Origin: Halobacillus massiliensis | Lineage (GTDB): Bacteria > Bacillota > Bacilli > Bacillales > Halobacillaceae | NCBI RefSeq assembly: GCF_900166625.1 | Contig: NZ_LT800499.1 | Span: forward strand, 1,608,429 to 1,672,428 | Length of the DNA: 64,000 bases | Reading direction: 5' to 3' | Shown: positions 1-64,000 of the stretch, piece after piece | Layout of the letters: every line of letters begins with the position of its first letter | Numbering within the stretch: the first letter of the stretch is position 1 | Made by a program: the position numbers and the translations under genes | The notes under the pieces: model-generated | The model's input: the letters and a program-made list of their open reading frames with translations, nothing else | Told to the model about the DNA's origin: nothing | The model's database searches: none

Positions 1-8
1 TTCACTTG

Positions 9-179
9 TTCCGTTTACATTGATAAAGAGAGGCGGGCCGGGGGAAACAACTCGCTTTCCATGGGCGAACGGTGAGCTTCCTCGGGCTTTTAGCCCCCCG
101 GGATCTCCCCTGTTCTATCTTCCCATAGGAGTTTCACCATTTCCCCCGGCCCTTTATGTTCTTTAGGAGTAACGGAACA
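9..179 (+). repeat. Palindromic intergenic repeat, copy A
   Basis: About 170 bp bounded by imperfect terminal inverted repeats (TTCCGTTTAC at the left, GTAACGGAA at the right). Inside lies a second near-perfect 14-bp inverted pair, GGGCCGGGGGAAAC at 35-48 and its complement at 139-152. Copy B, 218 bp downstream, is nearly identical and in the same orientation. No reading frame with a recognisable product runs through it. The whole unit could fold into a long branched hairpin. Confidence 0.85.
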
Positions 180-226
180 GTGGAATAGTGAGGACAGATA
201 CGATAGAAAGTTGAAGGGATTTCACT

Positions 227-397
227 TTCCGTTTACATTGATAAAGAGAGGCGGGCCAGGGGAAACAACTCGCTTTCCATGGGCGAACGGTGAGCTTCCT
301 CGGGCTTCTAGCCCTCCGGGATCTCCCCCTGTTCTATCCTCCCATAGGAGTCTCGCCGTTTCCCCCGGCCCTTTACGTTCTTTTGAGTAACGGAACA
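227..397 (+). repeat. Palindromic intergenic repeat, copy B
   Basis: Direct repeat of copy A with the same outer ends and the same internal 14-bp inverted arms (253-266 and 358-371). Differences from copy A include compensating-looking changes inside the arms. The open frames crossing 222-493 follow the repeat rather than any gene. Confidence 0.85.
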
Positions 398-436
398 TCT
401 CTTTCTCTTTCACCATTGAGAAAAAATGAAGCAATG

Positions 437-540
437 ACCAGGCTCCTGAAGGGAGATAGAGCCAAGGGGAGATCCGCGAGTGTAACGAGCTAGCTCACCG
501 GCTCTCCGCTTAAAAGCGAGCTATTACCCAGCCACTTTTC
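437..540 (-). repeat. Partial, diverged copy of the intergenic repeat
   Basis: Contains the central part of the repeat in the opposite orientation to copies A and B. It closely resembles the copy near 59.47-59.56 kb: both carry the block CGAGCTAGCTCACCGGCTC. The TTCCGTTTAC ends are not recognisable here, so it looks like an eroded copy. Nothing else is seen between it and the ykkD stop at 588. Confidence 0.6.
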
Positions 541-587
541 CTTACGCATGAAGCCCTTTTTTTCCCAATTTAGAAAAGAAAACTTCT

Positions 588-902
588 TTAATCAATTAAC
601 TTTAACCCGACAGCAGCGGAGATAATCATCAAAATACATACGACCCGCCGCCATTCCTTCGGTTCTTCAAAAAAGACCATTCCCAGAAGTGCTCCCCCTG
701 CTGCTCCAATACCTGTCCATATAGCATATGCCGTTCCCATTGCGATACTTTCCATTGCCAGTGATAAAAATACAAAGCTTAAACCGAAAGATGCGGCTAA
801 CCCGGCAGCCGTGTAAACTGATCTTCTTTTATGAAAAATATTAATCATCATGACACCAGACATTTCAAATAAACCAGCGGCGATTAAATAGATCCAGCTC
901 AT
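588..902 (-). CDS. ykkD: SMR-family guanidinium exporter subunit YkkD
   Basis: A 104-residue four-helix small multidrug resistance (SMR) protein. It closely resembles B. subtilis YkkD, including the N-terminal helix with the conserved Glu13 (LFEMSG) that couples proton and substrate movement, and the motif GTAYAIWTGIGAAGGAL in the third helix. Its ATG overlaps the last codon of ykkC by four bases, so the two are translationally coupled. Paired SMR proteins form asymmetric heterodimers in the membrane. Control by a guanidine-I riboswitch upstream of ykkC points to guanidinium export as the natural role, as established for the Gdx group. Confidence 0.92.
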   Translation of the reverse strand: MSWIYLIAAGLFEMSGVMMINIFHKRRSVYTAAGLAASFGLSFVFLSLAMESIAMGTAYAIWTGIGAAGGALLGMVFFEEPKEWRRVVCILMIISAAVGLKLID

Positions 903-1243
903 GCAGATCTTCCTTCCTTTTTAGACTCTGAGGGTGTTAACATTTTTAAACCGATTACTCCGGCCAGCAGAATTAAAATAAGTCCAACCTTGGAAAATAA
1001 AAGAGGTTCATTAAACATAAATATTTCTGCCATCACCGTTCCGGCAGTTCCAAGACCTGTGAAAACAGCGTATGCCGTACCGACAGGAAGTTTTTTTCCG
1101 GACTGTATAAGCAAATAAAAGCTAACAATAATGGCAAAAACCGTTCCGGCCCAATGCATAGGGTTTTCGGCGTGTTTTAATCCGACTACCCACCCAACTT
1201 CAAAGGCGGTAGCCACTACCAGCTTAATCCATTCTTTAATCAC
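899..1243 (-). CDS. ykkC: SMR-family guanidinium exporter subunit YkkC
   Basis: A 114-residue SMR protein, first gene of the ykkC-ykkD operon. Conserved Glu15 lies in the first helix (FEVGWVVGLKHAENP), followed by GTAYAVFTGLGTAGTV and a short charged C-terminal tail, as in B. subtilis YkkC. Translation starts at GTG (1243-1241), preceded at good spacing by GGAGGGGG. The riboswitch terminator hairpin ends about 20 bases upstream of the ribosome binding site. Role: proton-coupled export of guanidinium together with YkkD. The assignment combines sequence similarity with the riboswitch. Confidence 0.92.
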   Translation of the reverse strand: MIKEWIKLVVATAFEVGWVVGLKHAENPMHWAGTVFAIIVSFYLLIQSGKKLPVGTAYAVFTGLGTAGTVMAEIFMFNEPLLFSKVGLILILLAGVIGLKMLTPSESKKEGRSA

Positions 1244-1258
1244 AATATTTCCCCCTCC

Positions 1259-1297
1259 ATAAAAAAAGAGGTATCTGTAGATGTCATCAGATACCTC
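1259..1297 (-). terminator. Intrinsic terminator of the guanidine-I riboswitch
   Basis: On the minus strand GAGGTATCTG pairs with CAGATACCTC around a 10-base loop, followed by at least seven U. The 5' arm follows directly on the conserved 3' end of the ykkC aptamer, so ligand binding can compete with terminator formation: guanidine on, default off. Confidence 0.88.
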
Positions 1298-1384
1298 CCG
1301 GGCTTTTATCCCTCCGTGTTATAGCAGAAGTGCTATATGTTTTCTCTCGGTCCAGTCCCGTGTCCTTTACGGCGGAACCCTAGA
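1294..1384 (-). promoter_or_regulatory. Guanidine-I (ykkC class) riboswitch aptamer
   Basis: Reading the minus strand, the conserved blocks of the ykkC RNA appear in order: CUAGGGUUCCG, then GGACUGGACCGAGAGAAA, a variable hairpin (AUAGCACUUCUGCUAU), and ACACGGAGGGAUAAAAGCCCGGGAG. These are the hallmark sequences of the guanidine-I riboswitch. It sits between a good sigma-A promoter and a terminator, directly upstream of ykkCD, the gene pair for which the motif was named. Confidence 0.95.
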
Positions 1385-1406
1385 AAACGATTATGAAATT
1401 ACAGGT

Positions 1407-1435
1407 AGTATAGAATAAGAAATTTTAAATGGCAA
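1407..1435 (-). promoter_or_regulatory. Sigma-A promoter of the riboswitch-ykkCD operon
   Basis: On the minus strand TTGCCA (-35) and TATACT (-10) are separated by exactly 17 bases, ending about 22 bases before the first conserved riboswitch block. The promoter lies just upstream of the divergent yfhD ribosome binding site. Confidence 0.75.
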
Positions 1436-1471
1436 ACTATAAACTATCTGAAGCAAAAGGAGGTTTTTATT

Positions 1472-1666
1472 TTGGGTAGAGATGAACACAAGCATAATAA
1501 CCCCAGGAAGAAAAACAAATTGTCCCAAACTCCTCAACTTGAGATAAGTGATGGGATCGATGTAGAATTTTCCCAGGATATGGCTGATCACGATGATATT
1601 GAAGCAATGAAAAGAGCTGAAGCAGCAGATCGCCGTGCTAATCACGAGAACAAGAGAAAGCGATAA
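1472..1666 (+). CDS. yfhD: YfhD-family small protein
   Basis: A 64-residue, highly charged protein matching the YfhD family found in spore formers: basic Asn/Lys-rich N terminus, then the conserved block DGIDVEFSQDMADHDDIEAMKRAEAADRR. Function of the family is unknown. It starts at TTG (1472) because AAGGAGG at 1457-1463 sits 8 bases upstream and no in-frame ATG precedes the conserved part. It is divergent from ykkCD and followed by its own terminator, so it appears monocistronic. Confidence 0.85.
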   Translation: MGRDEHKHNNPRKKNKLSQTPQLEISDGIDVEFSQDMADHDDIEAMKRAEAADRRANHENKRKR

Positions 1667-1670
1667 TTTG

Positions 1671-1698
1671 AAAAGCAGCCGATTACGGCTGCTTTTTT
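1671..1698 (+). terminator. Terminator after yfhD
   Basis: Hairpin AGCAGCCG-ATTA-CGGCTGCT followed by a run of six T. Confidence 0.85.
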
Positions 1699-1882
1699 GT
1701 ATGTACAGGACTTAGCTTCAAATGCAGTCTTTGATTTTCCGCTTTTTGATTTCATCCCGTAATATAGGATAAATTTAAATAATGTGCTATACGGTTTATG
1801 GCTTTCTAAATTGAAGTTTAACGACTTTCTTTTCCGGAAACATAATAATTAAGAAGAATTAGTAAAGGAGTAGATATAGCTT

Positions 1883-2689
1883 ATGGATTTAAATAAAGAA
1901 CTAAAGAAACTAGATAACATCCACTTAGAAAAACCTCAAAAGGTATTTACAATGTATTTGAATACAGATCCATCAGACCCAGATCAGCAAGGTGGAGAAT
2001 GGAAAATTCAATTAAAGAACGGTTTAAATAATTTTGAAAACTATTTAAAAGAAGACGGAGATTCCGATGAAAAAAGAAATTTTTGGAATGTCCGTGAAAA
2101 AGTTGAGAGCTTCATTGAAGGAAATGAGCAAAATTTCGGAAAATGTGCTGTTGTTTTTGCAACTGGAGATGATACAGTCTGGTTCGCTGAGAGATTCCAA
2201 ATGCCTGTAAAAACGGAATTTTACTGGGAAGAATCACCAGTGCTTGATCAATTGAAAGAAATGCAGGAAAAATTCCCGAAAACAGGAATTATTTTAACCC
2301 AGAAAAATCAAATCAAAGCAATTGATGCGAACCTTGGCACCATTAATGACTCCCATTTATTTGAGCTTGATTTGAACACAGAAGATTGGAGAGTCTTTAA
2401 AGGACCTCAACGCGGGCAGAATAGAGGACAGTCAGGCGGACAAAATACTCAATTTGAGCAGTATAAAGATCGCTTTGACGCAAATCGCTATCGCTGGTAC
2501 AAAAGTGTCGCTCCTAAATTAGATAAGCTGGCTAAGGACCATGGCTGGCAGCGAATCTATATGGTGGGCGATAAAGAAGAATTAAAAGATTTAGATGATA
2601 ATATGAACAAAGAAGTTAACAAATACGTGAATAAAAATTTACTGGATCATGAGGAAACTTCTGTCATCGCAGAAGTTGTAACTATATAG
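1883..2689 (+). CDS. Bacterial eRF1-like (VLRF1/baeRF-type) release factor homologue
   Basis: A 268-residue protein of the bacterial archaeo-eukaryotic release factor superfamily (baeRF, VLRF1 group). The N-terminal half (about 1-170) is an alpha/beta domain. A flexible Gly/Gln/Arg-rich loop at 174-188 contains a genuine GGQ at residues 185-187, the peptidyl-tRNA hydrolysis motif of eRF1 and Vms1. A long helix (FDANRYRWYKSVAPKLDKL) and the end of the eRF1-domain-2 fold follow. Family members are inferred to rescue or release nascent chains on stalled ribosomes; the role in Bacillaceae is not settled. It is monocistronic with its own terminator. Start ATG follows AAAGGAG at normal spacing. Confidence 0.75.
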   Translation: MDLNKELKKLDNIHLEKPQKVFTMYLNTDPSDPDQQGGEWKIQLKNGLNNFENYLKEDGDSDEKRNFWNVREKVESFIEGNEQNFGKCAVVFATGDDTVWFAERFQMPVKTEFYWEESPVLDQLKEMQEKFPKTGIILTQKNQIKAIDANLGTINDSHLFELDLNTEDWRVFKGPQRGQNRGQSGGQNTQFEQYKDRFDANRYRWYKSVAPKLDKLAKDHGWQRIYMVGDKEELKDLDDNMNKEVNKYVNKNLLDHEETSVIAEVVTI

Positions 2690-2702
2690 AGTTAAATTTT
2701 AT

Positions 2703-2743
2703 AAAAAAAGAGATGCCTGGCTCCTGGGTCGGCATCTCTTTTT
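2703..2743 (+). terminator. Terminator after the release-factor homologue
   Basis: AAGAGATGCC and GGCATCTCTT form the stem around a 13-base loop, followed by TTTTTCT. Confidence 0.85.
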
Positions 2744-2878
2744 CTATTTGTTTTTCTTTTTTCACTGTAATAGCCATATTTTACACATTTAATAACGGGC
2801 CTCATTGCTTAACAATAAATTGTCCCATATGGTAAAATATTATTTAGTGAAAATATTAGCAGATAGGAGCGAAGCTAA

Positions 2879-3184
2879 ATGTATGTGGTCGATTCTACAG
2901 TAATAGTCCCTGAACATAAAGCAGACGATTTAATAGCAATTTATCAAAATCGCTCCAGACTTGTTGATGAAGCAGAGGGTTTTTTAACGTTTCAGTTGTT
3001 GCAAAATGATAAGAAACCTGGTGAACTTACCGTTCATATGGAATGGGAAGATAAGAAATCCTATCTTAAATGGGTAAGAAGTGAACAGTTTAAAAAAATT
3101 CATGAACTCGAAAAGAGATACCCTGATGAAGAACTACAGGGAATTGTGCCAGTAGTTAAGAAGTTCGAGGTTGTAGCCACATGA
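2879..3184 (+). CDS. ABM-fold monooxygenase (HmoA/antibiotic-biosynthesis-monooxygenase type)
   Basis: A 101-residue ferredoxin-like dimeric alpha/beta barrel (ABM domain). The typical pattern is present: an N-terminal beta strand, then GFLTFQLLQNDKKPGE, a strand ending in MEWED, and a helix with W65 and F71. Relatives include heme-degrading HmoA/HmoB and quinol monooxygenases; the substrate cannot be read from sequence. It is the first gene of a four-gene operon, with a 4-base ATGA overlap to the next gene, so it probably works with the cobalamin/STAS proteins downstream. A plausible promoter is TTAACA (near 2808) with TAAAAT (near 2833). Confidence 0.75.
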   Translation: MYVVDSTVIVPEHKADDLIAIYQNRSRLVDEAEGFLTFQLLQNDKKPGELTVHMEWEDKKSYLKWVRSEQFKKIHELEKRYPDEELQGIVPVVKKFEVVAT

Positions 3185-3546
3185 ATAAAAAAGAAAAAGC
3201 CTTACTTGTTGACCATATAGTTGAAGAGATTTATGACGCTTATCCGGATTTGTGGACCCGCTTTGGTCAAAACGGCCGGGAGCGTACAGAAGAGGATAAC
3301 TATCATCATCTGGATCATTTATATTCAGCTTATGAAATGAACAGCGCATCTTTCTTTCTAGAGTATACAGATTGGCTTTACAATGTCTTGACTTCAAGAA
3401 ACGTAGGGATTGAACTGATCATCGATAACTATACCCGTTTAATTCGTCATTTGCGCGAAGGGAAATGGGAAGACCCAAACGAGGCAGCAGCGTTTATTAA
3501 TTATTTGGAGTTAGGCTTAGAAAGACTGGAGAAGCTTTCTCAATAA
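3181..3546 (+). CDS. Small helical protein of the cobalamin/STAS operon
   Basis: A 121-residue, predicted all-helical soluble protein that I cannot assign to a named family. The most distinctive block is NYHHLDHLYSAYEMNSASFFLEYTDWLYNVL (residues 40-70, with a His pair and aromatic residues), followed by GIELIIDNYTRLIRHL. From memory, similar helical segments occur fused N-terminal to cobalamin-binding domains in other bacteria, which would make this a split sensor subunit; that is inference. It overlaps the monooxygenase stop by four bases and ends 12 bases before the TTG start of the cobalamin gene, so all are one transcript. Confidence 0.6.
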   Translation: MNKKEKALLVDHIVEEIYDAYPDLWTRFGQNGRERTEEDNYHHLDHLYSAYEMNSASFFLEYTDWLYNVLTSRNVGIELIIDNYTRLIRHLREGKWEDPNEAAAFINYLELGLERLEKLSQ

Positions 3547-3558
3547 GAGGTGATTCGT

Positions 3559-4218
3559 TTGACTCAACATCATATAAAACTGGCTCATTACTTACTTGAA
3601 GGTGACGAGGAAGGAGCCATGCAATATATTGAAGAACAGTTCCAGAAATACCCGCGTCTTTATGTATATGAAGACGTTATTACCCCTGCTATGTATTATG
3701 TAGGGGAGCTCTGGGAAAAGAATGAGATATCTGTGGCAGATGAACATTTAGCGACAGCAATTTGTGATTTTGTCGTATCCAAATTGGAAGCTAAATTGCC
3801 GAGTATAAAAGGGAACCGGCAGAAGGAATTTAAAGTGCTCTTATTCGGTGTGGAAGAAGAACAGCATTATATTGGATTAAAAATGGTCGCAGAGACATTT
3901 AAAGAAGAAGGATGGAGAGTCAGATATCTAGGCCCTAACTTAAATGTGGAACATTCACTTAATCAAGTGAGACGTTTTAAGCCGCATGTTATAGGCTTAT
4001 CGGCGGCTTTATCATACCGTCTTCCCACGCTTAAGAAGCTTGTGAAAGAGTTCCGTACACTAGAGTGGAAGCCATTAATAATGATTGGCGGCAGGATGGC
4101 CAGAAAATTTGAACTTGAAGAACTTGAGACGGATCAGGTTATGGTAGTCAAGGATTTAAATAACCTTCATCAATGGTTTAAAGAAGGAAGGGCAGGAATT
4201 ATCAATGAAACAAGTTGA
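3559..4218 (+). CDS. Cobalamin-binding, CarH-like sensor protein without a DNA-binding domain
   Basis: A 219-residue protein (TTG at 3559, after AGAGGTGAT at 3546-3554; a GTG at 3550 lies inside that ribosome binding site). Residues 1-80 form the helical cap domain, with the W-x9-EH signature (W52, E62, H63) that packs on the adenosyl group in the CarH/LitR photoreceptors. Residues 90-200 are a Rossmann B12-binding domain with ExHxxG (E101, H103, G106), GLSAALSY and MIGG. Unlike CarH there is no MerR domain, so output must go through a partner, most likely the STAS protein whose gene overlaps by 14 bases. Light or cobalamin sensing is inferred from the motifs. Confidence 0.82.
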   Translation: MTQHHIKLAHYLLEGDEEGAMQYIEEQFQKYPRLYVYEDVITPAMYYVGELWEKNEISVADEHLATAICDFVVSKLEAKLPSIKGNRQKEFKVLLFGVEEEQHYIGLKMVAETFKEEGWRVRYLGPNLNVEHSLNQVRRFKPHVIGLSAALSYRLPTLKKLVKEFRTLEWKPLIMIGGRMARKFELEELETDQVMVVKDLNNLHQWFKEGRAGIINETS

Positions 4219-4969
4219 TCGATCTTTTCCTTTGCCTTATTACGTGATAAATAAGAATTTTTTTATTCAATCTTATTCGAGACAGGTCAGTGATTTATGG
4301 GGAGATAATCATGAAAATCTTTTGGATATTATGGACGAGGAAAGCATAGACAAAGTTAAAAAATGGGTGGCTCCAGAGCTGCATCAAGCTTCCCTCGAAA
4401 TATATCTTAAGCCTTTTAATGATGAACTTGATCCTGTGCCCGCAGATATGTACGTAACTTGGAATAATGATTTATATGCAGAAATTATCTTTTTCCTTAA
4501 AGATGAAAAGCTGACAAAAGTTACGAAAACTTTGAATAATCTCCGTTCACGGTTAAACGATACGAATTTCGAGCTCCTTGAGGAAAAAGAAAAGCTCGAA
4601 GAAGTTATTGATCAGAACAACCGCTTGTCAGCGCCATTTATAGAGCTCACTAGTGACACCGCATTAATTCCATTGTTTGGTAATATTTCAAATGAGAAAA
4701 TGCTGTCGGTGGAGACCAATTTGTTAATGTCTTCTCAAAAAGAAGAAATGGATCGGTTGTTGTTTGATTTTACTGCAGTCGGTGAGATGGACAGAGAGGG
4801 AGTTCATGTGCTCACAAACATGATGACCTCTCTCTTTTATATGGGACTCGATATTATTATTATTGGAATTTCCCCAATGCAGGCAAAACAGCTGCACGAG
4901 ATGGAAATCCCTTCACAAGTAAGCTTCTTGAATTCTTTGCAGCAGGCAATTGAAAAATACTGTAAGTGA
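4205..4969 (+). CDS. PAS-like/STAS-domain regulator (RsbR-like), last gene of the cobalamin operon
   Basis: A 254-residue protein with three parts: a PAS-like N-terminal domain (about 1-105), a coiled coil (about 110-145, LRSRLNDTNFELLEEKEKLEE) and a C-terminal STAS domain (about 152-254) resembling the co-antagonist RsbR proteins of the stressosome (IPLFGNISNEKM, LLFDFTAVGEMD, ITGI-like IIGISPMQAKQL). At the position where SpoIIAA and RsbR carry the phosphorylated Ser/Thr, this sequence reads MDREG, so classical switching by phosphorylation looks absent. The start ATG lies inside the upstream gene, implying translational coupling. No cognate RsbT or RsbU-like gene is in the window. Confidence 0.75.
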   Translation: MKQVDRSFPLPYYVINKNFFIQSYSRQVSDLWGDNHENLLDIMDEESIDKVKKWVAPELHQASLEIYLKPFNDELDPVPADMYVTWNNDLYAEIIFFLKDEKLTKVTKTLNNLRSRLNDTNFELLEEKEKLEEVIDQNNRLSAPFIELTSDTALIPLFGNISNEKMLSVETNLLMSSQKEEMDRLLFDFTAVGEMDREGVHVLTNMMTSLFYMGLDIIIIGISPMQAKQLHEMEIPSQVSFLNSLQQAIEKYCK

Positions 4970-4983
4970 AATAAATAAATTTT

Positions 4984-5024
4984 AAAAAGCGAACCGTCTG
5001 GAAAAACAGGTGGTTCGCTTTTTT
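4984..5024 (+). terminator. Terminator of the cobalamin/STAS operon
   Basis: AAAAAGCGAACC pairs with GGTTCGCTTTTT across a 15-base loop, ending in a T run. It closes the four-gene transcript that begins upstream of 2879. Confidence 0.85.
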
Positions 5025-5129
5025 GATTAATGCATTTTGTGTTTATTATAGAAAAGTTAAGTTATTTGTACCACTTGTTGTGGAATAGAGGGAATAGAAG
5101 GAATTATATAATGGAAAGGAAGATAGATT

Positions 5130-5336
5130 ATGCAATTAACTTTGCAAGTAAACGGAATGACGGGCAATGAATGTGAAAAAAAAGTAAAAGAAGCTTTAAC
5201 TTTATTAGAAGGCGTATATGGAACACAAATTGATGTAGACAGTGGAAGGGTTGAAGTAACTTATGATGAATCATTTGCTACAAAAGATATGATGAAAGAA
5301 GCAGTAAAAGCTCAGGGATATGAGCCGGTCGGTTAA
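5130..5336 (+). CDS. HMA-domain (CopZ-like) protein with degenerate metal site
   Basis: A 68-residue ferredoxin-like HMA domain of CopZ size and layout. The metal-binding loop normally reads GMTCxxC, but here it is GMTGNEC: the first cysteine is Gly12 and only Cys15 remains. A lone Cys makes tight Cu(I) chelation by the monomer unlikely. It may bind metal as a dimer, act in another way, or be losing function. It stands alone between two terminators, with no copper ATPase or CsoR gene nearby, and has a good ribosome binding site (GGAAAGGAAG). Confidence 0.78.
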   Translation: MQLTLQVNGMTGNECEKKVKEALTLLEGVYGTQIDVDSGRVEVTYDESFATKDMMKEAVKAQGYEPVG

Positions 5337-5377
5337 AAGAAGCCCCTTTAGGCTATAGCTTAAAGGGGCTTCTTCTT
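5336..5377 (+). terminator. Terminator between the HMA gene and the coat genes
   Basis: AAGCCCCTTTA and TAAAGGGGCTT form an 11-bp stem followed by CTTCTT. The symmetrical stem may serve both converging transcripts. Confidence 0.8.
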
Positions 5378-5714
5378 ATTGAATAACATATGGAAGCTGG
5401 TTTTTATAACCGGAGAACTGCTGGTAAGAATTTTGCAGCTTCGTCTCATCGGCGGTTTCAAGAGCATACCAGCCATTTTTAAACATGAGATTGTATAGAT
5501 TTCTCTGACAGTCCTGAGTTTCTTTAAAAATAGTGGCAAGGTCCTGATAGAACTGCTGGTTGCTTGCTTCGTTTAAAGCAACGCTGTAAGCATTCGTCAT
5601 GTATTTCTCTGTAGAAAGACAATCATTTACGAAATCGCGTTCATTCATTTGAGGTGTCTTTGGAACCGCTGTTTCGGGATTCTGTAGCTTTTGAGATTGG
5701 TTCTGCTGCTGCAT
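5376..5714 (-). CDS. CotF-family spore coat protein (YraF-like)
   Basis: A 112-residue protein of the CotF coat family: a Gln-rich leader of about 25 residues, then a ferritin-like helical pair with the conserved DFVNDCLSTEKYMTNAYSVALNEASN and FKETQDCQRNLYNLMFKNGWY blocks. It resembles YraF of B. subtilis. It follows the 78-residue CotF-like gene by 13 bases in one operon. Such proteins are made in the mother cell and placed in the spore coat; that role is inferred from the family. Confidence 0.82.
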   Translation of the reverse strand: MQQQNQSQKLQNPETAVPKTPQMNERDFVNDCLSTEKYMTNAYSVALNEASNQQFYQDLATIFKETQDCQRNLYNLMFKNGWYALETADETKLQNSYQQFSGYKNQLPYVIQ

Positions 5715-5727
5715 GCTTCTATTCCTC

Positions 5728-5964
5728 CTAATTCATAGTTTGGCTGTTATTGTTTAAATAGCTTAATATCTTGTCATAGTGACGTTGATGCATCTGTCCC
5801 ATCTGATCTAAAGCCTGCTGGACTTCAGGAGTTTGACACTGCTCTGCAAAAAAGTGGGCTTTTTTACACGCGTTTAAGTTCCATGAAAGCATATCAGTGA
5901 TATACATTTGATCTTTTGAGCTGACCACAGCTGGCGGCTGTTCCATAGGTTGAGATTGCTGCAT
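5728..5964 (-). CDS. Short CotF-like spore coat protein (YraG-like)
   Basis: A 78-residue protein with a Pro/Gln-rich N terminus and one helical pair (DQMYITDMLSWNLNACKKAHFFAEQCQTPEVQQALDQMGQMHQRHYDKIL) that resembles the N-terminal helices of CotF-family proteins and B. subtilis YraG. It is upstream partner of the longer CotF-like gene. The ATG follows GGAGGAATTACT. The conserved histidines near the C-terminal helix are typical of this ferritin-like group. Confidence 0.78.
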   Translation of the reverse strand: MQQSQPMEQPPAVVSSKDQMYITDMLSWNLNACKKAHFFAEQCQTPEVQQALDQMGQMHQRHYDKILSYLNNNSQTMN

Positions 5965-6098
5965 AGTAATTCCTCCTTCAGTAATTAATCTTTTCCTAGT
6001 ATGGCCTCATCATTTTTGATTATGAGTGATTTTTTACAAAAAAATTAAAGAGGATATGAATTAATACCCAATTTTATAAAATGATGATAAAATAATAA

Positions 6099-6112
6099 TG
6101 ATATCGCTTTCA
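6099..6112 (+). promoter_or_regulatory. cre (CcpA) operator upstream of proline dehydrogenase
   Basis: TGATATCGCTTTCA matches the catabolite-responsive element consensus TGWNANCGNTNWCA at every fixed position. It lies just downstream of a likely -10 (TAAAAT near 6087-6092), where CcpA binding represses. Repression of proline catabolism by preferred sugars fits the known control of putB in Bacillus. Confidence 0.75.
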
Positions 6113-6188
6113 AACATTTATGGATCAAAATATAAAATTAAAACCTTTTTCCTTTTTAACGGCTTTGGGTTCAGGGGGTTCTCTTGCT

Positions 6189-7106
6189 ATGGAACAAATA
6201 CTTAGGAATTTCTTTTTATTTTTATCAAAAAATAAATTCTTTACTAAATTAGCCAAAAGGTACGGGCTTCGGTTTGGTGCGGGACGCTTTGTAGCCGGCG
6301 AAACAATTCAACACGCAGTGGAAACGATAAAAGAACTCAATCACCAGGGGATGAGTGTAACTATTGACCATCTTGGTGAATTTATAGAAAGTGAATCTGA
6401 AGCAAAGGCAGCGGCTGAAGAATGTATGGAAGCCATTAGAGCTATATCTTCCCATAATCTTGATTCACAGCTTTCTTTAAAGCTTACTTCCATGGGGCTC
6501 GATATTTCCTATGACCTTGCACTAGAGAATATGAGGAATATTTTAAAGGAAGCAGAAGAGAAAAATGTGTTTGTCACTATAGATATGGAGGATTTTGAAA
6601 GGTGTCAGACTACGATCAAATTATTTAAGGAGCTTCGTGAAGAGTATGAACACATAGGCACCGTCATTCAGTCTTATCTTTATCGTGCAGCCGAGGATAT
6701 TGAGGATTTAAACGTATACAATCCGAATCTTCGTTTAGTTAAAGGCGCTTATAAAGAATCGCCAAAAGTTGCGTTTCCTGATAAAAAGGATGTCGATGAA
6801 AATTATAAAAAAATTATAAAGATACATTTGCTTAATGGTAATTACACCGCTGTAGCAACACATGATGATACAATGATCGAGTTTACAAAAATCCTTGTGA
6901 AAGAACATAATATTCCACTGAATCAATTTGAATTTCAAATGCTTTATGGAATCCGTGTTGAAAGGCAGCAGGAGCTTGTAGAAGAAGGGTATAAGATGCG
7001 GGTTTATGTTCCTTACGGAGATGACTGGTATGGGTATTTCATGCGCCGGCTTGCAGAAAGGCCGGCCAACGTGGCGTTTGTATTAAAGGGAATAACGGGA
7101 AAATAG
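6189..7106 (+). CDS. putB: Proline dehydrogenase
   Basis: A FAD-dependent proline dehydrogenase of the short Bacillus type (PutB/FadM), oxidising L-proline to pyrroline-5-carboxylate in proline catabolism. From ATG 6189 the protein has 305 residues, matching the roughly 302-residue family, with the N terminus RNFFLFLSKNKFFTKLAKRYG, the TIDHLGEF and TIDMED strands, VKGAYKES, and the C-terminal block YVPYGDDWYGYFMRRLAERPAN that binds FAD and proline. The earlier in-frame ATG at 6120 lacks a ribosome binding site, whereas AGGGGG precedes 6189. The P5C dehydrogenase gene is not in this window. A cre site precedes it. Confidence 0.9.
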   Translation: MEQILRNFFLFLSKNKFFTKLAKRYGLRFGAGRFVAGETIQHAVETIKELNHQGMSVTIDHLGEFIESESEAKAAAEECMEAIRAISSHNLDSQLSLKLTSMGLDISYDLALENMRNILKEAEEKNVFVTIDMEDFERCQTTIKLFKELREEYEHIGTVIQSYLYRAAEDIEDLNVYNPNLRLVKGAYKESPKVAFPDKKDVDENYKKIIKIHLLNGNYTAVATHDDTMIEFTKILVKEHNIPLNQFEFQMLYGIRVERQQELVEEGYKMRVYVPYGDDWYGYFMRRLAERPANVAFVLKGITGK

Positions 7107-7114
7107 TGTTGTAA

Positions 7115-7145
7115 AGCCTTCAGAACTTTTTTCTGGAGGTTTTTT
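7115..7145 (+). terminator. Terminator after putB
   Basis: CCTTCAGAA and TTCTGGAGG form the stem around CTTTT, followed by TTTTTT. Confidence 0.8.
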
Positions 7146-7209
7146 AATTATATAAGAGACTCAGCCAGGTTTTTAATTGTTGTAAAATACTTTTACAAAA
7201 TTTTATTTC

Positions 7210-7223
7210 TGAAAACGATTGCG
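7210..7223 (+). promoter_or_regulatory. Possible cre site upstream of fadNAE
   Basis: TGAAAACGATTGCG matches the cre consensus core but differs at the last two constrained positions (W12 and A14). CcpA control of fad operons is known in Bacillus, so it is worth noting, but the match alone is weak. Confidence 0.35.
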
Positions 7224-7295
7224 AAATATCAGAATATATTTTATTATTAAGGCAGATACCATTTTGATGTGAAGTCATTTTTTTTAGGCTTAAAA

Positions 7296-7313
7296 TGAAT
7301 GAGTATTCATTCA
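7296..7313 (+). promoter_or_regulatory. FadR operator of the fadNAE operon
   Basis: TGAATGAGTATTCATTCA is an 18-bp near-perfect palindrome matching the Bacillus FadR (TetR-family) box TGAATGAMTANTCATTCA. It lies 23 bases before the fadN start, where bound FadR would block transcription until long-chain acyl-CoA releases it. Confidence 0.92.
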
Positions 7314-7335
7314 AGTTTTGATAGGGGGAAAAACT

Positions 7336-9735
7336 ATGAACCAAAAAATCAAGCGTGCCGCCGTATTAGGCTCAGGAGTAATGGGAGCGGGAATAGCCGC
7401 TCACTTGGCTAATGTCGGTATTCCTACATTGATGCTTGATATGGTCCCACGTGATTTAACCGATAAGGAAAAAAGCAAAGGTCTAAGCATTAATGATAGG
7501 TCTGTTAGAAATCGTATTGCTAATGAAAACAAAGAAAAGCTTAAAAAGCAAAAGCCTTCGCCTATAACGAGCAAAGCAAATCTTGATCTCATCGCAACAG
7601 GGAATTTTACAGATGATATGGAAAAACTTAAAGATGTAGATTGGGTGATTGAGGTCGTTGTAGAGAATCTGGACATTAAGAAAAAAGTTTTTGCCCAGGT
7701 TGACCAGCATCGTAAGAAAGGAAGCATTGTAAGCTCAAATACATCAGGTATATCGGTCGAAGCGATGTGTGAAGATTGCAGTGATGATTTTAAAAAGCAT
7801 TTCTTAGGCACTCATTTTTTTAATCCACCAAGATATTTAAAATTGCTTGAAGTCATACCAACAAAACAGACGGATCCACAGGTCCTTAAGTTTATAAAAC
7901 AGTTTGGTGAGGATGTATTAGGCAAGGGAGTGGTGGAAGCAAAGGATACACCGAACTTTATTGCTAATAGAATTGGAACGTATGGACTGCTGGTGACAGT
8001 GAGGGAAATGCTGAAAGGCGGTTACAGTGTCGGTGAAGTGGATTCCGTAACCGGACCGATGATTGGACGTCCAAAAAGTGCGACATTCAGGACATTAGAT
8101 GTTGTAGGGCTGGATACTTTCATTCATGTAGCCAATAACGTATATAACCAGGTCGACGGGGAAGAGAAGAAAGTTTTTGAAATTCCGGACTTTATGAAAC
8201 AAATGCACGAAAACGGATGGCTCGGTGCCAAGACCGGACAGGGATTTTTCCTTAAGAAGAGAGGGGAAAAGGGCAGTGAAATCCTCCAGCTTAACCCTCA
8301 GTCTCTTGAATATGAACAACGGCAGCAGCTAAAAACAAAAGCTGTAGAATTAGCTAAGCAGGAAAAGGGAGCAAAACGTAAATTGAAAGCGCTTATTTCT
8401 GCTAAGGGAGATCGTGCCGGAGATTTTGTCTGGTCGATCGTAAAGCCTGTTCTTTTATATTCCGCAGAACTTCTTGGTGAAATAGCTGAAGACATCCCAT
8501 CAATAGATGAAGCTATGCGCTGGGGCTTTGGCTGGGAAATGGGTCCATTTGAAATTTGGGATGCCCTTGGAGTTAAAACGGCAGCTGAGCGTATGGAAGC
8601 AGAAGGAGAAGTGCTGCCTGACTGGGTAAAACAGATGATAAATGAAGGCCATCAGCAATTTTATAAGAAAGATGTTGGGGCTGTACATTATTTCCATAAG
8701 GGAGATTATGTCACTTACACATTTAACCCTAAATCCATAAATTTAAAAAGGTTAAAAGAAACAAAGGAAGTCATTAAGAAAAATGCCGGTGCCAGTCTCA
8801 TTGACTTAGGTGATGGTGTGGCCGGCCTGGAGTTTCATTCACAGAGTAACGCGATCGGGATGGATATCATTCAGATGGTAAACTTTGCACTTGAAGAAGT
8901 GGACCGGAACTATGAAGGACTTGTAATTGGAAATCAGGGCAAGAACTTCTGTGTTGGAGCAAACTTAGGAATGATTTTAATGGAAGCCCAAGACTTTAAT
9001 TTTTTTGAAATTGAAATGGTCGTTAAAAGTTTCCAGGATGCCATGATGAATATAAAGTATGCGGATAAACCTGTAGTGTCTGCGCCATTTGCTATGACAC
9101 TTGGCGGAGGAGCAGAAGTCTGCCTTCCATCAGCCGCTATTCAAGCTTCCCAGGAAACGTACATGGGCCTTGTAGAAGCAGGAGTTGGATTGATTCCAGG
9201 CGGAGGCGGAAACAAAGAACTTTACATCAAGCATTTAAGAAATATTCCGCAGGGGATAGACGTCGACTTGCAGAAGATTACGAACACCGTATTTGAAAAA
9301 ATAGCCATGGCCAAGGTTTCTACCTCAGCAGATGAAGCCAAGGAAAACGGCTTTCTGGATGAAGGAGATGGAATAAGTGTAAACGGGGATCATTTAATTT
9401 TTGATGCCAAACAAAAAGTACTCGGACTTGCACGTTCGGGTTATAAAGCACCAAAACGAACAAAAATTCCCGTGGTAGGAGAACAGGGATATGCAACGAT
9501 GCTGCTTGGAGCTAAATCACTAGGACTTAGTGGTTATGCAAGTGAACATGACCTTAAAATTGCAGAAAAATTGGCTTTCGTATTAGCCGGCGGTCGAGTA
9601 AAAGAAGGAACATTCGTAGATGAACAATATCTATTAGACCTCGAGAGAGAAGCTTTTTTAAGTCTTGTCGGGGAAGGGAAATCCCAGCAGCGCATGCAGC
9701 ACATGCTGTTAAAAGGTAAGCCTCTGCGCAACTAA
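7336..9735 (+). CDS. fadN: 3-hydroxyacyl-CoA dehydrogenase / enoyl-CoA hydratase FadN
   Basis: A 799-residue bifunctional beta-oxidation enzyme. The N-terminal Rossmann domain has the NAD motif LGSGVMGAGIAAHLA, with the dehydrogenase signature FLGTHFFNPPRYLKLLEVI and a helical dehydrogenase domain. The C-terminal third is a crotonase domain (oxyanion-hole elements GKNFCVGANLG and APFAMTLGGGAEVCL). The order dehydrogenase then hydratase is that of Bacillus FadN and opposite to E. coli FadB. The start is ATG 7336 after AGGGGGAA; the upstream TTG lies before this site. It is the first gene of fadN-fadA-fadE, with FadA starting 25 bases after it. Confidence 0.95.
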   Translation: MNQKIKRAAVLGSGVMGAGIAAHLANVGIPTLMLDMVPRDLTDKEKSKGLSINDRSVRNRIANENKEKLKKQKPSPITSKANLDLIATGNFTDDMEKLKDVDWVIEVVVENLDIKKKVFAQVDQHRKKGSIVSSNTSGISVEAMCEDCSDDFKKHFLGTHFFNPPRYLKLLEVIPTKQTDPQVLKFIKQFGEDVLGKGVVEAKDTPNFIANRIGTYGLLVTVREMLKGGYSVGEVDSVTGPMIGRPKSATFRTLDVVGLDTFIHVANNVYNQVDGEEKKVFEIPDFMKQMHENGWLGAKTGQGFFLKKRGEKGSEILQLNPQSLEYEQRQQLKTKAVELAKQEKGAKRKLKALISAKGDRAGDFVWSIVKPVLLYSAELLGEIAEDIPSIDEAMRWGFGWEMGPFEIWDALGVKTAAERMEAEGEVLPDWVKQMINEGHQQFYKKDVGAVHYFHKGDYVTYTFNPKSINLKRLKETKEVIKKNAGASLIDLGDGVAGLEFHSQSNAIGMDIIQMVNFALEEVDRNYEGLVIGNQGKNFCVGANLGMILMEAQDFNFFEIEMVVKSFQDAMMNIKYADKPVVSAPFAMTLGGGAEVCLPSAAIQASQETYMGLVEAGVGLIPGGGGNKELYIKHLRNIPQGIDVDLQKITNTVFEKIAMAKVSTSADEAKENGFLDEGDGISVNGDHLIFDAKQKVLGLARSGYKAPKRTKIPVVGEQGYATMLLGAKSLGLSGYASEHDLKIAEKLAFVLAGGRVKEGTFVDEQYLLDLEREAFLSLVGEGKSQQRMQHMLLKGKPLRN

Positions 9736-9759
9736 TATTCATTAAAAGGGGGAAGCAAC

Positions 9760-10935
9760 GTGAAGGAAGCAGTGATAGTATCGGGAGCAAGAACTCCGGT
9801 CGGCCGGGCGAAAAAAGGAACGCTTGCCCAGACAAGACCGGACGATTTAGCGGCCGTAACAATTAAAGAAACATTAAAACGAGCCGGCGGTTATGAGGGA
9901 AATATTGATGATGTCATTATTGGTTGTGCCATGCCAGAGGCTGAACAAGGAATGAATATGGCAAGAAATATTTGCGGTTTAGCCGGTCTGCATCATAAAG
10001 TACCAGCGGTAACGATCAACCGTTATTGTTCTTCCGGTCTTCAAAGTATCGCATACGGAGCGGAAAAAATTATGCTTGGTCATATAGATACCGCTATAAC
10101 CGGGGGCGCCGAATCTATGAGTTTGATACCTATGGGCGGTCATGTGATTAAGCCGAATATTCAGCTGGTTGAAAATGCACCAGAGTATTATATGTCGATG
10201 GGGCATACAGCCGAAGAGGTGGCAAACCGTTTTGAGATTTCCAGAGAAGACCAGGATGCTTTTGCAGCTCAAAGTCATCAGCGAGCTGCCCAGGCTTTAA
10301 AGGAAGGGAAATTTAAAGATGAGATTGTCCCTGTAAATGTTGTTCATCGGACAGTCGGCAGTGATAATAAACTAAATGAGAGAGAAGTCACTTTTGAAAT
10401 GGATGAAGGAGTACGTCATGGCACGACCGTCGATGTATTAGCTAAACTTAAGCCGGCATTTTCCGTAAAAGGATCTGTTACAGCGGGCAATTCCTCGCAG
10501 ATGAGTGACGGAGCTGCATCTGTACTGCTTATGGACCGTGAAAAGGCTCAAGCTGAAGGTCTGGCCCCATTAGCGAAGTTCCGTTCATTTGCTGTAGCTG
10601 GAGTGGAACCTGAGATCATGGGAGTAGGACCCATTGAAGCTGTACCGAAGGCTTTGAAGATGGCGGGCTTGGAGCTGGCAGATATCGGGTTGTTTGAATT
10701 AAACGAAGCTTTTGCTTCTCAGTCCCTGAGGGTTATCAGACAGCTTGGACTTGATATGGATAAAGTTAACGTGAACGGAGGCGCAATCGCGCTGGGTCAT
10801 CCACTCGGTTGTACGGGGACGAAACTAACACTCAGCTTAATTCATGAAATGAAGCGGAGAAATGAACAGTTTGGTGTAGTTACTATGTGTATCGGCGGCG
10901 GTATGGGAGCTGCTGGAGTATTTGAACTTTTATAA
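9760..10935 (+). CDS. fadA: Acetyl-CoA acyltransferase (3-ketoacyl-CoA thiolase) FadA
   Basis: A 391-residue thiolase catalysing the last step of beta-oxidation, cleaving 3-ketoacyl-CoA with CoA. The acyl-accepting Cys90 is in NRYCSSGLQS, and the catalytic His and second Cys are in NGGAIALGHPLGCTG and MCIGGGMGAAG. Length is normal for the family. It starts at GTG 9760 after AAAGGGGGA. It lies 24 bases after fadN and 15 bases before fadE and shares their FadR-controlled promoter. Confidence 0.96.
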   Translation: MKEAVIVSGARTPVGRAKKGTLAQTRPDDLAAVTIKETLKRAGGYEGNIDDVIIGCAMPEAEQGMNMARNICGLAGLHHKVPAVTINRYCSSGLQSIAYGAEKIMLGHIDTAITGGAESMSLIPMGGHVIKPNIQLVENAPEYYMSMGHTAEEVANRFEISREDQDAFAAQSHQRAAQALKEGKFKDEIVPVNVVHRTVGSDNKLNEREVTFEMDEGVRHGTTVDVLAKLKPAFSVKGSVTAGNSSQMSDGAASVLLMDREKAQAEGLAPLAKFRSFAVAGVEPEIMGVGPIEAVPKALKMAGLELADIGLFELNEAFASQSLRVIRQLGLDMDKVNVNGGAIALGHPLGCTGTKLTLSLIHEMKRRNEQFGVVTMCIGGGMGAAGVFELL

Positions 10936-10950
10936 AAGGAGAGGGAATGA

Positions 10951-12732
10951 ATGAGTGAATTAAAAGAGATGATTAAAGGTGGAGGCTTTCTAGTAGAGGA
11001 CCTTACGGCAAATGATGTTATTACTCCAGAGGATTTCACAGAAGAGCACCATATGATTGCCAAAACAACCGAGGATTTCGTGCTGGGAGAAGTCGTTCCT
11101 AAAATTGATAACCTGGAAAACCATGAATTTGAACATTCTGTAGCTCTGTTGAAAAAAGCTGGAGAACTTGGACTGCTCGGAGCAGATGTCCCTGAACAAT
11201 ACGGGGGACTACAGCTGGATAAAATCAGTTCTTCTCTTATAACCGAAAAATTTTCACGAGCTGGCGGCTTTTCAGTGACTCATGGAGCCCATGTAGGAAT
11301 TGGTTCACTTCCAATTGTCTTTTTCGGTAATGAGGAACAGAAGCAAAAATATTTACCAAAGCTTGCTACAGGCGAGTTAATCGCAGCATATGCGCTGACA
11401 GAGCCAGGCTCAGGATCTGATGCTCTCGGAGCAAAAACCACAGCTAAATTAAATGAAGCAGGCACTCATTATGTATTAAACGGTGAAAAACAGTGGATTA
11501 CAAACTCAGCTTTTGCCGATGTTTTTGTTGTTTATGCAAAAATCGATGGTGACAAGTTTACTGCCTTTATCGTAGAAAGAAATTTCAACGGAGTCTCTAC
11601 AGGACCGGAAGAGAAGAAGATGGGGATTAAGAGTTCCTCAACGAGAACATTAGTATTAGAAGATGCTGAGGTTCCCGCGGAAAATGTACTTGGTGAAATT
11701 GGCAGAGGCCATGTAATCGCTTTTAATATTTTAAATGTTGGACGTTATAAGCTGGCAATCGGGGGAGTCGGCGGATCTAAACGGGCGATTGAGCTTGCTG
11801 CAAAATACGCCAACCAGCGTAAACAGTTTAAAACTCCTATTTCTAGCTTTCCATTAATTCAGGAAAAACTTGCCTCTGTTGCAGTAAACACCTATGCTAA
11901 TGAAAGTTCTGTGTATCGAACAGTAGGACTGTTTGAACAAAGTATGGGCAAATTAACCGCAGAAGAATTAGAGGATGGCAAGGCTGTCGCAAAAGTTATA
12001 GCAGAGTACGCTATTGAGTGTTCCCTAAATAAAGTTTTTGGTACAGAATTACTTGATTTTGCTGTTGACGAAGCGGTTCAAATTCATGGCGGCTATGGTT
12101 TTATGCAGGAATATGAAGTGGAAAGAATCTATCGTGATTCCCGTATCAACCGTATCTTCGAAGGCACAAATGAAATTAACCGACTGATTGTTCCAGGAAC
12201 CCTTCTTAAGAAAGCAATGAAAGGCGAGCTTCCATTGCTGCAGAAGGCACAGGCCCTGCAGGAAGAAATCTTAACAATGATGCCTGAAGAGCCAGGAACT
12301 GACGCTCTTGAACAGGAAAAATACCTTCTTAAAAACGCGAAGAAAATCGCTCTTTTAACGGCGGGTCTTGCTGCACAAAAATATGGTGAAAAACTCGAAG
12401 GCGAACAGGAGATCTTAGTAAACATTGCTGATATTACTGGCGAGATTTACAATATGGAATCCGCCATTCTGCGTACAGAAAAAGCTATCGGAAAGACAAG
12501 CGAAGAAAAAGCCGCCCAAAAGTTACTTTACACAGAGGTATATGTTCAGGAAGCATTTAATCGCATTGAAGCACACGCAAAGGAAACGCTGATTGCTTCC
12601 GAATCAGGAGACTCACTAAGAATGATGCTTGGTGCTTTGAGAAAATTAACGAGACACACACCAACAAACGTTATTAAGAAAAAACGTGAAATTGCTAAAA
12701 CAATCATCGAAAACGAAAGATATACAGTTTAA
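10951..12732 (+). CDS. fadE: Acyl-CoA dehydrogenase FadE
   Basis: A 593-residue FAD-dependent acyl-CoA dehydrogenase for the first oxidation of beta-oxidation. The standard fold covers about residues 20-400 (FAD-contact block [12 protein letters not shown], then [12 protein letters not shown], and the signature [19 protein letters not shown]...[10 protein letters not shown]). An extra C-terminal helical extension of roughly 190 residues is typical of the Bacillus FadE and very-long-chain groups. Third gene of the fad operon, with a good site AAAAGGAGAGGG before the ATG, and followed by a terminator. Confidence 0.95.
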
Positions 12733-12750
12733 TAAAAAGATAGTAAACCA

Positions 12751-12781
12751 AAAGGCTTTCCTTAAAGGAAGGCCTTTTTTT
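12751..12781 (+). terminator. Terminator of the fadNAE operon
   Basis: AAGGCTTTCC and GGAAGGCCTT pair (one G-T), followed by a T run. Confidence 0.85.
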
Positions 12782-12889
12782 ACCGTCCATGTCTTTTACC
12801 ATGTGAAATACCTGTTACAGATATTATGCTCGGAAATTTCCTTCTCTTATTTAGCAAAGAGAAAAGTCTGTGCCGCTTAATGGTGTAAG

Positions 12890-13035
12890 AGAAACGTGGC
12901 GGATAATCGCTCGTTTTCCCACTGTGAGCAGGTGAGTCAGCTCTTTACATTAGTGTGATCTCCCCATGGCTCTATCCCCCCTGCAGGAATCTCGTCATTT
13001 CCACTAGCTTCTTCATTTTTGAGAAGTGTAAAGAC
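12890..13035 (+). repeat. Diverged copy of the intergenic repeat (copy D)
   Basis: Same order of blocks as copies A and B (AAATCGCTCG-like left part, GATCTCCCCATGGCTCTATC, GCAGGAATCTCGTCATTTCC) but much eroded. No gene is seen in 12.78-13.74 kb; the region holds only repeat copies. Confidence 0.65.
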
Positions 13036-13037
13036 GG

Positions 13038-13195
13038 TTCCGTTTACTTTATAAAGAGGATCGAGGATGGGAAATCGCTCGCTTTCCGCGGGTAGCCGGT
13101 GAGCTAGCCTGTTCCACTCGCGGATCTCACCACGGCTCTATCTCCCTGCAGGAGTCTCGCCATTTCCCAACCTCTTTACCATTGGTGGTAACGCT
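13038..13195 (+). repeat. Intergenic repeat, copy E
   Basis: Begins with TTCCGTTTAC exactly as copies A and B, contains CGCTCGCTTTCC, CACGGCTCTATCTC and GCAGGAGTCTCGCCATTTCC, and ends near GGTGGTAAC. It belongs to the subtype seen at 437-540 and 59.47 kb, which carries the GAGCTAGC block. Confidence 0.75.
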
Positions 13196-13241
13196 GTAGT
13201 TACCGTAATCGCTATTAAGGAAATGATCTTTTCTTACTCAA

Positions 13242-13394
13242 TGTTCCGTTACTCTTAATAAACGCGAAGGGCCGGGGGAAACGGCGAGACTCCTATGGGA
13301 GAAGAGAACAGGGGGAGATCCCGGAAGGCTTTAGCCTGAGGAAGCTCAGCGTTCGCCCATGGAAAGCGAGTTGTTATTCAGGAAAACGGAACAG
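13242..13394 (-). repeat. Intergenic repeat, copy C, inverted
   Basis: Complete copy in the opposite orientation to A and B. It opens with TTCCGTTACTC, includes GGGCCGGGGGAAACGGCGAG, TCCTATGGGAG, GGGGGAGATCCCGG and GCCCATGGAAAGCGAGTTGT, and closes with AAAACGGAACA. Its sequence is close to the reverse complement of copy A. Confidence 0.82.
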
Positions 13395-13645
13395 GATGCT
13401 CCTTTTTGACACAGAACAAGGGTGAGATCCCGGAAGGCTTTAGCCTGAGGAAGCTCAGCGTTCGACTATGAAAAGCGAGTTGTTTCCCCAGGCCCGCTTC
13501 TCTAAATTTAGGAAGACGGAACAGGATGCTCCTTTTTGACACAGAACGATGGTGAGATCCCGGAAGGCTTTAGGCAGAAGAAGCTAGCGTACGCCCATGA
13601 AAACCGAGTCGTTTCCCTTAGCCTTGTTCTCCTTATTTACAAGGG
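13395..13645 (-). repeat. Two tandem partial repeat units, 120-bp period
   Basis: The block ACGGAACAGGATGCTCCTTT, then a run ending in GGTGAGATCCCGGAAGGC, occurs twice, starting near 13386 and 13506. Each unit carries only the distal half of the element, fused to a shared GATGCTCC junction, so they look like a truncated copy that was tandemly duplicated. The second unit is more diverged. Confidence 0.75.
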
Positions 13646-13740
13646 TTCTCCTTTTTTTGTTGAATTCCTATTATAAATGCTAATATATCGGATAGTATGA
13701 TAAAATAGGAATCAAATAAATAAGAGGGGGGAATATAAGA

Positions 13741-14100
13741 ATGCCATTAACCTTTTATTGGTATCCAAACTGCGGAACATGTAAGAAAGCCAAAAAGTGG
13801 CTTAATGATCATGAAGTGTCTTATGAAGCTGTACATATCGTTGAGGATACACCGGGTAAGGATAAACTCGCTGAATTGATTGGGAAAAGTGACCAGCCTG
13901 CACGGAAGTTTTTCAATACAAGCGGGAAAAAATACAGAGAATTAAACTTAAAAGAAAAACTGCCATCTGCTTCTGAAGATGAGATGATTCAGTGGCTTTC
14001 CGAAGACGGCATGCTTATAAAACGTCCCATTGTAACAGACGGAGAAAACGTGACCGTAGGTTTTAAAGAGGAACAATTCGAGAAAATATGGAATAAGTGA
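13741..14100 (+). CDS. yusI: Spx/ArsC-family protein YusI
   Basis: A 119-residue thioredoxin-fold protein of the ArsC/Spx family, matching YusI. The redox motif is Cys11-Gly-Thr-Cys14, close to the CxxC of Spx, and the C-terminal LIKRPIVTDGENVTVGFKEEQFE is the conserved arsenate-reductase-like tail with the RP motif. Whether it is a reductase or a regulator is not known for YusI. Ribosome binding site AGAGGGGGG precedes the ATG. First gene of the group yusI-gcvH-yusF-yusE, the same order as in B. subtilis. Confidence 0.88.
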   Translation: MPLTFYWYPNCGTCKKAKKWLNDHEVSYEAVHIVEDTPGKDKLAELIGKSDQPARKFFNTSGKKYRELNLKEKLPSASEDEMIQWLSEDGMLIKRPIVTDGENVTVGFKEEQFEKIWNK

Positions 14101-14184
14101 GCAGAACATTGGAAATAAAAGCGAAAAGCTTTTATGTTTATAAATGGGTTTATTTTAGACTAATTTTAATCTGGAGGGGTACTC

Positions 14185-14568
14185 ATGAGTTTACCAAAAG
14201 ACTTACTGTATTCAGAAGAACATGAATGGGTAAAAAAAGAAGGCGAAAAAGTACGTATAGGTATTACAGATTTCGCACAGTCTGAGCTTGGAGATATCGT
14301 TTTTGTAGAGCTTCCTGAAGAAGGGGACACTGTAGAAGCAGATGAACCTTTTGGAAGTGTAGAATCCGTAAAAACTGTTTCAGAACTTTATGCTCCTGTA
14401 AGTGGTAAAGTAGTTGAAGTAAATGAGGAATTGGAAGACAGCCCTGAGTTCGTTAATGAGTCGCCATATGAAAAAGCATGGATGATTGTGGTGGAACCTA
14501 GTGACTCTTCTGAAATGGACGAGCTTATGTCATCTGAAGATTATGAGGAAATGATTAACGAAGACTAA
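14185..14568 (+). CDS. gcvH: Glycine cleavage system H protein
   Basis: A 127-residue lipoyl carrier protein. The lipoylated lysine is Lys63 in [12 protein letters not shown], and flanking blocks [28 protein letters not shown] and [12 protein letters not shown] are all typical. In Bacillus it shuttles aminomethyl groups in glycine cleavage and is also the obligate relay for lipoate transfer to the 2-oxoacid dehydrogenases. The other gcv genes are elsewhere, as usual for Bacillaceae. Ribosome binding site GGAGGGG precedes the ATG. Confidence 0.96.
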
Positions 14569-14694
14569 GCCGCGACAGGTTTCGTTTATGTACATATACA
14601 TAAATAAATTGCCTGTGTTAAATCTTGATACTCATTAATGACAGGCCGTGCTGCTTATACAGCATGGTCTGTTTCTCTATAGTAGGTGACTCTA

Positions 14695-15042
14695 ATGATG
14701 GATGATCGTATTCTAATAGTTGAAGGTATTACAGACAAGAAACAAATTAACAAAATTCTTAAAGATCCTGTTGAAATTTTATGTACACATGGAACTTTAG
14801 GAATTGAAAGAATGGAAGAGCTGATCTTAGATAATAATCTTGATCATAGACCTGTTTTCATTTTAGTTGATGAAGATTATTCGGGGAATAAACTGCGTAA
14901 GCAGCTTTCTGCTGAACTGCCTCATGCCGAACAAATCTATATTGATAAAACGTTCAGAGAGGTGGCAGCCACTCCAGAGCCGGAATTAGCCAGAGTTCTA
15001 TTAAAACACCGATTCAATATTAAACCCATTTATTTAATATAA
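14695..15042 (+). CDS. yusF: Small Toprim-domain protein YusF
   Basis: A stand-alone Toprim domain of about 115 residues. The catalytic glutamate lies in ILIVEGITDK and the DxD metal pair in FILVDEDYSGN, the arrangement of RNase M5 and small primase-like proteins. The function of YusF is unknown; a nucleic-acid phosphodiester reaction is inferred. AGGTGA at 14684-14689 favours ATG 14695 or 14698 over the GTG at 14686, which lies in the ribosome binding site. It follows gcvH by 126 bases and precedes yusE by 16. Confidence 0.85.
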   Translation: MMDDRILIVEGITDKKQINKILKDPVEILCTHGTLGIERMEELILDNNLDHRPVFILVDEDYSGNKLRKQLSAELPHAEQIYIDKTFREVAATPEPELARVLLKHRFNIKPIYLI

Positions 15043-15058
15043 AATAGGAGGATATGTT

Positions 15059-15367
15059 TTGCGTGACTTTCAACATAGGAATGTAACGGAACAGCTTCAA
15101 AACGAAGGAGTCGCTTTCACATATATTTTTACTCCTTTTTGCGGAACATGTCATTTAGCACGCCGAATTCTTGAAACTGTCGAAAAAACGATGAAAGATG
15201 AAGTGTTTTTTCAGATGAACGCTTCTCTTCACCCTGAATTTATGCAGGAGTATAAAGTGAAAAGCGTGCCATGTCTTCTAATTACTGACAAAGCAGAACA
15301 AATTGAAACAGTTTATGCCTTCCACTCTGTTCCTCACATGTATGAGAAGGTACAGCAATATTGGTAG
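15059..15367 (+). CDS. yusE: Thioredoxin-like protein YusE
   Basis: A 102-residue thioredoxin-fold protein with active site Cys28-Gly-Thr-Cys31 (PFCGTC) and the cis-proline region KSVPCLLI, matching YusE. It is cytoplasmic, without a signal peptide. It begins at TTG 15059, placed seven bases after AGGAGG; the ATG a few bases upstream is out of frame. Role is presumably disulfide reduction; the partner is unknown. Last gene before a long-stem terminator. Confidence 0.87.
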   Translation: MRDFQHRNVTEQLQNEGVAFTYIFTPFCGTCHLARRILETVEKTMKDEVFFQMNASLHPEFMQEYKVKSVPCLLITDKAEQIETVYAFHSVPHMYEKVQQYW

Positions 15368-15410
15368 GAATTTTTCTGGAAAAGCATCACTTTCCTCCTT
15401 ATAAATTTTA

Positions 15411-15484
15411 ATAAATAAGCTGTGTCAAACGGCCTCCCCCATAGATTCTCAGGGGAGTGCCTCAGACACAGCTTATTTATTTTA
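15411..15484 (+). terminator. Long-stem terminator after yusE
   Basis: ATAAATAAGCTGTGTC and its complement form a 16-bp outer stem, with an inner CTCCCC/GGGGAG hairpin, followed by TTTT. It may also end the converging TlpA-like gene. Confidence 0.75.
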
Positions 15485-15517
15485 ATATATAGAGAGAAGT
15501 AATGCGCAGTGAAAGAA

Positions 15518-15934
15518 TTAAATAAGAGATCCTAAAGCTCTTACTATCTCAAAAAACTCTGCCTGATCACTAAATTGAAAAGCCAGTTCTCCTTTTTGAT
15601 TAACGATTATAGTGGAGGGAACACCCTCCGCTTTATACATATCATAGACGTTTGTTTCTCTGTCTGTTAAAGTCGGCTGTGTTAAAAATTTTTCGTAGTA
15701 TTTCTTTGCATCTTCTATGTTTCTTTCCCTGCCTGTGACATTAATCGTAATCATTTTTACTTTAGAGTGGTCCATTGTCTGATATAATTGTTCTTTTTTT
15801 GGAAGATCAACTCCGCAGTCCGGACACCATGAAGCCCAGAAGGTTAACATAATAATTTTATCTTTATACTTAGAAAGGGTAAAGGTCTCCTCAGAATCTA
15901 TATAGGGGAGTGTGAAATCAGGAGCTTGCTTCAT
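15518..15934 (-). CDS. TlpA/ResA-family thiol-disulfide protein, cytoplasmic form
   Basis: A 138-residue AhpC/TSA-like redoxin with the TlpA-type active site Cys37-Pro-Asp-Cys40 (FWASWCPDC) and the cis-Pro segment GVPSTIIV. It starts directly with APDFTLP and has no signal peptide or membrane anchor, unlike ResA or StoA, so it is predicted to work in the cytoplasm, or to have lost its anchor. Partners are unknown. A ribosome binding site (AGGTGAAC) precedes the ATG. It is transcribed towards yusE. Confidence 0.8.
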   Translation of the reverse strand: MKQAPDFTLPYIDSEETFTLSKYKDKIIMLTFWASWCPDCGVDLPKKEQLYQTMDHSKVKMITINVTGRERNIEDAKKYYEKFLTQPTLTDRETNVYDMYKAEGVPSTIIVNQKGELAFQFSDQAEFFEIVRALGSLI

Positions 15935-16045
15935 TTTTGTTCACCTCAGCTTTATAGTTGACGCCTTATTGTAACCATGCTAACATAAATTCTGCTTTCA
16001 TAAAGAAGGTTTACTTTCGATCAATTCATTCCATTTACATTTTTG

Positions 16046-16075
16046 TTGACAGTTTATAAATGATAGTGCTACACT
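16046..16075 (+). promoter_or_regulatory. Sigma-A promoter of the metNIQ leader
   Basis: TTGACA at 16046-16051 and TACACT at 16070-16075 with an 18-base spacer, about 47 bases before the SAM riboswitch. Confidence 0.65.
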
Positions 16076-16121
16076 CCTTTATGGTACTTAAGTCCGTTAA
16101 AGAGATAATTAAATAAAGGAA

Positions 16122-16244
16122 TACTCTTATCCAGAGAGGCGGAGGGACTGGCCCGACGATGCCCGGCAACCATCAGACTTATTTTTTATAATAAGCTGAA
16201 GTGGTGCCAATTCCTGCAAAGTGAAAACTTTGACAGATGAGAGA
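16122..16244 (+). promoter_or_regulatory. SAM-I (S-box) riboswitch
   Basis: The canonical S-box blocks occur in order: CTCTTATCCAGAGAGGCGGAGGGA, CTGGCCCGACGATGCCCGGCAACC, a variable hairpin, GTGGTGCCAATTCC, and GATGAGAG closing helix P1 with CTCTTATC. It is the leader of metNIQ. SAM binding would favour the terminator at 16260-16297, so the transporter is made when SAM, and hence methionine, is low. Confidence 0.96.
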
Positions 16245-16259
16245 ACAGATGAAATTGAT

Positions 16260-16297
16260 TACGCTTTTCTGTTCTTATGCAGAAAAGCGTTTTTTTA
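16260..16297 (+). terminator. Riboswitch-controlled terminator upstream of metN
   Basis: ACGCTTTTCTG pairs with CAGAAAAGCGT around TTCTTATG and is followed by TTTTTT. It is the expression platform of the S-box. Confidence 0.92.
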
Positions 16298-16314
16298 ATA
16301 GGGAGAGTGACACC

Positions 16315-17340
16315 ATGATTTCGATAAAAGGTTTATCTAAAGTTTTTAAAACAAAAGACCGTGATGTAAAAGCGGTCGACCACATGGATTTATCGGTTGA
16401 TAAAGGCGAAATTTTTGGAGTGATTGGATACAGCGGGGCTGGAAAAAGCACGTTTATACGATTGTTAAACCGGCTGGAGGAACCGACAGAAGGTACTATA
16501 CAAATTAATGATCAAAATATCATTGATCTAAGTAAGAACGATCTGCGTGTAGCCCGCCAGAATATTGGAATGATCTTTCAGCACTTTAACCTTTTATGGT
16601 CGCGCACCGTTTTTGATAATATTGCTTTTCCATTAGAAATTGCTGGAGTTCCTAAAGAAGAACGGCTAAAAAGAGTGAACGAATTAATTGATCTCGTCGG
16701 ATTAAGCGGCAGAGGAAAGTCATATCCGTCTCAATTAAGCGGAGGTCAGAAGCAGAGAGTGGGGATTGCCCGGGCTTTGGCTAATAACCCGCAGGTATTG
16801 CTTTGTGATGAGGCAACCTCTGCACTGGACCCTGAGACAACCGATTCGATTCTCGATTTATTAGTAGATATTAATGAAAAACTTGGTCTTACCATTATTC
16901 TTATTACACATGAAATGCACGTCATTCGAAAGATCTGCCACCGTGTAGCCGTCATGGAGAGCGGGAAGGTCGTTGAATCTGGGGATGTGCTGGATGTCTT
17001 TCTTCATCCGAAAGAGAAGGTAACGAAAAAATTCGTGGATCAAGTGATGGGAGATCCAGATAGAGAAGATTCCCTGAATCTTATTCAGGAAACATACAGA
17101 AGCGGGGAAATCCTTCAGCTTCACTTTGTAGGTGAAAATACGAATCAGGCACTCATAAGTGACATATCAAGAAAGTTCCCTGTGGATGTTAATATCCTGC
17201 ACGGGAAAATTACGCAGACACAAAAAGGAGCCTACGGAACCATGCTTGTTCAACTCGTAGGTGAAGAAGCAGAGGTCAGCCGTGCGATTGATTATATACG
17301 TACGACATCCGTAGAAGTGGAGGTGAGCCCAAATGTTTAA
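16315..17340 (+). CDS. metN: Methionine ABC transporter ATP-binding protein MetN
   Basis: A 341-residue ABC ATPase energising methionine import with MetI and MetQ. Walker A is GYSGAGKST (residues 38-46), followed by the Q-loop FQHFNLLWS, signature LSGGQKQR, Walker B LLCDEATSALD and the H-loop THEMHV. The last ~90 residues form the NIL regulatory domain that senses internal methionine. The true start is ATG 16315 after GGGAGAGTGA; an in-frame ATG at 16237 lies inside the riboswitch. It overlaps metI by eight bases. Confidence 0.95.
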   Translation: MISIKGLSKVFKTKDRDVKAVDHMDLSVDKGEIFGVIGYSGAGKSTFIRLLNRLEEPTEGTIQINDQNIIDLSKNDLRVARQNIGMIFQHFNLLWSRTVFDNIAFPLEIAGVPKEERLKRVNELIDLVGLSGRGKSYPSQLSGGQKQRVGIARALANNPQVLLCDEATSALDPETTDSILDLLVDINEKLGLTIILITHEMHVIRKICHRVAVMESGKVVESGDVLDVFLHPKEKVTKKFVDQVMGDPDREDSLNLIQETYRSGEILQLHFVGENTNQALISDISRKFPVDVNILHGKITQTQKGAYGTMLVQLVGEEAEVSRAIDYIRTTSVEVEVSPNV

Positions 17341-18001
17341 TGAGCTGTTTCCTAACGTAAAGGTAGAAGATATCATTGAAGCCACTTATGAAACGTTGTA
17401 TATGACAATAATCTCTGTAGCAGGAACCTTTATCATCGGGCTGCTGTTAGGACTTCTCCTTTATCTGTCAGCACCTGGCGGAATCTGGCAAAACAAAACA
17501 TTGAATTGGATCACATCATCGTTAGTTAATATTTTTAGAGCAATTCCATTTATCATTCTAATTTTGCTTTTGTTCCCTTTTACTGACTTCTTAATTGGGA
17601 CCATCCGAGGCCCGGAAGCTGCATTGCCGGCACTGATTATCGGAGGCGCTCCATTTTATGCCCGGCTTGTAGAAATAGCATTAAAAGAAGTGGATAAAGG
17701 AGTTATTGAAGCGGCAAAAGCTATGGGGGCTAAATATAGAACTATTATTTTCAAAGTTCTGCTCCCTGAATCTATGCCTGCACTGATTTCAGGAATTACA
17801 GTAACAGCCATAGCCTTGATAGGATATACCGCCGTTGCCGGTGTTATCGGTGCCGGAGGCTTAGGAGACTTTGCGTACTTCTTTGGATTCCAGAGAAGAA
17901 GTTTTGATGTGGTTGCCATATGTACCATTTTAATAGTGATTATCGTATTTATTTTCCAGTTCATTGGAGATGTGACCTCCAGGAAGCTGGATAAAAGATA
18001 A
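17333..18001 (+). CDS. metI: Methionine ABC transporter permease MetI
   Basis: A 222-residue integral membrane permease with five predicted helices and the EAA loop that docks MetN (EAAKAMGAKYRTIIFKVLLPESMPAL). The overlap with metN (ATG inside the last codons) ensures coupled translation. Specificity for methionine follows from the S-box and the neighbours. Confidence 0.95.
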   Translation: MFNELFPNVKVEDIIEATYETLYMTIISVAGTFIIGLLLGLLLYLSAPGGIWQNKTLNWITSSLVNIFRAIPFIILILLLFPFTDFLIGTIRGPEAALPALIIGGAPFYARLVEIALKEVDKGVIEAAKAMGAKYRTIIFKVLLPESMPALISGITVTAIALIGYTAVAGVIGAGGLGDFAYFFGFQRRSFDVVAICTILIVIIVFIFQFIGDVTSRKLDKR

Positions 18002-18028
18002 AGTAATAAAATTTAGGAGGAAGAACAA

Positions 18029-18859
18029 ATGAAAAAGCTATTAACAGGATCTATTTTCGCTTTACTGCTGGTTTTCTTAGCAGCTTGCGGGTCTTCAGAT
18101 GAATCATCAGAGGAAGGACCAGGAGATGAAATTACAGTAGGGGCTTCAAGTACACCTCATGCTGAAATATTAGAAGAAGCAAAACCGCTGCTTGAAGAAG
18201 AAGGCATAACGTTGAATATTGAACAGTATCAGGACTATATTCTGCCTAACCAGGACTTGAGTGATGGAAATATTGATGCGAACTACTTTCAGCATATTCC
18301 TTATTTAGAAGATCAAATGGCTCAAAATGAAGAGTATGACTTCGTTAATCTTGGCGGGATTCACATAGAACCGATGGGGATTTATTCAAAAGATTTTAAA
18401 AGTATCGAGGAAGTGAAGGACGGGACTACAGTACTGATGAGTAATTCAGTCGCAGATCACGGTCGTATTCTTTCCTTACTGGAAAGAGAAGGATTAATTA
18501 AGCTGGATGAAGAGGTAGAGAAGGTAGAAGCTACTGTGGAAGATATCGTAGAAAACCCGAAAAACTTAGAATTTGAAACAGGTATTGACGCGGCACTGCT
18601 TCCAGAAAATTATCAGCGCGAAGATAACGTCCTTGTAGCCATTAATACGAATTACGCGATTGATGCCGGACTTAATCCAAGTGAGGATGCTTTAATTCTT
18701 GAGGATTCTGAGTCTCCTTATGTCAATGTAATTGCAGCAAAAAGCGAACATGAAGACAATGAGTCTTTAAACAAGCTAGTTGAAGTACTGCGCTCCGAAG
18801 AAATCCAGACATTTATTGAAGAAGAATATAATGGTGCTGTTGTACCTGTAAGTGAATAA
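18029..18859 (+). CDS. metQ: Methionine-binding lipoprotein MetQ
   Basis: A 276-residue NlpA-family lipoprotein. The signal peptide ends in the lipobox LAAC with Cys20, followed by a strongly acidic linker (SSDESSEEGPGDE). The mature domain starts with ITVGASSTPHAEIL and contains NIDANYFQHIPYL and GIHIEPMGIYS, all characteristic. It binds methionine outside the cell and delivers it to MetI. The acidic linker fits a salt-adapted surface. Ribosome binding site AGGAGGAAG. Confidence 0.95.
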   Translation: MKKLLTGSIFALLLVFLAACGSSDESSEEGPGDEITVGASSTPHAEILEEAKPLLEEEGITLNIEQYQDYILPNQDLSDGNIDANYFQHIPYLEDQMAQNEEYDFVNLGGIHIEPMGIYSKDFKSIEEVKDGTTVLMSNSVADHGRILSLLEREGLIKLDEEVEKVEATVEDIVENPKNLEFETGIDAALLPENYQREDNVLVAINTNYAIDAGLNPSEDALILEDSESPYVNVIAAKSEHEDNESLNKLVEVLRSEEIQTFIEEEYNGAVVPVSE

Positions 18860-18870
18860 GTTTTTGAATG

Positions 18871-18913
18871 AAATGCGTAATGCGGTTGATACTAAACCCA
18901 TTACGCATTTTTT
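18871..18913 (+). terminator. Terminator of metNIQ
   Basis: AAATGCGTAATG and CATTACGCATTT form a 12-bp stem followed by a short T run. The next gene begins 19 bases on. Confidence 0.85.
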
Positions 18914-18931
18914 ATAAAGGAGAAAAGTGAC

Positions 18932-19291
18932 ATGGACAATGAACAGCATAATTTAGCGGAAGCTTATTTAGAGCAGTACAAACATGGAGTAGGAACTTTT
19001 ACGAGAAAAATGCCTGAAGTAGCTCATGCATTTAATGAGTTTTCTGAGGTTTGTTTTAAAGAAGGAGAGCTTTCTCAAAAGCAAAAACAATTAATGGCGT
19101 TAAGTATTAGTATCGTTGCTCAAGACGAATACTGTATCGTTTATCATACAAAAGGTTGTATTGACCAAGGGGCAACTGAACGGGAGATTATGGAAGCATG
19201 TGGAATAGCTGCTGCTTTTGGAGGAGGAGCGGCATTAAGTCAGGCCGTTACTTTAGTACAAGAATCTTTTGAAGATTTAACGCATCATTGA
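18932..19291 (+). CDS. yurZ: Carboxymuconolactone decarboxylase-family (AhpD-like) protein YurZ
   Basis: A 119-residue all-helical CMD/AhpD-fold protein resembling YurZ. The active-site segment reads QDEYCIVYHTKGC, with Cys68 and His72 conserved but Asp65 where AhpD proteins with a CxxC have their first cysteine. The C-terminal AAAFGGGAALSQAVTLVQE is the family's second conserved block. Function is uncertain: an alkylhydroperoxidase or decarboxylase activity is only a family label. It sits between metQ and the suf operon, as in B. subtilis. Confidence 0.82.
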   Translation: MDNEQHNLAEAYLEQYKHGVGTFTRKMPEVAHAFNEFSEVCFKEGELSQKQKQLMALSISIVAQDEYCIVYHTKGCIDQGATEREIMEACGIAAAFGGGAALSQAVTLVQESFEDLTHH

Positions 19292-19504
19292 GTGAATTAT
19301 TAGAAAATTTAAGCAAAACAAGCAAATTGAAAGCAAATTAAATATACAAACGCTTACATGGAGTGTAATTGCAAAAGAGCTTTAGTTTTAAGTTTATATC
19401 GGTTTTGGCCGGGGAATCTAATTATGGTAATCTAAAAATTGTAAATTAATTGAAAGGGTTGATCTGCTATTAATGACCATTTAGGTTTAAATTACACTCC
19501 GGAG

Positions 19505-19657
19505 ATGGAAAAAGCTATGCACCAAAAACACAACATGAGTTATGCAGAGTATGCGAGCAGTTTAGATCAAATGATGAAAGTAGAGCAAAAAAGGCAGGAA
19601 GATTTTGAACAAAGCAAAAGGTTTACTGACGTGGTAAGCCGCCAATTATATAAATAA
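19505..19657 (+). CDS. Small hypothetical protein upstream of suf
   Basis: An open frame encoding at least 50 residues (from ATG 19505), rich in Met, Gln, Lys and Tyr (HNMSYAEYASSLDQMMKVEQ) and helical. The frame stays open upstream to 19463; starting at an ATT at 19469, ten bases after GAAAGGG, would add NDHLGLNYTPE and give 62 residues. The ATGs at 19505 and 19517 have poorly placed ribosome binding sites, so the start is unresolved. A strong terminator follows within 10 bases, which supports a real short gene. I do not recognise the family. Confidence 0.55.
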   Translation: MEKAMHQKHNMSYAEYASSLDQMMKVEQKRQEDFEQSKRFTDVVSRQLYK

Positions 19658-19660
19658 AAG

Positions 19661-19694
19661 AAAATCAGGCGCTGCTGCGGCCTGATTTTTTTTT
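19661..19694 (+). terminator. Terminator after the small ORF
   Basis: AATCAGGC and GCCTGATT form a stem with loop GCTGCTGCG, followed by nine or more T. Confidence 0.88.
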
Positions 19695-19729
19695 GTGAAG
19701 ATGTCTGTTAATATAATAAGGAAAGAACA

Positions 19730-19908
19730 CGTTTACTTTTTTGACATGAAAGTAGCTCAGAAAGGACATAGCTAACATGTCGAATCAGGTAAAATCAGTT
19801 GATATCACATTCTAAATGATATAAGATTGTAATGAGAATAAATTGAGAATGGTTTTTGATCCATATCAACTAAAGCACAACTATAATAGATACTGGAGGT
19901 ATTATTTT
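19730..19908 (+). promoter_or_regulatory. suf operon leader region
   Basis: Between the terminator and sufC lie a TTGACA near 19740 and a TTGATA (near 19799) with TAAGAT 17 bases on, either of which could be a -35 element. A 12-codon open frame (ATG 19777, stop 19813) follows AAAGGACATAG. Two TGAGAAT words occur near 19833-19850 but do not make a clear Fur or PerR box. The exact promoter is not resolved. Confidence 0.4.
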
Positions 19909-20694
19909 ATGGCAGGATCAACTCTTGAAATTAAAGATCTTCACGTTGAAATCGAAGGTCAGGAAATCTTAAAAGGTGTTAACCTTACGATAAATGGTGG
20001 AGAATTCCACGCAGTTATGGGTCCAAACGGAACAGGTAAATCTACTTTAGCTTCAGCTATCATGGGTCATCCAAAGTTTGAGGTTACAAAAGGACAGGTG
20101 CTACTTGATGGTGAAGATGTTCTTGAAATGGAAGTAGACGAACGTGCACAAGCCGGCCTGTTTCTTGCTATGCAATATCCTAGTGAAATCAGCGGTGTAA
20201 CGAACTCGGACTTTCTCCGCTCAGCAATCAATGCTCACAGAGAAGAGGGCGATGAAATTTCTCTAATGAAGTTCATTAAAGAAATGGATGGAGCTATGGA
20301 TATGTTGGAAATGGATAAAAACATGGCCCAGCGTTACCTAAATGAAGGATTTTCCGGCGGTGAGAAAAAGCGTAATGAAATTTTGCAGCTTATGATGATT
20401 CAGCCGGCCATTGCCATTTTAGATGAAATTGATTCAGGGCTTGATATTGATGCACTTAAAGTAGTAGCACAAGGAATTAACAAAATGCGCGGTGAAAACT
20501 TTGGCTGCTTAACTATCACTCACTATCAGCGCCTGTTAAATTATATTACTCCAGATTATGTTCACGTTATGATGCAGGGACGTGTTGTTAAATCCGGCGG
20601 TCCAGAGCTTGCACAGCGCCTGGAAGAAGAAGGCTATGACTGGATTAAAAAAGAGCTGGGCATCGAAGATGAAACAATCGGCCAAAAAGCGTAA
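19909..20694 (+). CDS. sufC: Fe-S cluster assembly ATPase SufC
   Basis: A 261-residue ABC-type ATPase of the SufBCD scaffold complex. Walker A is GPNGTGKST, the signature region FSGGEKKRNEI, and Walker B AILDEIDSGLDIDALK. The start is ATG 19909 after TGGAGGT; the frame extends upstream but without family similarity. First gene of sufC-sufD-sufS-sufU-sufB, the essential Fe-S assembly operon of Firmicutes. Confidence 0.96.
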   Translation: MAGSTLEIKDLHVEIEGQEILKGVNLTINGGEFHAVMGPNGTGKSTLASAIMGHPKFEVTKGQVLLDGEDVLEMEVDERAQAGLFLAMQYPSEISGVTNSDFLRSAINAHREEGDEISLMKFIKEMDGAMDMLEMDKNMAQRYLNEGFSGGEKKRNEILQLMMIQPAIAILDEIDSGLDIDALKVVAQGINKMRGENFGCLTITHYQRLLNYITPDYVHVMMQGRVVKSGGPELAQRLEEEGYDWIKKELGIEDETIGQKA

Positions 20695-20712
20695 CTAGAC
20701 AGGAGGGATATT

Positions 20713-23673
<2,961 letters not shown>

Positions 23674-23709
23674 TTTGCTGCTTGATATACCAAAAGGAGG
23701 TATTTAACA

Positions 23710-25107
23710 ATGGCTAAAAAAGCGCCAGAAGTCGGAGAGTACCAATATGGATTCCACGAAAAAGATGTTTCTATTTTCCGTACTCAAAAAGGCTTGACTG
23801 CAGAAGTGGTTAAGCAGATTTCCGATTATAAAGAAGAACCGAAGTGGATGCTTGATTTCCGTTTGAAGTCATTAGAACAATTTTATAAAATGCCAATGCC
23901 TCAGTGGGGCGGAGACCTTTCTGAGCTTAACTTTGATGATATCACTTACTATGTAAAACCTTCTGAAAAATCAGAGCGTTCCTGGGATGAAGTTCCTGAA
24001 GAAATCAAAAACACATTTGATCGTTTAGGAATTCCGGAAGCAGAACAGAAGTATTTAGCAGGGGTTTCTGCACAATACGAATCTGAAGTGGTCTATCACA
24101 ATATGGAAAAAGATCTGGAAGATCTTGGTGTAGTCTTTAAAGACACAGATACAGCTCTTAAAGAAAATGAAGACCTGTTTAAGCAATACTTTGCAAAAGT
24201 CATACCGGCAGCAGACAATAAGTTCTCTGCCTTAAACTCAGCCGTTTGGTCCGGTGGTTCCTTCATATATGTTCCAAAAGATACGAAAGTCGAAACACCG
24301 CTTCAGGCTTACTTCCGTATTAACTCTGAAAATATGGGACAGTTTGAACGAACATTGATTATCGTTGATGAAGGGGCATCTGTCCACTACGTAGAGGGCT
24401 GTACAGCACCAACGTACTCTTCAAGTTCTCTTCACAGTGCCGTTGTTGAAATTTTTGTTAAGAAAAATGCTTACTGCCGTTATACGACGATTCAGAACTG
24501 GGCAAACAATGTGTACAACCTTGTGACGAAGCGTGCAGTGGCTGATGAAAATGCAACAATGGAATGGGTGGATGGAAACCTTGGTTCCAAGCTGACGATG
24601 AAATATCCAGCGGTTATCCTTAAAGGGGAAGGCGCTCGCGGAATGACACTTTCCATCGCGCTTGCCGGAAAAGGACAGCACCAGGATGCAGGAGCGAAGA
24701 TGCACCACCTTGCGCCTAATACTTCATCCACAATTGTTTCGAAATCTATTTCAAAACACGGTGGTAAAGTATCGTATCGTGGGATTGTCCACTTTGGCCG
24801 TAAAGCTGATGGAGCCCGCTCTAACATTGAGTGTGACACGCTGATTATGGATAATGAATCCACTTCAGACACGATTCCTTACAACGAAATTTTAAATGAA
24901 AACATTTCCCTAGAGCACGAAGCAAAAGTTTCCAAAGTTTCTGAAGAGCAGCTGTTCTACCTTATGAGCCGCGGTCTATCAGAAGAAGAAGCTACTGAAA
25001 TGATCGTAATGGGCTTTATTGAGCCGTTCACAAAAGAGCTTCCAATGGAATATGCAGTAGAAATGAACCGCCTGATCAAGTTCGAAATGGAAGGTTCTAT
25101 CGGTTAA
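23710..25107 (+). CDS. sufB: Fe-S cluster assembly protein SufB
   Basis: A 465-residue SufB scaffold. Typical blocks include [47 protein letters not shown] and [29 protein letters not shown]. It accepts sulfur and iron within SufBC2D and is the last and largest gene of the operon, followed by a perfect-stem terminator. The preceding gap of 36 bases carries AAAAGGAGGT. Confidence 0.96.
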
Positions 25108-25120
25108 TATGTAAATTCAC

Positions 25121-25156
25121 AAAAAACCGTACAGGTTATTGACCTGTACGGTTTTT
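25121..25156 (+). terminator. Terminator of the suf operon
   Basis: AAAACCGTACAGGT and ACCTGTACGGTTTT form a 14-bp perfect stem ending in TTTTT. Confidence 0.92.
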
Positions 25157-25227
25157 CTGTGCTGGATGTTTTCCTCATAAAAAACATGATAGTATAATAT
25201 TATCTTAAATATAAAGAAGGCTTAGTT

Positions 25228-26043
25228 ATGATTATAGTTTTATCTTTGGTTATAGGGTTTATTACTGCATTTATAGGCAGTATTGCAGGATTAGGCGGAG
25301 GAATCATACTCGTTCCTATTTTGTTGTTTCTGGGAGATACTTCGTCCGATTATTCATGGGTAACTCCTCAGACCATTGTAGGAATTTCACTGGTGGTTAT
25401 GATCTTCACAGGACTATCATCGACTCTTTCCTATTTAAAACACAAAAGGATTGATTTAAAACTCGGCTCCATACTTTTAATGGGAAGTATACCTGGCGGG
25501 ATCATGGGATCCTGGCTCAATCAGTTTTTTGAGACAGATGGATTCGCATTAGTATTTGGTATCCTTATGATCGTCATTTCGCTTGCTTTTTTTATCCCCA
25601 GGGACAGTTCTTACAGATTTATCAATCTCACTGGAGTAAAAAGAGAAAAAGTGGTGGCAGGGGAGACTTTCAACTATGAGTTTCCCATCGCTTTAAGTAT
25701 TATCTTTGCTATTGGTGTAGGCTTGCTGTCAGGGCTGCTGGGAATAGGAGGCGGTTCACTGATCGTACCGGCGATGATTCTTTTATTTAGTATTCCGCCT
25801 CACATAGCAACGGCAACGTCTATGTTTATGATTTTCTTTGCAAGTATTTCAAGTTCGATTACACATATTAGTTTAGGACATGTAGACTGGGGGAATACAC
25901 TTTACTTCATTCCTGGTGCCTATATTGGAGGAATGGTCGGAGCCGCTGTTAATCGCCGATTAAATAGCAAGACTGTCGAGTGGTTTTTAAGAGTGCTGCT
26001 CATTTTAATCGGGATTCGACTGATTTGGCAAGGGATTGGATAA
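25228..26043 (+). CDS. yunE: TauE/SafE-family permease YunE
   Basis: A 271-residue membrane protein with about eight helices and two TauE/SafE halves, each opening with a glycine motif (GLGGGIILVPI and GIGGGSLIVPAM). The family exports or imports sulfur-containing anions such as sulfite or sulfoacetate; the substrate here is not known. It is followed by yunD 15 bases later, as in B. subtilis. Confidence 0.88.
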   Translation: MIIVLSLVIGFITAFIGSIAGLGGGIILVPILLFLGDTSSDYSWVTPQTIVGISLVVMIFTGLSSTLSYLKHKRIDLKLGSILLMGSIPGGIMGSWLNQFFETDGFALVFGILMIVISLAFFIPRDSSYRFINLTGVKREKVVAGETFNYEFPIALSIIFAIGVGLLSGLLGIGGGSLIVPAMILLFSIPPHIATATSMFMIFFASISSSITHISLGHVDWGNTLYFIPGAYIGGMVGAAVNRRLNSKTVEWFLRVLLILIGIRLIWQGIG

Positions 26044-26058
26044 TAAGGAGTAATGAAA

Positions 26059-27456
26059 ATGAAAGAAAAAATATTTCTCTATTATACAAGCGACCTGCAC
26101 AGCCATTTTGAAAATTGGCCGCAAATTGTAGGTTATTTCAAAAATAAAAGAGCAAAGCATCAAAAAAATAATGAATCTTTTTGGATGGTTGATAATGGGG
26201 ACCATGCAGACCGTTTTCACCCCATTACTGAGGGATTAATGGGCAAGGGCAATGTTGAACTTCTTAACAATGCCGGTTACCATTTTGCCAATCTCGGAAA
26301 TAACGAAGGAATCACCCTGCCTCATGAGGACTTATTTAATCTTTATAATGAAGCAGACTTTGAAGTGGTCTGTGCAAATCTAAAGAGTATAGATGGGCCT
26401 CAGCCTAAATGGCTTAAGCCTTATCGAATCAAAGAGACCAATCATGGGACAAGAGTAGCAATGATCGGTATGACAGCTCCATTTGAAACTTTTTATAGAC
26501 TGCTCGGATGGGAAATTCTCTCTCCGTATGAAACGCTTGATCGATACTATGAAGAATTGAAGCAGCAGGCTGATATTATTGTACTGCTTTCACATTTAGG
26601 GATCCATGATGATGAAGAAATTGCAAAATCCTATCCGGCTGTAGATGTCATTATAGGAGGTCACACCCATCATTTGTTTCAGAAGGGTGAATACTATGGG
26701 AACGCCGTTCTTACGGCTGCAGGTAAACATGGTACGCATTTAGGGGAAGTCCACTTGGAATGGGATCATACAAGGAAGTCGCTCACTAAAAAAGAGGCTT
26801 ACGCTGTGGCGACTGAGAATATGAAAAAAGATGAAGAAGTCATGGATAGTTTGAAAAACTTGTCCGTAAGGGCCAGCAGCTTTTTAAAAGAACAAGTCAC
26901 GAGCTTAAAAGACCCAATGAATGTCGCCTGGTTTAAAGAAACATTACTAATGAAAGCACTGACTGAAGAGATGCAAAGCTGGACAAACTCTGATGTAGGA
27001 ATGCTAAATGCGGGAGTTCTTCTTGATCATCTGGATAGCGGTCCCATTACTTTTGAAGATATCCACCGAATCTGTCCCCACCCGATGAATCCCTGCAGGG
27101 TGGAGATCAAAGGGGATGAACTGCTGGAAATCATTAGAGTAGGACATACGAAAAAATTAACAGAGATTCAGCTGAAGGGACTGGGCTTCCGTGGGGAAGT
27201 GATCGGGAAAATCGTATTTACCGGCGTGGATATAAAGACTGAGCAAGGTTCAGACGGTGAGGAAAGGGTGAGGGAGGTTACCTTTAAAGGGAAGCCTCTG
27301 GACATGGACGCCGTATATACACTCGGAACAGCAGATACTTTCACATTCGGAAGGCTGTTTCCAGAAATTGCCTATGCTAAAAAGAAAACCTATTATATGC
27401 CTGAAATGCTTCGTGACCTTTTAGTCCATGCTATAAGGAAATTAGAAACTAGTTAG
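26059..27456 (+). CDS. yunD: Metallophosphoesterase of the 5'-nucleotidase family YunD
   Basis: A 465-residue two-domain UshA-like enzyme, but without signal peptide or anchor, so cytoplasmic. The metal-binding motifs are TSDLHSHF, DNGDHAD, LGNNEG, LLSHLG and GGHTHH in the N-terminal half; the C-terminal half (from about 300) is the 5'-nucleotidase substrate domain. ATG 26059 is preferred because AAGGAG ends eight bases before it, while ATG 26053 is too close. Operon with yunE. Confidence 0.87.
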   Translation: MKEKIFLYYTSDLHSHFENWPQIVGYFKNKRAKHQKNNESFWMVDNGDHADRFHPITEGLMGKGNVELLNNAGYHFANLGNNEGITLPHEDLFNLYNEADFEVVCANLKSIDGPQPKWLKPYRIKETNHGTRVAMIGMTAPFETFYRLLGWEILSPYETLDRYYEELKQQADIIVLLSHLGIHDDEEIAKSYPAVDVIIGGHTHHLFQKGEYYGNAVLTAAGKHGTHLGEVHLEWDHTRKSLTKKEAYAVATENMKKDEEVMDSLKNLSVRASSFLKEQVTSLKDPMNVAWFKETLLMKALTEEMQSWTNSDVGMLNAGVLLDHLDSGPITFEDIHRICPHPMNPCRVEIKGDELLEIIRVGHTKKLTEIQLKGLGFRGEVIGKIVFTGVDIKTEQGSDGEERVREVTFKGKPLDMDAVYTLGTADTFTFGRLFPEIAYAKKKTYYMPEMLRDLLVHAIRKLETS

Positions 27457-27460
27457 CTTA

Positions 27461-27491
27461 AAAGCTGCCTCCAATGAGGCGGCTTATTTTT
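27461..27491 (+). terminator. Terminator after yunD
   Basis: AAGCTGCCTC-CAAT-GAGGCGGCTT with one wobble, then ATTTTTTA. Confidence 0.8.
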
Positions 27492-27570
27492 TAGGACAAA
27501 TGTTTTTCTGTTCAATGCTAAATAGCCTTACCTTTTCATATAAATAAGAAGAGGTAAGGAGGGTTGTTTA

Positions 27571-28338
27571 ATGAGCAGGTTCCGGGGGCGGTCCCCTACG
27601 GTGGGTAAAAGAATTTTACTAACCATGGTATTTTTAATGATTTTTACAGCTTTATGTTTATGGCTGATCGATAGAGGGATTACCCCTGCTATTCAAGGTA
27701 TAGCGGAAACAAGAGCTCAGCAGCTAGCCAGGGATGCCATTAATGAAGCAGTGAGTAAACAGATTGCAGAAGACCTTCACTTTGAAGATCTTGTAAGAAT
27801 TGAGAAAGATAATGAAGGAAAAATTGTATATATGGGCTGGAATTCTGCCTTAGTTAACAGAACACTTAGAGATACGACATTCAGGGTTCAGCACTTTTTA
27901 AAAAGGATGGAGCAGAATGAGCTGCCTTTGGAGGATACGAATATAGAACCGGACCTTGTTTCAGATGATTCGAATAGAGATCTTGGCAAGGAACCGGCTA
28001 CATTAGTGGAGATCCCTCTAGGTATGGCAACAAACAACACGGTTTTGTCTAATTTAGGGCCTAACATACCTGTACAGCTTAGAATCATCGGCGATGTACA
28101 GACTCAATTTAAAAATGATATTACAGAATACGGTATTAACTCGGCTCATTTTCAATTATGGATTAACTTTAAAGTCAGCTTACGAGTAGTGATCCCTTTT
28201 TCAACTGAAACAATTACCGTAACCAACGATATTCCTGTTGATTCTGCCGTGATCCCTGGAGAGGTACCAAACTTTTATAATGGAGCGGGCAGTGAAAATA
28301 ACCCAAGCTTCTCCTACCCGATGGATCCCTTGCAATAA
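27571..28338 (+). CDS. yunB: Sporulation protein YunB
   Basis: A 255-residue protein with one N-terminal membrane helix (ILLTMVFLMIFTALCLWLI) and an extracytoplasmic domain, matching YunB. Typical features are ARDAINEAVSKQI, the ETRAQQLA region, and IPLGMATNNTVLSNLGPNIPVQL. In B. subtilis it is a SigE-controlled gene needed for full sporulation. The C-terminal tail ends in a Pro-rich stretch. It is monocistronic. Confidence 0.9.
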   Translation: MSRFRGRSPTVGKRILLTMVFLMIFTALCLWLIDRGITPAIQGIAETRAQQLARDAINEAVSKQIAEDLHFEDLVRIEKDNEGKIVYMGWNSALVNRTLRDTTFRVQHFLKRMEQNELPLEDTNIEPDLVSDDSNRDLGKEPATLVEIPLGMATNNTVLSNLGPNIPVQLRIIGDVQTQFKNDITEYGINSAHFQLWINFKVSLRVVIPFSTETITVTNDIPVDSAVIPGEVPNFYNGAGSENNPSFSYPMDPLQ

Positions 28339-28358
28339 CAGGGGCAACCTGTTAGAAT
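28330..28358 (+). promoter_or_regulatory. Sigma-A promoter of the lysine riboswitch
   Basis: TTGCAA at 28330-28335 and TAGAAT at 28353-28358 with a 17-base spacer. The -35 overlaps the last codons of yunB. Confidence 0.7.
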
Positions 28359-28384
28359 GTTAGGGAATTAAATATGCGTGACCT

Positions 28385-28575
28385 TATCAGATCGGTGAGG
28401 TAGAGGCGCAGGCTTCATTAGTATTTCGTGGGAGCGGACAGCTTGGAACACGTAAGAAAGGGAAGTACTGCCGAAGTTTATAAGAGCTGTCACTCCTTAT
28501 ATTCTGGTATATTTCTGAATAAGAATTATACTGTCATGCATGCTTGAGGTGCATGGAGCGCTACTGATCGAAATG
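28385..28575 (+). promoter_or_regulatory. Lysine riboswitch (L-box)
   Basis: Conserved L-box elements occur in order: GTGAGGTAGAGGCGC, AGTA, GGGAAGTACTGCCGAAG, a long hairpin arm, CTGTCA, and TGGAGCGCTACTGATC, then a terminator. The arrangement matches the B. subtilis lysC leader. It controls the NhaC-family gene downstream, so that protein is very probably a lysine carrier. Confidence 0.92.
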
Positions 28576-28596
28576 GAGGATAATCAATTGCTAGGT

Positions 28597-28633
28597 AAGC
28601 AATGGTAGATTATTTTCTATCATTGCTTTTTTG
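28597..28633 (+). terminator. Terminator of the lysine riboswitch
   Basis: AAGCAATGGTAGA pairs with TCTATCATTGCTT around TTATTT, followed by TTTTTGT. Confidence 0.9.
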
Positions 28634-28746
28634 TATGCTTAGAAAGAAAATCTTTCTTAACATATACCTCTACTGAATCCCTCATTGACCCCTGTAGCCT
28701 TTCATACCGCCTGTTTCAACAAAAGATTTATGGAAGGGGAAACACA

Positions 28747-30306
28747 ATGGAAGGAACAATTTACTCTTTAATTCCTGCCGTTTTAATGCTGATTCTAGTT
28801 ATAGCTACGAGGAAAGTTATTCTTTCACTTGGAATCGGTATTTTAATTGGAGCTTTTATGCTTACTCAGTTTAATGTTATAGAAGGCATTCAGCTGATCT
28901 GGACTAATTTTTATTCCATATTCGTTAGTGAAGGAGCCTTAAATACAGGAAACTTGTATTTATTATCCTTTTTAGTTTTGCTAGGTATTACTACAGCATT
29001 CCTGACTGCGTCCGGGGGAAGCCAGGCTTTCGGACAATGGGCTGTCCGGCGAATTAAAACACGCAGAGGGGCAAAGCTCGTTCCCGCGTTACTAGGGATT
29101 GTTATTTTTATTGACGATTATTTTAATGCTTTAGCTGTCGGCCAGGTGGCAAGGCCTGTTACCGACCGGCACCGGATTTCCCGGGCAAATCTTGCGTACT
29201 ATATCGATTCCACCTCTGCGCCGATTACGGTTATCTCTCCGATTTCCAGCTGGGGTGCCTATATCATCGGTACAATTGGCAGCATACTGGCCGCTAACGA
29301 AGTTGTTCAGTATCAGCCGCTGGAAGCTTTTGTCCGTATGATTCCTGCTAACTTTTACGTATTTGCAGCCTTACTCGTCGTTTTTTTAACGATTTTCTTA
29401 AAGCTTGACATCTTTTCAATGAAAAAACATGAACAGAAAGCAATTAAGACAGGTGTACTTAAGAATGAAGATAAAGGAGATATTCCAGGGGACCTAAATG
29501 AAGAATTTAAGGTTCATAACAAGGGGAAAATATCCTATCTAATCTGGCCGATTGTAGCTTTAATTGCCGGAACTGTCGGTATGATGATCTATACAGGTAT
29601 TCAAAATACAGAAGGTGCTGCTTCAGCTCTCAGTATTTTCGAGAATACTGATGTAAACATTTCCTTGTTTACAGGAGGAATCATTGCTGTATTGCTGGCC
29701 GCAATCCTGTATATGACTCAGTCCGGTGAAAAATCCAGTATGGGCCATGTCTTCATTGAAGGTATTAAAGCCATGCTTCCAGCAATTTATATCCTTATTT
29801 TTGCCTGGATGATCGGTGATGTAATCGGACAGCTGCAAACAGGGGAATATTTAGCAGGCTTAGTTAATGATTCTAATATCAGTACTGGATTTTTGCCCCT
29901 GTTATTGTTTATTGTTTCTGGTTTTATGGCTCTTGCCACGGGGACTTCTTGGGGAACATTTGGAATTATGCTTCCTATCGCTGGAGAAATTGCAGCCGTT
30001 TCTGATGTTTCCATGATCCTTCCGGCATTATCCGCCGTGCTCGCAGGCTCCGTTTTTGGAGATCATTGCTCTCCAATTTCAGATACGACGATTCTTTCAT
30101 CTACAGGAGCAGGCTCTGATCATATTGACCATGTAATTACACAGCTGCCTTATGCGTTTATCGCAGCTGTTGGGGCGGCTGTTGGTTATATTACGCTCGC
30201 TCTTACAGGCGGGATAGTCTTACCGCTAATTGTCACATTAGCTGTAGTAGTGGTTATAGGTATATTGATTCATGTTAAGAATCGTTCGGAGTATATTCCT
30301 GAATAA
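28747..30306 (+). CDS. lysW: NhaC-family carrier, probable lysine transporter
   Basis: A 519-residue membrane protein with roughly 12 helices of the NhaC ion-transporter superfamily. Family blocks include FIDDYFNALAVGQVARPVTDRH, STSAPITVISPISSWGAY and the late GTSWGTFGIMLPIAGEIA...VFGDHCSPISDTT. The lysine riboswitch immediately upstream indicates a function in lysine uptake or exchange, as proposed for L-box-controlled NhaC proteins (LysW). Sodium coupling is inferred from the superfamily. A terminator follows directly, so it is monocistronic. Confidence 0.82.
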   Translation: MEGTIYSLIPAVLMLILVIATRKVILSLGIGILIGAFMLTQFNVIEGIQLIWTNFYSIFVSEGALNTGNLYLLSFLVLLGITTAFLTASGGSQAFGQWAVRRIKTRRGAKLVPALLGIVIFIDDYFNALAVGQVARPVTDRHRISRANLAYYIDSTSAPITVISPISSWGAYIIGTIGSILAANEVVQYQPLEAFVRMIPANFYVFAALLVVFLTIFLKLDIFSMKKHEQKAIKTGVLKNEDKGDIPGDLNEEFKVHNKGKISYLIWPIVALIAGTVGMMIYTGIQNTEGAASALSIFENTDVNISLFTGGIIAVLLAAILYMTQSGEKSSMGHVFIEGIKAMLPAIYILIFAWMIGDVIGQLQTGEYLAGLVNDSNISTGFLPLLLFIVSGFMALATGTSWGTFGIMLPIAGEIAAVSDVSMILPALSAVLAGSVFGDHCSPISDTTILSSTGAGSDHIDHVITQLPYAFIAAVGAAVGYITLALTGGIVLPLIVTLAVVVVIGILIHVKNRSEYIPE

Positions 30307-30310
30307 TTAG

Positions 30311-30354
30311 AAGGGCGAAGAAGTACGACAAAAGTACTTCTTCGCCCTTTTTTT
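30311..30354 (+). terminator. Terminator after the NhaC-type carrier
   Basis: AAGGGCGAAGAAGTAC and GTACTTCTTCGCCCTT form a 16-bp perfect stem, followed by seven T. Confidence 0.92.
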
Positions 30355-30392
30355 AACTATTTTTGGAAAATTACTAATTTTATAATATTATT

Positions 30393-30421
30393 TTGACATC
30401 GAACAAGTGTATCGGTATAAT
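30393..30421 (+). promoter_or_regulatory. Consensus sigma-A promoter of the NSS transporter
   Basis: TTGACA and TATAAT, both perfect, with a 17-base spacer. A potential 11-bp hairpin, CATTCTCTTCC and GGAAGAGAATTG (about 30460-30502), lies in the leader before the ribosome binding site. Confidence 0.88.
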
Positions 30422-30523
30422 AATCATGAATAATCAGAAAAAAATAAAAATTAGGAAACATTCTCTTCCGTACATGCTCATAAAATTAAAGGAAGAGAAT
30501 TGTATCTAAGGGAGGTCTTACAC

Positions 30524-32050
30524 ATGGAAAATCGAGCACAATGGGGGACGAGAGCCGGTTTTATCTTGGCGGCGGTTGGTTCTGCAATTGGTCTTGGAAA
30601 CATCTGGCGTTTTCCGTCCGTAGCTTATGAAAATGGTGGAGGAGCATTCTTTATTCCGTATTTATTCGCTCTGCTGACTGCCGGAATTCCGCTGTTGGTT
30701 ATGGAATTCACCATAGGTCATAAGTACCGCGGATCGGCACCGCTTTCATTTTTCCGTATGAACAAGAAAACAGAATGGCTTGGATGGTGGGCCGTACTCG
30801 TCTCATTTGTTATTTCAACATACTATGCCGTCATTATTGCCTGGGCAATTTCTTATAGTATTTTTGCCTTTAATCTATCGTGGGGGCAAGACACGGAAAG
30901 CTTTTTGTTTGGTGAATATTTGAAATTATCCGTAGATCCTGGCCAAACAGGAAGTCTTGTACCTGGTGTCCTGATTCCACTTATTATTGTATGGGTGGTT
31001 ACTCTAGGTATATTATTTAAAGGTGTTAAGAAGGGAATTGAGGCAGCAAACAAAATATTTATCCCGGCATTGGTCGTTTTGTTCCTGATTATAGTTATCC
31101 GTGCTGTTACACTGCCGGGTGCTGCAGAAGGTCTGCAAACCTTCTTTGCACCGAACTTTGAAACCATCACCTCAGGCAGTGTCTGGGTTGCAGCTTATGG
31201 GCAGATTTTCTTCAGTCTTTCCATCGCCTTTGCAATCATGATCACATATTCCAGTTACTTGCCGAAAAAGTCGGACATTACAAATAATGCGTTTATTACT
31301 GGTTTTAGTAACTCAAGCTTTGAATTATTAGCTGGTATCGGAGTATTTGCAGCGTTAGGGTTCATGGCTTCGCAAATTGATGTCCCGGTGCAAGAAGTGG
31401 TTAGCGGCGGTGTAGGTCTTGCCTTTGTCGTTTTCCCTCAAATAATTAATGAGTTTCCAGCCTTTAATGGACTATTTGGTTTCTTATTCTTTGCTTCCTT
31501 AGTCTTAGCAGGGTTATCTTCCTTGATCTCTATCTCCGAAACATACGTTGCGGGGATCAGTGAGAAGTTTGGTCTGTCAAGAAAAGCTGCCGTTGGATTT
31601 GGCGGCGGACTTGCCGCAGTTATTTCGCTTTTATTTGCAACACAGGGCGGCCTCTTTTTCCTAGACGCTGCTGATTACTTTATTAACCAATTCGGCGTAG
31701 CTTTCGTAGGGCTAGTAGAAGTTATCGTTATTGCATGGTTTCTTCGTAACCTTAATGATTTCCAGTCTCACGCAAATGGTATTTCTGATTTGCGTCTTGG
31801 CGGATGGTGGAAAATCTGCTTAGGAGTTGTTACACCAATCGTGCTTGGATATATGATGTTCGATCTTTTCAAAACAAACCTGCTTGGTCAGTTTGATACA
31901 GAAACCGGCAACTATGAGGGATACGGAGATACCTTCATCCTATTTGGCGGTTGGGCTGTCGCTGCCTTTGCACTGGTCGTTGGATTCCTAATCACGCTGA
32001 AGCGCTGGGATTCCAAAGCTTTGAATGAGTCAAACAAGGAGGTAGGATGA
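30524..32050 (+). CDS. Sodium-dependent amino-acid transporter, NSS (SNF) family
   Basis: A 508-residue sodium symporter of the neurotransmitter:sodium symporter family (LeuT/MhsT/MetP fold) with about 12 helices. The sodium/substrate site motif of helix 1, AAVGSAIGLGNIWRFP, and the GGGAFFIPYL stretch of helix 2 are intact. The substrate is uncertain: the small companion gene of MetS type suggests methionine or alanine. Translation starts at ATG 30524 after AAGGGAGGT; the upstream TTG has no support. The small subunit starts one base after its stop. Confidence 0.92.
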   Translation: MENRAQWGTRAGFILAAVGSAIGLGNIWRFPSVAYENGGGAFFIPYLFALLTAGIPLLVMEFTIGHKYRGSAPLSFFRMNKKTEWLGWWAVLVSFVISTYYAVIIAWAISYSIFAFNLSWGQDTESFLFGEYLKLSVDPGQTGSLVPGVLIPLIIVWVVTLGILFKGVKKGIEAANKIFIPALVVLFLIIVIRAVTLPGAAEGLQTFFAPNFETITSGSVWVAAYGQIFFSLSIAFAIMITYSSYLPKKSDITNNAFITGFSNSSFELLAGIGVFAALGFMASQIDVPVQEVVSGGVGLAFVVFPQIINEFPAFNGLFGFLFFASLVLAGLSSLISISETYVAGISEKFGLSRKAAVGFGGGLAAVISLLFATQGGLFFLDAADYFINQFGVAFVGLVEVIVIAWFLRNLNDFQSHANGISDLRLGGWWKICLGVVTPIVLGYMMFDLFKTNLLGQFDTETGNYEGYGDTFILFGGWAVAAFALVVGFLITLKRWDSKALNESNKEVG

Positions 32051-32051
32051 T

Positions 32052-32156
32052 ATGACAGCAAGTGCAATTGTTATGATGGTGATTGGAATTGTCGTAATTT
32101 GGGGAGGACTTGCTGCAAGTATCATTAATGCAGTCAAGAAGTCAAAACAATCCTAA
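32052..32156 (+). CDS. metS: MetS-type small subunit of the NSS transporter
   Basis: A 34-residue single-helix membrane peptide (TASAIVMMVIGIVVIWGGLAASII followed by a Lys-rich tail), the typical MetS-family companion of NSS transporters in Gram-positive bacteria. It starts one base after the transporter stop, using AGGAGGTAGG inside the end of that gene. MetPS of Corynebacterium needs both parts for methionine/alanine uptake; the same requirement here is inferred. Confidence 0.85.
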   Translation: MTASAIVMMVIGIVVIWGGLAASIINAVKKSKQS

Positions 32157-32161
32157 TCTAG

Positions 32162-32190
32162 AAAAAGCGTCGCACAAAGTGCGGCGCTTT
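32162..32190 (+). terminator. Terminator after metS
   Basis: AAAGCGTCGCAC-AAA-GTGCGGCGCTTT with one wobble, followed by a weak T-rich stretch; it lies at the end of the converging lytH gene. Confidence 0.7.
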
Positions 32191-33145
32191 ATTTATTGTG
32201 TGCCATACGTTCCCATCTCTTTAAATACGGATAAGGATCAAATGACCATTCATTTGTTCCATTATCTTGATACATTCCATAGTGTAAATGGGGCGGAAAC
32301 TTTCCTGAAGTTCCCGGAGGACCATATCCTGTAGAACCGACACTTCCAATCACATCCCCTGGTTTGACAACTTCACCAACCTGTAACCCTTTTTCAAATC
32401 CATTAAGATGTGCATAGTAATGATAAATATTGTAAATGTCGCGAATACCGACACGCCAGCCGCCAAATTTATTCCAGCCCATCATTTCGATAACCCCATA
32501 GGTTGTTGATTTAACAGGAACTCCATAATCTGCAAAGATGTCAGTGCCTTCATGAATGCGGCGCCCCCCAAAACCTCGGGCATCACCCCAAGTGTTTTTG
32601 TAGCTGTAATTTGCAGTAATAGGAACAGGAAAGTCGCGGTCTTTCAATGAAACTGTCTGATACTTTTCAAACACACTTGCTGTATTCATGATCGTCTGCA
32701 CAGTAAGATCACGTTTATAATAATTCCATAAAGCGATACGGATGTCTTCCTCCGTAGTTCCGTAGGATTGAATGTATTTTCCTAATGTCCACATGATATC
32801 TTCGTCATTAGTCATGTCGATTTTCTTATCTCCATTCCCGTTATCTTTCCAGCCTTCCGGGAAAAAAGATGGTTCTGTATCTACCCCGTTCCAGAAAAGA
32901 GGATCCGGCCGGAAAGCAGTGACACGGCCTTTAGGAGCATCTTTGTGAATTTGTCTTTCATATTGATCAACAGCCGCTATATAAGTCCAGGGAATGCCCG
33001 TAACGGCTGATGTTTTCTTATATACAGACATTCGGTCAAGGTCTTCCTTATTTGCTTCATCCGCAAAGATAAAGGAGGAAGGCCATAAGATTCCAAGAAA
33101 TATAATTATAAGAAAGCCCAATGTTTTAGGGTTTAAAATATTCAT
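32189..33145 (-). CDS. lytH: Sporulation L-Ala-D-Glu endopeptidase LytH (M23)
   Basis: A 318-residue exported peptidase resembling LytH (YunA), which trims cortex peptides in forming spores. The N-terminal signal/anchor (LGFLIIIFLGILWPSSFIFA) is followed by a helical domain and a C-terminal M23 domain with the zinc ligands in GGRRIHEGTDIFADYG and PPHLHYG. The start overlaps the stop of the yutC-like lipoprotein gene by four bases, so they form an operon. Confidence 0.9.
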   Translation of the reverse strand: MNILNPKTLGFLIIIFLGILWPSSFIFADEANKEDLDRMSVYKKTSAVTGIPWTYIAAVDQYERQIHKDAPKGRVTAFRPDPLFWNGVDTEPSFFPEGWKDNGNGDKKIDMTNDEDIMWTLGKYIQSYGTTEEDIRIALWNYYKRDLTVQTIMNTASVFEKYQTVSLKDRDFPVPITANYSYKNTWGDARGFGGRRIHEGTDIFADYGVPVKSTTYGVIEMMGWNKFGGWRVGIRDIYNIYHYYAHLNGFEKGLQVGEVVKPGDVIGSVGSTGYGPPGTSGKFPPHLHYGMYQDNGTNEWSFDPYPYLKRWERMAHNK

Positions 33146-33729
33146 GTGGTTTCATCAACTGTTTCGCTAGTCGTAGTTCCCTGAGGAGATTTTTTCATTC
33201 TCTCTACTATCTGATTAACGACATTTGTGTATTGCTTATCGTATACTGTAGAATTTCCGAGACTTTCAATGTCTCCAAATGAGGCTGGATCATCGGATAC
33301 GTATACGTGATAGAAGCTTGGAACAAGAGAATAAGCTGTTTTCTTAACCATATCCGCTGCGACTTCAGGTTCACGGTCATCAGGCTTTTTATATGCGACA
33401 AGTATCTTATCATCAGTAACCACAGTGGCAACGTCCTCGAATCCTGGATAACGAAGGATCATCCGAGTGATCATGTCAGCCATTTGCTCGCGGTTTACTT
33501 TAATGGTATGGTTTCTCTCTTTTTCCTGATCGAGCTGATCTTTTTGAAAACGTACATACCCCACCTGTCCATCAGCAGTATTTTCATTGTAATTATCCAT
33601 GGCATCACCTTCAATCGCATGATCTTCATCATCTGCATTGAACTCATCCTGCTGCGGATTTTGGCAGCCATTCAAAATAAGGAGTGATAAGGGCACAGCT
33701 ATCCAGATTTTAAATTTTTTTATAGTCAT
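33142..33729 (-). CDS. yutC: YhcN/YlaJ-family sporulation lipoprotein (YutC)
   Basis: A 195-residue lipoprotein with lipobox LNGC (Cys22), an acidic spacer, and a YhcN/YlaJ domain (REQMADMITRMILRYPGFEDVATVVTDDKILVAY, and the later VSDDPASFGDIE). Proteins of this group are spore or germination associated. It is upstream partner of lytH. Confidence 0.85.
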   Translation of the reverse strand: MTIKKFKIWIAVPLSLLILNGCQNPQQDEFNADDEDHAIEGDAMDNYNENTADGQVGYVRFQKDQLDQEKERNHTIKVNREQMADMITRMILRYPGFEDVATVVTDDKILVAYKKPDDREPEVAADMVKKTAYSLVPSFYHVYVSDDPASFGDIESLGNSTVYDKQYTNVVNQIVERMKKSPQGTTTSETVDETT

Positions 33730-33861
33730 ATTTCATCTTCCTTTGTGTCTGATTTACCCTTAGCTTTGACGAAAATTGAAGAATGATACAAATTTTTGCT
33801 GGCGGTTTTCTCGTCGGTGAGAAAATATGGTACACTAAGGAAAGGTAAGAGGTGATTGGAT

Positions 33862-34137
33862 ATGATTGAGCTATACGGTAAAACATATGAGATTATAGAG
33901 GAACATAAGGATGCCTTTCAAACAGAAGATGTGGAGGGTCGGTTTACCGATGTTCTAAGTAAATATGATTTTATTGTCGGGGATTGGGGCTATGGACAGC
34001 TTCGTCTAAAAGGCTTTTACGATGATCAGAATACGAAAGCGACGTTTGATACAAAAATCAGTACGTTAGAGGATTACTTGTATGAATACTGTAATTTCGG
34101 TTGTGCCTATTTTGTATTGAAAAAAGTTAATCCTTAA
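33862..34137 (+). CDS. yutD: YutD-family protein
   Basis: A 91-residue protein matching YutD (DUF1027): ELYGKTYEIIEEHKDAF, the block LSKYDFIVGDWGYGQLRLKGFY and the cysteine-containing tail EYCNFGCAYFVLKK. Function unknown. ATG 33862 is chosen because AGAGGTGAT occupies 33848-33856, covering the upstream TTG. It is divergent from yutC, with terminator after it. Confidence 0.88.
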   Translation: MIELYGKTYEIIEEHKDAFQTEDVEGRFTDVLSKYDFIVGDWGYGQLRLKGFYDDQNTKATFDTKISTLEDYLYEYCNFGCAYFVLKKVNP

Positions 34138-34174
34138 ACCGACGAGCTTTGATAAGCGCGTCGGTTGTTTTTTC
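34138..34174 (+). terminator. Terminator after yutD
   Basis: ACCGACG and CGTCGGT arms with additional GC pairs near the loop, followed by GTTTTTTC. Confidence 0.78.
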
Positions 34175-34247
34175 TTAAAAAGGCTGCCTCTTTTAAGAGC
34201 ATTAAGGAGAGGTTTCATTATGTTGAGTCAAAAAAGGGGGATAAAAT

Positions 34248-34694
34248 ATGTATTTCGTGGACAGGCATAAAATTGAAGAAATTTTAAATTATATGGAGCG
34301 GTTAATGGAAGAGCAAAAACTCCATTCTTATTCATCTTCTTTGGCGGATAAACTGCTGCTTGAGAGGATTACCCATCTTGTCATTGAGTCTATTATTGAT
34401 GTAGGCAATCAAATGATTGATGGATTTATTATGAGGGATCCAGGCAGCTATGAAGATATTATCGATATTTTAACAGATGAAACCGTTCTGCCAGAAGAAG
34501 AAATCGATCAGTACAAAACATTTATTCAGCTGAGAAAGGTGATTGTACAGACTTATCTTACTGTAGATCGTCAGCAGTTAGAAAATGTCTGGCAAAAAAG
34601 CCAACATGCCGTGGAGAGCTTTCCTAAGCGTATACGGCGTTACTTGGATGAAGAAATCGGACCGGTTTCTGCATTTACAAACAGAAACGAATAG
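34248..34694 (+). CDS. yutE: HepT-like (DUF86) protein YutE
   Basis: A 148-residue HEPN-superfamily helical protein matching YutE. The catalytic motif of HepT toxins is RxxxxHxY; here it reads RKVIVQTY (Arg96, Gln101, Tyr103), so the His is lost, and no MntA-type antitoxin gene adjoins. It is therefore more likely a non-toxic family member. Just upstream a 16-codon frame (ATG 34220) with AAGGAGAGG overlaps the yutE start and might couple translation. The yutF gene starts 10 bases after its end. Confidence 0.8.
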   Translation: MYFVDRHKIEEILNYMERLMEEQKLHSYSSSLADKLLLERITHLVIESIIDVGNQMIDGFIMRDPGSYEDIIDILTDETVLPEEEIDQYKTFIQLRKVIVQTYLTVDRQQLENVWQKSQHAVESFPKRIRRYLDEEIGPVSAFTNRNE

Positions 34695-34704
34695 GGGAAT
34701 AGCA

Positions 34705-35469
34705 GTGAACTCATATAAAGCATACTTAATTGATTTAGATGGCACGATGTATAAGGGACTGGAGCCGATAGATGGGGCAGCTGAATTCGTACAGCGGCTG
34801 TGTGCGAAATCAATTCCCTATTTGTTTGTAACTAATAATTCATCTATTTCACCAGAAAAGCTGGCAGATAAATTAAACCAAATGGGGATTCAGGCAGGAA
34901 AAGAGAATATCTTTACATCGAGTATGGCGACGGCGGAATATATTGATTCATTAAAATCTAAGTCAAGTGTATTTATGATTGGGGAAGAAGGCCTGCGGGA
35001 AGCTTTAGTACATAAAGGATTAAGTCTCGTTACCAAAAACGCGGACTTTGTAACGATTGGAATTGATCGAAAAATCACCTACGAAAAATTAGCGGATGCC
35101 TGCCTTGAAATTCGAAATGGAGCGAAGTTAATCAGTACAAATAAAGATGCGGCAATTCCAACAGAGCGAGGCATGGTTCCGGGAAATGGGGCGATGACCT
35201 CTGTTCTTGCTGTAAGTACAGGTGTATCGCCTGTTTTTGTAGGGAAACCAGAACCAATATTAATGGAACAGGCTGTGGAAAAACTTGGTTTTCCTAAAAG
35301 TGATACACTAATGATCGGCGATAATTATGATACAGATATTATGGCTGGTATTAAAGCAGGCATCGATACATTAATGGTGGAAACGGGAATTTCTACGCGA
35401 GAAAGTATTAGAAGCCACAACAAACAGCCAACATACCATGCAAAAAATTTAACCGAATGGGAAGTGTAA
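34705..35469 (+). CDS. yutF: HAD-superfamily phosphatase YutF (NagD-like)
   Basis: A 254-residue HAD phosphatase of the NagD/AraL group. Motif I is LIDLDGTMY with nucleophile and acid/base Asp, motif II FVTNNS, the C2 cap domain follows, and motif III/IV is VGKPEP and MIGDNYDTDI. Length agrees with YutF. The start is GTG 34705, seven bases after TAGGGGAA; longer frames upstream overlap yutE. Its natural substrate is not known. Confidence 0.9.
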   Translation: MNSYKAYLIDLDGTMYKGLEPIDGAAEFVQRLCAKSIPYLFVTNNSSISPEKLADKLNQMGIQAGKENIFTSSMATAEYIDSLKSKSSVFMIGEEGLREALVHKGLSLVTKNADFVTIGIDRKITYEKLADACLEIRNGAKLISTNKDAAIPTERGMVPGNGAMTSVLAVSTGVSPVFVGKPEPILMEQAVEKLGFPKSDTLMIGDNYDTDIMAGIKAGIDTLMVETGISTRESIRSHNKQPTYHAKNLTEWEV

Positions 35470-35507
35470 AAACCCGGTCTGCTATTGAAGCAGACCGGTT
35501 TTTTTTA
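35470..35507 (+). terminator. Bidirectional terminator between yutF and the 515-residue protein gene
   Basis: ACCCGGTCTGC and GCAGACCGGTTT arms around TATTGAA, followed by eight T; the other strand also ends in T. Confidence 0.85.
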
Positions 35508-35516
35508 TAAAGACCG

Positions 35517-37064
35517 CTACAGCAAGTAAGGCCCAAAGTAAGTCATGACAAACAGCAGATGGATAGATATAAGATAGAATAATTGAACAGAAACAGACCA
35601 ATTTCTTTTCTTACTTATTTGCAAGGTGCCATGAACCAACACTGCAAATAAGATAATAAATATAAAGGGGCTTGCGGTAAAGGTTAAAAATTCAGGAGCA
35701 CGGTTCATTACCTTCTCGGAAAATACCCGGTCTTGAAAGATAAAAGCAAACAGCAGATAAATAGCTGCTCCTATATAATAAACCCAAGCTTTATTTCTAT
35801 CCACAGAAGAACCTTTGACAAACATAATAATAGCTAAAAATAGAAGCGGCCAAACGAACCACAGACCGCCGACAATCAATGTAAAAAAGCTGATAGCGAT
35901 CATTCCCATAGTTTTACCTAAGGAGTCTAAAAAGTATCCGCTGGGAAAGCTCTCCGCTTTGGCTAAGGCTTTCTCATTACTAGAAGAAAGGAGGATTTGG
36001 TAATTCTCCCCTTTATGGTCCATCCAGACAATCGATTTATTATTCAGCGATTGAGGTGCTGTGGAAGGACGTGAGGTATTACTTAAACGTTCAGTCTTAG
36101 AGGCTCCATCACTGGTCAGGACGGTTTCGTAAATATTAAATTGATTATCTGTTTTATAAAGAGTATTCGTTGAACCTGAAGCTGCAGCTAGAATTTTAAA
36201 AACACCATTTTCAGAGGAGAGGCTGAGCTCTGAAAGAGACGATAGTTCTCCTTTTCCGGCCGGATCCATAAGGGTTAAAGGGTTTAGTTTCGGATCTTCA
36301 TTATAGCTTGAAATAGAGTAGAAATTTTCTGTCTTAGAAGAGCCGCCTGCTTTTTCTGTTGCTGTTACCACAAGCGCATATTCGTTCGCGTTTAGTCCAA
36401 ACTGAAGAGAATTGATTACTTTCTGATCTGCCAGGTCGAAACTGGACTCCACAATTTGATCGATACCTTCTTCATTTATTTCAAAAATTTTAAGATTTGT
36501 TGTGGTTTTTTCTGTCACATACAAAAGTAAAAAGTTCTTATCACCAGAATGGACGGCCTCTGTCTGAACTTGATCATTCTCTAAGGAGAGCAGCTTTGTT
36601 TCTTCTTCTGTATGGGGATCCAACTGGTAGACGGCATCATCTTTTTTATAAAGAACAAAATCTTTTAAAGGAAAGAACTGATTAATGTCAGAAATTTTAT
36701 TACCGGACTCATTGTACATGCTGTAATAATCAGAATAAATAAGGGCTTTTTCATCTATGTAAAATTTCGTCCATTTGTCTGCAGGTATAGAATACGAAGC
36801 TGCTGTATCGATATTAAATTCGGGCGAGATGCTTGCTGTTGTAATTCCTTCACTTGTTAAAAATGAAATCATTTCATTATTTTCCTTGTTCCATAGAACA
36901 GGGGGAGTGGAGAAAGGAGTACTTCCTACATTCACTTCACGGCTCCAGCTGTCATTAGGAGGTTCGGTTACTTTTTGGTAGTTCTCATAAAATAATAAAC
37001 AGATTCCTGCCAGGATTACCATGGCGGGAATGAGCCATACTGCATTCTTTCGAAAAAGTTCCAT
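35517..37064 (-). CDS. Membrane-anchored protein of unknown function
   Basis: A 515-residue protein I do not recognise. One N-terminal helix (AVWLIPAMVILAGICLLFY) is followed by a large extracytoplasmic region (about 35-370) of repeated short beta-strand segments, suggesting a beta-propeller-like or sensor domain. The last 130 residues hold four or five helices (SFFTLIVGGLWFVWPLLFLAIIM onward). No enzymatic motif is seen. ATG 37064 after AGAAGGTGTG is preferred over a longer frame from 37115. It stands alone, convergent with yutF. Confidence 0.75.
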   Translation of the reverse strand: MELFRKNAVWLIPAMVILAGICLLFYENYQKVTEPPNDSWSREVNVGSTPFSTPPVLWNKENNEMISFLTSEGITTASISPEFNIDTAASYSIPADKWTKFYIDEKALIYSDYYSMYNESGNKISDINQFFPLKDFVLYKKDDAVYQLDPHTEEETKLLSLENDQVQTEAVHSGDKNFLLLYVTEKTTTNLKIFEINEEGIDQIVESSFDLADQKVINSLQFGLNANEYALVVTATEKAGGSSKTENFYSISSYNEDPKLNPLTLMDPAGKGELSSLSELSLSSENGVFKILAAASGSTNTLYKTDNQFNIYETVLTSDGASKTERLSNTSRPSTAPQSLNNKSIVWMDHKGENYQILLSSSNEKALAKAESFPSGYFLDSLGKTMGMIAISFFTLIVGGLWFVWPLLFLAIIMFVKGSSVDRNKAWVYYIGAAIYLLFAFIFQDRVFSEKVMNRAPEFLTFTASPFIFIILFAVLVHGTLQISKKRNWSVSVQLFYLISIHLLFVMTYFGPYLL

Positions 37065-37129
37065 ATGACACACACCTTCTTTTTTTATTTTCATTATTAT
37101 TATATACGAAACCATATGGTAAAAGTTTC

Positions 37130-37160
37130 AAAAAAAAACGCCGTGGTAAGCACGGCGTTT
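37130..37160 (-). terminator. Terminator after yutG
   Basis: On the minus strand ACGCCGTG-CTTAC-CACGGCGT followed by eight or more T. Confidence 0.88.
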
Positions 37161-37163
37161 CAT

Positions 37164-37670
37164 CTAATATTCTTCTCCCACTTCACTGTGTGCTAATCGA
37201 CTGGAAGCTGCAGCAGCAATGGCACCTACAATGTCATCAAGGAAAGTGTGGCATTCCCCAGTGGACTTATCATTTAATTTTTTCAAGATTCCGGGCTTTT
37301 GTTTATCGATGTAACCATAGTTCGTAAACCCTATAGAACCATAGACATTGACGATAGATAGTGCGATTACTTCATCTACACCATAAAGACCTTCATCAAT
37401 CTCAATGGTAGTTTGAAGCGGTTCTTCGAGCATCTTTTTTTCTGCTAATTTGTCGATTTGAATGCCGGTTATAATGGCATTTTGTACTTCTCTTTTTTTC
37501 AACACCTGATGAACATTATACTCACATATATCCATTGTTAAATCTGGATGGTATTTTGATTGAAGATAATATACGAGTTCCGCCATATCTTGAATAGTAA
37601 TTCCTCGTTCAATTAGTAAATCTCTAGCGGTCTTCTCTAAGTTACTAATTTTTCTGTTTTCTTCTGTCAT
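37164..37670 (-). CDS. yutG: PgpA-family protein YutG
   Basis: A 168-residue cytoplasmic member of the phosphatidylglycerophosphatase A family (YutG type). Family features are LAELVYYLQSKYHPDLT-like, IDEGLYGVDEVIALSIVNVYGSIGFTNYGYIDK and the C-terminal metal-binding block ECHTFLDDIVGAIAAAASSRLAH. It lacks the membrane helices of E. coli PgpA, so the name does not fix its reaction. ATG 37670 follows GGGGGAGGTC; the 188-codon frame starts too early. Confidence 0.83.
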   Translation of the reverse strand: MTEENRKISNLEKTARDLLIERGITIQDMAELVYYLQSKYHPDLTMDICEYNVHQVLKKREVQNAIITGIQIDKLAEKKMLEEPLQTTIEIDEGLYGVDEVIALSIVNVYGSIGFTNYGYIDKQKPGILKKLNDKSTGECHTFLDDIVGAIAAAASSRLAHSEVGEEY

Positions 37671-37811
37671 GTCGTTGACCTCCCCCGAGCAGATTAAAAT
37701 CTTATTTTTAATATATGAATGAAATAACAAAGAAACAATAACTGTATTATATCAGATGTCATTTTACTTATTTATTGATATCTATTTATAATAAGTAAAA
37801 GGGGTGATTTG

Positions 37812-38777
37812 GTGAATAAACCGTATGTGTATATTACAAGGAAGCTCCCGGAAGATCAAATTAAACCATTCAAAGATGACTGGGAGATTGGTATGTGGGA
37901 GAGCGAGACAGAACCTGTTGATAAGGAAACGTTAAAGAAAGAAGCTCGACGTGCAGATGGCCTGCTGACAATGCTCACAGAGAAAATTGATGAAGAGCTG
38001 CTTAATGATGTCCCTAACTTAAAAGTAATCGCAAATATGGCGGTAGGATACGATAATGTGAATGTAGAAGCAGCCGAAAACAAAGGAATTATTGTAACGA
38101 ATACACCAGACGTTCTTACAGATACTACAGCTGATTTAGCTTTTGGAATTTTAATGGCTGCAGCCCGAAGAATTGTGGAAGCGGCGGACTACATAAGGGA
38201 TAACAAATGGGATAACTGGTCTCCACTGCTGCTCGCAGGTTCAGATATCCACCATAAGAAACTCGGCATTGTAGGTATGGGCCGTATCGGGCAAGCTGTA
38301 GCCAGAAGGGCAAAAGGATTTGATATGGAGGTAGCTTATTATAACCGTTCGAGAAAGTACGAGGTGGAAGAAGAAGGGCTTGCTGTTTATGAGAGCTTTG
38401 AGAACCTAATCTCAACATCAGACTTCGTAATGTCGCTCGTGCCGCTAACAAATGAAACCGAGCATTTATTTAATGGAGATGTTTTTAGGAAGATGAAAAA
38501 GGAAGCCATTTTTATTAACGCCTCTAGAGGAAAGACGATGGATGAGAAGGCTCTTTATGAAGCCGTAAAAGGAGGAGAAATTAAAGGGGCGGGTCTTGAT
38601 GTATTTGAAGAGGAGCCTATTTCCTCTGATCATCCGTTATTAACACTGAAAGAAATTGTATGTGTACCTCACATTGGCTCAGCAAGTAAAGAAACAAGGG
38701 AGAAGATGATGAACTTATCCCTTCAAAATATCCAGAGTGTGTTAAAAGATGAAGAACCGAAGACACCAGTCCATTAA
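37812..38777 (+). CDS. 2-hydroxyacid (D-glycerate type) dehydrogenase
   Basis: A 321-residue NAD(P)-dependent D-2-hydroxyacid dehydrogenase. The Rossmann motif is GIVGMGRIGQAVARR, and the catalytic Arg, Glu and His are in FINASRGKTMDEKAL, GLDVFEEEP and VCVPHIGSAS. Closest in layout to glyoxylate/hydroxypyruvate reductases. It starts at GTG 37812 after AAAAGGGGTGAT; a TTG three bases earlier is also possible. It is monocistronic. Confidence 0.88.
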   Translation: MNKPYVYITRKLPEDQIKPFKDDWEIGMWESETEPVDKETLKKEARRADGLLTMLTEKIDEELLNDVPNLKVIANMAVGYDNVNVEAAENKGIIVTNTPDVLTDTTADLAFGILMAAARRIVEAADYIRDNKWDNWSPLLLAGSDIHHKKLGIVGMGRIGQAVARRAKGFDMEVAYYNRSRKYEVEEEGLAVYESFENLISTSDFVMSLVPLTNETEHLFNGDVFRKMKKEAIFINASRGKTMDEKALYEAVKGGEIKGAGLDVFEEEPISSDHPLLTLKEIVCVPHIGSASKETREKMMNLSLQNIQSVLKDEEPKTPVH

Positions 38778-38784
38778 GATAAAA

Positions 38785-38815
38785 GAACCGTACACGATTT
38801 TTTCGTGTACGGTTA
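38785..38815. terminator. Hairpin between the dehydrogenase and yutI
   Basis: AACCGTACACGA and TCGTGTACGGTT form a 12-bp stem between convergent genes; T tracts are modest on both sides, so it likely serves both. Confidence 0.7.
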
Positions 38816-38826
38816 TAAATACCTAT

Positions 38827-39048
38827 TTAGAAAACTTGCTCTACTTCATAAATTCCAGGAACTTCTTGTGCTAATGCACGTTCAATTCCCGCTTTTAGTG
38901 TGATGGTCGAACTTGGACAATTTCCGCAAGCCCCCATTAAACGCAAGCGAACAATTCCATCCTCAACTTCAACTAATTCTACGTCTCCTCCGTCACGGAG
39001 TAAGAATGGGCGAAGTTTATTTAATACTTCCTGAACTTGTGCTTCCAT
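38827..39048 (-). CDS. yutI: NifU-like Fe-S scaffold/carrier YutI
   Basis: A 73-residue single Nfu domain with the cluster-binding pair Cys41-Gly-Asn-Cys44 (GACGNCPSS) and the block [15 protein letters not shown]. It carries Fe-S clusters to targets such as aconitase in related species. ATG 39048 follows AAAGGGGAAG; the longer frame has no family similarity at its N terminus. Neighbouring redox and Fe-S genes (yuzD, yuzB, yutM) fit. Confidence 0.92.
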
Positions 39049-39210
39049 GTTCAATCTTCCCCTTTCGATACCTATATTATAATGGGTCTTCATTAAAAAA
39101 TCTATGGATTCTGCAGTGAATCATTATATTGAGAACTATTTTCATTTTATCTTTTTTTTAATGTTTTGTAAAATAGTAATAACTACAAATTAGTAAAGTG
39201 GTGGGAAAGT

Positions 39211-39549
39211 ATGAAAAAGGAAAAGGTAATCTTAACTGTATATGGTGCTGAGGAGCGCTGTGCCAGCTGTGTCAATGCTCCAGGTTCTAAAGAAACGTAT
39301 GAATGGCTGCAGGCTGCAATAACAAGAAAGTATCCTGACCAGCCCCTGGAATACCGCTATGTTGATATACACCAAAGCCAGGAAGAGGACAGTAAAGATA
39401 AGGAATATATTGCTCAAATTCTGGATGATGAACTTTTTTATCCATTAGTTACGATTAACGAGGAAGTGGTGGATGAAGGAAACCCCCGTCTTAAGAACGT
39501 ATATCAGGTTTTAGAAAACTTAGGGTATCAGCCTCATACAGAATCTTAG
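39211..39549 (+). CDS. yuzD: YuzD-family thioredoxin-like protein
   Basis: A 112-residue protein matching YuzD: a Cys17-Ala-Ser-Cys20 pair after the first strand, SKETYEWLQAAI, and DDELFYPLVTINEEVVDEGNPRLKNVY. The fold appears thioredoxin-like. No function is established. It sits between yutI and yuzB, a conserved neighbourhood in Bacillaceae. Confidence 0.86.
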   Translation: MKKEKVILTVYGAEERCASCVNAPGSKETYEWLQAAITRKYPDQPLEYRYVDIHQSQEEDSKDKEYIAQILDDELFYPLVTINEEVVDEGNPRLKNVYQVLENLGYQPHTES

Positions 39550-39624
39550 CTCTTATAAAAACAGAGGCAGCTATGGTATGATGGATAAAGTGGGACTTCA
39601 TCCAGGATAGAAGAGGTGAAGCGG

Positions 39625-39861
39625 ATGAATCCGTTAATTGAATTCTGTGTAAACAATTTAATAAGTGGTTCTGATGAAGCGATGGAAGTGCTTGAAAAAG
39701 ATCCTGATTTAGACGTGACAGAATATGGCTGTCTCAGCCATTGCGGCATTTGTTCTCAAGGCCTGTTTGCTCTAGTTAATGGTGAACGGGTAATGGCTGA
39801 CACTGCGGAAGAACTTGTTGAAAAAATTTATCAATACCTGGAAGAGAATCCCCTTTTTTAA
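39625..39861 (+). CDS. yuzB: YuzB-family protein (UPF0349)
   Basis: A 78-residue protein of the UPF0349/YuzB family: [11 protein letters not shown] at the N terminus, [22 protein letters not shown] in the centre with three conserved cysteines, resembling a 2Fe-2S ferredoxin thioredoxin-like fold. ATG 39625 follows AAGAGGTGA; the GTG at 39616 lies in that site. Function is unknown. Confidence 0.88.
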
Positions 39862-39998
39862 AGTGAAAAGCAGTGGACGTCTTATAAATATTTAACCCTT
39901 TGTCTCAAAAGAACAAAGGGTTTTTACATGCTCGATTTGTTGAAAAACGGGGTTCAACTTAGTATACTGGGAGTACGAGAAGAAAGGAGAGTCTGGAA

Positions 39999-40361
39999 AT
40001 GATTCTTAATATTACAGATGCGGCAAGACACCAGATTCAGGAAATGTTGAAGGAAGAAGAGACTGAAAATCCTACCCTTCGCTTCGGAATAAAAGGTGGC
40101 GGCTGCAGCGGTTTATCCTATGCCATGGGCTTTGAAGATGAAATTAATGATGAACTTGATACGATAGAGGATTATGAAGGGCTGCCTGTAGTAATCCGCA
40201 CACAAGATATTCCAATCATTGAAGGAACGAAAATTGATTATAAGCAGAACATGATGGGCGGAGGTTTTACGATCGATAACCCGAATGCGATTGTATCATG
40301 CGGCTGTGGTTCTTCCTTTAAAACGGCTACAAATGCCGGTACGCCTGACCCGAACTGTTAA
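39999..40361 (+). CDS. yutM: A-type Fe-S carrier (HesB/IscA family) YutM
   Basis: A 120-residue A-type carrier with the three cluster-binding cysteines: Cys36 in GGGCSGLSY and Cys101 and Cys103 in SCGCGSSF. It would pass Fe-S clusters from the SUF scaffold to apoproteins. Ribosome binding site AAAGGAGAG before ATG. Own terminator follows. Confidence 0.93.
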   Translation: MILNITDAARHQIQEMLKEEETENPTLRFGIKGGGCSGLSYAMGFEDEINDELDTIEDYEGLPVVIRTQDIPIIEGTKIDYKQNMMGGGFTIDNPNAIVSCGCGSSFKTATNAGTPDPNC

Positions 40362-40370
40362 AGTATTAGA

Positions 40371-40400
40371 AACATCCTCAGGGAGTGAGGATGTTTTTTT
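40371..40400 (+). terminator. Terminator after yutM
   Basis: AACATCCTCA-GGGAG-TGAGGATGTT followed by TTTTT. Confidence 0.88.
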
Positions 40401-40411
40401 GTGGAAACATT

Positions 40412-40450
40412 AAAAAATCCCTTGGATAAATAACTTCCAAGGGATTTTTT
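40412..40450 (-). terminator. Terminator after yumC
   Basis: On the minus strand AAAAATCCCTTGGAA and TCCAAGGGATTTTT arms flank an 8-base loop, with a T run beyond. Confidence 0.85.
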
Positions 40451-40457
40451 ATGATGA

Positions 40458-41444
40458 TTAAGAAAACATGCTGGTGGAGTGCTTAGGCTGGACTCTGGCG
40501 TCTGGATCCATATAAGCTTTAGCATTGTTTACAGCCGTCGGGCCTTCTCCAAAGCCTGATGCAATCAGCTTAACTTTACCGGGATATGTGCAGATATCAC
40601 CAGCCGCGTAAATGCCTTTAATGTTTGTTTCCATTTTAGAGTTCACGACAATACTGTTCTTCTCGATTTCCAGTTCCCAATTTTTAATAGGGCCCAGTGA
40701 AGAAATAAAACCATAGTTTACAATCAATTCGTCAACATCCACCGTTTCTACACGATCGCCTTTTACTTCATGAAGCTCAATCTGTTCAATACGATCATCT
40801 CCCAGCAGTCTTTCGGGAGTAAATGGTGTCATTAATTTAACGTTAGAATTCGTCAGCTGTTCTACACTGTGTTCGTGCGCGCGGAATTTATCACGACGGT
40901 GTACAAGACTGACTTGCTTAGCGATGGGCTCAAGCATTAAGGCCCAGTCTACTGCAGAATCGCCGCCGCCGCAGATCATTACATTTTTATCGGCAAACTT
41001 ATTCATATCATCTACATAGTAATGAAGGTTTGTCTTCTCAAATTTTTCAGAGTCATCAATTTTAAGACGGCGGGGCTGAAACGCACCGTTTCCTGCCGTG
41101 ATAATGATCGTCTTCGTATAATGTACTTCTTTATTTGTTGTCAGCTTGAACGTATCATCTTCAAGTCGTTCTATCGTTTCTACAGACTGCTCAAGTGAAA
41201 CGGTTGGATCAAAAGCAAAAGCCTGCTCTTTTAAGTTGTCGACAAGTTCTTGTGCACCTACCCTTGGAAAACCGGCGACATCAAAAATATATTTCTCAGG
41301 ATAAAGAGCAGACAGCTGACCGCCCAGGTGCGGCAGACTTTCTATAATGTTAACGCTCGCCTGGCGCATTCCTCCGTAAAAAGCGGTAAATAAGCCGACA
41401 GGCCCACCACCGATAACAGTTATATCATGAACTTTATCACTCAT
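40458..41444 (-). CDS. yumC: Ferredoxin--NADP reductase, thioredoxin-reductase type
   Basis: A 328-residue flavoprotein of the YumC type: FAD motif [14 protein letters not shown] at the N terminus, NADPH motif [11 protein letters not shown], and the C-terminal FAD segment [24 protein letters not shown]. It lacks the CxxC of thioredoxin reductase. It supplies or takes electrons from ferredoxin or flavodoxin and is essential in B. subtilis. It is divergent from the NDH-2 gene, with about 300 bases between them. Confidence 0.94.
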
Positions 41445-41680
41445 TATTTGTCCCCCTTACACTAGATACAAATTACACTTTTTCTATTCTATCATAAAAC
41501 CTTTAGACGGCGCACGGGAGGGGGGATTTTATCTAATAATTAATTGAATATTAATAAATTTCCGATAAAAATATTAAGGGTTGAAAATCAATAGGAAAAG
41601 GTCTAATATTGAGACTAGAAAACATTTAACGATTTTGTGACAGAACAATACAGGATGCGACAGGCTTTTTTTTATGTAGG

Positions 41681-41702
41681 ATTGTGTGAAACAAGTCACA
41701 AT
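41681..41702. promoter_or_regulatory. Palindrome upstream of NDH-2, possible redox operator
   Basis: ATTGTG and CACAAT arms are separated by ten bases. The half-sites resemble the Rex operator (TTGTGAAN4TTCACAA), but total spacing is two bases longer than usual. Apart from it, the 41445-41745 spacer holds A/T-rich promoter-like sequence only. Confidence 0.4.
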
Positions 41703-41745
41703 GGAATATGCCCAAAAGGCAAATATAATAAACGGAAGTGATACT

Positions 41746-42966
41746 ATGAATAAACCGAACATCGTTATATTAGGTGCTGGTTACGGCGGAATGATGACAG
41801 CCGTTAATTTGCAGAAGAGTATTGGTGCAGACGATGCTAACGTAACTTTAGTGAATAAGCACAGCTATCACTATCAAACAACTTGGCTTCATGAAAACGC
41901 TGCAGGAACCCTTCACCATGATAAAACGCGTATCGCTATTAAAGATGTCCTTGATACTACTAAAATTAACTTCGTTCAGGATACAGTAACTAATATTCTT
42001 CCTGAAGAGAAAAAAGTTCAGCTTGAAAATGGTGAACTTTCTTATGACTATTTAGTAATCGGTTTAGGATTCGAGGCGGCCACCTTTGGTATTCCAGGAC
42101 TTCTCGAACATGCTTATACAATTAACAGCATCAACAGCTCCCGCCTGATTCGTCAGCACATTGAATATAATTTCGCTAAGTACAATAATGAAGCGCATCC
42201 AAAAGAAGAGCGTCTTAACCTTGTTGTAGGTGGAGCCGGCTTTACAGGTATCGAGTTCGCTGGTGAACTGGCAAACCGTGTACCTGAGTTATGCAAAGAG
42301 TATGACATTCCTCGCGAGAAAGTACGTATTATTGTAGTGGAAGCTGCACCTACTGCACTTCCAGGCTTTGATCCTGAACTTGTAGAATACGCGATGAATT
42401 CTCTTGAAGCAAAAGGCGTTGAATTTAAAATAGGCGCTATGATTAAAGAAGTTACTGAAAATAACCTTGTTTTTGAAAAAGACGAGCAGCGTGAAGAAAT
42501 TGCTACAAATACTGTTGTATGGGCAGCGGGTGTGCGCGGTAACTCCTTAGTAGAAGAGGCTGGTTTTGAAGCAAACCGTGGTCGTATTGAAGTAACACCT
42601 GACTTAAGAAGCAAACAGTACTCTGATGTATTTATCATTGGCGACTGTGCTCTTCTCTTTAATGAAGAAACGGGCCGTCCTTATCCTCCGACAGCTCAAA
42701 TTGCCATTCAGCAGGCTGAACAGACAGCGGCTAACCTTAAGAAGGCTGTACAAGGTGAAAAAGATTTTGAAGCCTTTACTCCTGATTTAAAAGGTACAGT
42801 TGCTTCTCTTGGTCATGATGATGCCATTGGAGTCGTCTTCGATGATAAGAAATTGTTCGGCTGGTCTGCATCTGCCATGAAGAAAGTTATCGATAATCGA
42901 TATCTTCTTAAATTAGGCGGCATAAGTCTTCTATTGAAAAAAGGGAAACTAAACTTCTTTAAATAA
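41746..42966 (+). CDS. yumB: Type II NADH dehydrogenase YumB
   Basis: A 406-residue non-proton-pumping NADH:menaquinone oxidoreductase. FAD motif [17 protein letters not shown] motif [14 protein letters not shown], and FIIGDCALL with the C-terminal amphipathic helix region that attaches it to the membrane. It feeds electrons to menaquinone, whose synthesis genes lie at the end of the window. ATG 41746 after ACGGAAG is the family start; the frame extends 60 bases upstream without similarity. Confidence 0.92.
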
Positions 42967-42978
42967 AGCTCTTAAATA

Positions 42979-43010
42979 AAGCAAAGGCAGATTCCTGTCT
43001 TTGCTTTTTT
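42979..43010 (+). terminator. Terminator after yumB
   Basis: AAAGCAAAGGCAG-ATTC-CTGTCTTTGCTTT followed by a T run. Confidence 0.85.
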
Positions 43011-43031
43011 CAAGGTAGGGGGAACAGCAGT

Positions 43032-43349
43032 TTGAACATCGTACAATTCGCAGTATCTATACTCCTGTTTTTTGTGCTTTTTTTCGGGATCGGTTTTTTA
43101 TTAAATATGATCCTGCGTTCTTCATGGATCATGGCTTTCGTATATCCAATTGTTGTATTGTTAATAGTCGATAATTTTAAAATCAGCCGTTATTTTACAG
43201 ACACTGTCGCTGCTTTCTCCGAGGTCTTCGGGCATGTCATTCGTTTGCAGCTGGTAGATATCGTGATTTTATCCAGTGGATTTGCAGGTACTATCGTCGC
43301 TGGATTAATTATCAAATGGCTGAGAAAAAATGGATATCAAATGTTTTAA
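43032..43349 (+). CDS. yuiB: YuiB-like membrane protein
   Basis: A 105-residue protein with three predicted helices (5-30, 33-48 and 75-95), resembling YuiB, which sits in the same place in B. subtilis. No function is known. It starts at TTG 43032 after GTAGGGGGAA. A hairpin ending in seven T follows. Confidence 0.78.
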   Translation: MNIVQFAVSILLFFVLFFGIGFLLNMILRSSWIMAFVYPIVVLLIVDNFKISRYFTDTVAAFSEVFGHVIRLQLVDIVILSSGFAGTIVAGLIIKWLRKNGYQMF

Positions 43350-43351
43350 AG

Positions 43352-43399
43352 AACCCTTAACATTTTGTGGTGTGAACTGCAGAGTGTTAAGGTTTTTTT
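43352..43399 (+). terminator. Terminator after yuiB
   Basis: AACCCTTAACA and TGTTAAGGTT arms with a long loop, then a T run. Confidence 0.78.
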
Positions 43400-43448
43400 G
43401 AATAATCTGTTCCTATATGGGACAGGATGCAGGTAAGAGGTGCATGCA

Positions 43449-43637
43449 ATGAGTTGGATCTTTAGAAATCTCGTATTTTGTTTTCTATTTATCGGTGCGT
43501 TATACGCCACATGGTACCAGCTGTCCAATATGACAATATCAGATGTTATCGAGTGGATGGATGCCAAGGAACAACAAGAATTATCACTGAAAGAACCCAT
43601 CCTGGCAGCCAGTTTTTGTATTTTTAACGAATGGTAG
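43449..43637 (+). CDS. Small membrane protein, hypothetical
   Basis: A 62-residue frame with one N-terminal helix (FRNLVFCFLFIGALYATWY) and a short charged tail. AAGAGGTG precedes the ATG 43449 at good spacing; an in-frame ATG at 43440 is too close to it. I do not recognise the family. The remaining 43638-43891 stretch holds only a short AGCCTCC/GGAGGCT hairpin near 43785-43803. Confidence 0.5.
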   Translation: MSWIFRNLVFCFLFIGALYATWYQLSNMTISDVIEWMDAKEQQELSLKEPILAASFCIFNEW

Positions 43638-43891
43638 AAAAAAAGAGGTTAAGAAATATTCGGGAAGTCCAATGGGAAATAAACAGAATCACACTGGTTC
43701 TGTTTATTACGTTTGGTGAAAAGCGGTTGGGAAACCACTAGCTTCTAACAGCTTTAGATTGAAACGCAAAAGATAAAAAAAGAAGCCTCCAGAGTAGGAG
43801 GCTAAAGCAATAGTATGAAATAAGTTCAACTACAGAAAAAGTTTGTTTGTTAAAAAAGACGAACTATTTATTTAGTGCTCTTTACAAAAGC

Positions 43892-44368
43892 CTATAGAAA
43901 AGCGGGAGCAATTAATATAGTTAAAAGAATTCCAGTTAGTCCGCCAAAAAATACTTCAATAGGCTTATGTCCGAGCAGTTCTTTGAGCTCTTCTCTTTTT
44001 TGGAAATTCTCTTTGCTCGCCCACTCTTTAGCTTCTCCCACAAAACGGTGGAAATCGTTAATTAAAATATTTAACATGATGGCTTGTTCGCCTGTTTGAC
44101 GGCGTACCCCAGTGGAGTCAAACATGACGATAATGGTAAATACTGCGGCTACGGCAAAGATTGATGAATCTAAGCCATGTTCTATACCGACGGCTGTGGA
44201 CAAGGCAGTCACAGCAGCCGAGTGACTGCTCGGCATTCCGCCCGTGCTAAATGCAAGACCGGGGTTTAGTGACCGTGATGCAATAAATTGAATGGGTATT
44301 TTCACTAGCTGAGCGAAAAAAATAGAAAAAAGTGCAGCCCATAATGGAAAGTTGTTCAACAAATCCAT
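43892..44368 (-). CDS. yuiD: Divergent PAP2-family membrane protein YuiD
   Basis: A 158-residue membrane protein with four helices and the divergent PAP2 motif GGMPSSHSAAVTALS and later FDSTGVRRQTGEQA, typical for YuiD. A lipid phosphate phosphatase role is suggested by family only. It faces away from pepA. Confidence 0.88.
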   Translation of the reverse strand: MDLLNNFPLWAALFSIFFAQLVKIPIQFIASRSLNPGLAFSTGGMPSSHSAAVTALSTAVGIEHGLDSSIFAVAAVFTIIVMFDSTGVRRQTGEQAIMLNILINDFHRFVGEAKEWASKENFQKREELKELLGHKPIEVFFGGLTGILLTILIAPAFL

Positions 44369-44527
44369 ACTTTAAAATACGTCCTTTCCCAAAGAATTTA
44401 TTGTACAAAAACAATTTTAGAGTATGTTGATTGTATCATACAAGCAGAGACGCTGTCTGTTAAAAGAACCGCTTATACAAGAAGCCTAAAAGAAATTTTA
44501 GTATACTGTAAGTGGAGGTGGTATGGA

Positions 44528-46003
44528 ATGTTTAGTTTTCGTAAAGAGATTTTTCAGGAGCAGGACACATTAGTCGTGGGATTATTTGATGATGATGAAC
44601 ATACAAAAGTTGCCAAAGAAGTAGATGAGCGTCTGAATGGTTTTGTAACAGAGGGCATCAGCGATGGTGACATTCACACAGAGTACGGAACGGTATCAAA
44701 GATTCTGCCAATGGCTCTCTGTGAAACAAAGCGTCTTTATTTTATTGGTTTAGGAAAGAGAGATAAACTGGATGAGACGCTTTTTAGAAAAGCCTTTGGC
44801 AGATTATTTAAGAGGCTGCAAAGAGATCACATAAAAAAGGTGTCCATAGCCTTTGACAGTGTGGTACCAGCAAATGTAAGTGAAGAAAAGTGTGCATCAC
44901 TTATTGCGGAAAGTATGGGAATGGCGACTTACCAGCTGGCTCATTTTAAAAAGAATACACGAGCTTTGCCCTACATAGATGCACTTTGCATAGTGACAAA
45001 AAGGGAAGATGACCTTTTACCGTTACTGGCACATGGTTATGCGCTTAGCAAAGGAGTAAATATAGCAAGACATCTTGTTCATTCTCCTTCTAATGTCTTA
45101 ACAGCAGAAGCTATGGCTGAGTTCGCCAGGGAGCTTGCTTTAATGCATGAATTTTCCATTGATGTACTGGAAAAAGAACAGATGGAAGAGCTGGGAATGG
45201 GTGCTCTTCTTGCAGTAAACCAAGGATCTGAAGAACCCCCTGCAATGATTGTAATCAAATATCAGGGTCTCAAGGAATGGAAAGATATTACGGCGTTTGT
45301 AGGCAAGGGAGTTACCTATGATACCGGCGGCTATTCCATTAAGCCGAAGACTGGTATGCCAGGAATGAAAGGGGACATGGGCGGTGCTGCTGCTGTATTG
45401 GGAGCAATGGAAACAATCGGCCGTGTGAAGCCGAAAGCCAATATCCTTGCTGTTATTCCATGCACGGACAATATGATCTCCGGTGCAGCCTTTAAGCCGG
45501 ATGATGTTATTACTTCCTTGAGCGGCCGGACAATTGAAGTTTTAAATACGGATGCTGAAGGCCGTCTTGCTCTTGCGGATGCAGTGACTTATGCTAAACA
45601 ACTGGGAGCCAGCCGAATTATTGACGTAGCCACGTTAACTGGCGGAATAGTTACAGCCCTGGGATCATGGATGACAGGCGCGATGACTAATGACAAGGAA
45701 CTTTATCAGAAAATAGAAAAACTCGGTGCTCAAATGGGAGAACCGATTTGGCAGATGCCTTATAATTATGACTATCGTGCTCAGGTTAAAAAGAGCGACA
45801 TTGCAGATTTAAATAATTCACCAACGAGAAAAGCTCACCCGATTATGGGAGGCGCATTTATAGGGGAATTTGCTGAGGATACGCCATGGGTCCATTTAGA
45901 TATAGCGGGAACCTCTATGGCGGAAACTGCCCATGATCTTGGTCCAAAAGGGCCTACGGGAGTTATGGCAAGAACGCTTGCTGGTTTTGCTATACAAGAT
46001 TGA
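44528..46003 (+). CDS. pepA: Leucyl (cytosol) aminopeptidase PepA, M17
   Basis: A 491-residue M17 aminopeptidase. Metal ligands and catalytic residues lie in VGKGVTYDTGGYSIKP, MKGDMGGAA and VLNTDAEGRLALADA, the last being the family signature. Hexameric cytoplasmic peptidase for peptide turnover. It has a GGAGG-like site before ATG and is convergent with deoD. Confidence 0.95.
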   Translation: MFSFRKEIFQEQDTLVVGLFDDDEHTKVAKEVDERLNGFVTEGISDGDIHTEYGTVSKILPMALCETKRLYFIGLGKRDKLDETLFRKAFGRLFKRLQRDHIKKVSIAFDSVVPANVSEEKCASLIAESMGMATYQLAHFKKNTRALPYIDALCIVTKREDDLLPLLAHGYALSKGVNIARHLVHSPSNVLTAEAMAEFARELALMHEFSIDVLEKEQMEELGMGALLAVNQGSEEPPAMIVIKYQGLKEWKDITAFVGKGVTYDTGGYSIKPKTGMPGMKGDMGGAAAVLGAMETIGRVKPKANILAVIPCTDNMISGAAFKPDDVITSLSGRTIEVLNTDAEGRLALADAVTYAKQLGASRIIDVATLTGGIVTALGSWMTGAMTNDKELYQKIEKLGAQMGEPIWQMPYNYDYRAQVKKSDIADLNNSPTRKAHPIMGGAFIGEFAEDTPWVHLDIAGTSMAETAHDLGPKGPTGVMARTLAGFAIQD

Positions 46004-46005
46004 AA

Positions 46006-46045
46006 AAAAGCAAGGATGAAAAAATTTCATCCTTGCTTTTTTATT
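46006..46045. terminator. Bidirectional terminator between pepA and deoD
   Basis: AAAAAAGCAAGGATGAAA pairs perfectly with TTTCATCCTTGCTTTTTT; both strands end in T runs. Confidence 0.92.
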
Positions 46046-46754
46046 ACTTTTGAATGGCAGCTTCTAAAGCCACTTCAATCATTTCATTGAAAGTTGACTG
46101 TCTTTCTTCTGATGAAGTTTCTTCTCCTGTCAGTATATGATCGCTTACAGTAAGGACAGATAAGGCTTCACGACCATATTTAGCAGCTAGCGTATAAAGG
46201 GCTGTTGTTTCCATTTCTACAGCTAACACATTGTAGCTGGCCAGCAGGTTAAACAGATCCATAGCGTTATCACGATAGAAGCTGTCACTTGTAAATACGT
46301 TGCCTACGCGCAGCTTAAGGCCTTTCTCCACTCCTGCGTCATAAGCAGCTTTTAACAGGTTAAAAGCTGCTGTAGGGGCGAAGTCGATACCGTTAAAGAC
46401 CATTCGGTTCATTTGAGAGTCCGTTGTAGCGGTAGATGCTAAAATAACGTCACGCACTTTTACATCTTTCTGAAGGGCGCCACATGTACCCACACGAATC
46501 AGTTTTTGAACTCCGTAGCTCTCCATTAATTCATTAATATAAATAGAGATCGATGGCACACCCATTCCAGTTCCCTGAACAGAAATGCGTTCTCCTTTGT
46601 ATGTGCCTGTGAAACCATACATTCCTCTAACCTCGTTATAGCAGCTTACATCTTCAAGAAAGTTCTCGGCAATATATTTGGCCCGAAGCGGATCTCCAGG
46701 CAGAAGAATTTTTTCAGCAATATCTCTAGGTTTTGCACCAATATGTACACTCAT
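46044..46754 (-). CDS. deoD: Purine-nucleoside phosphorylase DeoD
   Basis: A 236-residue hexameric purine nucleoside phosphorylase. [43 protein letters not shown] and SDHILTGE with the catalytic Asp are all present. It cleaves purine nucleosides with phosphate for salvage. Preceded by AAGAGGAGG. Monocistronic, convergent with pepA. Confidence 0.96.
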
Positions 46755-46816
46755 TCGGTAAACCTCCTCTTAAATTCACACGTTTATAAATTACCACAAC
46801 CCTGAAAAGAAAACAA

Positions 46817-47200
46817 TCAACCCTGTTGAAAGTACTGTTTTTCCAAGTCTTCCAGGCGATCTAGCGCCTTTTGATTAAAGTCTGTCTCCCGCCTGGTGAC
46901 TTTTTCCTTCAGCTTCGCAATCGACTTTTTTAGAGATTCCTTATAATCGGGAATGTCTCCTTCATATTCTTCGATAGCTTCTTTATGAATATTCGCTTTT
47001 TCTCCAAAGCTTAAAGCTTTTCTTTGGTGAAAAAAAACGTTCTCAGTCTTCCCTGGATTGTGCAAATCCCCCTGCATCGGATGTTTGTCGACGGCCAGCA
47101 CTTTTACGAGATAGGCATGGTTCCTTTCTTCCACCAGTTCTCCAATATAAATGCCTGTTTTATAGTGAGCTTTTACAGTATTTCCAACTTTAAGAGTCAT
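46817..47200 (-). CDS. kapB: Kinase-associated protein KapB
   Basis: A 127-residue KapB-family protein with the beta-rich N-terminal domain (VGNTVKAHYKTGIYIGELVE) and charged helical C terminus. B. subtilis KapB assists KinB signalling to Spo0F. There it was described as a lipoprotein, but no lipobox is seen here, so it is predicted cytoplasmic. No kinB gene adjoins it in this window. Confidence 0.88.
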   Translation of the reverse strand: MTLKVGNTVKAHYKTGIYIGELVEERNHAYLVKVLAVDKHPMQGDLHNPGKTENVFFHQRKALSFGEKANIHKEAIEEYEGDIPDYKESLKKSIAKLKEKVTRRETDFNQKALDRLEDLEKQYFQQG

Positions 47201-47325
47201 ACGTCATCCTCCTTTCTCTATAGTGTATCAAACTATTTTATTATGTGAAAAACTGGTGAACTCGTTCTAGTGGTTAAAATATTTGTTATAATAGGAGAAG
47301 TGAATACGAAAGGGAGTGATGCCTC

Positions 47326-47511
47326 ATGATGGAATTTCTTTATTTCCCTGAAGATAAGAGTGAATATATACCCGCCGTTATTACGCTGAGTATATTTATT
47401 ATTGGAGCCGTTATTACGATGTATTTTATTATAAAGCATTCGCGTAAAGAAGAGCAGAAAGAAGAAAATCGAGCAGCATTGAAGGAAAAAGAAACAAGTC
47501 AAAGAGGCTAG
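47326..47511 (+). CDS. Small membrane protein, hypothetical
   Basis: A 61-residue protein with one helix (IPAVITLSIFIIGAVITMYFII) followed by a strongly charged Lys/Glu tail, topology N-out/C-in by the positive-inside rule. GGGAGTGATG precedes the ATG and a promoter-like TTATAAT lies near 47284. A stem-loop with T run follows. Family not recognised. Confidence 0.65.
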   Translation: MMEFLYFPEDKSEYIPAVITLSIFIIGAVITMYFIIKHSRKEEQKEENRAALKEKETSQRG

Positions 47512-47537
47512 CTCTTCGGCTTGTTTTTTTATTTTCC
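47502..47537 (+). terminator. Terminator after the 61-residue protein gene
   Basis: CAAGTCAAAGAG and CTCTTCGGCTTG arms (two weak pairs) with TTTTTTT. Confidence 0.7.
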
Positions 47538-47577
47538 TGAAAGGGACGGCTGTTCCCGGCAGTTAGAGGAGGGTGCG

Positions 47578-47676
47578 GTGGTTCGCAAAGGAAGAATACT
47601 AATAAATCTGCTGAAACTTATAAAAGCATTCTTAATAGGAAAAGCTATCCGTAGGACTCGTAAGGAAAGGACGTAA
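47578..47676 (+). CDS. Very short cationic peptide gene before the SOD-like gene
   Basis: A 32-codon frame from GTG 47578, with a strong AGAGGAGG at 47565-47572. The peptide has a hydrophobic centre (ILINLLKLIKAFLIGKAI) with basic ends (RKGR and RRTRKERT), so it should be an amphipathic or short membrane helix. It ends five bases before the ATG of the SOD-like gene, whose own site lies in this frame, hence coupled translation is likely. It is too short for family assignment. Confidence 0.55.
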   Translation: MVRKGRILINLLKLIKAFLIGKAIRRTRKERT

Positions 47677-47681
47677 GCGAG

Positions 47682-48248
47682 ATGAAACGATGGATAGGTT
47701 TTGCAGTATGTGCAGGAATACTCGTAGGTTGCAGCGGTGGTGAAAGATCTCCGCTTGAATCTCCAATCTATAATGGGGATGGAGATCGCATAGGGACCGT
47801 CACATTGACAGAAGAAGCACAGGGGGTTGGTGTTAAGGTTAAAGCTGAAGGGTTAGAGCCTGGGCCTCATGGCGTACATTTTCATGAACGGCCGGATTGC
47901 GAAGGACCTGATTTTCAAAGTGCCGGTAACCATTTTAATCCAAAAAACACGGAGCATGGGCTGATGAACGAAAAGGGAGCTCATACTGGAGATTTACCCA
48001 ATATTGAAGCTGATGGCAGCGGGGCAGTCGATGTAGAGCTTTCTTTGTCAGAAGCTACGCTAAAAGACGGTCAAACATCGCTTCTTAGAGATAAAGGAAC
48101 TTCCTTTATTATTAACAGTAAAGAAGATGATGGAATGACACAGCCCGCTGGTGATTCCGGGGAGCGTGTTGCCTGTGCGAAGATCACTTTGAATGCTGAT
48201 GAAGATCAGTCAACCGATCCAACAGAAGCAGACAAAAATAAAGAGTAA
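47682..48248 (+). CDS. Cu/Zn superoxide dismutase-like lipoprotein, YojM type
   Basis: A 188-residue lipoprotein (lipobox LVGC, Cys17) with a Cu/Zn-SOD domain from about 28 to 172. Retained metal ligands are His66 and His68 (HFHE), bridging His84 (GNHFNP), zinc ligands His92, His101 and Asp104 (HTGDLPN), and the disulfide pair Cys73/Cys165. The fourth copper ligand, normally in a VHxxxDD-like block, is Asn145 (FIINSKEDD). Bacillus YojM-like SODs are known to lack copper ligands, so dismutase activity is doubtful. The acidic tail fits a saline cell surface. Confidence 0.85.
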   Translation: MKRWIGFAVCAGILVGCSGGERSPLESPIYNGDGDRIGTVTLTEEAQGVGVKVKAEGLEPGPHGVHFHERPDCEGPDFQSAGNHFNPKNTEHGLMNEKGAHTGDLPNIEADGSGAVDVELSLSEATLKDGQTSLLRDKGTSFIINSKEDDGMTQPAGDSGERVACAKITLNADEDQSTDPTEADKNKE

Positions 48249-48295
48249 AAATAAAAAAGGTCTAATGAATAAACACTGTCATTCAAATAGTAAAA

Positions 48296-48341
48296 AACAA
48301 GCGACTCCCCTGTACCATAAAAGGGGACTCGCTTGTTTTAG
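48296..48341. terminator. Bidirectional terminator between the SOD-like gene and patB
   Basis: AAACAAGCGACTCCCC and GGGGACTCGCTTGTTT form a 16-bp stem with one mismatch; T or A runs on both sides. Confidence 0.82.
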
Positions 48342-48372
48342 AGTAAAAACCTTATCTTTTCCAGCTGGCTAA

Positions 48373-49551
48373 TCAGCCACGGTGATTTTTAACTGCCTGT
48401 ATAATACGATCTACGCCCTCCTGGACGGTTTTAAGTGGAGCGGCAATGTTAATCCTCATAAAACCCTGTCCCTCTTCTCCAAAGGTCCCTCCATCGTTTA
48501 AACCTATTTTAGCTTCTTTCTGCATAAATGATTTAAGTTCACTATGTGTAAGGTTTAACTTACGGCAATCCAGCCAGATCAGATATGTGCCTTCCGCGTG
48601 AATGACACGAATTTCCTCTGTTTCACTGTTAATCCGCTCTGTCACGTAATCCCGGTTCCTCTCTAATGTTTCCATTAGTTCATCCAGCCATTCTCCGCCG
48701 TGATTATAAGCAGCTTCCATAGCGGTCAGTCCCAGTGTATTTAACATAAACATTCCCTGCTTATCAAAATGAGCCTTCACTTTCTTTCTTTTCTCTTCAT
48801 CGGACGTTACAATGTAAGAGGCTTGAAGCCCTGCCAAGTTAAAGGTTTTTGTAGGGGAAAAGCAAGTGATCGTAGAATGGTTTATCTCATCACTTAGCGA
48901 TGCAATTGGTATATGTGTATAAGGTTTAAAAATTAGGTCGGCATGAATTTCATCCGATACGATTAACACATTATGACGGAGGCAGATCTCGCTTAGTTTC
49001 CTCAGCTCCTCTTTTGTCCACACTCTCCCTACAGGATTATGGGGGTTACAGAGAATAAACATTTTTACGTTATTTTCTCTGATCTTATTTTCAAAGTCCG
49101 TAAAATTAATGCTGTATTCTTCATTCTCATAAATTAAAGTGTTTGTAACAAGTTTGCGTTCGTGATCTTTAATAACAGAATAAAACGGTGGATAAACAGG
49201 AGTTTGGATAATAATAGAATCTGAAGGTTCGGTCAGTGACTGAATAATCATATGCAGACTTGGGATAACCCCTGGACTGTATGTAATCCAGTCTTTTTCT
49301 ATAGCCCATTGGTGGCGATTGCTCAGCCAGGAAACAATGCTTTCTTTTATTAAATCATCAGGCATCGTATAGCCGAATATTCCGTGTTTAACTCTTTTCT
49401 CCAAAGCTTCGACAACTGCCTCTGGTGCTTGAAAGTCCATATCAGCGACCCACATCGGCAGCACCTCATCACTTTTATAAAGTTCTTCGGCATAATCCCA
49501 TTTAACGGAACGAGTTCCTTTTCTTGAAGTTATTTCGGTAAATCGGCTCAT
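48373..49551 (-). CDS. patB: PatB/MalY-family cystathionine beta-lyase
   Basis: A 392-residue class I/II PLP aminotransferase-fold enzyme of the PatB type. Blocks include VLPMWVADMDFQAPEAV, the CNPHNPVGRVW motif, the SDEIHADLI strand and the PLP lysine in SPTKTFNLAGLQ. It cleaves cystathionine to homocysteine and can act as a cysteine desulfhydrase. It is monocistronic. Confidence 0.92.
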   Translation of the reverse strand: MSRFTEITSRKGTRSVKWDYAEELYKSDEVLPMWVADMDFQAPEAVVEALEKRVKHGIFGYTMPDDLIKESIVSWLSNRHQWAIEKDWITYSPGVIPSLHMIIQSLTEPSDSIIIQTPVYPPFYSVIKDHERKLVTNTLIYENEEYSINFTDFENKIRENNVKMFILCNPHNPVGRVWTKEELRKLSEICLRHNVLIVSDEIHADLIFKPYTHIPIASLSDEINHSTITCFSPTKTFNLAGLQASYIVTSDEEKRKKVKAHFDKQGMFMLNTLGLTAMEAAYNHGGEWLDELMETLERNRDYVTERINSETEEIRVIHAEGTYLIWLDCRKLNLTHSELKSFMQKEAKIGLNDGGTFGEEGQGFMRINIAAPLKTVQEGVDRIIQAVKNHRG

Positions 49552-49633
49552 GGTCCATCACTCCCTAAAAACTATTTTGCTATCTTTATCATAACTAAAA
49601 TATATCTGCTATGATACTGTATTGCTTTTTGGG

Positions 49634-49666
49634 CAAAAAAAAAGCAAAGCTATTCAGCTTTGCTTA
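49634..49666 (-). terminator. Terminator after the XRE gene
   Basis: Minus-strand AAGCAAAGCT-GAAT-AGCTTTGCTT followed by eight T. Confidence 0.88.
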
Positions 49667-49737
49667 CACAGGGGGAATACGAGAAAGTCTTACGTTAATA
49701 AATATATCCAATAATCTAGTAACTTAAACCTCTTATT

Positions 49738-50088
49738 CTAATTTTTTTCTTTATTTAATTCATAAAGTAGATTAATTGCTTTTAAAATGTCTTCTTCCGA
49801 GAAGTCCAGTGTTTTTCTCAGAAGAAATTTCGCTCTTTTCGTTCCTGCCTTTTGAATGAGCTGCAACAGTTCTTCATCAGGTTTTTCATTTTCCTCTGAT
49901 TCCATCAGTTCGGATGCAGGAATGTCTAATACGGTAGAAATCTTTAAGATAGTATCCAGTTCAGGAACACGTTCATTGTTTTCATAACTTTCAAGAACTT
50001 GTACACCAATACGTGATCTCAATGAAAGCTCTTCTTTCGTGAATCCTTTCGTATCTCTATACTTTTTAATGTTTTCACCAATGGACAT
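49738..50088 (-). CDS. XRE-family helix-turn-helix regulator
   Basis: A 116-residue regulator with an N-terminal HTH_3 domain (residues 3-62: IGENIKKYRDTKGFTKEELSLRSRIGVQVLESYENNERVPELDTILKISTVLDI split by loops) and a short acidic helical C-terminal part, probably for dimerisation. ATG 50088 after GGAGTGG is chosen over 50097. Its targets cannot be read; it is divergent from yugI, so it could bind the shared 150-bp spacer. Confidence 0.85.
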   Translation of the reverse strand: MSIGENIKKYRDTKGFTKEELSLRSRIGVQVLESYENNERVPELDTILKISTVLDIPASELMESEENEKPDEELLQLIQKAGTKRAKFLLRKTLDFSEEDILKAINLLYELNKEKN

Positions 50089-50169
50089 AATAACCACTCC
50101 TCCCTTACCTTTATTATACCACTTTCCTGGAAGAATAAGGGATGTATCTACCTAAAAGTACAATGGGTT

Positions 50170-50198
50170 TTGCTTAAATAGAAAAGGTGTGATAAAAT
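50170..50198 (+). promoter_or_regulatory. Sigma-A promoter of yugI
   Basis: TTGCTT and TAAAAT separated by 17 bases, about 50 bases before the yugI start. Confidence 0.68.
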
Positions 50199-50248
50199 CA
50201 ATAATTGCGTGAAAAGAAACGAATAATTTATATCAGGAGTTGTATAGC

Positions 50249-50638
50249 ATGTCAGATAAGTTTCAAGAAGGTCAAGTTTTAGAAGGTAAAGTTACTGGTA
50301 TCCAGCCATATGGTGCTTTCGTTGCACTCGATGAAAAAGTTCAAGGTCTTGTTCATATTTCTGAAGTAACACACGGATATGTTAAGGATATTAACGAACA
50401 CCTTACAGAAGGTGATGAAGTACAAGTTAAAATTCTAAACATTGATGAGCAAAGCAACAAATATTCCCTTTCCATTCGTGCAACACAGGAAGCACCTAAA
50501 CAGGAGCAGCGCCGTCCGCGCAAACAAGCTCCTAAACAACAGCAGCAGGAAGAAGCAGCTGCTGGGTTTAATACTCTTAAGGATAAACTGGAAGACTGGA
50601 TTAAACAATCCGACGACCGTGAGAAGTTCCGTAAATAA
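50249..50638 (+). CDS. yugI: S1-domain RNA-binding protein YugI (GSP13)
   Basis: A 129-residue protein with one S1 domain (residues 4-72: GQVLEGKVTGIQPYGAFVALDEKVQGLVHISEVT) and a basic Gln/Pro/Arg-rich linker with a C-terminal helix. It matches general stress protein 13, which associates with ribosomes. ATG 50249 follows CAGGAG. Own terminator. Confidence 0.9.
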   Translation: MSDKFQEGQVLEGKVTGIQPYGAFVALDEKVQGLVHISEVTHGYVKDINEHLTEGDEVQVKILNIDEQSNKYSLSIRATQEAPKQEQRRPRKQAPKQQQQEEAAAGFNTLKDKLEDWIKQSDDREKFRK

Positions 50639-50645
50639 GCAAGAG

Positions 50646-50681
50646 AAAACCCGCCTCAGACATGAGTCGGGTTTTTTTTAT
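50646..50681 (+). terminator. Terminator after yugI
   Basis: AACCCG(C)CTCA-GACA-TGAG(T)CGGGTT followed by eight T. Confidence 0.88.
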
Positions 50682-50697
50682 GTCAAAAGCCGGGTGA

Positions 50698-50940
50698 CTA
50701 TCGATTTTGAGGTACTTCGCGTGTAGCATTTGTCGTTTCTGCTGCACGTGAAAAATAAATGGATATGGTGATAAGTCCACTAATTCCAACGAGCGTATAA
50801 ATGACACGAGCAAAAGCTCCACTTTGTTCACCACCGCCAAACAGGCCGGCCACAAGGTCATATTGAAACAGTCCAATAAGTCCCCAGTTAATAGCTCCAA
50901 TGATTACCAGCAAAAGTGCTACTCTTTGAATCCAACTCAT
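50698..50940 (-). CDS. yuzA: DUF378 membrane protein YuzA
   Basis: An 80-residue DUF378 protein with two helices and the family motif LVIIGAINWGLIGLFQYDLVAGLFG. Function unknown. Preceded by AAAGGAGGAA on the minus strand. Confidence 0.9.
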   Translation of the reverse strand: MSWIQRVALLLVIIGAINWGLIGLFQYDLVAGLFGGGEQSGAFARVIYTLVGISGLITISIYFSRAAETTNATREVPQNR

Positions 50941-51079
50941 GTGTTATTTCCTCCTTTCTTTCATAATGGTTTTAGGTTGACCTTATGTGACAATTTTATG
51001 CATTGTGCATTTCTTTTGAGAAACGAAGTCAAGTGGGGGATAATATGAATTGAATCAAATAGAGAGGAGAATTTATAAT

Positions 51080-52246
51080 ATGGATTCATTTATCTTTCAT
51101 AATCCAACAAAATTAATATTTGGTAAGGATCAGGTAGAACAATTATCTGAACAGCTGCCTAATAATACAAAAAAAGTGCTCGTTGTATACGGGGGAGGAA
51201 GCATTAAAAAGAACGGCGTTTATGAACAAGTAATGGAGCAGCTAAATAATGCCGGAGCCACTGTTCATGAACTTCCAGGCGTTGAACCTAATCCTCGTTT
51301 AACTACAGTAAGAAAGGGAGTAGACATCTGCAAAAAGGAAGGCATCAACTTTCTACTCGCAGTGGGCGGAGGTTCTGTCATCGACTGTACGAAAACCATT
51401 GCGGCTGGTGCTAAATATGATGGAGATGCCTGGGACCTTGTTACAAGACAGGAAACGCCAAATGGGGCGCTTCCGTTTGGTACTGTTCTAACATTAGCTG
51501 CCACTGGTTCTGAAATGAACGGAGGAGCTGTTATAACTAATTGGGAAACGAATGAAAAATACGGTTGGGGTTATGCACCATATACTTATCCTCAATTTTC
51601 TATTCTAGATCCACAAAATACAAAAACCGTACCGCGTGACCAGACGATTTATGGAATTGTAGATATGATGAGCCACTTATTTGAACAGTATTTCCATAAT
51701 GATACGTTATCTCCAGTACAGGACGAAATGATTGAAGGTGTCTTGCGTACGGTTATTGAAACAGCACCAAAACTGCTTGATAATCTAGACTCTTATGAAC
51801 ACCGTGAAACCATTCTTTATTCAGGAACCTTAGCATTAAACGGTATGCTGCAAATGGGTTATCGTGGTGATTGGGCGACCCACAATATCGAGCATGCTGT
51901 TTCTGCGGTTTACGATATTCCTCATGCTGGAGGATTAGCGATCCTCTTCCCGAATTGGATGAAGCACAATTTAGATGTTAATGTTGAGCGCTTTGCTAAA
52001 ATGGCTGTTAAAGTATTCGGTGTCAATAATTCTAATCTTTCTGAACGCGAAACAGCAATAGAAGGAATTGAGGCCCTCAGACAATTCTGGACTTCTCTTG
52101 GTGCGCCAGAAACGCTGAAGGACTATGATATTGATGAAGAGAAGTTTGATGTCATCGTCAATCGTGCAATGAAGCGAGGAAAATTCGGTAATTTTACAAA
52201 ACTAGATGAGCAGGATGTACGTCAGATACTTGAAATGTCTAAATAA
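51080..52246 (+). CDS. yugJ: Iron-containing alcohol (butanol-type) dehydrogenase YugJ
   Basis: A 388-residue group III alcohol dehydrogenase of the BdhA type. NAD(P) motif [15 protein letters not shown], metal ligands in [11 protein letters not shown] and [23 protein letters not shown] 51080 follows AGAGAGGAG; the upstream extension lacks similarity. It probably reduces aldehydes with NAD(P)H. Located before pgi as yugJ-K-L type gene order in B. subtilis. Confidence 0.9.
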
Positions 52247-52252
52247 TAAAAT

Positions 52253-52287
52253 TAAAAAAACGCGGAGAATTCTCCGCGTTTTTTTAT
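52253..52287 (+). terminator. Terminator after yugJ
   Basis: AAACGCGGAGAA and TTCTCCGCGTTT are perfectly complementary, with T run. Confidence 0.93.
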
Positions 52288-52445
52288 TTGGAAAAAGAGG
52301 ATATCCTATTCGAAAACCACAAAAAGTACAAACCTTTTTAAAGTGTATCCGCTTACAGCGATAACCTTACTTGATTTGATCCTGACGTTTCGATAAAGTG
52401 AAATTGGATTATATAAAATAATACTTAATACGTGGAGGGAATTAA

Positions 52446-53792
52446 ATGACACATGTTCGTTTTGACTACGACAAGGCTCTGCCATTTTTTGAAGAACATG
52501 AATTAGATTATTTGCAGGATGCAGTTAAGCTTGCACATGAAGCGTTACATCAAAAAACAGGGCCGGGAAACGACTTTTTAGGATGGCTGGATCTACCGGA
52601 AGATTATGACCGTGAGGAATTTGCCCGTATACAAAAGTCAGCGGAAAAAATCAAGGAAGATTCAGACGTGCTTCTAGTTGTTGGTATCGGAGGCTCTTAC
52701 CTTGGCGCACGAGCTGCCATTGATATGCTAAACCACAGTTTTTATAATGTCCTCTCCAAAGAACAGCGGAAAACACCTCAGGTTTTCTTTATAGGAAACA
52801 GCATCAGCGCTCCATACTTAAATGACTTATTTGATGTTCTTGAAGGAAAAGATGTTTCTGTAAATGTTATTTCTAAAAGCGGCACAACGACTGAACCAGC
52901 GATTGCTTTTCGTGCCTTCCGTAAGTTTCTGGAAGAGAAATACGGTGTTGAAGAAGCTAAAAAACGTATTTACGCAACGACAGATCAATCTAAAGGTGCA
53001 CTTAAGACGCTTGCTGATGAACAGGGATACGAATCATTTGTCGTTCCAGATGATGTTGGCGGCAGATATTCCGTGTTAACAGCCGTTGGACTTCTTCCTA
53101 TAGCTGCAAGCGGAGTAGATATTGAAGAAATGATGCAGGGGGCACAGGCTGCTCGTAAAGAACTGAGCTCAGAACAGCTTTCTGAAAACCCGGCCTATCA
53201 GTATGCGGCTGTCCGCAATGTGCTTTACAACAAAGGCAAAACAATTGAAATGCTCATTAACTATGAGCCTTCCCTGCAGTACTTTTCGGAATGGTGGAAG
53301 CAGTTGTTTGGAGAAAGTGAAGGGAAAGACCAGAAGGGGATTTACCCGTCTTCTGCCAATTTCTCGACAGATCTTCACTCTCTTGGTCAATATGTACAAG
53401 ATGGACGCCGGGACTTGTTTGAAACAATCCTCCATGTTGAAGAGCCAAAATCTGATTTTACTATTGAAGAAGAAGAACAAAATCTTGACGGGTTAAATTA
53501 TTTAGCCGGTCAAACTGTTGATTACGTTAATGAAAAAGCATATCAGGGAACAATGCTTGCACATACAGATGGACAAGTTCCTAACCTTGTCGTTCATGTT
53601 CCAAAATTAGATGCTTATACATTTGGCTACATTGCTTATTTCTTTGAAAAGGCATGTGCGATCAGTGGATACCTGCTCGGAGTAAACCCATTTGATCAGC
53701 CTGGTGTAGAAGCATACAAGAAAAATATGTTTGCACTGCTTGGTAAACCAGGATTTGAAAAAGAAAAAGAAGAACTTGAAAAGCGACTTTAA
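52446..53792 (+). CDS. pgi: Glucose-6-phosphate isomerase
   Basis: A 448-residue phosphoglucose isomerase of the Bacillus size class. [16 protein letters not shown], the signature [16 protein letters not shown] and catalytic [12 protein letters not shown] are present, and the C-terminal [20 protein letters not shown]. It interconverts glucose-6- and fructose-6-phosphate. Ribosome binding site GTGGAGGGA; terminator follows. Confidence 0.96.
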
Positions 53793-53800
53793 AATGTAGG

Positions 53801-53843
53801 ACACCTTGCATCCATTAATTGGATGAGCAAGGTGTTTTTTTTG
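53801..53843 (+). terminator. Terminator after pgi
   Basis: ACACCTTGC and GCAAGGTGT outer stem with an inner ATCCA/TGGAT pairing, then eight T. Confidence 0.85.
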
Positions 53844-53884
53844 GGGCAAAATAAGAGTACAGATTTAAAGAGAGGCGGGATCAC

Positions 53885-54304
53885 ATGTATGCATTAGATT
53901 CAAATCTTACAGGCGCAACCTATGCCTTCAGTACGCTGGAGCAGCAGCTCATTCTACTTGGGTTCAATTTAGCAGATAACTGGGATTATGATCACGGATA
54001 TTTTGATTATCAAATAGCTAATGAAGAGGGCTACCACTTTCTAAGAATTCCTTTCACTGCTGTCAGTGGTAACTTGGATGCTCCTACTTCTTCACCAATC
54101 GTACGAGTGGGAGAGCCCTTTGTCCTGACACACTTGTATCAGGACGGTATAGATGATCATGTACGTGAAGGCAACTTCCGTGCCATGATTGATCAATTCC
54201 AGGAGCCTAAAGATAAAGATGCTGAAGTTCCTGAAAAGTTTATAGCTCAAGGACGCGAAGTCTTAAAAGAAGCTGAAAGCCAGTTAGATTCTCAACGGAG
54301 TTAA
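53885..54304 (+). CDS. yugN: YugN-family protein
   Basis: A 139-residue protein of the YugN family (DUF1885-like size): LEQQLILLGFNLADNWDYDHGYFDYQI and FLRIPFTAVSGNLD are its conserved parts. Function unknown. The 3' end overlaps the converging yugO gene by 21 bases, the same neighbour as in B. subtilis. Confidence 0.87.
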   Translation: MYALDSNLTGATYAFSTLEQQLILLGFNLADNWDYDHGYFDYQIANEEGYHFLRIPFTAVSGNLDAPTSSPIVRVGEPFVLTHLYQDGIDDHVREGNFRAMIDQFQEPKDKDAEVPEKFIAQGREVLKEAESQLDSQRS

Positions 54305-55282
54305 TATAATAAATGATTCAACTTCCTCTACCGGTGTTGCACTGTTAATCTCAAAGGTGGGTTCCTGATTTTTCCGATAGCCAATTAGGAACTCTCCTTT
54401 GCTGAAATAAAACCGGACAGCTTCTCCCATTTTTTCTGACTTTAAAGAAGCAGGCACAGGCTCTTCATGAAACTGTCTTTCTGTTAACAAGTCCAAAAGA
54501 AGCTGAAAAGGTTCAACAGGGTCCGTATGGAAAAGCTCATGATAGAGCAGACTGCTCATAAAATCATTGGAGCGGATGATTGTATTAGCACCAGCTCGCT
54601 CAGCATTAACTCGTTGTTTGCTTGTAAGCATTTCTGCAATAATAAATAACTCTGGGTGATGCCCTTTTAGCGAGACAATTTGATGAATAACTGACTGGTC
54701 GGCTTCTCGCTCCGTTTTTGACTGATCAGCAGTAATAATCGCTTTTTTAGCCTCACAAACATTTGCCTTTTCCAGTGTTTCCTCTACGGTTGGATCGCCA
54801 TGAATGAAGTGAACATGAGAATGGCTTTCATAAAGCTTATTCATCGTACGATCGATGAGAACAATATGGTCTTTGCATTTATTACTTTCCATCATTTCAA
54901 TGAGCTGTCGGGTCCGTTCATTCCAGCCCACAAGAATGATGTGGTCTTTTCCTTTAAACGTCACTTTCCCATTAGACAAATCTTGTTCATGTTTGACGGT
55001 TGCAGCCGATAAAGTAGCCATATAAAAAGTAACGAGCCCTCCACCAGTTAGAATAAGAAATATTGCAATAATTCTTCCCGGCATACTTAAAGGAACATAG
55101 TCCCCATACCCGACGGTTGCTCCCGTAACAAAAGCCCACCATAGACCATCAAAAAAAGTAGGAAAGTTTACAGGCTCATACAGGTGGATTAACATACCGA
55201 AAAAGAGCATCATAACGAAGACTGTAGCAAGCAGTCTTAAAAACAAAGGAATTTGAAAATATAATCGGATCCATTGCTGCAT
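54284..55282 (-). CDS. yugO: Potassium channel YugO
   Basis: A 332-residue two-helix ion channel with selectivity filter TVGYGD (residues 56-61), then a cytoplasmic RCK/TrkA-N domain (IILVGWNERTRQLIEMM, and GDPTVEETLEKANVCEAKKAIITAD) and a TrkA-C-like tail. In B. subtilis YugO carries the potassium signals of biofilms. Potassium control is important in halophiles, which fits the probable lifestyle. Convergent overlap with yugN. Confidence 0.93.
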   Translation of the reverse strand: MQQWIRLYFQIPLFLRLLATVFVMMLFFGMLIHLYEPVNFPTFFDGLWWAFVTGATVGYGDYVPLSMPGRIIAIFLILTGGGLVTFYMATLSAATVKHEQDLSNGKVTFKGKDHIILVGWNERTRQLIEMMESNKCKDHIVLIDRTMNKLYESHSHVHFIHGDPTVEETLEKANVCEAKKAIITADQSKTEREADQSVIHQIVSLKGHHPELFIIAEMLTSKQRVNAERAGANTIIRSNDFMSSLLYHELFHTDPVEPFQLLLDLLTERQFHEEPVPASLKSEKMGEAVRFYFSKGEFLIGYRKNQEPTFEINSATPVEEVESFIILTPLRI

Positions 55283-55389
55283 AAATACGGACGCTCCTCT
55301 TTTTTAGTCAGTATGTGTCTTTAAGAGGAATTTCAAACATTGTAGAGAAGCAAAGAAAGTATCCCACCACGTAGATGGAATACTTTCTC

Positions 55390-55944
55390 TTAAGGCGTGA
55401 GAACTTTTTTCAGATCTTTATAAACAAAAGCTCGAAAGTCCTCATTATCGCGAAAGGCTTTAGTAATAAACTGATACATTTCCTGCTGTTTGTTTTCAAA
55501 ATCTTTCTCATCCTCTTTCGGAAGATGAGAGGAGGCTTTATCTAGGAATTGCTGAACTTCCGGAGCCCGTGGACCCCAGTTGAGGTATTCATTTCCTGCT
55601 TCGTTTATTATAATGATTTTAGGTATGGACCGGGATGTTCCATTGGACAAGTATTGATCCATTAATTCCAGGTTTTCATCCCGCTGCAGAAAGTGCGTAT
55701 TAATGTGAGCCTTTTCAGCAATTCTGAGAAAAATCGGGATGTTAAGCATTGCATCTCCACACCAGTCTTCTGTCAAAATGATCGCTCGTAAATTCTTTGT
55801 TTTAAGTAAAGCAAATAAGGGTTCATCCTCTGTTGGGACTTTAAAATGTTCATAAATGTATATAAAGTTTTCTTTATGATTTTTCATAGAATCCACATAT
55901 TCCTGGGCCGTAACCCCTTTTTCAAACCATTCATTTAATTCCAT
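55390..55944 (-). CDS. Thioredoxin-family protein with WCGD motif
   Basis: A 184-residue thioredoxin-fold protein. The active site reads TEDWCGDAMLNIP, retaining only one cysteine, with the cis-Pro segment SRSIPKIIII. This resembles the Thioredoxin_9 group found widely in Firmicutes, for which no reaction is established. Ribosome binding site GAGGAGG before ATG. Confidence 0.8.
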   Translation of the reverse strand: MELNEWFEKGVTAQEYVDSMKNHKENFIYIYEHFKVPTEDEPLFALLKTKNLRAIILTEDWCGDAMLNIPIFLRIAEKAHINTHFLQRDENLELMDQYLSNGTSRSIPKIIIINEAGNEYLNWGPRAPEVQQFLDKASSHLPKEDEKDFENKQQEMYQFITKAFRDNEDFRAFVYKDLKKVLTP

Positions 55945-56062
55945 AAGAAAAACCTCCTCGTCAATTTCACACAGAGGTACATACCCTTATTCGTTTAACG
56001 TTACTCTCATTTTTTATATATATAAAGATGGTATAATTTAGATAACCTAGGAGGGATTACAT

Positions 56063-57121
56063 ATGAAACCACATGAAAAAGAATTCTTGTTTGACTTATT
56101 AAAGACGCCATCACCTTCAAGTATGGAAATGGTGATTCAAAAGAAATGGATGAAAGAAATTAAACCTTTCGCAGAAGAAATGGTGACAGACCATGCCGGA
56201 AACGCCATAGCTGTGCTTAATCCTCAAGCAGAATTTAAAATTTTGCTTGCAGGTCACTGTGATGAAATAGCCTTAGTAATAAATAGAATAGATGAGCGAG
56301 GTTTTCTTCATTTTGAAAAAATGGGAGGCATTAATCCTAAGGCTGCAGTCGGTATGAAAGTGAAGGTGCTCACTGAAAATAGAACGCTCGACGGGGTAAT
56401 TGGTGTAAACGCCCAACATCATGGAGGGTTAAAAGGAGATTTTGATCTGGAGGATCTGTTCATTGATTGTGGAGCGGAATCTAAAGAGGAAATCAGTCAG
56501 TTTGTAAGTATTGGAGACTTAGCTGTATATAAACGTGAGCCGGAGTTATTAATGGACCGCTTCATTACTGGAAGGGGATTGGATAACCGAACAGGCCAAT
56601 TTATTGTAGGCGAAGTAATCAAAAGGCTGTCTAAGAAGAAGTTAAATGTCGGCGTTTATGCAGCCAGTACAGTGAATGAAGAAACAAACATGGGGGGAGC
56701 TTATTTTGCGGCTGCTGGAGTGCAGCCTGATATGGCTATCGCCTGTGACGTCACTTTTGCCACTGATTATCCAGGAGTGAATACGAGTAAATATGGAGAT
56801 GTGACGCTCGAAGGCGGCCCGGTTTTAGCAAAGGGTGCACCGATTAACCGCAAAATTAATCAACTTCTTATAAAAAGTGCCGAAGCACTTCATATAGATG
56901 TACAATATGAATTGACTTCTCGAGCGACTGGTACCGACGCTGATCGGATGCGGCTCACCGGAAAAGGGGTCCCGGTTAGTCTCGTGTCTCTGCCCCTAAG
57001 ATATATGCATTCTCCAGTTGAAACAGCGAGTATAAAGGATATTGATGAGGAAATTGATCTCCTTGTGCACATGATTGAAAATTTAACAGGAAAAGAAAGT
57101 TTAAATCCACTCGATGATTAA
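56063..57121 (+). CDS. M42-family metallopeptidase (glutamyl aminopeptidase type)
   Basis: A 352-residue cobalt/zinc aminopeptidase of the M42 family (FrvX/YtoP/YsdC type). The metal-ligand blocks AGHCDEIALVIN, GRGLDNRTGQF, STVNEETNMGGAY and ACDVTFATDYPG and late PLRYMHSPVE are all intact. It forms large self-assembling complexes that digest peptides in the cytoplasm. Ribosome binding site AGGAGG. Monocistronic. Confidence 0.9.
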   Translation: MKPHEKEFLFDLLKTPSPSSMEMVIQKKWMKEIKPFAEEMVTDHAGNAIAVLNPQAEFKILLAGHCDEIALVINRIDERGFLHFEKMGGINPKAAVGMKVKVLTENRTLDGVIGVNAQHHGGLKGDFDLEDLFIDCGAESKEEISQFVSIGDLAVYKREPELLMDRFITGRGLDNRTGQFIVGEVIKRLSKKKLNVGVYAASTVNEETNMGGAYFAAAGVQPDMAIACDVTFATDYPGVNTSKYGDVTLEGGPVLAKGAPINRKINQLLIKSAEALHIDVQYELTSRATGTDADRMRLTGKGVPVSLVSLPLRYMHSPVETASIKDIDEEIDLLVHMIENLTGKESLNPLDD

Positions 57122-57216
57122 GCAATACACCCCATGGAGAATGGATGGTTCATATGGAGTGTTCCCAAAGGCCATTAATCTAATGTAAAGGCCTGGGTTT
57201 GTGAAGAACATTATGC

Positions 57217-57245
57217 TTGCAGAAATATTATATTCTGTATAAAAT
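57217..57245 (+). promoter_or_regulatory. Sigma-A promoter of the FMN riboswitch
   Basis: TTGCAG and TAAAAT with a 17-base spacer, about 25 bases before the aptamer. Confidence 0.7.
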
Positions 57246-57269
57246 AAAGCTACAAACCTATATCGATTC

Positions 57270-57402
57270 AAATCTTCGGGGCAGGGTGCAATTCCCGACC
57301 GGCGGTGTTAAGCGAGAGCTTTTAGTCCGTGACCCGCATTTTTTTGCGGTGGACCTGGTGAGAATCCGGGGCCGACAGTTATAGTCTGGATGGGAGAAGA
57401 TG
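57270..57402 (+). promoter_or_regulatory. FMN riboswitch (RFN element)
   Basis: Canonical RFN blocks in order: ATCTTCGGGGCAGGGTG, AATTCCCGACCGGCGGT, AGTCCGTGACCCGC, GGTGGACCTGGTGAGAATCC, GGGGCCGACAGTTATAGTC, and GGATGGGAGAAGAT closing helix P1. It precedes a terminator and ribU, so FMN represses riboflavin uptake. Confidence 0.97.
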
Positions 57403-57455
57403 TCGAGCAAATAAAAGATAGTATATGGCTATCTTTATTTAACTTTGGACAATCC

Positions 57456-57490
57456 GAGCCCCTGAAGCTTTTAAGCTTTAGGGGCTCTTT
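57456..57490 (+). terminator. Terminator of the FMN riboswitch
   Basis: GAGCCCCTGAAGCTT and its complement AAGCTTTAGGGGCTC, one wobble, then TTTCG. The short T tract is usual for some RFN leaders. Confidence 0.85.
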
Positions 57491-57555
57491 CGTGCAGGAT
57501 GCTCACCTTCATCTTGGGATGCGAATCGATATAACAGATGAAGGGGGCACGTAAA

Positions 57556-58146
57556 GTGTATTTAAATCAAGAGTCAAAACTGTTAAAGCTTGTAATTATG
57601 GCGTTGCTTGGAACGATCTCTATGCTGCTAATGTTTCTGAATTTTCCACTTCCAATGCTTCCGCCGTATCTAAAGGTCGATTTTAGTGAAATTCCAGCAT
57701 TGCTGGCTGCCTTAATGTTTACTCCGGCGGCAGGCATTATAGTCGAGGGGTTAAAAAACCTGCTGTATTTAATATATACAGGCGCAGCTGATCCGATCGG
57801 CGTAGTCGCTAACTTTTCCGCAGGTGTATTGTTTATTGTACCTGCTGCTATGATTTATCATAAGTTTAAATCTACGAAAAGTTTAGTCGCCGGTCTTTCA
57901 ACAGGAGCTTTAGTAATGGCAGTCGGCATGGGAATTCTAAATTATTTCATCGTACTTCCGGCATATGCCATGTTTATGGGGTGGGAAACGATGAGTTCAC
58001 AGGTCAAGTGGGCCACCATTCTGGCAGGTATCCTACCGTTTAATCTTTTAAAAGGAATTATTGCAGGGGCATTGTTTGTACCTGTCTTCATAAAATTAAA
58101 GCCTTGGTTTCAACAAAAAGTTTGGCAGAAATCACCTGCTGCATAA
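57556..58146 (+). CDS. ribU: Riboflavin ECF transporter substrate-binding protein RibU
   Basis: A 196-residue S component with six helices; family blocks MLPPYLKVDFSEIPALLAALMFTPAAGIIVEGLKNLL and the C-terminal LPFNLLKGIIAGALFVPVF. It binds riboflavin and docks on the shared EcfAA'T module encoded elsewhere. It starts at GTG 57556, seven bases after AAGGGGGC; an in-frame ATG at 57538 lies upstream of that site. Control by the FMN riboswitch confirms the substrate. Confidence 0.95.
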   Translation: MYLNQESKLLKLVIMALLGTISMLLMFLNFPLPMLPPYLKVDFSEIPALLAALMFTPAAGIIVEGLKNLLYLIYTGAADPIGVVANFSAGVLFIVPAAMIYHKFKSTKSLVAGLSTGALVMAVGMGILNYFIVLPAYAMFMGWETMSSQVKWATILAGILPFNLLKGIIAGALFVPVFIKLKPWFQQKVWQKSPAA

Positions 58147-58147
58147 G

Positions 58148-58182
58148 AAAAGAGCGGTCCTCAAGCGGACTGCTCTTTTTCT
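58148..58182 (+). terminator. Terminator after ribU
   Basis: AAAGAGCGGTCC and GGACTGCTCTTT arms (one wobble) followed by TTCTTT. Confidence 0.8.
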
Positions 58183-58473
58183 TTAAAGAAATATTGTTTC
58201 TGAGGGGTTCATTCGATAGATAGTAAATGCCAGATACACAGCGAAGCTGCTCCACAAAATATAAGGGATGAGAAGCAGGCTGCTGACCTTACTGATTTTC
58301 CATAATAAGACGGATAGGAAAAGAGCTGTGAGGGCTACCAATACACTGTCTATAAAAGCCAGCAGCAAATCCTTTTGTCCAAACTGGAAATAACTGAACA
58401 ACTGGTTGAAAAGATAGTTAAGGATAAGTAATGCAATCACTAACTTTGGGGGGCGGGTGAATCCTGTTATCAT
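58183..58473 (-). pseudogene. tspO: TspO/MBR protein lacking its N-terminal part
   Basis: A 96-codon frame whose protein matches the C-terminal 60% of Bacillus TspO (LNYLFNQLFSYFQFGQKDLLLA, KISKVSSLLLIPYILWSSFAVYLAFTIYRMNP). The first two helices of a normal ~150-residue TspO are missing: only eight bases separate it from the upstream gene, so no room remains for them. It is probably a 5'-truncated remnant, although the frame is intact with a possible ATG at 58473. TspO proteins bind porphyrins. Confidence 0.7.
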
Positions 58474-58481
58474 AAGTCTTC

Positions 58482-58856
58482 TTACAACTGTTCTTCTTCT
58501 GCTTCGTCAACATTAATTCGCGCCGTTGGCATAACCTCAAGTCTTTCTAAAGGTATCTCTTTGCCTGAAACTACACTTTTACCGTAGGTTCCTTCTTCAA
58601 TTCTCTGCAGGGCATCATTTATATCGATTAGTTTTTCTCTTGTCTGCTCATATAAGGTTTGTTCCTTTGATCTTTCATGGGCAAAGGTTCCTAAATCACC
58701 TGGGTGATCAGATACACTGGATAACTCCCCTTCAAAGTCACTGGATGAATCCTCGTTCGATTTTTCCTCCCTGTATCGGTCTAATTCTGCTTCTGTTTCT
58801 TGCTTCATTTCTTCGAGCTGTTTCTTAAATTCCTGAACCTGTTTTTCAGATAGCAT
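58482..58856 (-). CDS. YteA-like DksA/TraR-type protein lacking zinc-finger cysteines
   Basis: A 124-residue protein with the layout of the YteA/YocK group: N-terminal coiled coil (EFKKQLEEMKQETEAELDRY), SSVSDHPGDLGTFAHERSKE, and ALQRIEEGTYGKSVVSGKEIPLERLEVMPTA. In relatives the segment is YGxCxxCGxxI with a second Cys pair; here all four are replaced and the protein has no cysteine. Zinc binding must be lost. It may still act on RNA polymerase through the coiled coil; that is speculation. Confidence 0.8.
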   Translation of the reverse strand: MLSEKQVQEFKKQLEEMKQETEAELDRYREEKSNEDSSSDFEGELSSVSDHPGDLGTFAHERSKEQTLYEQTREKLIDINDALQRIEEGTYGKSVVSGKEIPLERLEVMPTARINVDEAEEEQL

Positions 58857-58887
58857 ATTTTAAACTCCTTTCCTGTCGCTAGGAGCC

Positions 58888-59274
58888 TTAACGCGCTACG
58901 ACTCCAATCGTACATCTGGAGACCGAGATCAGTTGATCTTTTTCATCGGTGATTTTAATTTCCCAAACCATTGTTGCTTTTCCAATATGAAGGGGTACAG
59001 CTTTACCTGCAACTTTCCCTGTACGCACGCTTTTAACATGATTTGCGTTTATTTCAATCCCAAACACCTGCTGTTTCTCAGGGTCTATGTTTAAAAATGC
59101 CCCGATGCTTGCCGCTGATTCAGCAAGTGCTACAGATGCTCCTCCATGTAAGAAGCCCATTGGCTGATGTGTCCTGTGATCAACCGGCATACTCATGATG
59201 ACCTCTGAAGGAGTCGCGCTTTCGACTTCGATTCCTAACGATTCCATTAGTGTGTTTTTTAGTGAAAAATCCAT
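58888..59274 (-). CDS. menI: PaaI-type hotdog thioesterase, probable MenI
   Basis: A 128-residue hotdog-fold acyl-CoA thioesterase. Key segments: PVDHRTHQPMGFLHGGASVALAESAASIGA (active-site Glu in the helix) and EINANHVKSVRTGKV. DHNA-CoA thioesterases (MenI) look like this, and menA lies 0.4 kb away on the same strand with menFD beyond, so a role in menaquinone synthesis is likely, though unspecific thioesterases look alike. Confidence 0.75.
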   Translation of the reverse strand: MDFSLKNTLMESLGIEVESATPSEVIMSMPVDHRTHQPMGFLHGGASVALAESAASIGAFLNIDPEKQQVFGIEINANHVKSVRTGKVAGKAVPLHIGKATMVWEIKITDEKDQLISVSRCTIGVVAR

Positions 59275-59464
59275 GTGATCGCTCCTTTAAATAATTCCCT
59301 TATGTACATAAATCAAACCTAACGCAAAAAGAATGGTTTTACCATTCTTTTTTAAGAATTTTAAGCGATACTTTGAAAATAGGAAAGGAAACCGGGGGAA
59401 ATTATCGTTAAACTTAAAGCTTTCCGTTTTTCGATATTATAAAGCAAGAGTCATGTTAATAGCG

Positions 59465-59570
59465 AGATTTCTGCAGGGAGAAAAAGCTGTGGTGAGATCT
59501 GCGAGTGCAGCGAGCTAGCTCACCGGCTCCCCGTGGAAAGGGAGGGAATTCCGAGCCGCTTTTTCTCTCA
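59465..59570 (-). repeat. Partial copy of the intergenic repeat
   Basis: Carries CTGCAGGGAGAAAAAGCTGT, GGTGAGATCTGCGAG, CGAGCTAGCTCACCGGCTCC and GTGGAAAGGGAG, the same subtype as 437-540 and copy E. The left part near 59385 keeps AAACCGGGGGAAA. Nothing else is seen between menI and the menA terminator. Confidence 0.68.
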
Positions 59571-59627
59571 TTGCGGTACCTCAGTTTAATAAAGCTCACT
59601 ATTAAAGCTTTGCAAGTAACGGTTCAC

Positions 59628-59674
59628 AAAAAAAGACGTGAAATCAAAATGAACATCTTGATTTCACGTCTTTA
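59628..59674 (-). terminator. Terminator after menA
   Basis: GACGTGAAATCAA and TTGATTTCACGTC form a perfect 13-bp stem; on the minus strand it is followed by seven T. Confidence 0.88.
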
Positions 59675-59698
59675 TAGCAGCTGCCTCTTTTCCTGGCT

Positions 59699-60640
59699 TT
59701 AAAGCGGTACAATTAGTTGCAGAAGCAAAGAAATACCGAGAAGCAGGCCATACATTGTGTTTGTCTGTGCTGTGGCTTTCATAGCCGGCATCATTTCGAG
59801 CGGCTGTTTTTTTCCAGCGAAACCTTTAACAGCCTGAACGGCTTTTTTAATACTCAGGAATGAAATAAGTGACCATATCGGCAGACTGCCTGAAATGATA
59901 AATATTATTGTCAGCAGATAAGCCAGTGTGAAAATGATGGCAAGAAAGCGGGTCGCTCCTTTATGACCGAACATGATGGCGAGTGTTCTGCGGCCGTTTT
60001 CAGCATCTCCTACACGATCACGAATATTATTTGCAAGCAGAATAGCTCCGATGAAAATAGCAACGGGTATAGAAATCAGAAGGACTGTCCAGTTGATGCT
60101 TAATGTCTGGATAAAATAGCTGATTCCTATAATAATTGGTCCCATAAAAAAGCCTGCTGTAATTTCGCCTAGCGGAGTGTAGGCAATCGGGTAAGGACCA
60201 CCAGTGTATAAATATCCAAACAGCATAGACACCAGACCGATTAATGCTATCCACCAGCTTGAGGAAGCACAAATGTAAACACCTAAAAGGGCTGCAGTGA
60301 CCAGGCAGCCGATGGCTAAAAGAAAGACCGTACGCGGATTTATTCCGTCCCGTACAATAGCGCCGCCAATACCGACTGAATTTTCATTATCCAGTCCTTT
60401 GACGTAATCATAATATTCATTGAACATATTAGTAGCAATCTGTATAAGGATGGACGCTATTAACATGGCCATGAACAGTCCTAGATGAAAAGCCCCATCA
60501 ATGGCGGCTAATACAGATCCTATAAAGACAGGGACAAAGGCAGCTGTCAAAGTATGGGGCCGTGTTAATCTCCACCATACTTGAAATCCGTCCCGTTCAT
60601 TCAAGGAAGCTTTCATATTTTGATCAGAAACAGAGCTCAT
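59699..60640 (-). CDS. menA: 1,4-dihydroxy-2-naphthoate polyprenyltransferase MenA
   Basis: A 313-residue UbiA-family membrane prenyltransferase with about eight to nine helices. The two Asp-rich motifs that bind Mg-polyprenyl diphosphate are NMFNEYYDYVKGLD and NNIRDRVGDAENGRRT. It joins the isoprenoid chain to DHNA in menaquinone synthesis. Divergent from menF, as in other Bacillaceae. Confidence 0.95.
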   Translation of the reverse strand: MSSVSDQNMKASLNERDGFQVWWRLTRPHTLTAAFVPVFIGSVLAAIDGAFHLGLFMAMLIASILIQIATNMFNEYYDYVKGLDNENSVGIGGAIVRDGINPRTVFLLAIGCLVTAALLGVYICASSSWWIALIGLVSMLFGYLYTGGPYPIAYTPLGEITAGFFMGPIIIGISYFIQTLSINWTVLLISIPVAIFIGAILLANNIRDRVGDAENGRRTLAIMFGHKGATRFLAIIFTLAYLLTIIFIISGSLPIWSLISFLSIKKAVQAVKGFAGKKQPLEMMPAMKATAQTNTMYGLLLGISLLLQLIVPL

Positions 60641-60678
60641 GGAGTTTCTCTCCCTTGTAGTAATATCATATCAATATA

Positions 60679-60707
60679 AGTTTAGGGAAAGGGTTCTAAA
60701 GTGTCAA
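60679..60707 (-). promoter_or_regulatory. Sigma-A promoter of menA
   Basis: Minus strand TTGACA and TAAACT with a 17-base spacer, about 40 bases before the menA start. Confidence 0.72.
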
Positions 60708-60743
60708 TCCTTGTAAGAATATGCTTTGAAAAGTAAGGATTCC

Positions 60744-60772
60744 TTGAGTCCTGGACGGAAAGGGAATAAAAT
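60744..60772 (+). promoter_or_regulatory. Sigma-A promoter of menFDH
   Basis: TTGAGT and TAAAAT with a 17-base spacer, about 83 bases before menF. It is back to back with the menA promoter, leaving only 36 bases between the -35 boxes for shared regulation. Confidence 0.7.
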
Positions 60773-60854
60773 AGAAGAGGGTCTGCATTTAAAGAAAGAT
60801 AGATAATAGACCGATTAAAGAGTGCGTCCCTTGTCAGGGATGGGAGGAATTTCA

Positions 60855-62246
60855 ATGCTTCATATAAAAATACCTCAGATTGAAGAAATCGTAGAGGAAG
60901 CTATAAATCGTGCGGCTTTAGAAAAGGAGCCGCAAGTCATAAGCTATGTAGAACAAATTGATACAGCGGACAGCATCGCCTTTTTAGATAGAGCTAAGCA
61001 AATTTCACCTCATCGTTTGTATTGGAGAAGTGCCGATGAAGAGTTTGTATTAGCCGGAGCCGGTTCTGCCAAGCGGGTTTATTCAGGGGATGATCATCGG
61101 TTTAATGAAATTGAAGCGATGTGGACAACCTTGCAGGAAAAGGCTGAAGTGTATGATATGTACGGTGAAAAAGGGACAGGGCTCGTCGCTATCGGCGGTT
61201 TCAGCTTTGATTCACTGGAGGAGAGAGCTGCTCCTTGGGAAGCTTTTCCCGACAGTCAGATGACTATCCCTATGTATTTACTTACAAACAAAGGCGAGAG
61301 TTCCTTCTTAACAACGAACCTTTTAATTTTTAAAGAAGATCATACTCAGCAGATTATTCATCAGATAAAGAGCGATAAGAAGCAGCTTTTACATGGGAAG
61401 CGAACAGAGCTTAACTTGCCGGAACGTATTAATACACTTGAAGTCCAGCCGGAAGAATGGAAGAGAAGTATCCAAAAAGCAACCGAATATATAAAAGGGG
61501 GACAAATGGAAAAAGTTGTTCTTGCCCGTGAGCTCCGTGCTTTATTTAAAGAGGAGGTTCAGTTGGCAGCTGTAATTGAAAAGCTGTCAGAAACTCAGCC
61601 TAACAGCTACATCTTTACTGTCGAAAGCGGAGGGTCACATTTTATCGGTGCTACTCCTGAGCGGCTGGCGAAAGTGGATAATCAGCAGCTGATCTCTACT
61701 TGTCTTGCAGGGACTGCTCCTCGCGGTAAAACGGACAAGGACGATAAAAAACTGGGCCAGGCTCTCCTTGATGATCCTAAAAACCGCCAGGAGCATGATT
61801 TTGTCGTGCAAATGATTCGTGAGGCTGTGGAAGCCTGCTGTTTTGATATCGAGATTCCTGAAAAGCCGGTACTATACCCGCTTAGAAATCTGCAGCATTT
61901 ATATACACCTGTAACCGCAACGCTTGAAGACGGGTACACTTTACTGGATGTAGTCTCAAGGCTTCACCCCACACCGGCTCTCGGCGGCATGCCGCAGCAG
62001 AAGTCCGTTGATTATATCCGTAACAATGAGACGCTTAACCGCGGCTGGTATGCAGGTCCAGTCGGCTGGTTTGACGGCCGGAATAATGGGGAGTTTGCTG
62101 TAGCCATCCGTTCGGCTCTTATTCAAAAGAATAAAGCTTCTTTGTTTGCCGGTTGTGGAGTTGTCGAAGATTCTGATCCAGAAGCAGAATACGATGAAAC
62201 AGGGGTTAAACTTAAGCCAATGCTGTCTGTTTTAGGAGGATATTGA
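60855..62246 (+). CDS. menF: Isochorismate synthase MenF
   Basis: A 463-residue chorismate-utilising enzyme converting chorismate to isochorismate. Family blocks: KVVLARELRA, SYIFTVESGGSHFIGATPERL, STCLAGTAPRGKT, LHPTPALGGMPQ and AGCGVVEDSDPEAEYDET. ATG 60855 follows GGGAGGA; the longer frame from 60822 lacks support. Its stop overlaps the menD start by one base. Confidence 0.95.
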   Translation: MLHIKIPQIEEIVEEAINRAALEKEPQVISYVEQIDTADSIAFLDRAKQISPHRLYWRSADEEFVLAGAGSAKRVYSGDDHRFNEIEAMWTTLQEKAEVYDMYGEKGTGLVAIGGFSFDSLEERAAPWEAFPDSQMTIPMYLLTNKGESSFLTTNLLIFKEDHTQQIIHQIKSDKKQLLHGKRTELNLPERINTLEVQPEEWKRSIQKATEYIKGGQMEKVVLARELRALFKEEVQLAAVIEKLSETQPNSYIFTVESGGSHFIGATPERLAKVDNQQLISTCLAGTAPRGKTDKDDKKLGQALLDDPKNRQEHDFVVQMIREAVEACCFDIEIPEKPVLYPLRNLQHLYTPVTATLEDGYTLLDVVSRLHPTPALGGMPQQKSVDYIRNNETLNRGWYAGPVGWFDGRNNGEFAVAIRSALIQKNKASLFAGCGVVEDSDPEAEYDETGVKLKPMLSVLGGY

Positions 62247-63973
62247 TGGATCACATAACTAACCTTTCTAGATATATCACGCACTTTGCCGACCAGTTTG
62301 TCGATTCAGGAGTTAAAGACACAGTGATTTCTCCTGGATCTCGTTCTACACCATTGGCTTTAGCATTTAAAGAGCATGAGGAAATGAATACATGGTTAAA
62401 TTTAGATGAACGATCGGCTGCTTTTTTTGCTTTAGGTTTAGCTAAAGCAAAGCAAAATCCAGTTATTCTAGTCTGTACCTCGGGTACGGCTGCGGCTAAC
62501 TATTACCCTGCTATAGTGGAAGCATACTATAGCAGGGTTCCTTTGATTGTTGTAACAGCCGACCGCCCGCATGAGCTGAGAGATGTCGGTGCTCCCCAGG
62601 CAATTGAACAGATGAACATGTATGGTTCTTATGTGAAGTGGTTCCATGATCTTGCCCTTGCGGATGAAAAATTGCTTTTTTATGTACGTAAACAGGCGTC
62701 GCGCGCTGTTTTAGAAGCAACTTCTGAACAGGAAGGCCCTGTCCATATTAACGTACCGGTTCGTGAACCGCTAGTGCCTGATTTTACAATGGAAGGGCTC
62801 TGGAGCAATGGAGCACCTTCTCTTCCAGTGCCTGCCAAAGGGGAAACGAAGCTTTCTGATGAGCAGGTGAAACGTTTTAAAGAGTTGGTGCTCAGCGATC
62901 AAAAGGGCTTAATTGTTTGTGGTCCCCAAACCGATATGAAGCTGCCTGAAGCTTTAACTAACTTGGCTTCAAAAGCGGGATTGCCGGTTTTTGCTGACCC
63001 TTTGTCCCAGCTGAGAACTGGAAAGCACGATAAGCTTAATATTATTGAAAATTACGATTCCCTGCTTAAAGGTGAGGATGTTAAGAATCTGCGGCCGGAT
63101 TATATCATTCGTTTTGGAGCTATGCCTGTTTCAAAAGCATACCTAAAATGGATTCAGAAGCATGAATCTCAAATTACACATTATGTGGTAGATAAGAACA
63201 GCAGTTACCGGGAGCCAGCTGGTGTGGCCACTCATTTTATATGGTGCGATCCCCGGCTGTTCAGTGAGCAGTTATCTTCAGAGTTTGAAGCTGGAAGTGC
63301 TGTGAATACCTGGCTGGATACCTGGCAGAATTTTAACATCACGGCTAAAGAAGAAATGCTTCGTGACCCCGAAGAAGAGCTTAATGAAGGCCATGCCGTT
63401 GTTTATTTATCAGAAGCTATACCTGATCAATCAATTTTATTTATAGGTAACAGTATGCCGATTCGTGAAGTAGACAGCTTTTTTATGTCTTCTCCAAAAT
63501 CGATTGAGCTGATGGCCAATCGTGGAGCTAATGGAATTGACGGTGTTGTTTCTTCGGCAATTGGAGCAGCGGCTAGTGGAAAGCCGGCGACATTGCTAAT
63601 AGGCGATGTTTCATTTTTTCATGATATAAATGGACTGTTAGCAGCCAAACAGATGAATATTGATCTTACCGTTGTTGTCATCAATAATGATGGAGGCGGG
63701 ATTTTCTCTTACCTTCCTAAAGTTGGCGAAAATGAGCATTTCGAAGAGCTTTTTGGTACACCGCTAGGGATTGATTTTACCGGAATTGTAGAGACATATG
63801 GAGGCGACTTCCAAAGAGTCACAAGCTGGGAAGGTTATAAAAAAGCCTTATCTCGAAGTTATAATGAAAAAGGACTTCAGGTGATTGAAGTTGTGACAAG
63901 CCGCGAAACTCATGTGGAGTTTCACAAAGAGCGCTGGAGAAATATTGAAGAAGCGGTTCGCTCAAGAAGGTGA
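62246..63973 (+). CDS. menD: SEPHCHC synthase MenD
   Basis: A 575-residue thiamine-diphosphate enzyme adding succinic semialdehyde to isochorismate. The N-terminal SPGSRSTPLALAF, the ThDP-activating Glu region NLDERSAAFFALGLAK, and the C-terminal GDVSFFHDINGL...INNDGGGIFSYLP motif are complete. ATG 62246 follows AGGAGGA; its start shares a base with the menF stop. Confidence 0.95.
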   Translation: MDHITNLSRYITHFADQFVDSGVKDTVISPGSRSTPLALAFKEHEEMNTWLNLDERSAAFFALGLAKAKQNPVILVCTSGTAAANYYPAIVEAYYSRVPLIVVTADRPHELRDVGAPQAIEQMNMYGSYVKWFHDLALADEKLLFYVRKQASRAVLEATSEQEGPVHINVPVREPLVPDFTMEGLWSNGAPSLPVPAKGETKLSDEQVKRFKELVLSDQKGLIVCGPQTDMKLPEALTNLASKAGLPVFADPLSQLRTGKHDKLNIIENYDSLLKGEDVKNLRPDYIIRFGAMPVSKAYLKWIQKHESQITHYVVDKNSSYREPAGVATHFIWCDPRLFSEQLSSEFEAGSAVNTWLDTWQNFNITAKEEMLRDPEEELNEGHAVVYLSEAIPDQSILFIGNSMPIREVDSFFMSSPKSIELMANRGANGIDGVVSSAIGAAASGKPATLLIGDVSFFHDINGLLAAKQMNIDLTVVVINNDGGGIFSYLPKVGENEHFEELFGTPLGIDFTGIVETYGGDFQRVTSWEGYKKALSRSYNEKGLQVIEVVTSRETHVEFHKERWRNIEEAVRSRR

Positions 63974-63978
63974 TAGAC

Positions 63979-64000
63979 ATGTATGTAAAAGTGAAGGATA
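63979..64000 (+). CDS. menH: Start of a further men gene, probably menH (partial)
   Basis: ATG 63979 is preceded by AGAAGGTGATAG and follows the menD stop by five bases. Only seven codons (MYVKVKD) are in the window. In Bacillaceae menD is usually followed by menH, so that identity is inferred from order, not from the sequence. Confidence 0.55.

Follow-up and report, generated by a model that had tools for sequence, protein, structure and literature searches.

The photocobilins SasPcob and AbDPcob described in PMC10979010 are single polypeptides in which a B12 domain with the motifs W...EH and E/DxH comes first and is joined to a bilin-binding globin. In SasPcob, Asp270 and Trp296 contact biliverdin (BV) and His137 touches the BV propionate across the dimer, while AbDPcob has a His in place of the contact Asp; STAS, SpoIIE and PP2C proteins are the partners predicted for SasPcob (PMC10979010). 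Split globin/B12 gene pairs are already published for myxobacteria: BBAG-2 and the myxobacterial globins are stand-alone bilin globins that adjoin a separate B12-binding protein and go with heme oxygenase and pre-PcyA, and the main text of that paper contains neither 'Bacill' nor 'Firmicutes' (PMC10151467). CarH and LitR combine an AdoCbl-binding module with an N-terminal MerR DNA-binding domain, and YtvA is a blue-light LOV-STAS protein. Photoglobins were reportedly named by Schneider et al. 2022. Our literature search returned no paper pointing to the four-gene operon described here; Schneider et al. 2022 may already include some such neighbourhoods.

The operon lies in Halobacillus massiliensis (GCF_900166625.1) on contig NZ_LT800499.1, and gene coordinates are positions in the window, the whole stretch of 64,000 nucleotides that was analysed (1,608,429-1,672,428 of the contig). 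A sequence-only reading had tied four genes together by overlaps and short gaps, and the ORF list of the window confirms this arrangement on the + strand, with a 4 nt overlap between genes 1 and 2, a 3 nt gap between genes 2 and 3, a 14 nt overlap between genes 3 and 4, and a terminator-like hairpin on either side:

2700-2748, + strand: terminator-like hairpin (-22.3 kcal/mol, z -6.4; 0/200 shuffles equal it)
2809-2838, + strand: promoter-like site TTAACA-18-TAAAAT with TG ahead of the -10 (consensus scan)
2879-3184, + strand: gene 1, ABM-fold protein, IsdG/HmuQ/HmoB-like (Pfam ABM, 5e-15)
3181-3546, + strand: gene 2, stand-alone photoglobin, a predicted bilin-binding globin (profile, fold, conserved residues)
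3547-3554, + strand: putative ribosome-binding site for gene 3 as read from the TTG at 3559 (from sequence)
3550-4218, + strand: gene 3, B12-binding protein of four-helix plus Rossmann build, photoreceptor-type (Pfam, profile)
4205-4969, + strand: gene 4, PAS-coiled coil-STAS protein, YtvA-like (Pfam STAS, AF2, Foldseek)
4983-5028, + strand: intrinsic-terminator-like hairpin at the operon end (-23.2 kcal/mol, z -6.7; 0/200 shuffles equal it)

The first hairpin is found downstream of a baeRF-family gene and forms the left border of the unit. The TTG at 3559, behind AGGTGA, seems the likelier start of gene 3. Promoter-like sites in the upstream region show no excess in the consensus scan (10 versus 11.2 in shuffles). 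An element resembling TATGATAAAATA was, however, found by eye in many relatives at the place of the 2809-2838 site, and no sigma-B-type promoter was seen upstream of the operon, likewise by eye only.

The same four-gene order, which had been proposed as something to look for in relatives, is present in all 30 loci fetched via the family search and in all 44 named loci, together 52 distinct operons (52/52). Because all of these loci share the gene order, the operon is not a chance assembly. With starts chosen by alignment, genes 1 and 2 overlap by 4 or 1 nt in 74/74 loci and genes 3 and 4 by 14-20 nt in 73/74; gene 3 is spread over two reading frames in three loci (L002, L006 and L066). Moreover, gene 2 and a close relative of gene 4 (E 1.5e-85 or better) are jointly present or jointly absent in 44/44 family genomes, which bears out the expected co-occurrence outside this strain.

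Gene 2 had been described merely as a helical protein, a view that gives way to the photocobilin globin domain, its top match by both profile and fold. Neither Pfam nor NCBIfam matches gene 2, and Pfam on six of its relatives gave weak, unrelated matches in two and otherwise nothing. The top PDB profile match is the photocobilin 8J2X (E 6.6e-4), with phycocyanin at a non-significant E of 1.1; a search with the single sequence gave a PDB match at E 1.7. The AF2 model (pLDDT 94.7), Foldseek and the profile together indicate a five-helix globin-like domain related to phycobiliproteins. Foldseek ranks photocobilin 8J2W first and has phycocyanins and smURFP among the first 16, all at weak E-values (best 2.5e-2, none < 0.001). 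Asp39 and Trp65 align with the BV-contacting Asp270 and Trp296 of SasPcob and are invariant in 51/51 distinct operon rows, in 49/49 rows including the fused proteins and SasPcob, and in 40/40 order-wide rows. The chromophore motif is given as CXRD for phycobiliproteins and CXQD for photoglobins (PMC10151467). Order-wide, 29/40 globins have Cys36 of C-x-x-D; gene 2 has Thr at position 36 (TEED), and therefore a covalent bilin link is not expected here. Judged from sequence and model, gene 2 is a photoglobin, that is, a predicted bilin-binding globin.

In gene 3, Pfam recognises B12-binding_2 (2e-17) and B12-binding (4e-17) and no MerR domain, so the earlier description of CarH-type B12 motifs lacking a DNA-binding domain was correct. 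The motifs are G52-x2-W55-x9-E65-H66 and E104-x-H106-x2-G109; W55 is kept in 49/52 rows (3 gaps), and E65, H66, E104 and H106 in 51/52 each (1 gap). Gene 3 therefore shares with CarH/LitR a predicted AdoCbl-binding module with Trp, Glu-His and ligand His, but not the N-terminal MerR domain. It also has the W...EH and E/DxH features of the photocobilin B12 domain, its top PDB profile match is 8J2X (E 1e-19), and among PDB entries SasPcob matches gene 2 and gene 3 alike best. H135, which aligns with SasPcob His137, is kept in 48/52 rows. A SignatureFinder signature for light-responsive B12 domains consists of GxxW, EH, GxxH and GxxxP (PMC11796333); GxxW and EH are present in gene 3, ExxH and GxxxN stand at the other two, and the GxxxP element has P in 37/52 rows. 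A separate CarH-like protein, under the NCBIfam cut-off, is encoded in the same genome (L118).

Because gene 2 is a photoglobin, gene 3 like gene 2 best matches SasPcob and 11 more distant Bacillota genomes have globin and B12 as a single gene (globin first; one copy interrupted), genes 2 and 3 are best read from their sequences as a putative split photocobilin with B12 and bilin. The CarH-like sensor of the sequence-only reading thus stands as to its B12 motifs; its view as a lone domain was demoted upon the photocobilin match, gene 2 being the photoglobin partner. With SasPcob and AbDPcob (PMC10979010) the operon has in common a B12 domain with W...EH and E/DxH and a bilin globin with contact Asp and Trp. 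However, genes 2 and 3 depart from the one-polypeptide form: they are two genes, the globin comes first, and they are accompanied by an ABM gene and by a PAS-STAS protein as output on its own polypeptide. Like BBAG-2 and the myxobacterial globins it has a stand-alone globin adjoining a B12 gene, but it differs from these (PMC10151467) in its ABM protein, its STAS, kinase or GGDEF output and its lack of a Pfam heme oxygenase.

Gene 4 has a Pfam STAS match (1e-7), and its AF2 model shows a PAS-like strand/helix order at 12-98, a helix at 101-140 (low confidence there) and STAS at 152-252. YtvA 2MWG is the top Foldseek match (E 3e-10), followed by the Listeria stressosome; the YtvA match is loose over the full length (TM 0.41, rmsd 14), the domain placement in the model being uncertain, and the NCBIfam YtvA score is 57 against a cut-off of 250. 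RsbR is phosphorylated at threonines T171 and T205, and gene 4 has N163 and R197 at these sites, both variable across 52 rows. YtvA likewise has no Thr at the two sites and has the same PAS-coil-STAS layout, but gene 4 is without the LOV cysteine (no Cys within residues 1-100), and light input would reach it via partner proteins. Pfam and Foldseek place a STAS domain, a feature of RsbR stressosome subunits, in gene 4. A stressosome-like switch is plausible on the model, since gene 4 comes nearest in fold to YtvA and RsbR/RsbS and the genome has an rsb-sigB cluster (sigB plus ORFs read as rsbS- and rsbT-like). The genome also encodes a YtvA (L101).

The ABM fold assigned to gene 1 in the sequence-only reading is upheld by Pfam. 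IsdG-type heme-degrading monooxygenases have the catalytic triad Asn-Trp-His. Gene 1 shares the fold and the Trp and His with IsdG, HmoB and HmuQ (W65 and H75 in 49/49 distinct rows), but has Ser6 at the catalytic Asn position (Ser in 48/49), and its NCBIfam HmuQ match (5e-11, 42.7 bits) lies below the cut-off of 130. Gene 1 or fragments of it adjoin the globin gene in 40/40 order-wide loci. Pfam heme oxygenase, searched as PF01126 alone, is absent from 44/44 family genomes, 39 of these with the globin, and from 40/40 order-wide genomes (0/84 in total, own genome included). The bilin was thus not traced to a canonical heme oxygenase, PF01126 being absent from 84 genomes of the order; in genomes with the one-gene photocobilin or a three-gene form it is found in 4/12. 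Because it adjoins the globin in 40/40 loci and no Pfam heme oxygenase occurs in the 84 genomes, gene 1 may supply the bilin despite the missing Asn; it pairs with the globin gene and is a candidate tetrapyrrole enzyme. One further ABM protein in the genome (L120) has Asn, Trp and His by eye, and gene 1 is therefore not the sole candidate.

We consider it probable that a split photocobilin signals through the PAS domain of gene 4 to a STAS switch, with gene 1 serving the tetrapyrrole. The gene 3 protein would hold adenosylcobalamin with His106 as lower ligand and with its adenosyl group surrounded by Trp55 and Glu65-His66, while the gene 2 globin would hold a bilin with Asp39 at the pyrrole rings and Trp65 facing the corrin. 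Docking of the globin on the B12 protein would bring the two pigments into contact, and the Co-C bond could be broken by green light via B12 or by red light via the bilin. The resulting rearrangement of the B12 dimer would be sensed by the gene 4 PAS, and the coiled coil would relay the signal to STAS, a YtvA/RsbR-type switch most likely joining or tuning the sigma-B stressosome. For gene 1, the likeliest role is to produce, alter or deliver the tetrapyrrole that the globin would carry. The analysis shows homology and fold, conserved motifs, a conserved operon and swapped outputs, and from these we infer pigment binding, photochemistry, protein contacts, the stressosome/sigma-B link and the gene 1 reaction.

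Some relatives show a dispersed arrangement that bears on whether globin and B12 protein work together. ABM-globin without B12 nearby occurs in 12/40 order-wide loci, and B12 and PAS remain paired without an adjoining globin gene, as would be expected if a lone CarH-like B12 sensor drove the PAS-STAS protein and the globin and ABM formed a separate heme/bilin pair merely sharing the operon. However, in 11 of these 12 genomes the B12-PAS pair lies at another locus (in 11/11 genomes the B12 gene examined is followed by a gene-4-type PAS protein), the corrin-facing Trp65 is kept in 12/12 ABM-globin-only loci, and both the single-gene globin-B12 forms in 11 genomes and the joint occurrence of gene 2 with close gene-4 relatives in 44/44 family genomes speak against this; we hence regard the separate-pair explanation as unlikely.

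We also judge it unlikely that heme, oxygen or redox state is what the globin responds to, in the manner of globin-coupled sensors or the RsbR globin, with the B12 protein reporting cobalamin supply instead of light. The bilin-type Asp and Trp of gene 2 are invariant, the C-x-x-D Cys occurs in 29/40 globin relatives, the profile matches of gene 2 are photocobilin and, non-significantly, phycocyanin, and GxxW and EH are retained in gene 3. Such a role would nevertheless fit the heme globin-coupled sensor at Foldseek rank 2 for gene 2, its invariant His42/His43 (51/51 rows), which could ligate a metal, the heme-degrading ABM fold of gene 1, and the two of four published light-signature elements that differ from their written form. 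That gene 3 carries methyl groups on a corrinoid for an enzyme system, with gene 1 as the oxidative partner, seems very improbable: the gene 3 profile does match the corrinoid protein 1Y80 (E 1e-13), and NCBIfam models for methyltransferase corrinoid proteins give sub-threshold matches, but gene 3 retains the photoreceptor Trp and Glu-His, a PAS regulator is its close partner in most loci, and no methyltransferase gene was recognised adjoining it among those neighbouring ORFs that were scanned.

The globin profile is matched in 160/397 sampled genomes of the order, and B12 plus bilin red/green light sensing may therefore be widespread among Gram-positive bacteria that do not photosynthesise. 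Such sensing would be a second light input for cells alongside blue-light YtvA, and a set of natural two-part photoreceptors with exchangeable outputs; it would also raise the question of bilin supply where no canonical heme oxygenase can be recognised. Tentatively, Bacillus-like bacteria may possess a self-contained two-pigment light-sensing kit of two exchangeable pairs, ABM with bilin globin and B12 protein with PAS output, in which the ABM protein turns heme into an unusual bilin, or completes that bilin, in place of a heme oxygenase and loads the globin, the globin docks on the B12 protein, and PAS feeds the stressosome, a kinase or cyclic-di-GMP depending on the lineage.

The layout and pairing proposed for the PAS-coil-STAS partner were recovered, but the output elsewhere is not always STAS. 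For instance, the gene-4-type PAS is joined to a histidine kinase in 2 loci, occurs elsewhere with GGDEF (the PAS match being weak, E 4e-4), and elsewhere has a short tail in place of STAS. No PAS/STAS match was found near the B12 gene in two order-wide loci (L165 and L169) and in one genome (G311), and another locus (L174) has an upstream RsbR-like STAS as its sole PAS/STAS-type neighbour. One genome (G522) combines ABM-globin with solely a CarH-type B12 match.

The sequence-only reading had tied four genes together, and this arrangement was borne out by the forward-strand open reading frames of the window, in which neighbouring genes overlap or almost touch.

Features of the operon and its borders
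1883-2689: baeRF family 5 gene, upstream of the operon
2700-2748: left terminator-like hairpin, strong
2879-3184, + strand: gene 1, ABM (open reading frame and domain match)
3181-3546, + strand: gene 2, no domain match (open reading frame)
3550-4218, + strand: gene 3, B12-binding_2 and B12-binding (open reading frame and domain match)
4205-4969, + strand: gene 4, STAS (open reading frame and domain match)
4983-5028: right terminator-like hairpin, strong

The pattern scan picked up the left hairpin in part and did not pick up the right one. The start of gene 3 is more likely TTG at 3559, which has AGGTGA ahead of it, than GTG at 3550, from which its residues are counted here. A relative of the baeRF family 5 gene lies upstream in 27 of 30 family loci; in the window a terminator-like hairpin lies between it and the operon.

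Co-occurrence beyond this strain, on which the earlier reading depended, was found: the same four-gene order is present in 52 distinct operons from two overlapping sets, one from the family and one from named genomes (family, order and phylum being ranks of the genome collection). Gene 2 was detected in 39 of 44 family genomes, and in all 30 loci fetched from these 39 the four genes share a strand and a single order. The named-genome scan, which may omit records close to the window's own genome, gave this order in 44 of 44 loci, spanning Halobacillus, Pontibacillus, Thalassobacillus, Virgibacillus, Sporosarcina, Salsuginibacillus, Evansella, Marinococcus and a Bacillus. Exactly the 39 family genomes with gene 2 also encode a close gene-4 relative (E at most 1.5e-85); in the other five the top gene-4 match does not go below E 3e-18, and one of these, G008, has a distant full-length relative. 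The window genome and genome G025 belong to one genus; over the stretch tested, G025 and Halobacillus andaensis (NCBI order Caryophanales, phylum Bacillota) have identical loci.

Within the order, 160 of 397 genomes, representing 50 of 135 genera, gave a match to the gene-2 globin. We hand-picked 40 of these 160 genomes, from 38 genera (at least two of them duplicate loci included in the counts above), and ABM adjoins the globin in all 40, as a piece only in two (L150, L151) and in two frames in two (L152, L158). A B12 gene lies near the globin in 28 of the 40 loci, with PAS-STAS in 22, a PAS-histidine kinase in two, and no such match by the rule used in four (L157, L165, L169, L174). Among these four, a GGDEF gene whose PAS match is weak (E 4e-4) comes after the globin in L157 (also listed as L200), and L174 carries an RsbR-like STAS gene on its upstream side. 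For the 12 loci without a nearby B12 gene, a stand-alone one exists elsewhere in 11 genomes, and a gene-4-type PAS protein follows it in all 11 (counting one B12 gene per genome; G765 and G487 have further B12 copies, and G659 a further globin copy, outside this count); the twelfth genome, G522, has a CarH-type B12 match only. Six of the 11 PAS proteins carry STAS (in two reading frames at L188) and five a short tail only. These joined and dispersed loci therefore show that ABM goes tightly with the globin and B12 with the PAS output, the two pairs being joined as a rule. Of the evidence at hand, this pairing speaks most strongly for the PAS half of gene 4 as the receiver of the B12 protein's signal.

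In the five short PAS proteins (L189, L193, L197, L198, L199), which follow the B12 gene, the tail replaces STAS and matches no Pfam family above cut-off; these tails are possibly a further output type. Several genomes of genus g307 (e.g. G475, G511 and G683) have two globin matches.

Gene 2, earlier described simply as a helical protein, is indeed helical, with five helices in a confident AlphaFold model (pLDDT 94.7), and profile and Foldseek searches further identify it as a photoglobin. Searched alone, the gene-2 sequence matched a 'cobalamin-binding protein' marginally (E 1.7, residues 233-314 of that protein); this is the photocobilin SasPcob described in PMC10979010, and two profiles, of 30 and 36 rows, placed it first among 177,635 PDB sequences (E 0.018 and 6.6e-4). 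Foldseek gave no match below E 0.001, and ranked the photocobilin top (TM 0.77 by query) and a heme globin-coupled sensor second, with many phycocyanins and other heme globins interspersed further down. The numbering of SasPcob in PMC10979010 equals the chain index of structure 8J2X plus 5, in agreement with our alignments (Trp61, Glu71-His72 and His108 at index 56, 66-67 and 103). By this offset its biliverdin residues Asp270 and Trp296 (PMC10979010) are D and W at index 265 and 291, which align with D39 and W65 of gene 2. Both are invariant in 51/51 distinct operon rows, in 49/49 rows including one-gene photocobilins and SasPcob, and in 40/40 order-wide rows. Position 36 is Thr in the window and in SasPcob, and Cys in 29 of 40 order-wide globins, which thus read C-x-x-D and can be compared with the CXRD/CXQD motifs of PMC10151467.

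Gene 3 is the B12 half matching this globin. Its family profile (28 rows) matched SasPcob at E 1e-19; CarH chains were matched by the single gene-3 sequence, and did not pass the 1e-8 limit of the profile search. The W-x9-EH motif of the sequence-only reading was recovered as W55 and E65-H66, which together with H106 correspond to the residues of the adenosyl pocket and to the lower ligand. A further His, H135, is conserved in 48 of 52 rows and aligns with SasPcob His137, which touches a bilin propionate from the other monomer (PMC10979010). Compared with the light signature described in PMC11796333 (GxxW, EH, GxxH, GxxxP), gene 3 has GxxW and EH, with ExxH for GxxH and GxxxN for GxxxP. The reading frame of gene 3 shifts in three relatives (L002 from G033, L006 and L066); L002 lacks residues ~88-134 and with them the cobalt-ligand motif, by real loss or assembly error.

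Across the phylum sample, the globin profile matched 14 of 398 genomes: the window genome, G311, G438 and 11 in which the globin forms the N-terminal half of a globin-B12 gene, the same domain order as gene 2-gene 3. The G311 locus (L102) has ABM-globin-B12 with no PAS/STAS match, and that of G438 (L113) is broken, with no B12 or ABM match within 9.5 kb. In the decayed copy at 3748-4748 of L113, STAS is broken up over two ORFs and fragments of the globin lie on opposite strands. One of the 11 globin-B12 genes, in G132 (L110, 5995-8940), is interrupted by ~1.8 kb of extra DNA with a 475-aa ORF, and the L108 protein has a weak Pfam Phycobilisome match under the family cut-off. Scanned partners are hybrid histidine kinases (L103, L106, L109) and GGDEF proteins (L107, L108, L111), none of which the gene-4 PAS profile matched at E 0.01. 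An ABM relative is directly upstream in one (L105) of ten neighbourhoods compared, the eleventh (G419, 1.5 kb only) being left out. Earlier work already describes photoglobins, photocobilins and globin/B12 gene pairs in split form; the ABM-globin-B12-PAS/STAS operon, its distribution across this order and the exchange of its outputs were not found in the literature searched, which was mostly at overview level and did not cover Schneider et al. 2022.

Gene 1 has an ABM fold near IsdG/HmuQ/HmoB. It has the triad Trp and His in common with IsdG (49/49 operon rows for both; 35/40 and 38/40 order-wide, with two gaps each), but Ser at the position of the IsdG Asn (48/49 operon rows and 39/40 order-wide). 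Pfam heme oxygenase was found in none of 44 family and 40 order-wide genomes, by a search whose controls matched in 3 of 14 known genomes, and in 4 of 12 genomes with a one-gene photocobilin or the three-gene form. With ABM so closely tied to the bilin globin in genomes that gave no heme oxygenase match, gene 1 is a candidate for making, modifying or carrying the bilin; caution about this role is called for by the Ser substitution and by another ABM protein of the window genome (L120; Asn, Trp and His by eye).

The AlphaFold model of gene 4 comprises a PAS-like domain, then a long helix modelled with little confidence (pLDDT 51-61), then a STAS domain; how the domains are placed relative to each other is uncertain (mean pLDDT 80, pTM 0.46). 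Foldseek ranked full-length YtvA first (E 3e-10, TM 0.41) and the Listeria stressosome next; unlike YtvA, gene 4 lacks the LOV cysteine. The RsbR phosphothreonines T171 and T205 align to N163 and R197 of gene 4, both variable among rows. A stressosome route appears to be available to gene 4, because the window genome has 12 STAS matches, YtvA above its cut-off (L101) and an rsbR-S-T-U-V-W-sigB-rsbX-like cluster (L119; sigB named by NCBIfam, the other genes read from order and sequence). A CarH-like MerR-B12 protein (L118), below the NCBIfam cut-off, is also present, and since L118, L101 and L119 occur alongside the operon, several types of light sensor may coexist in this genome.
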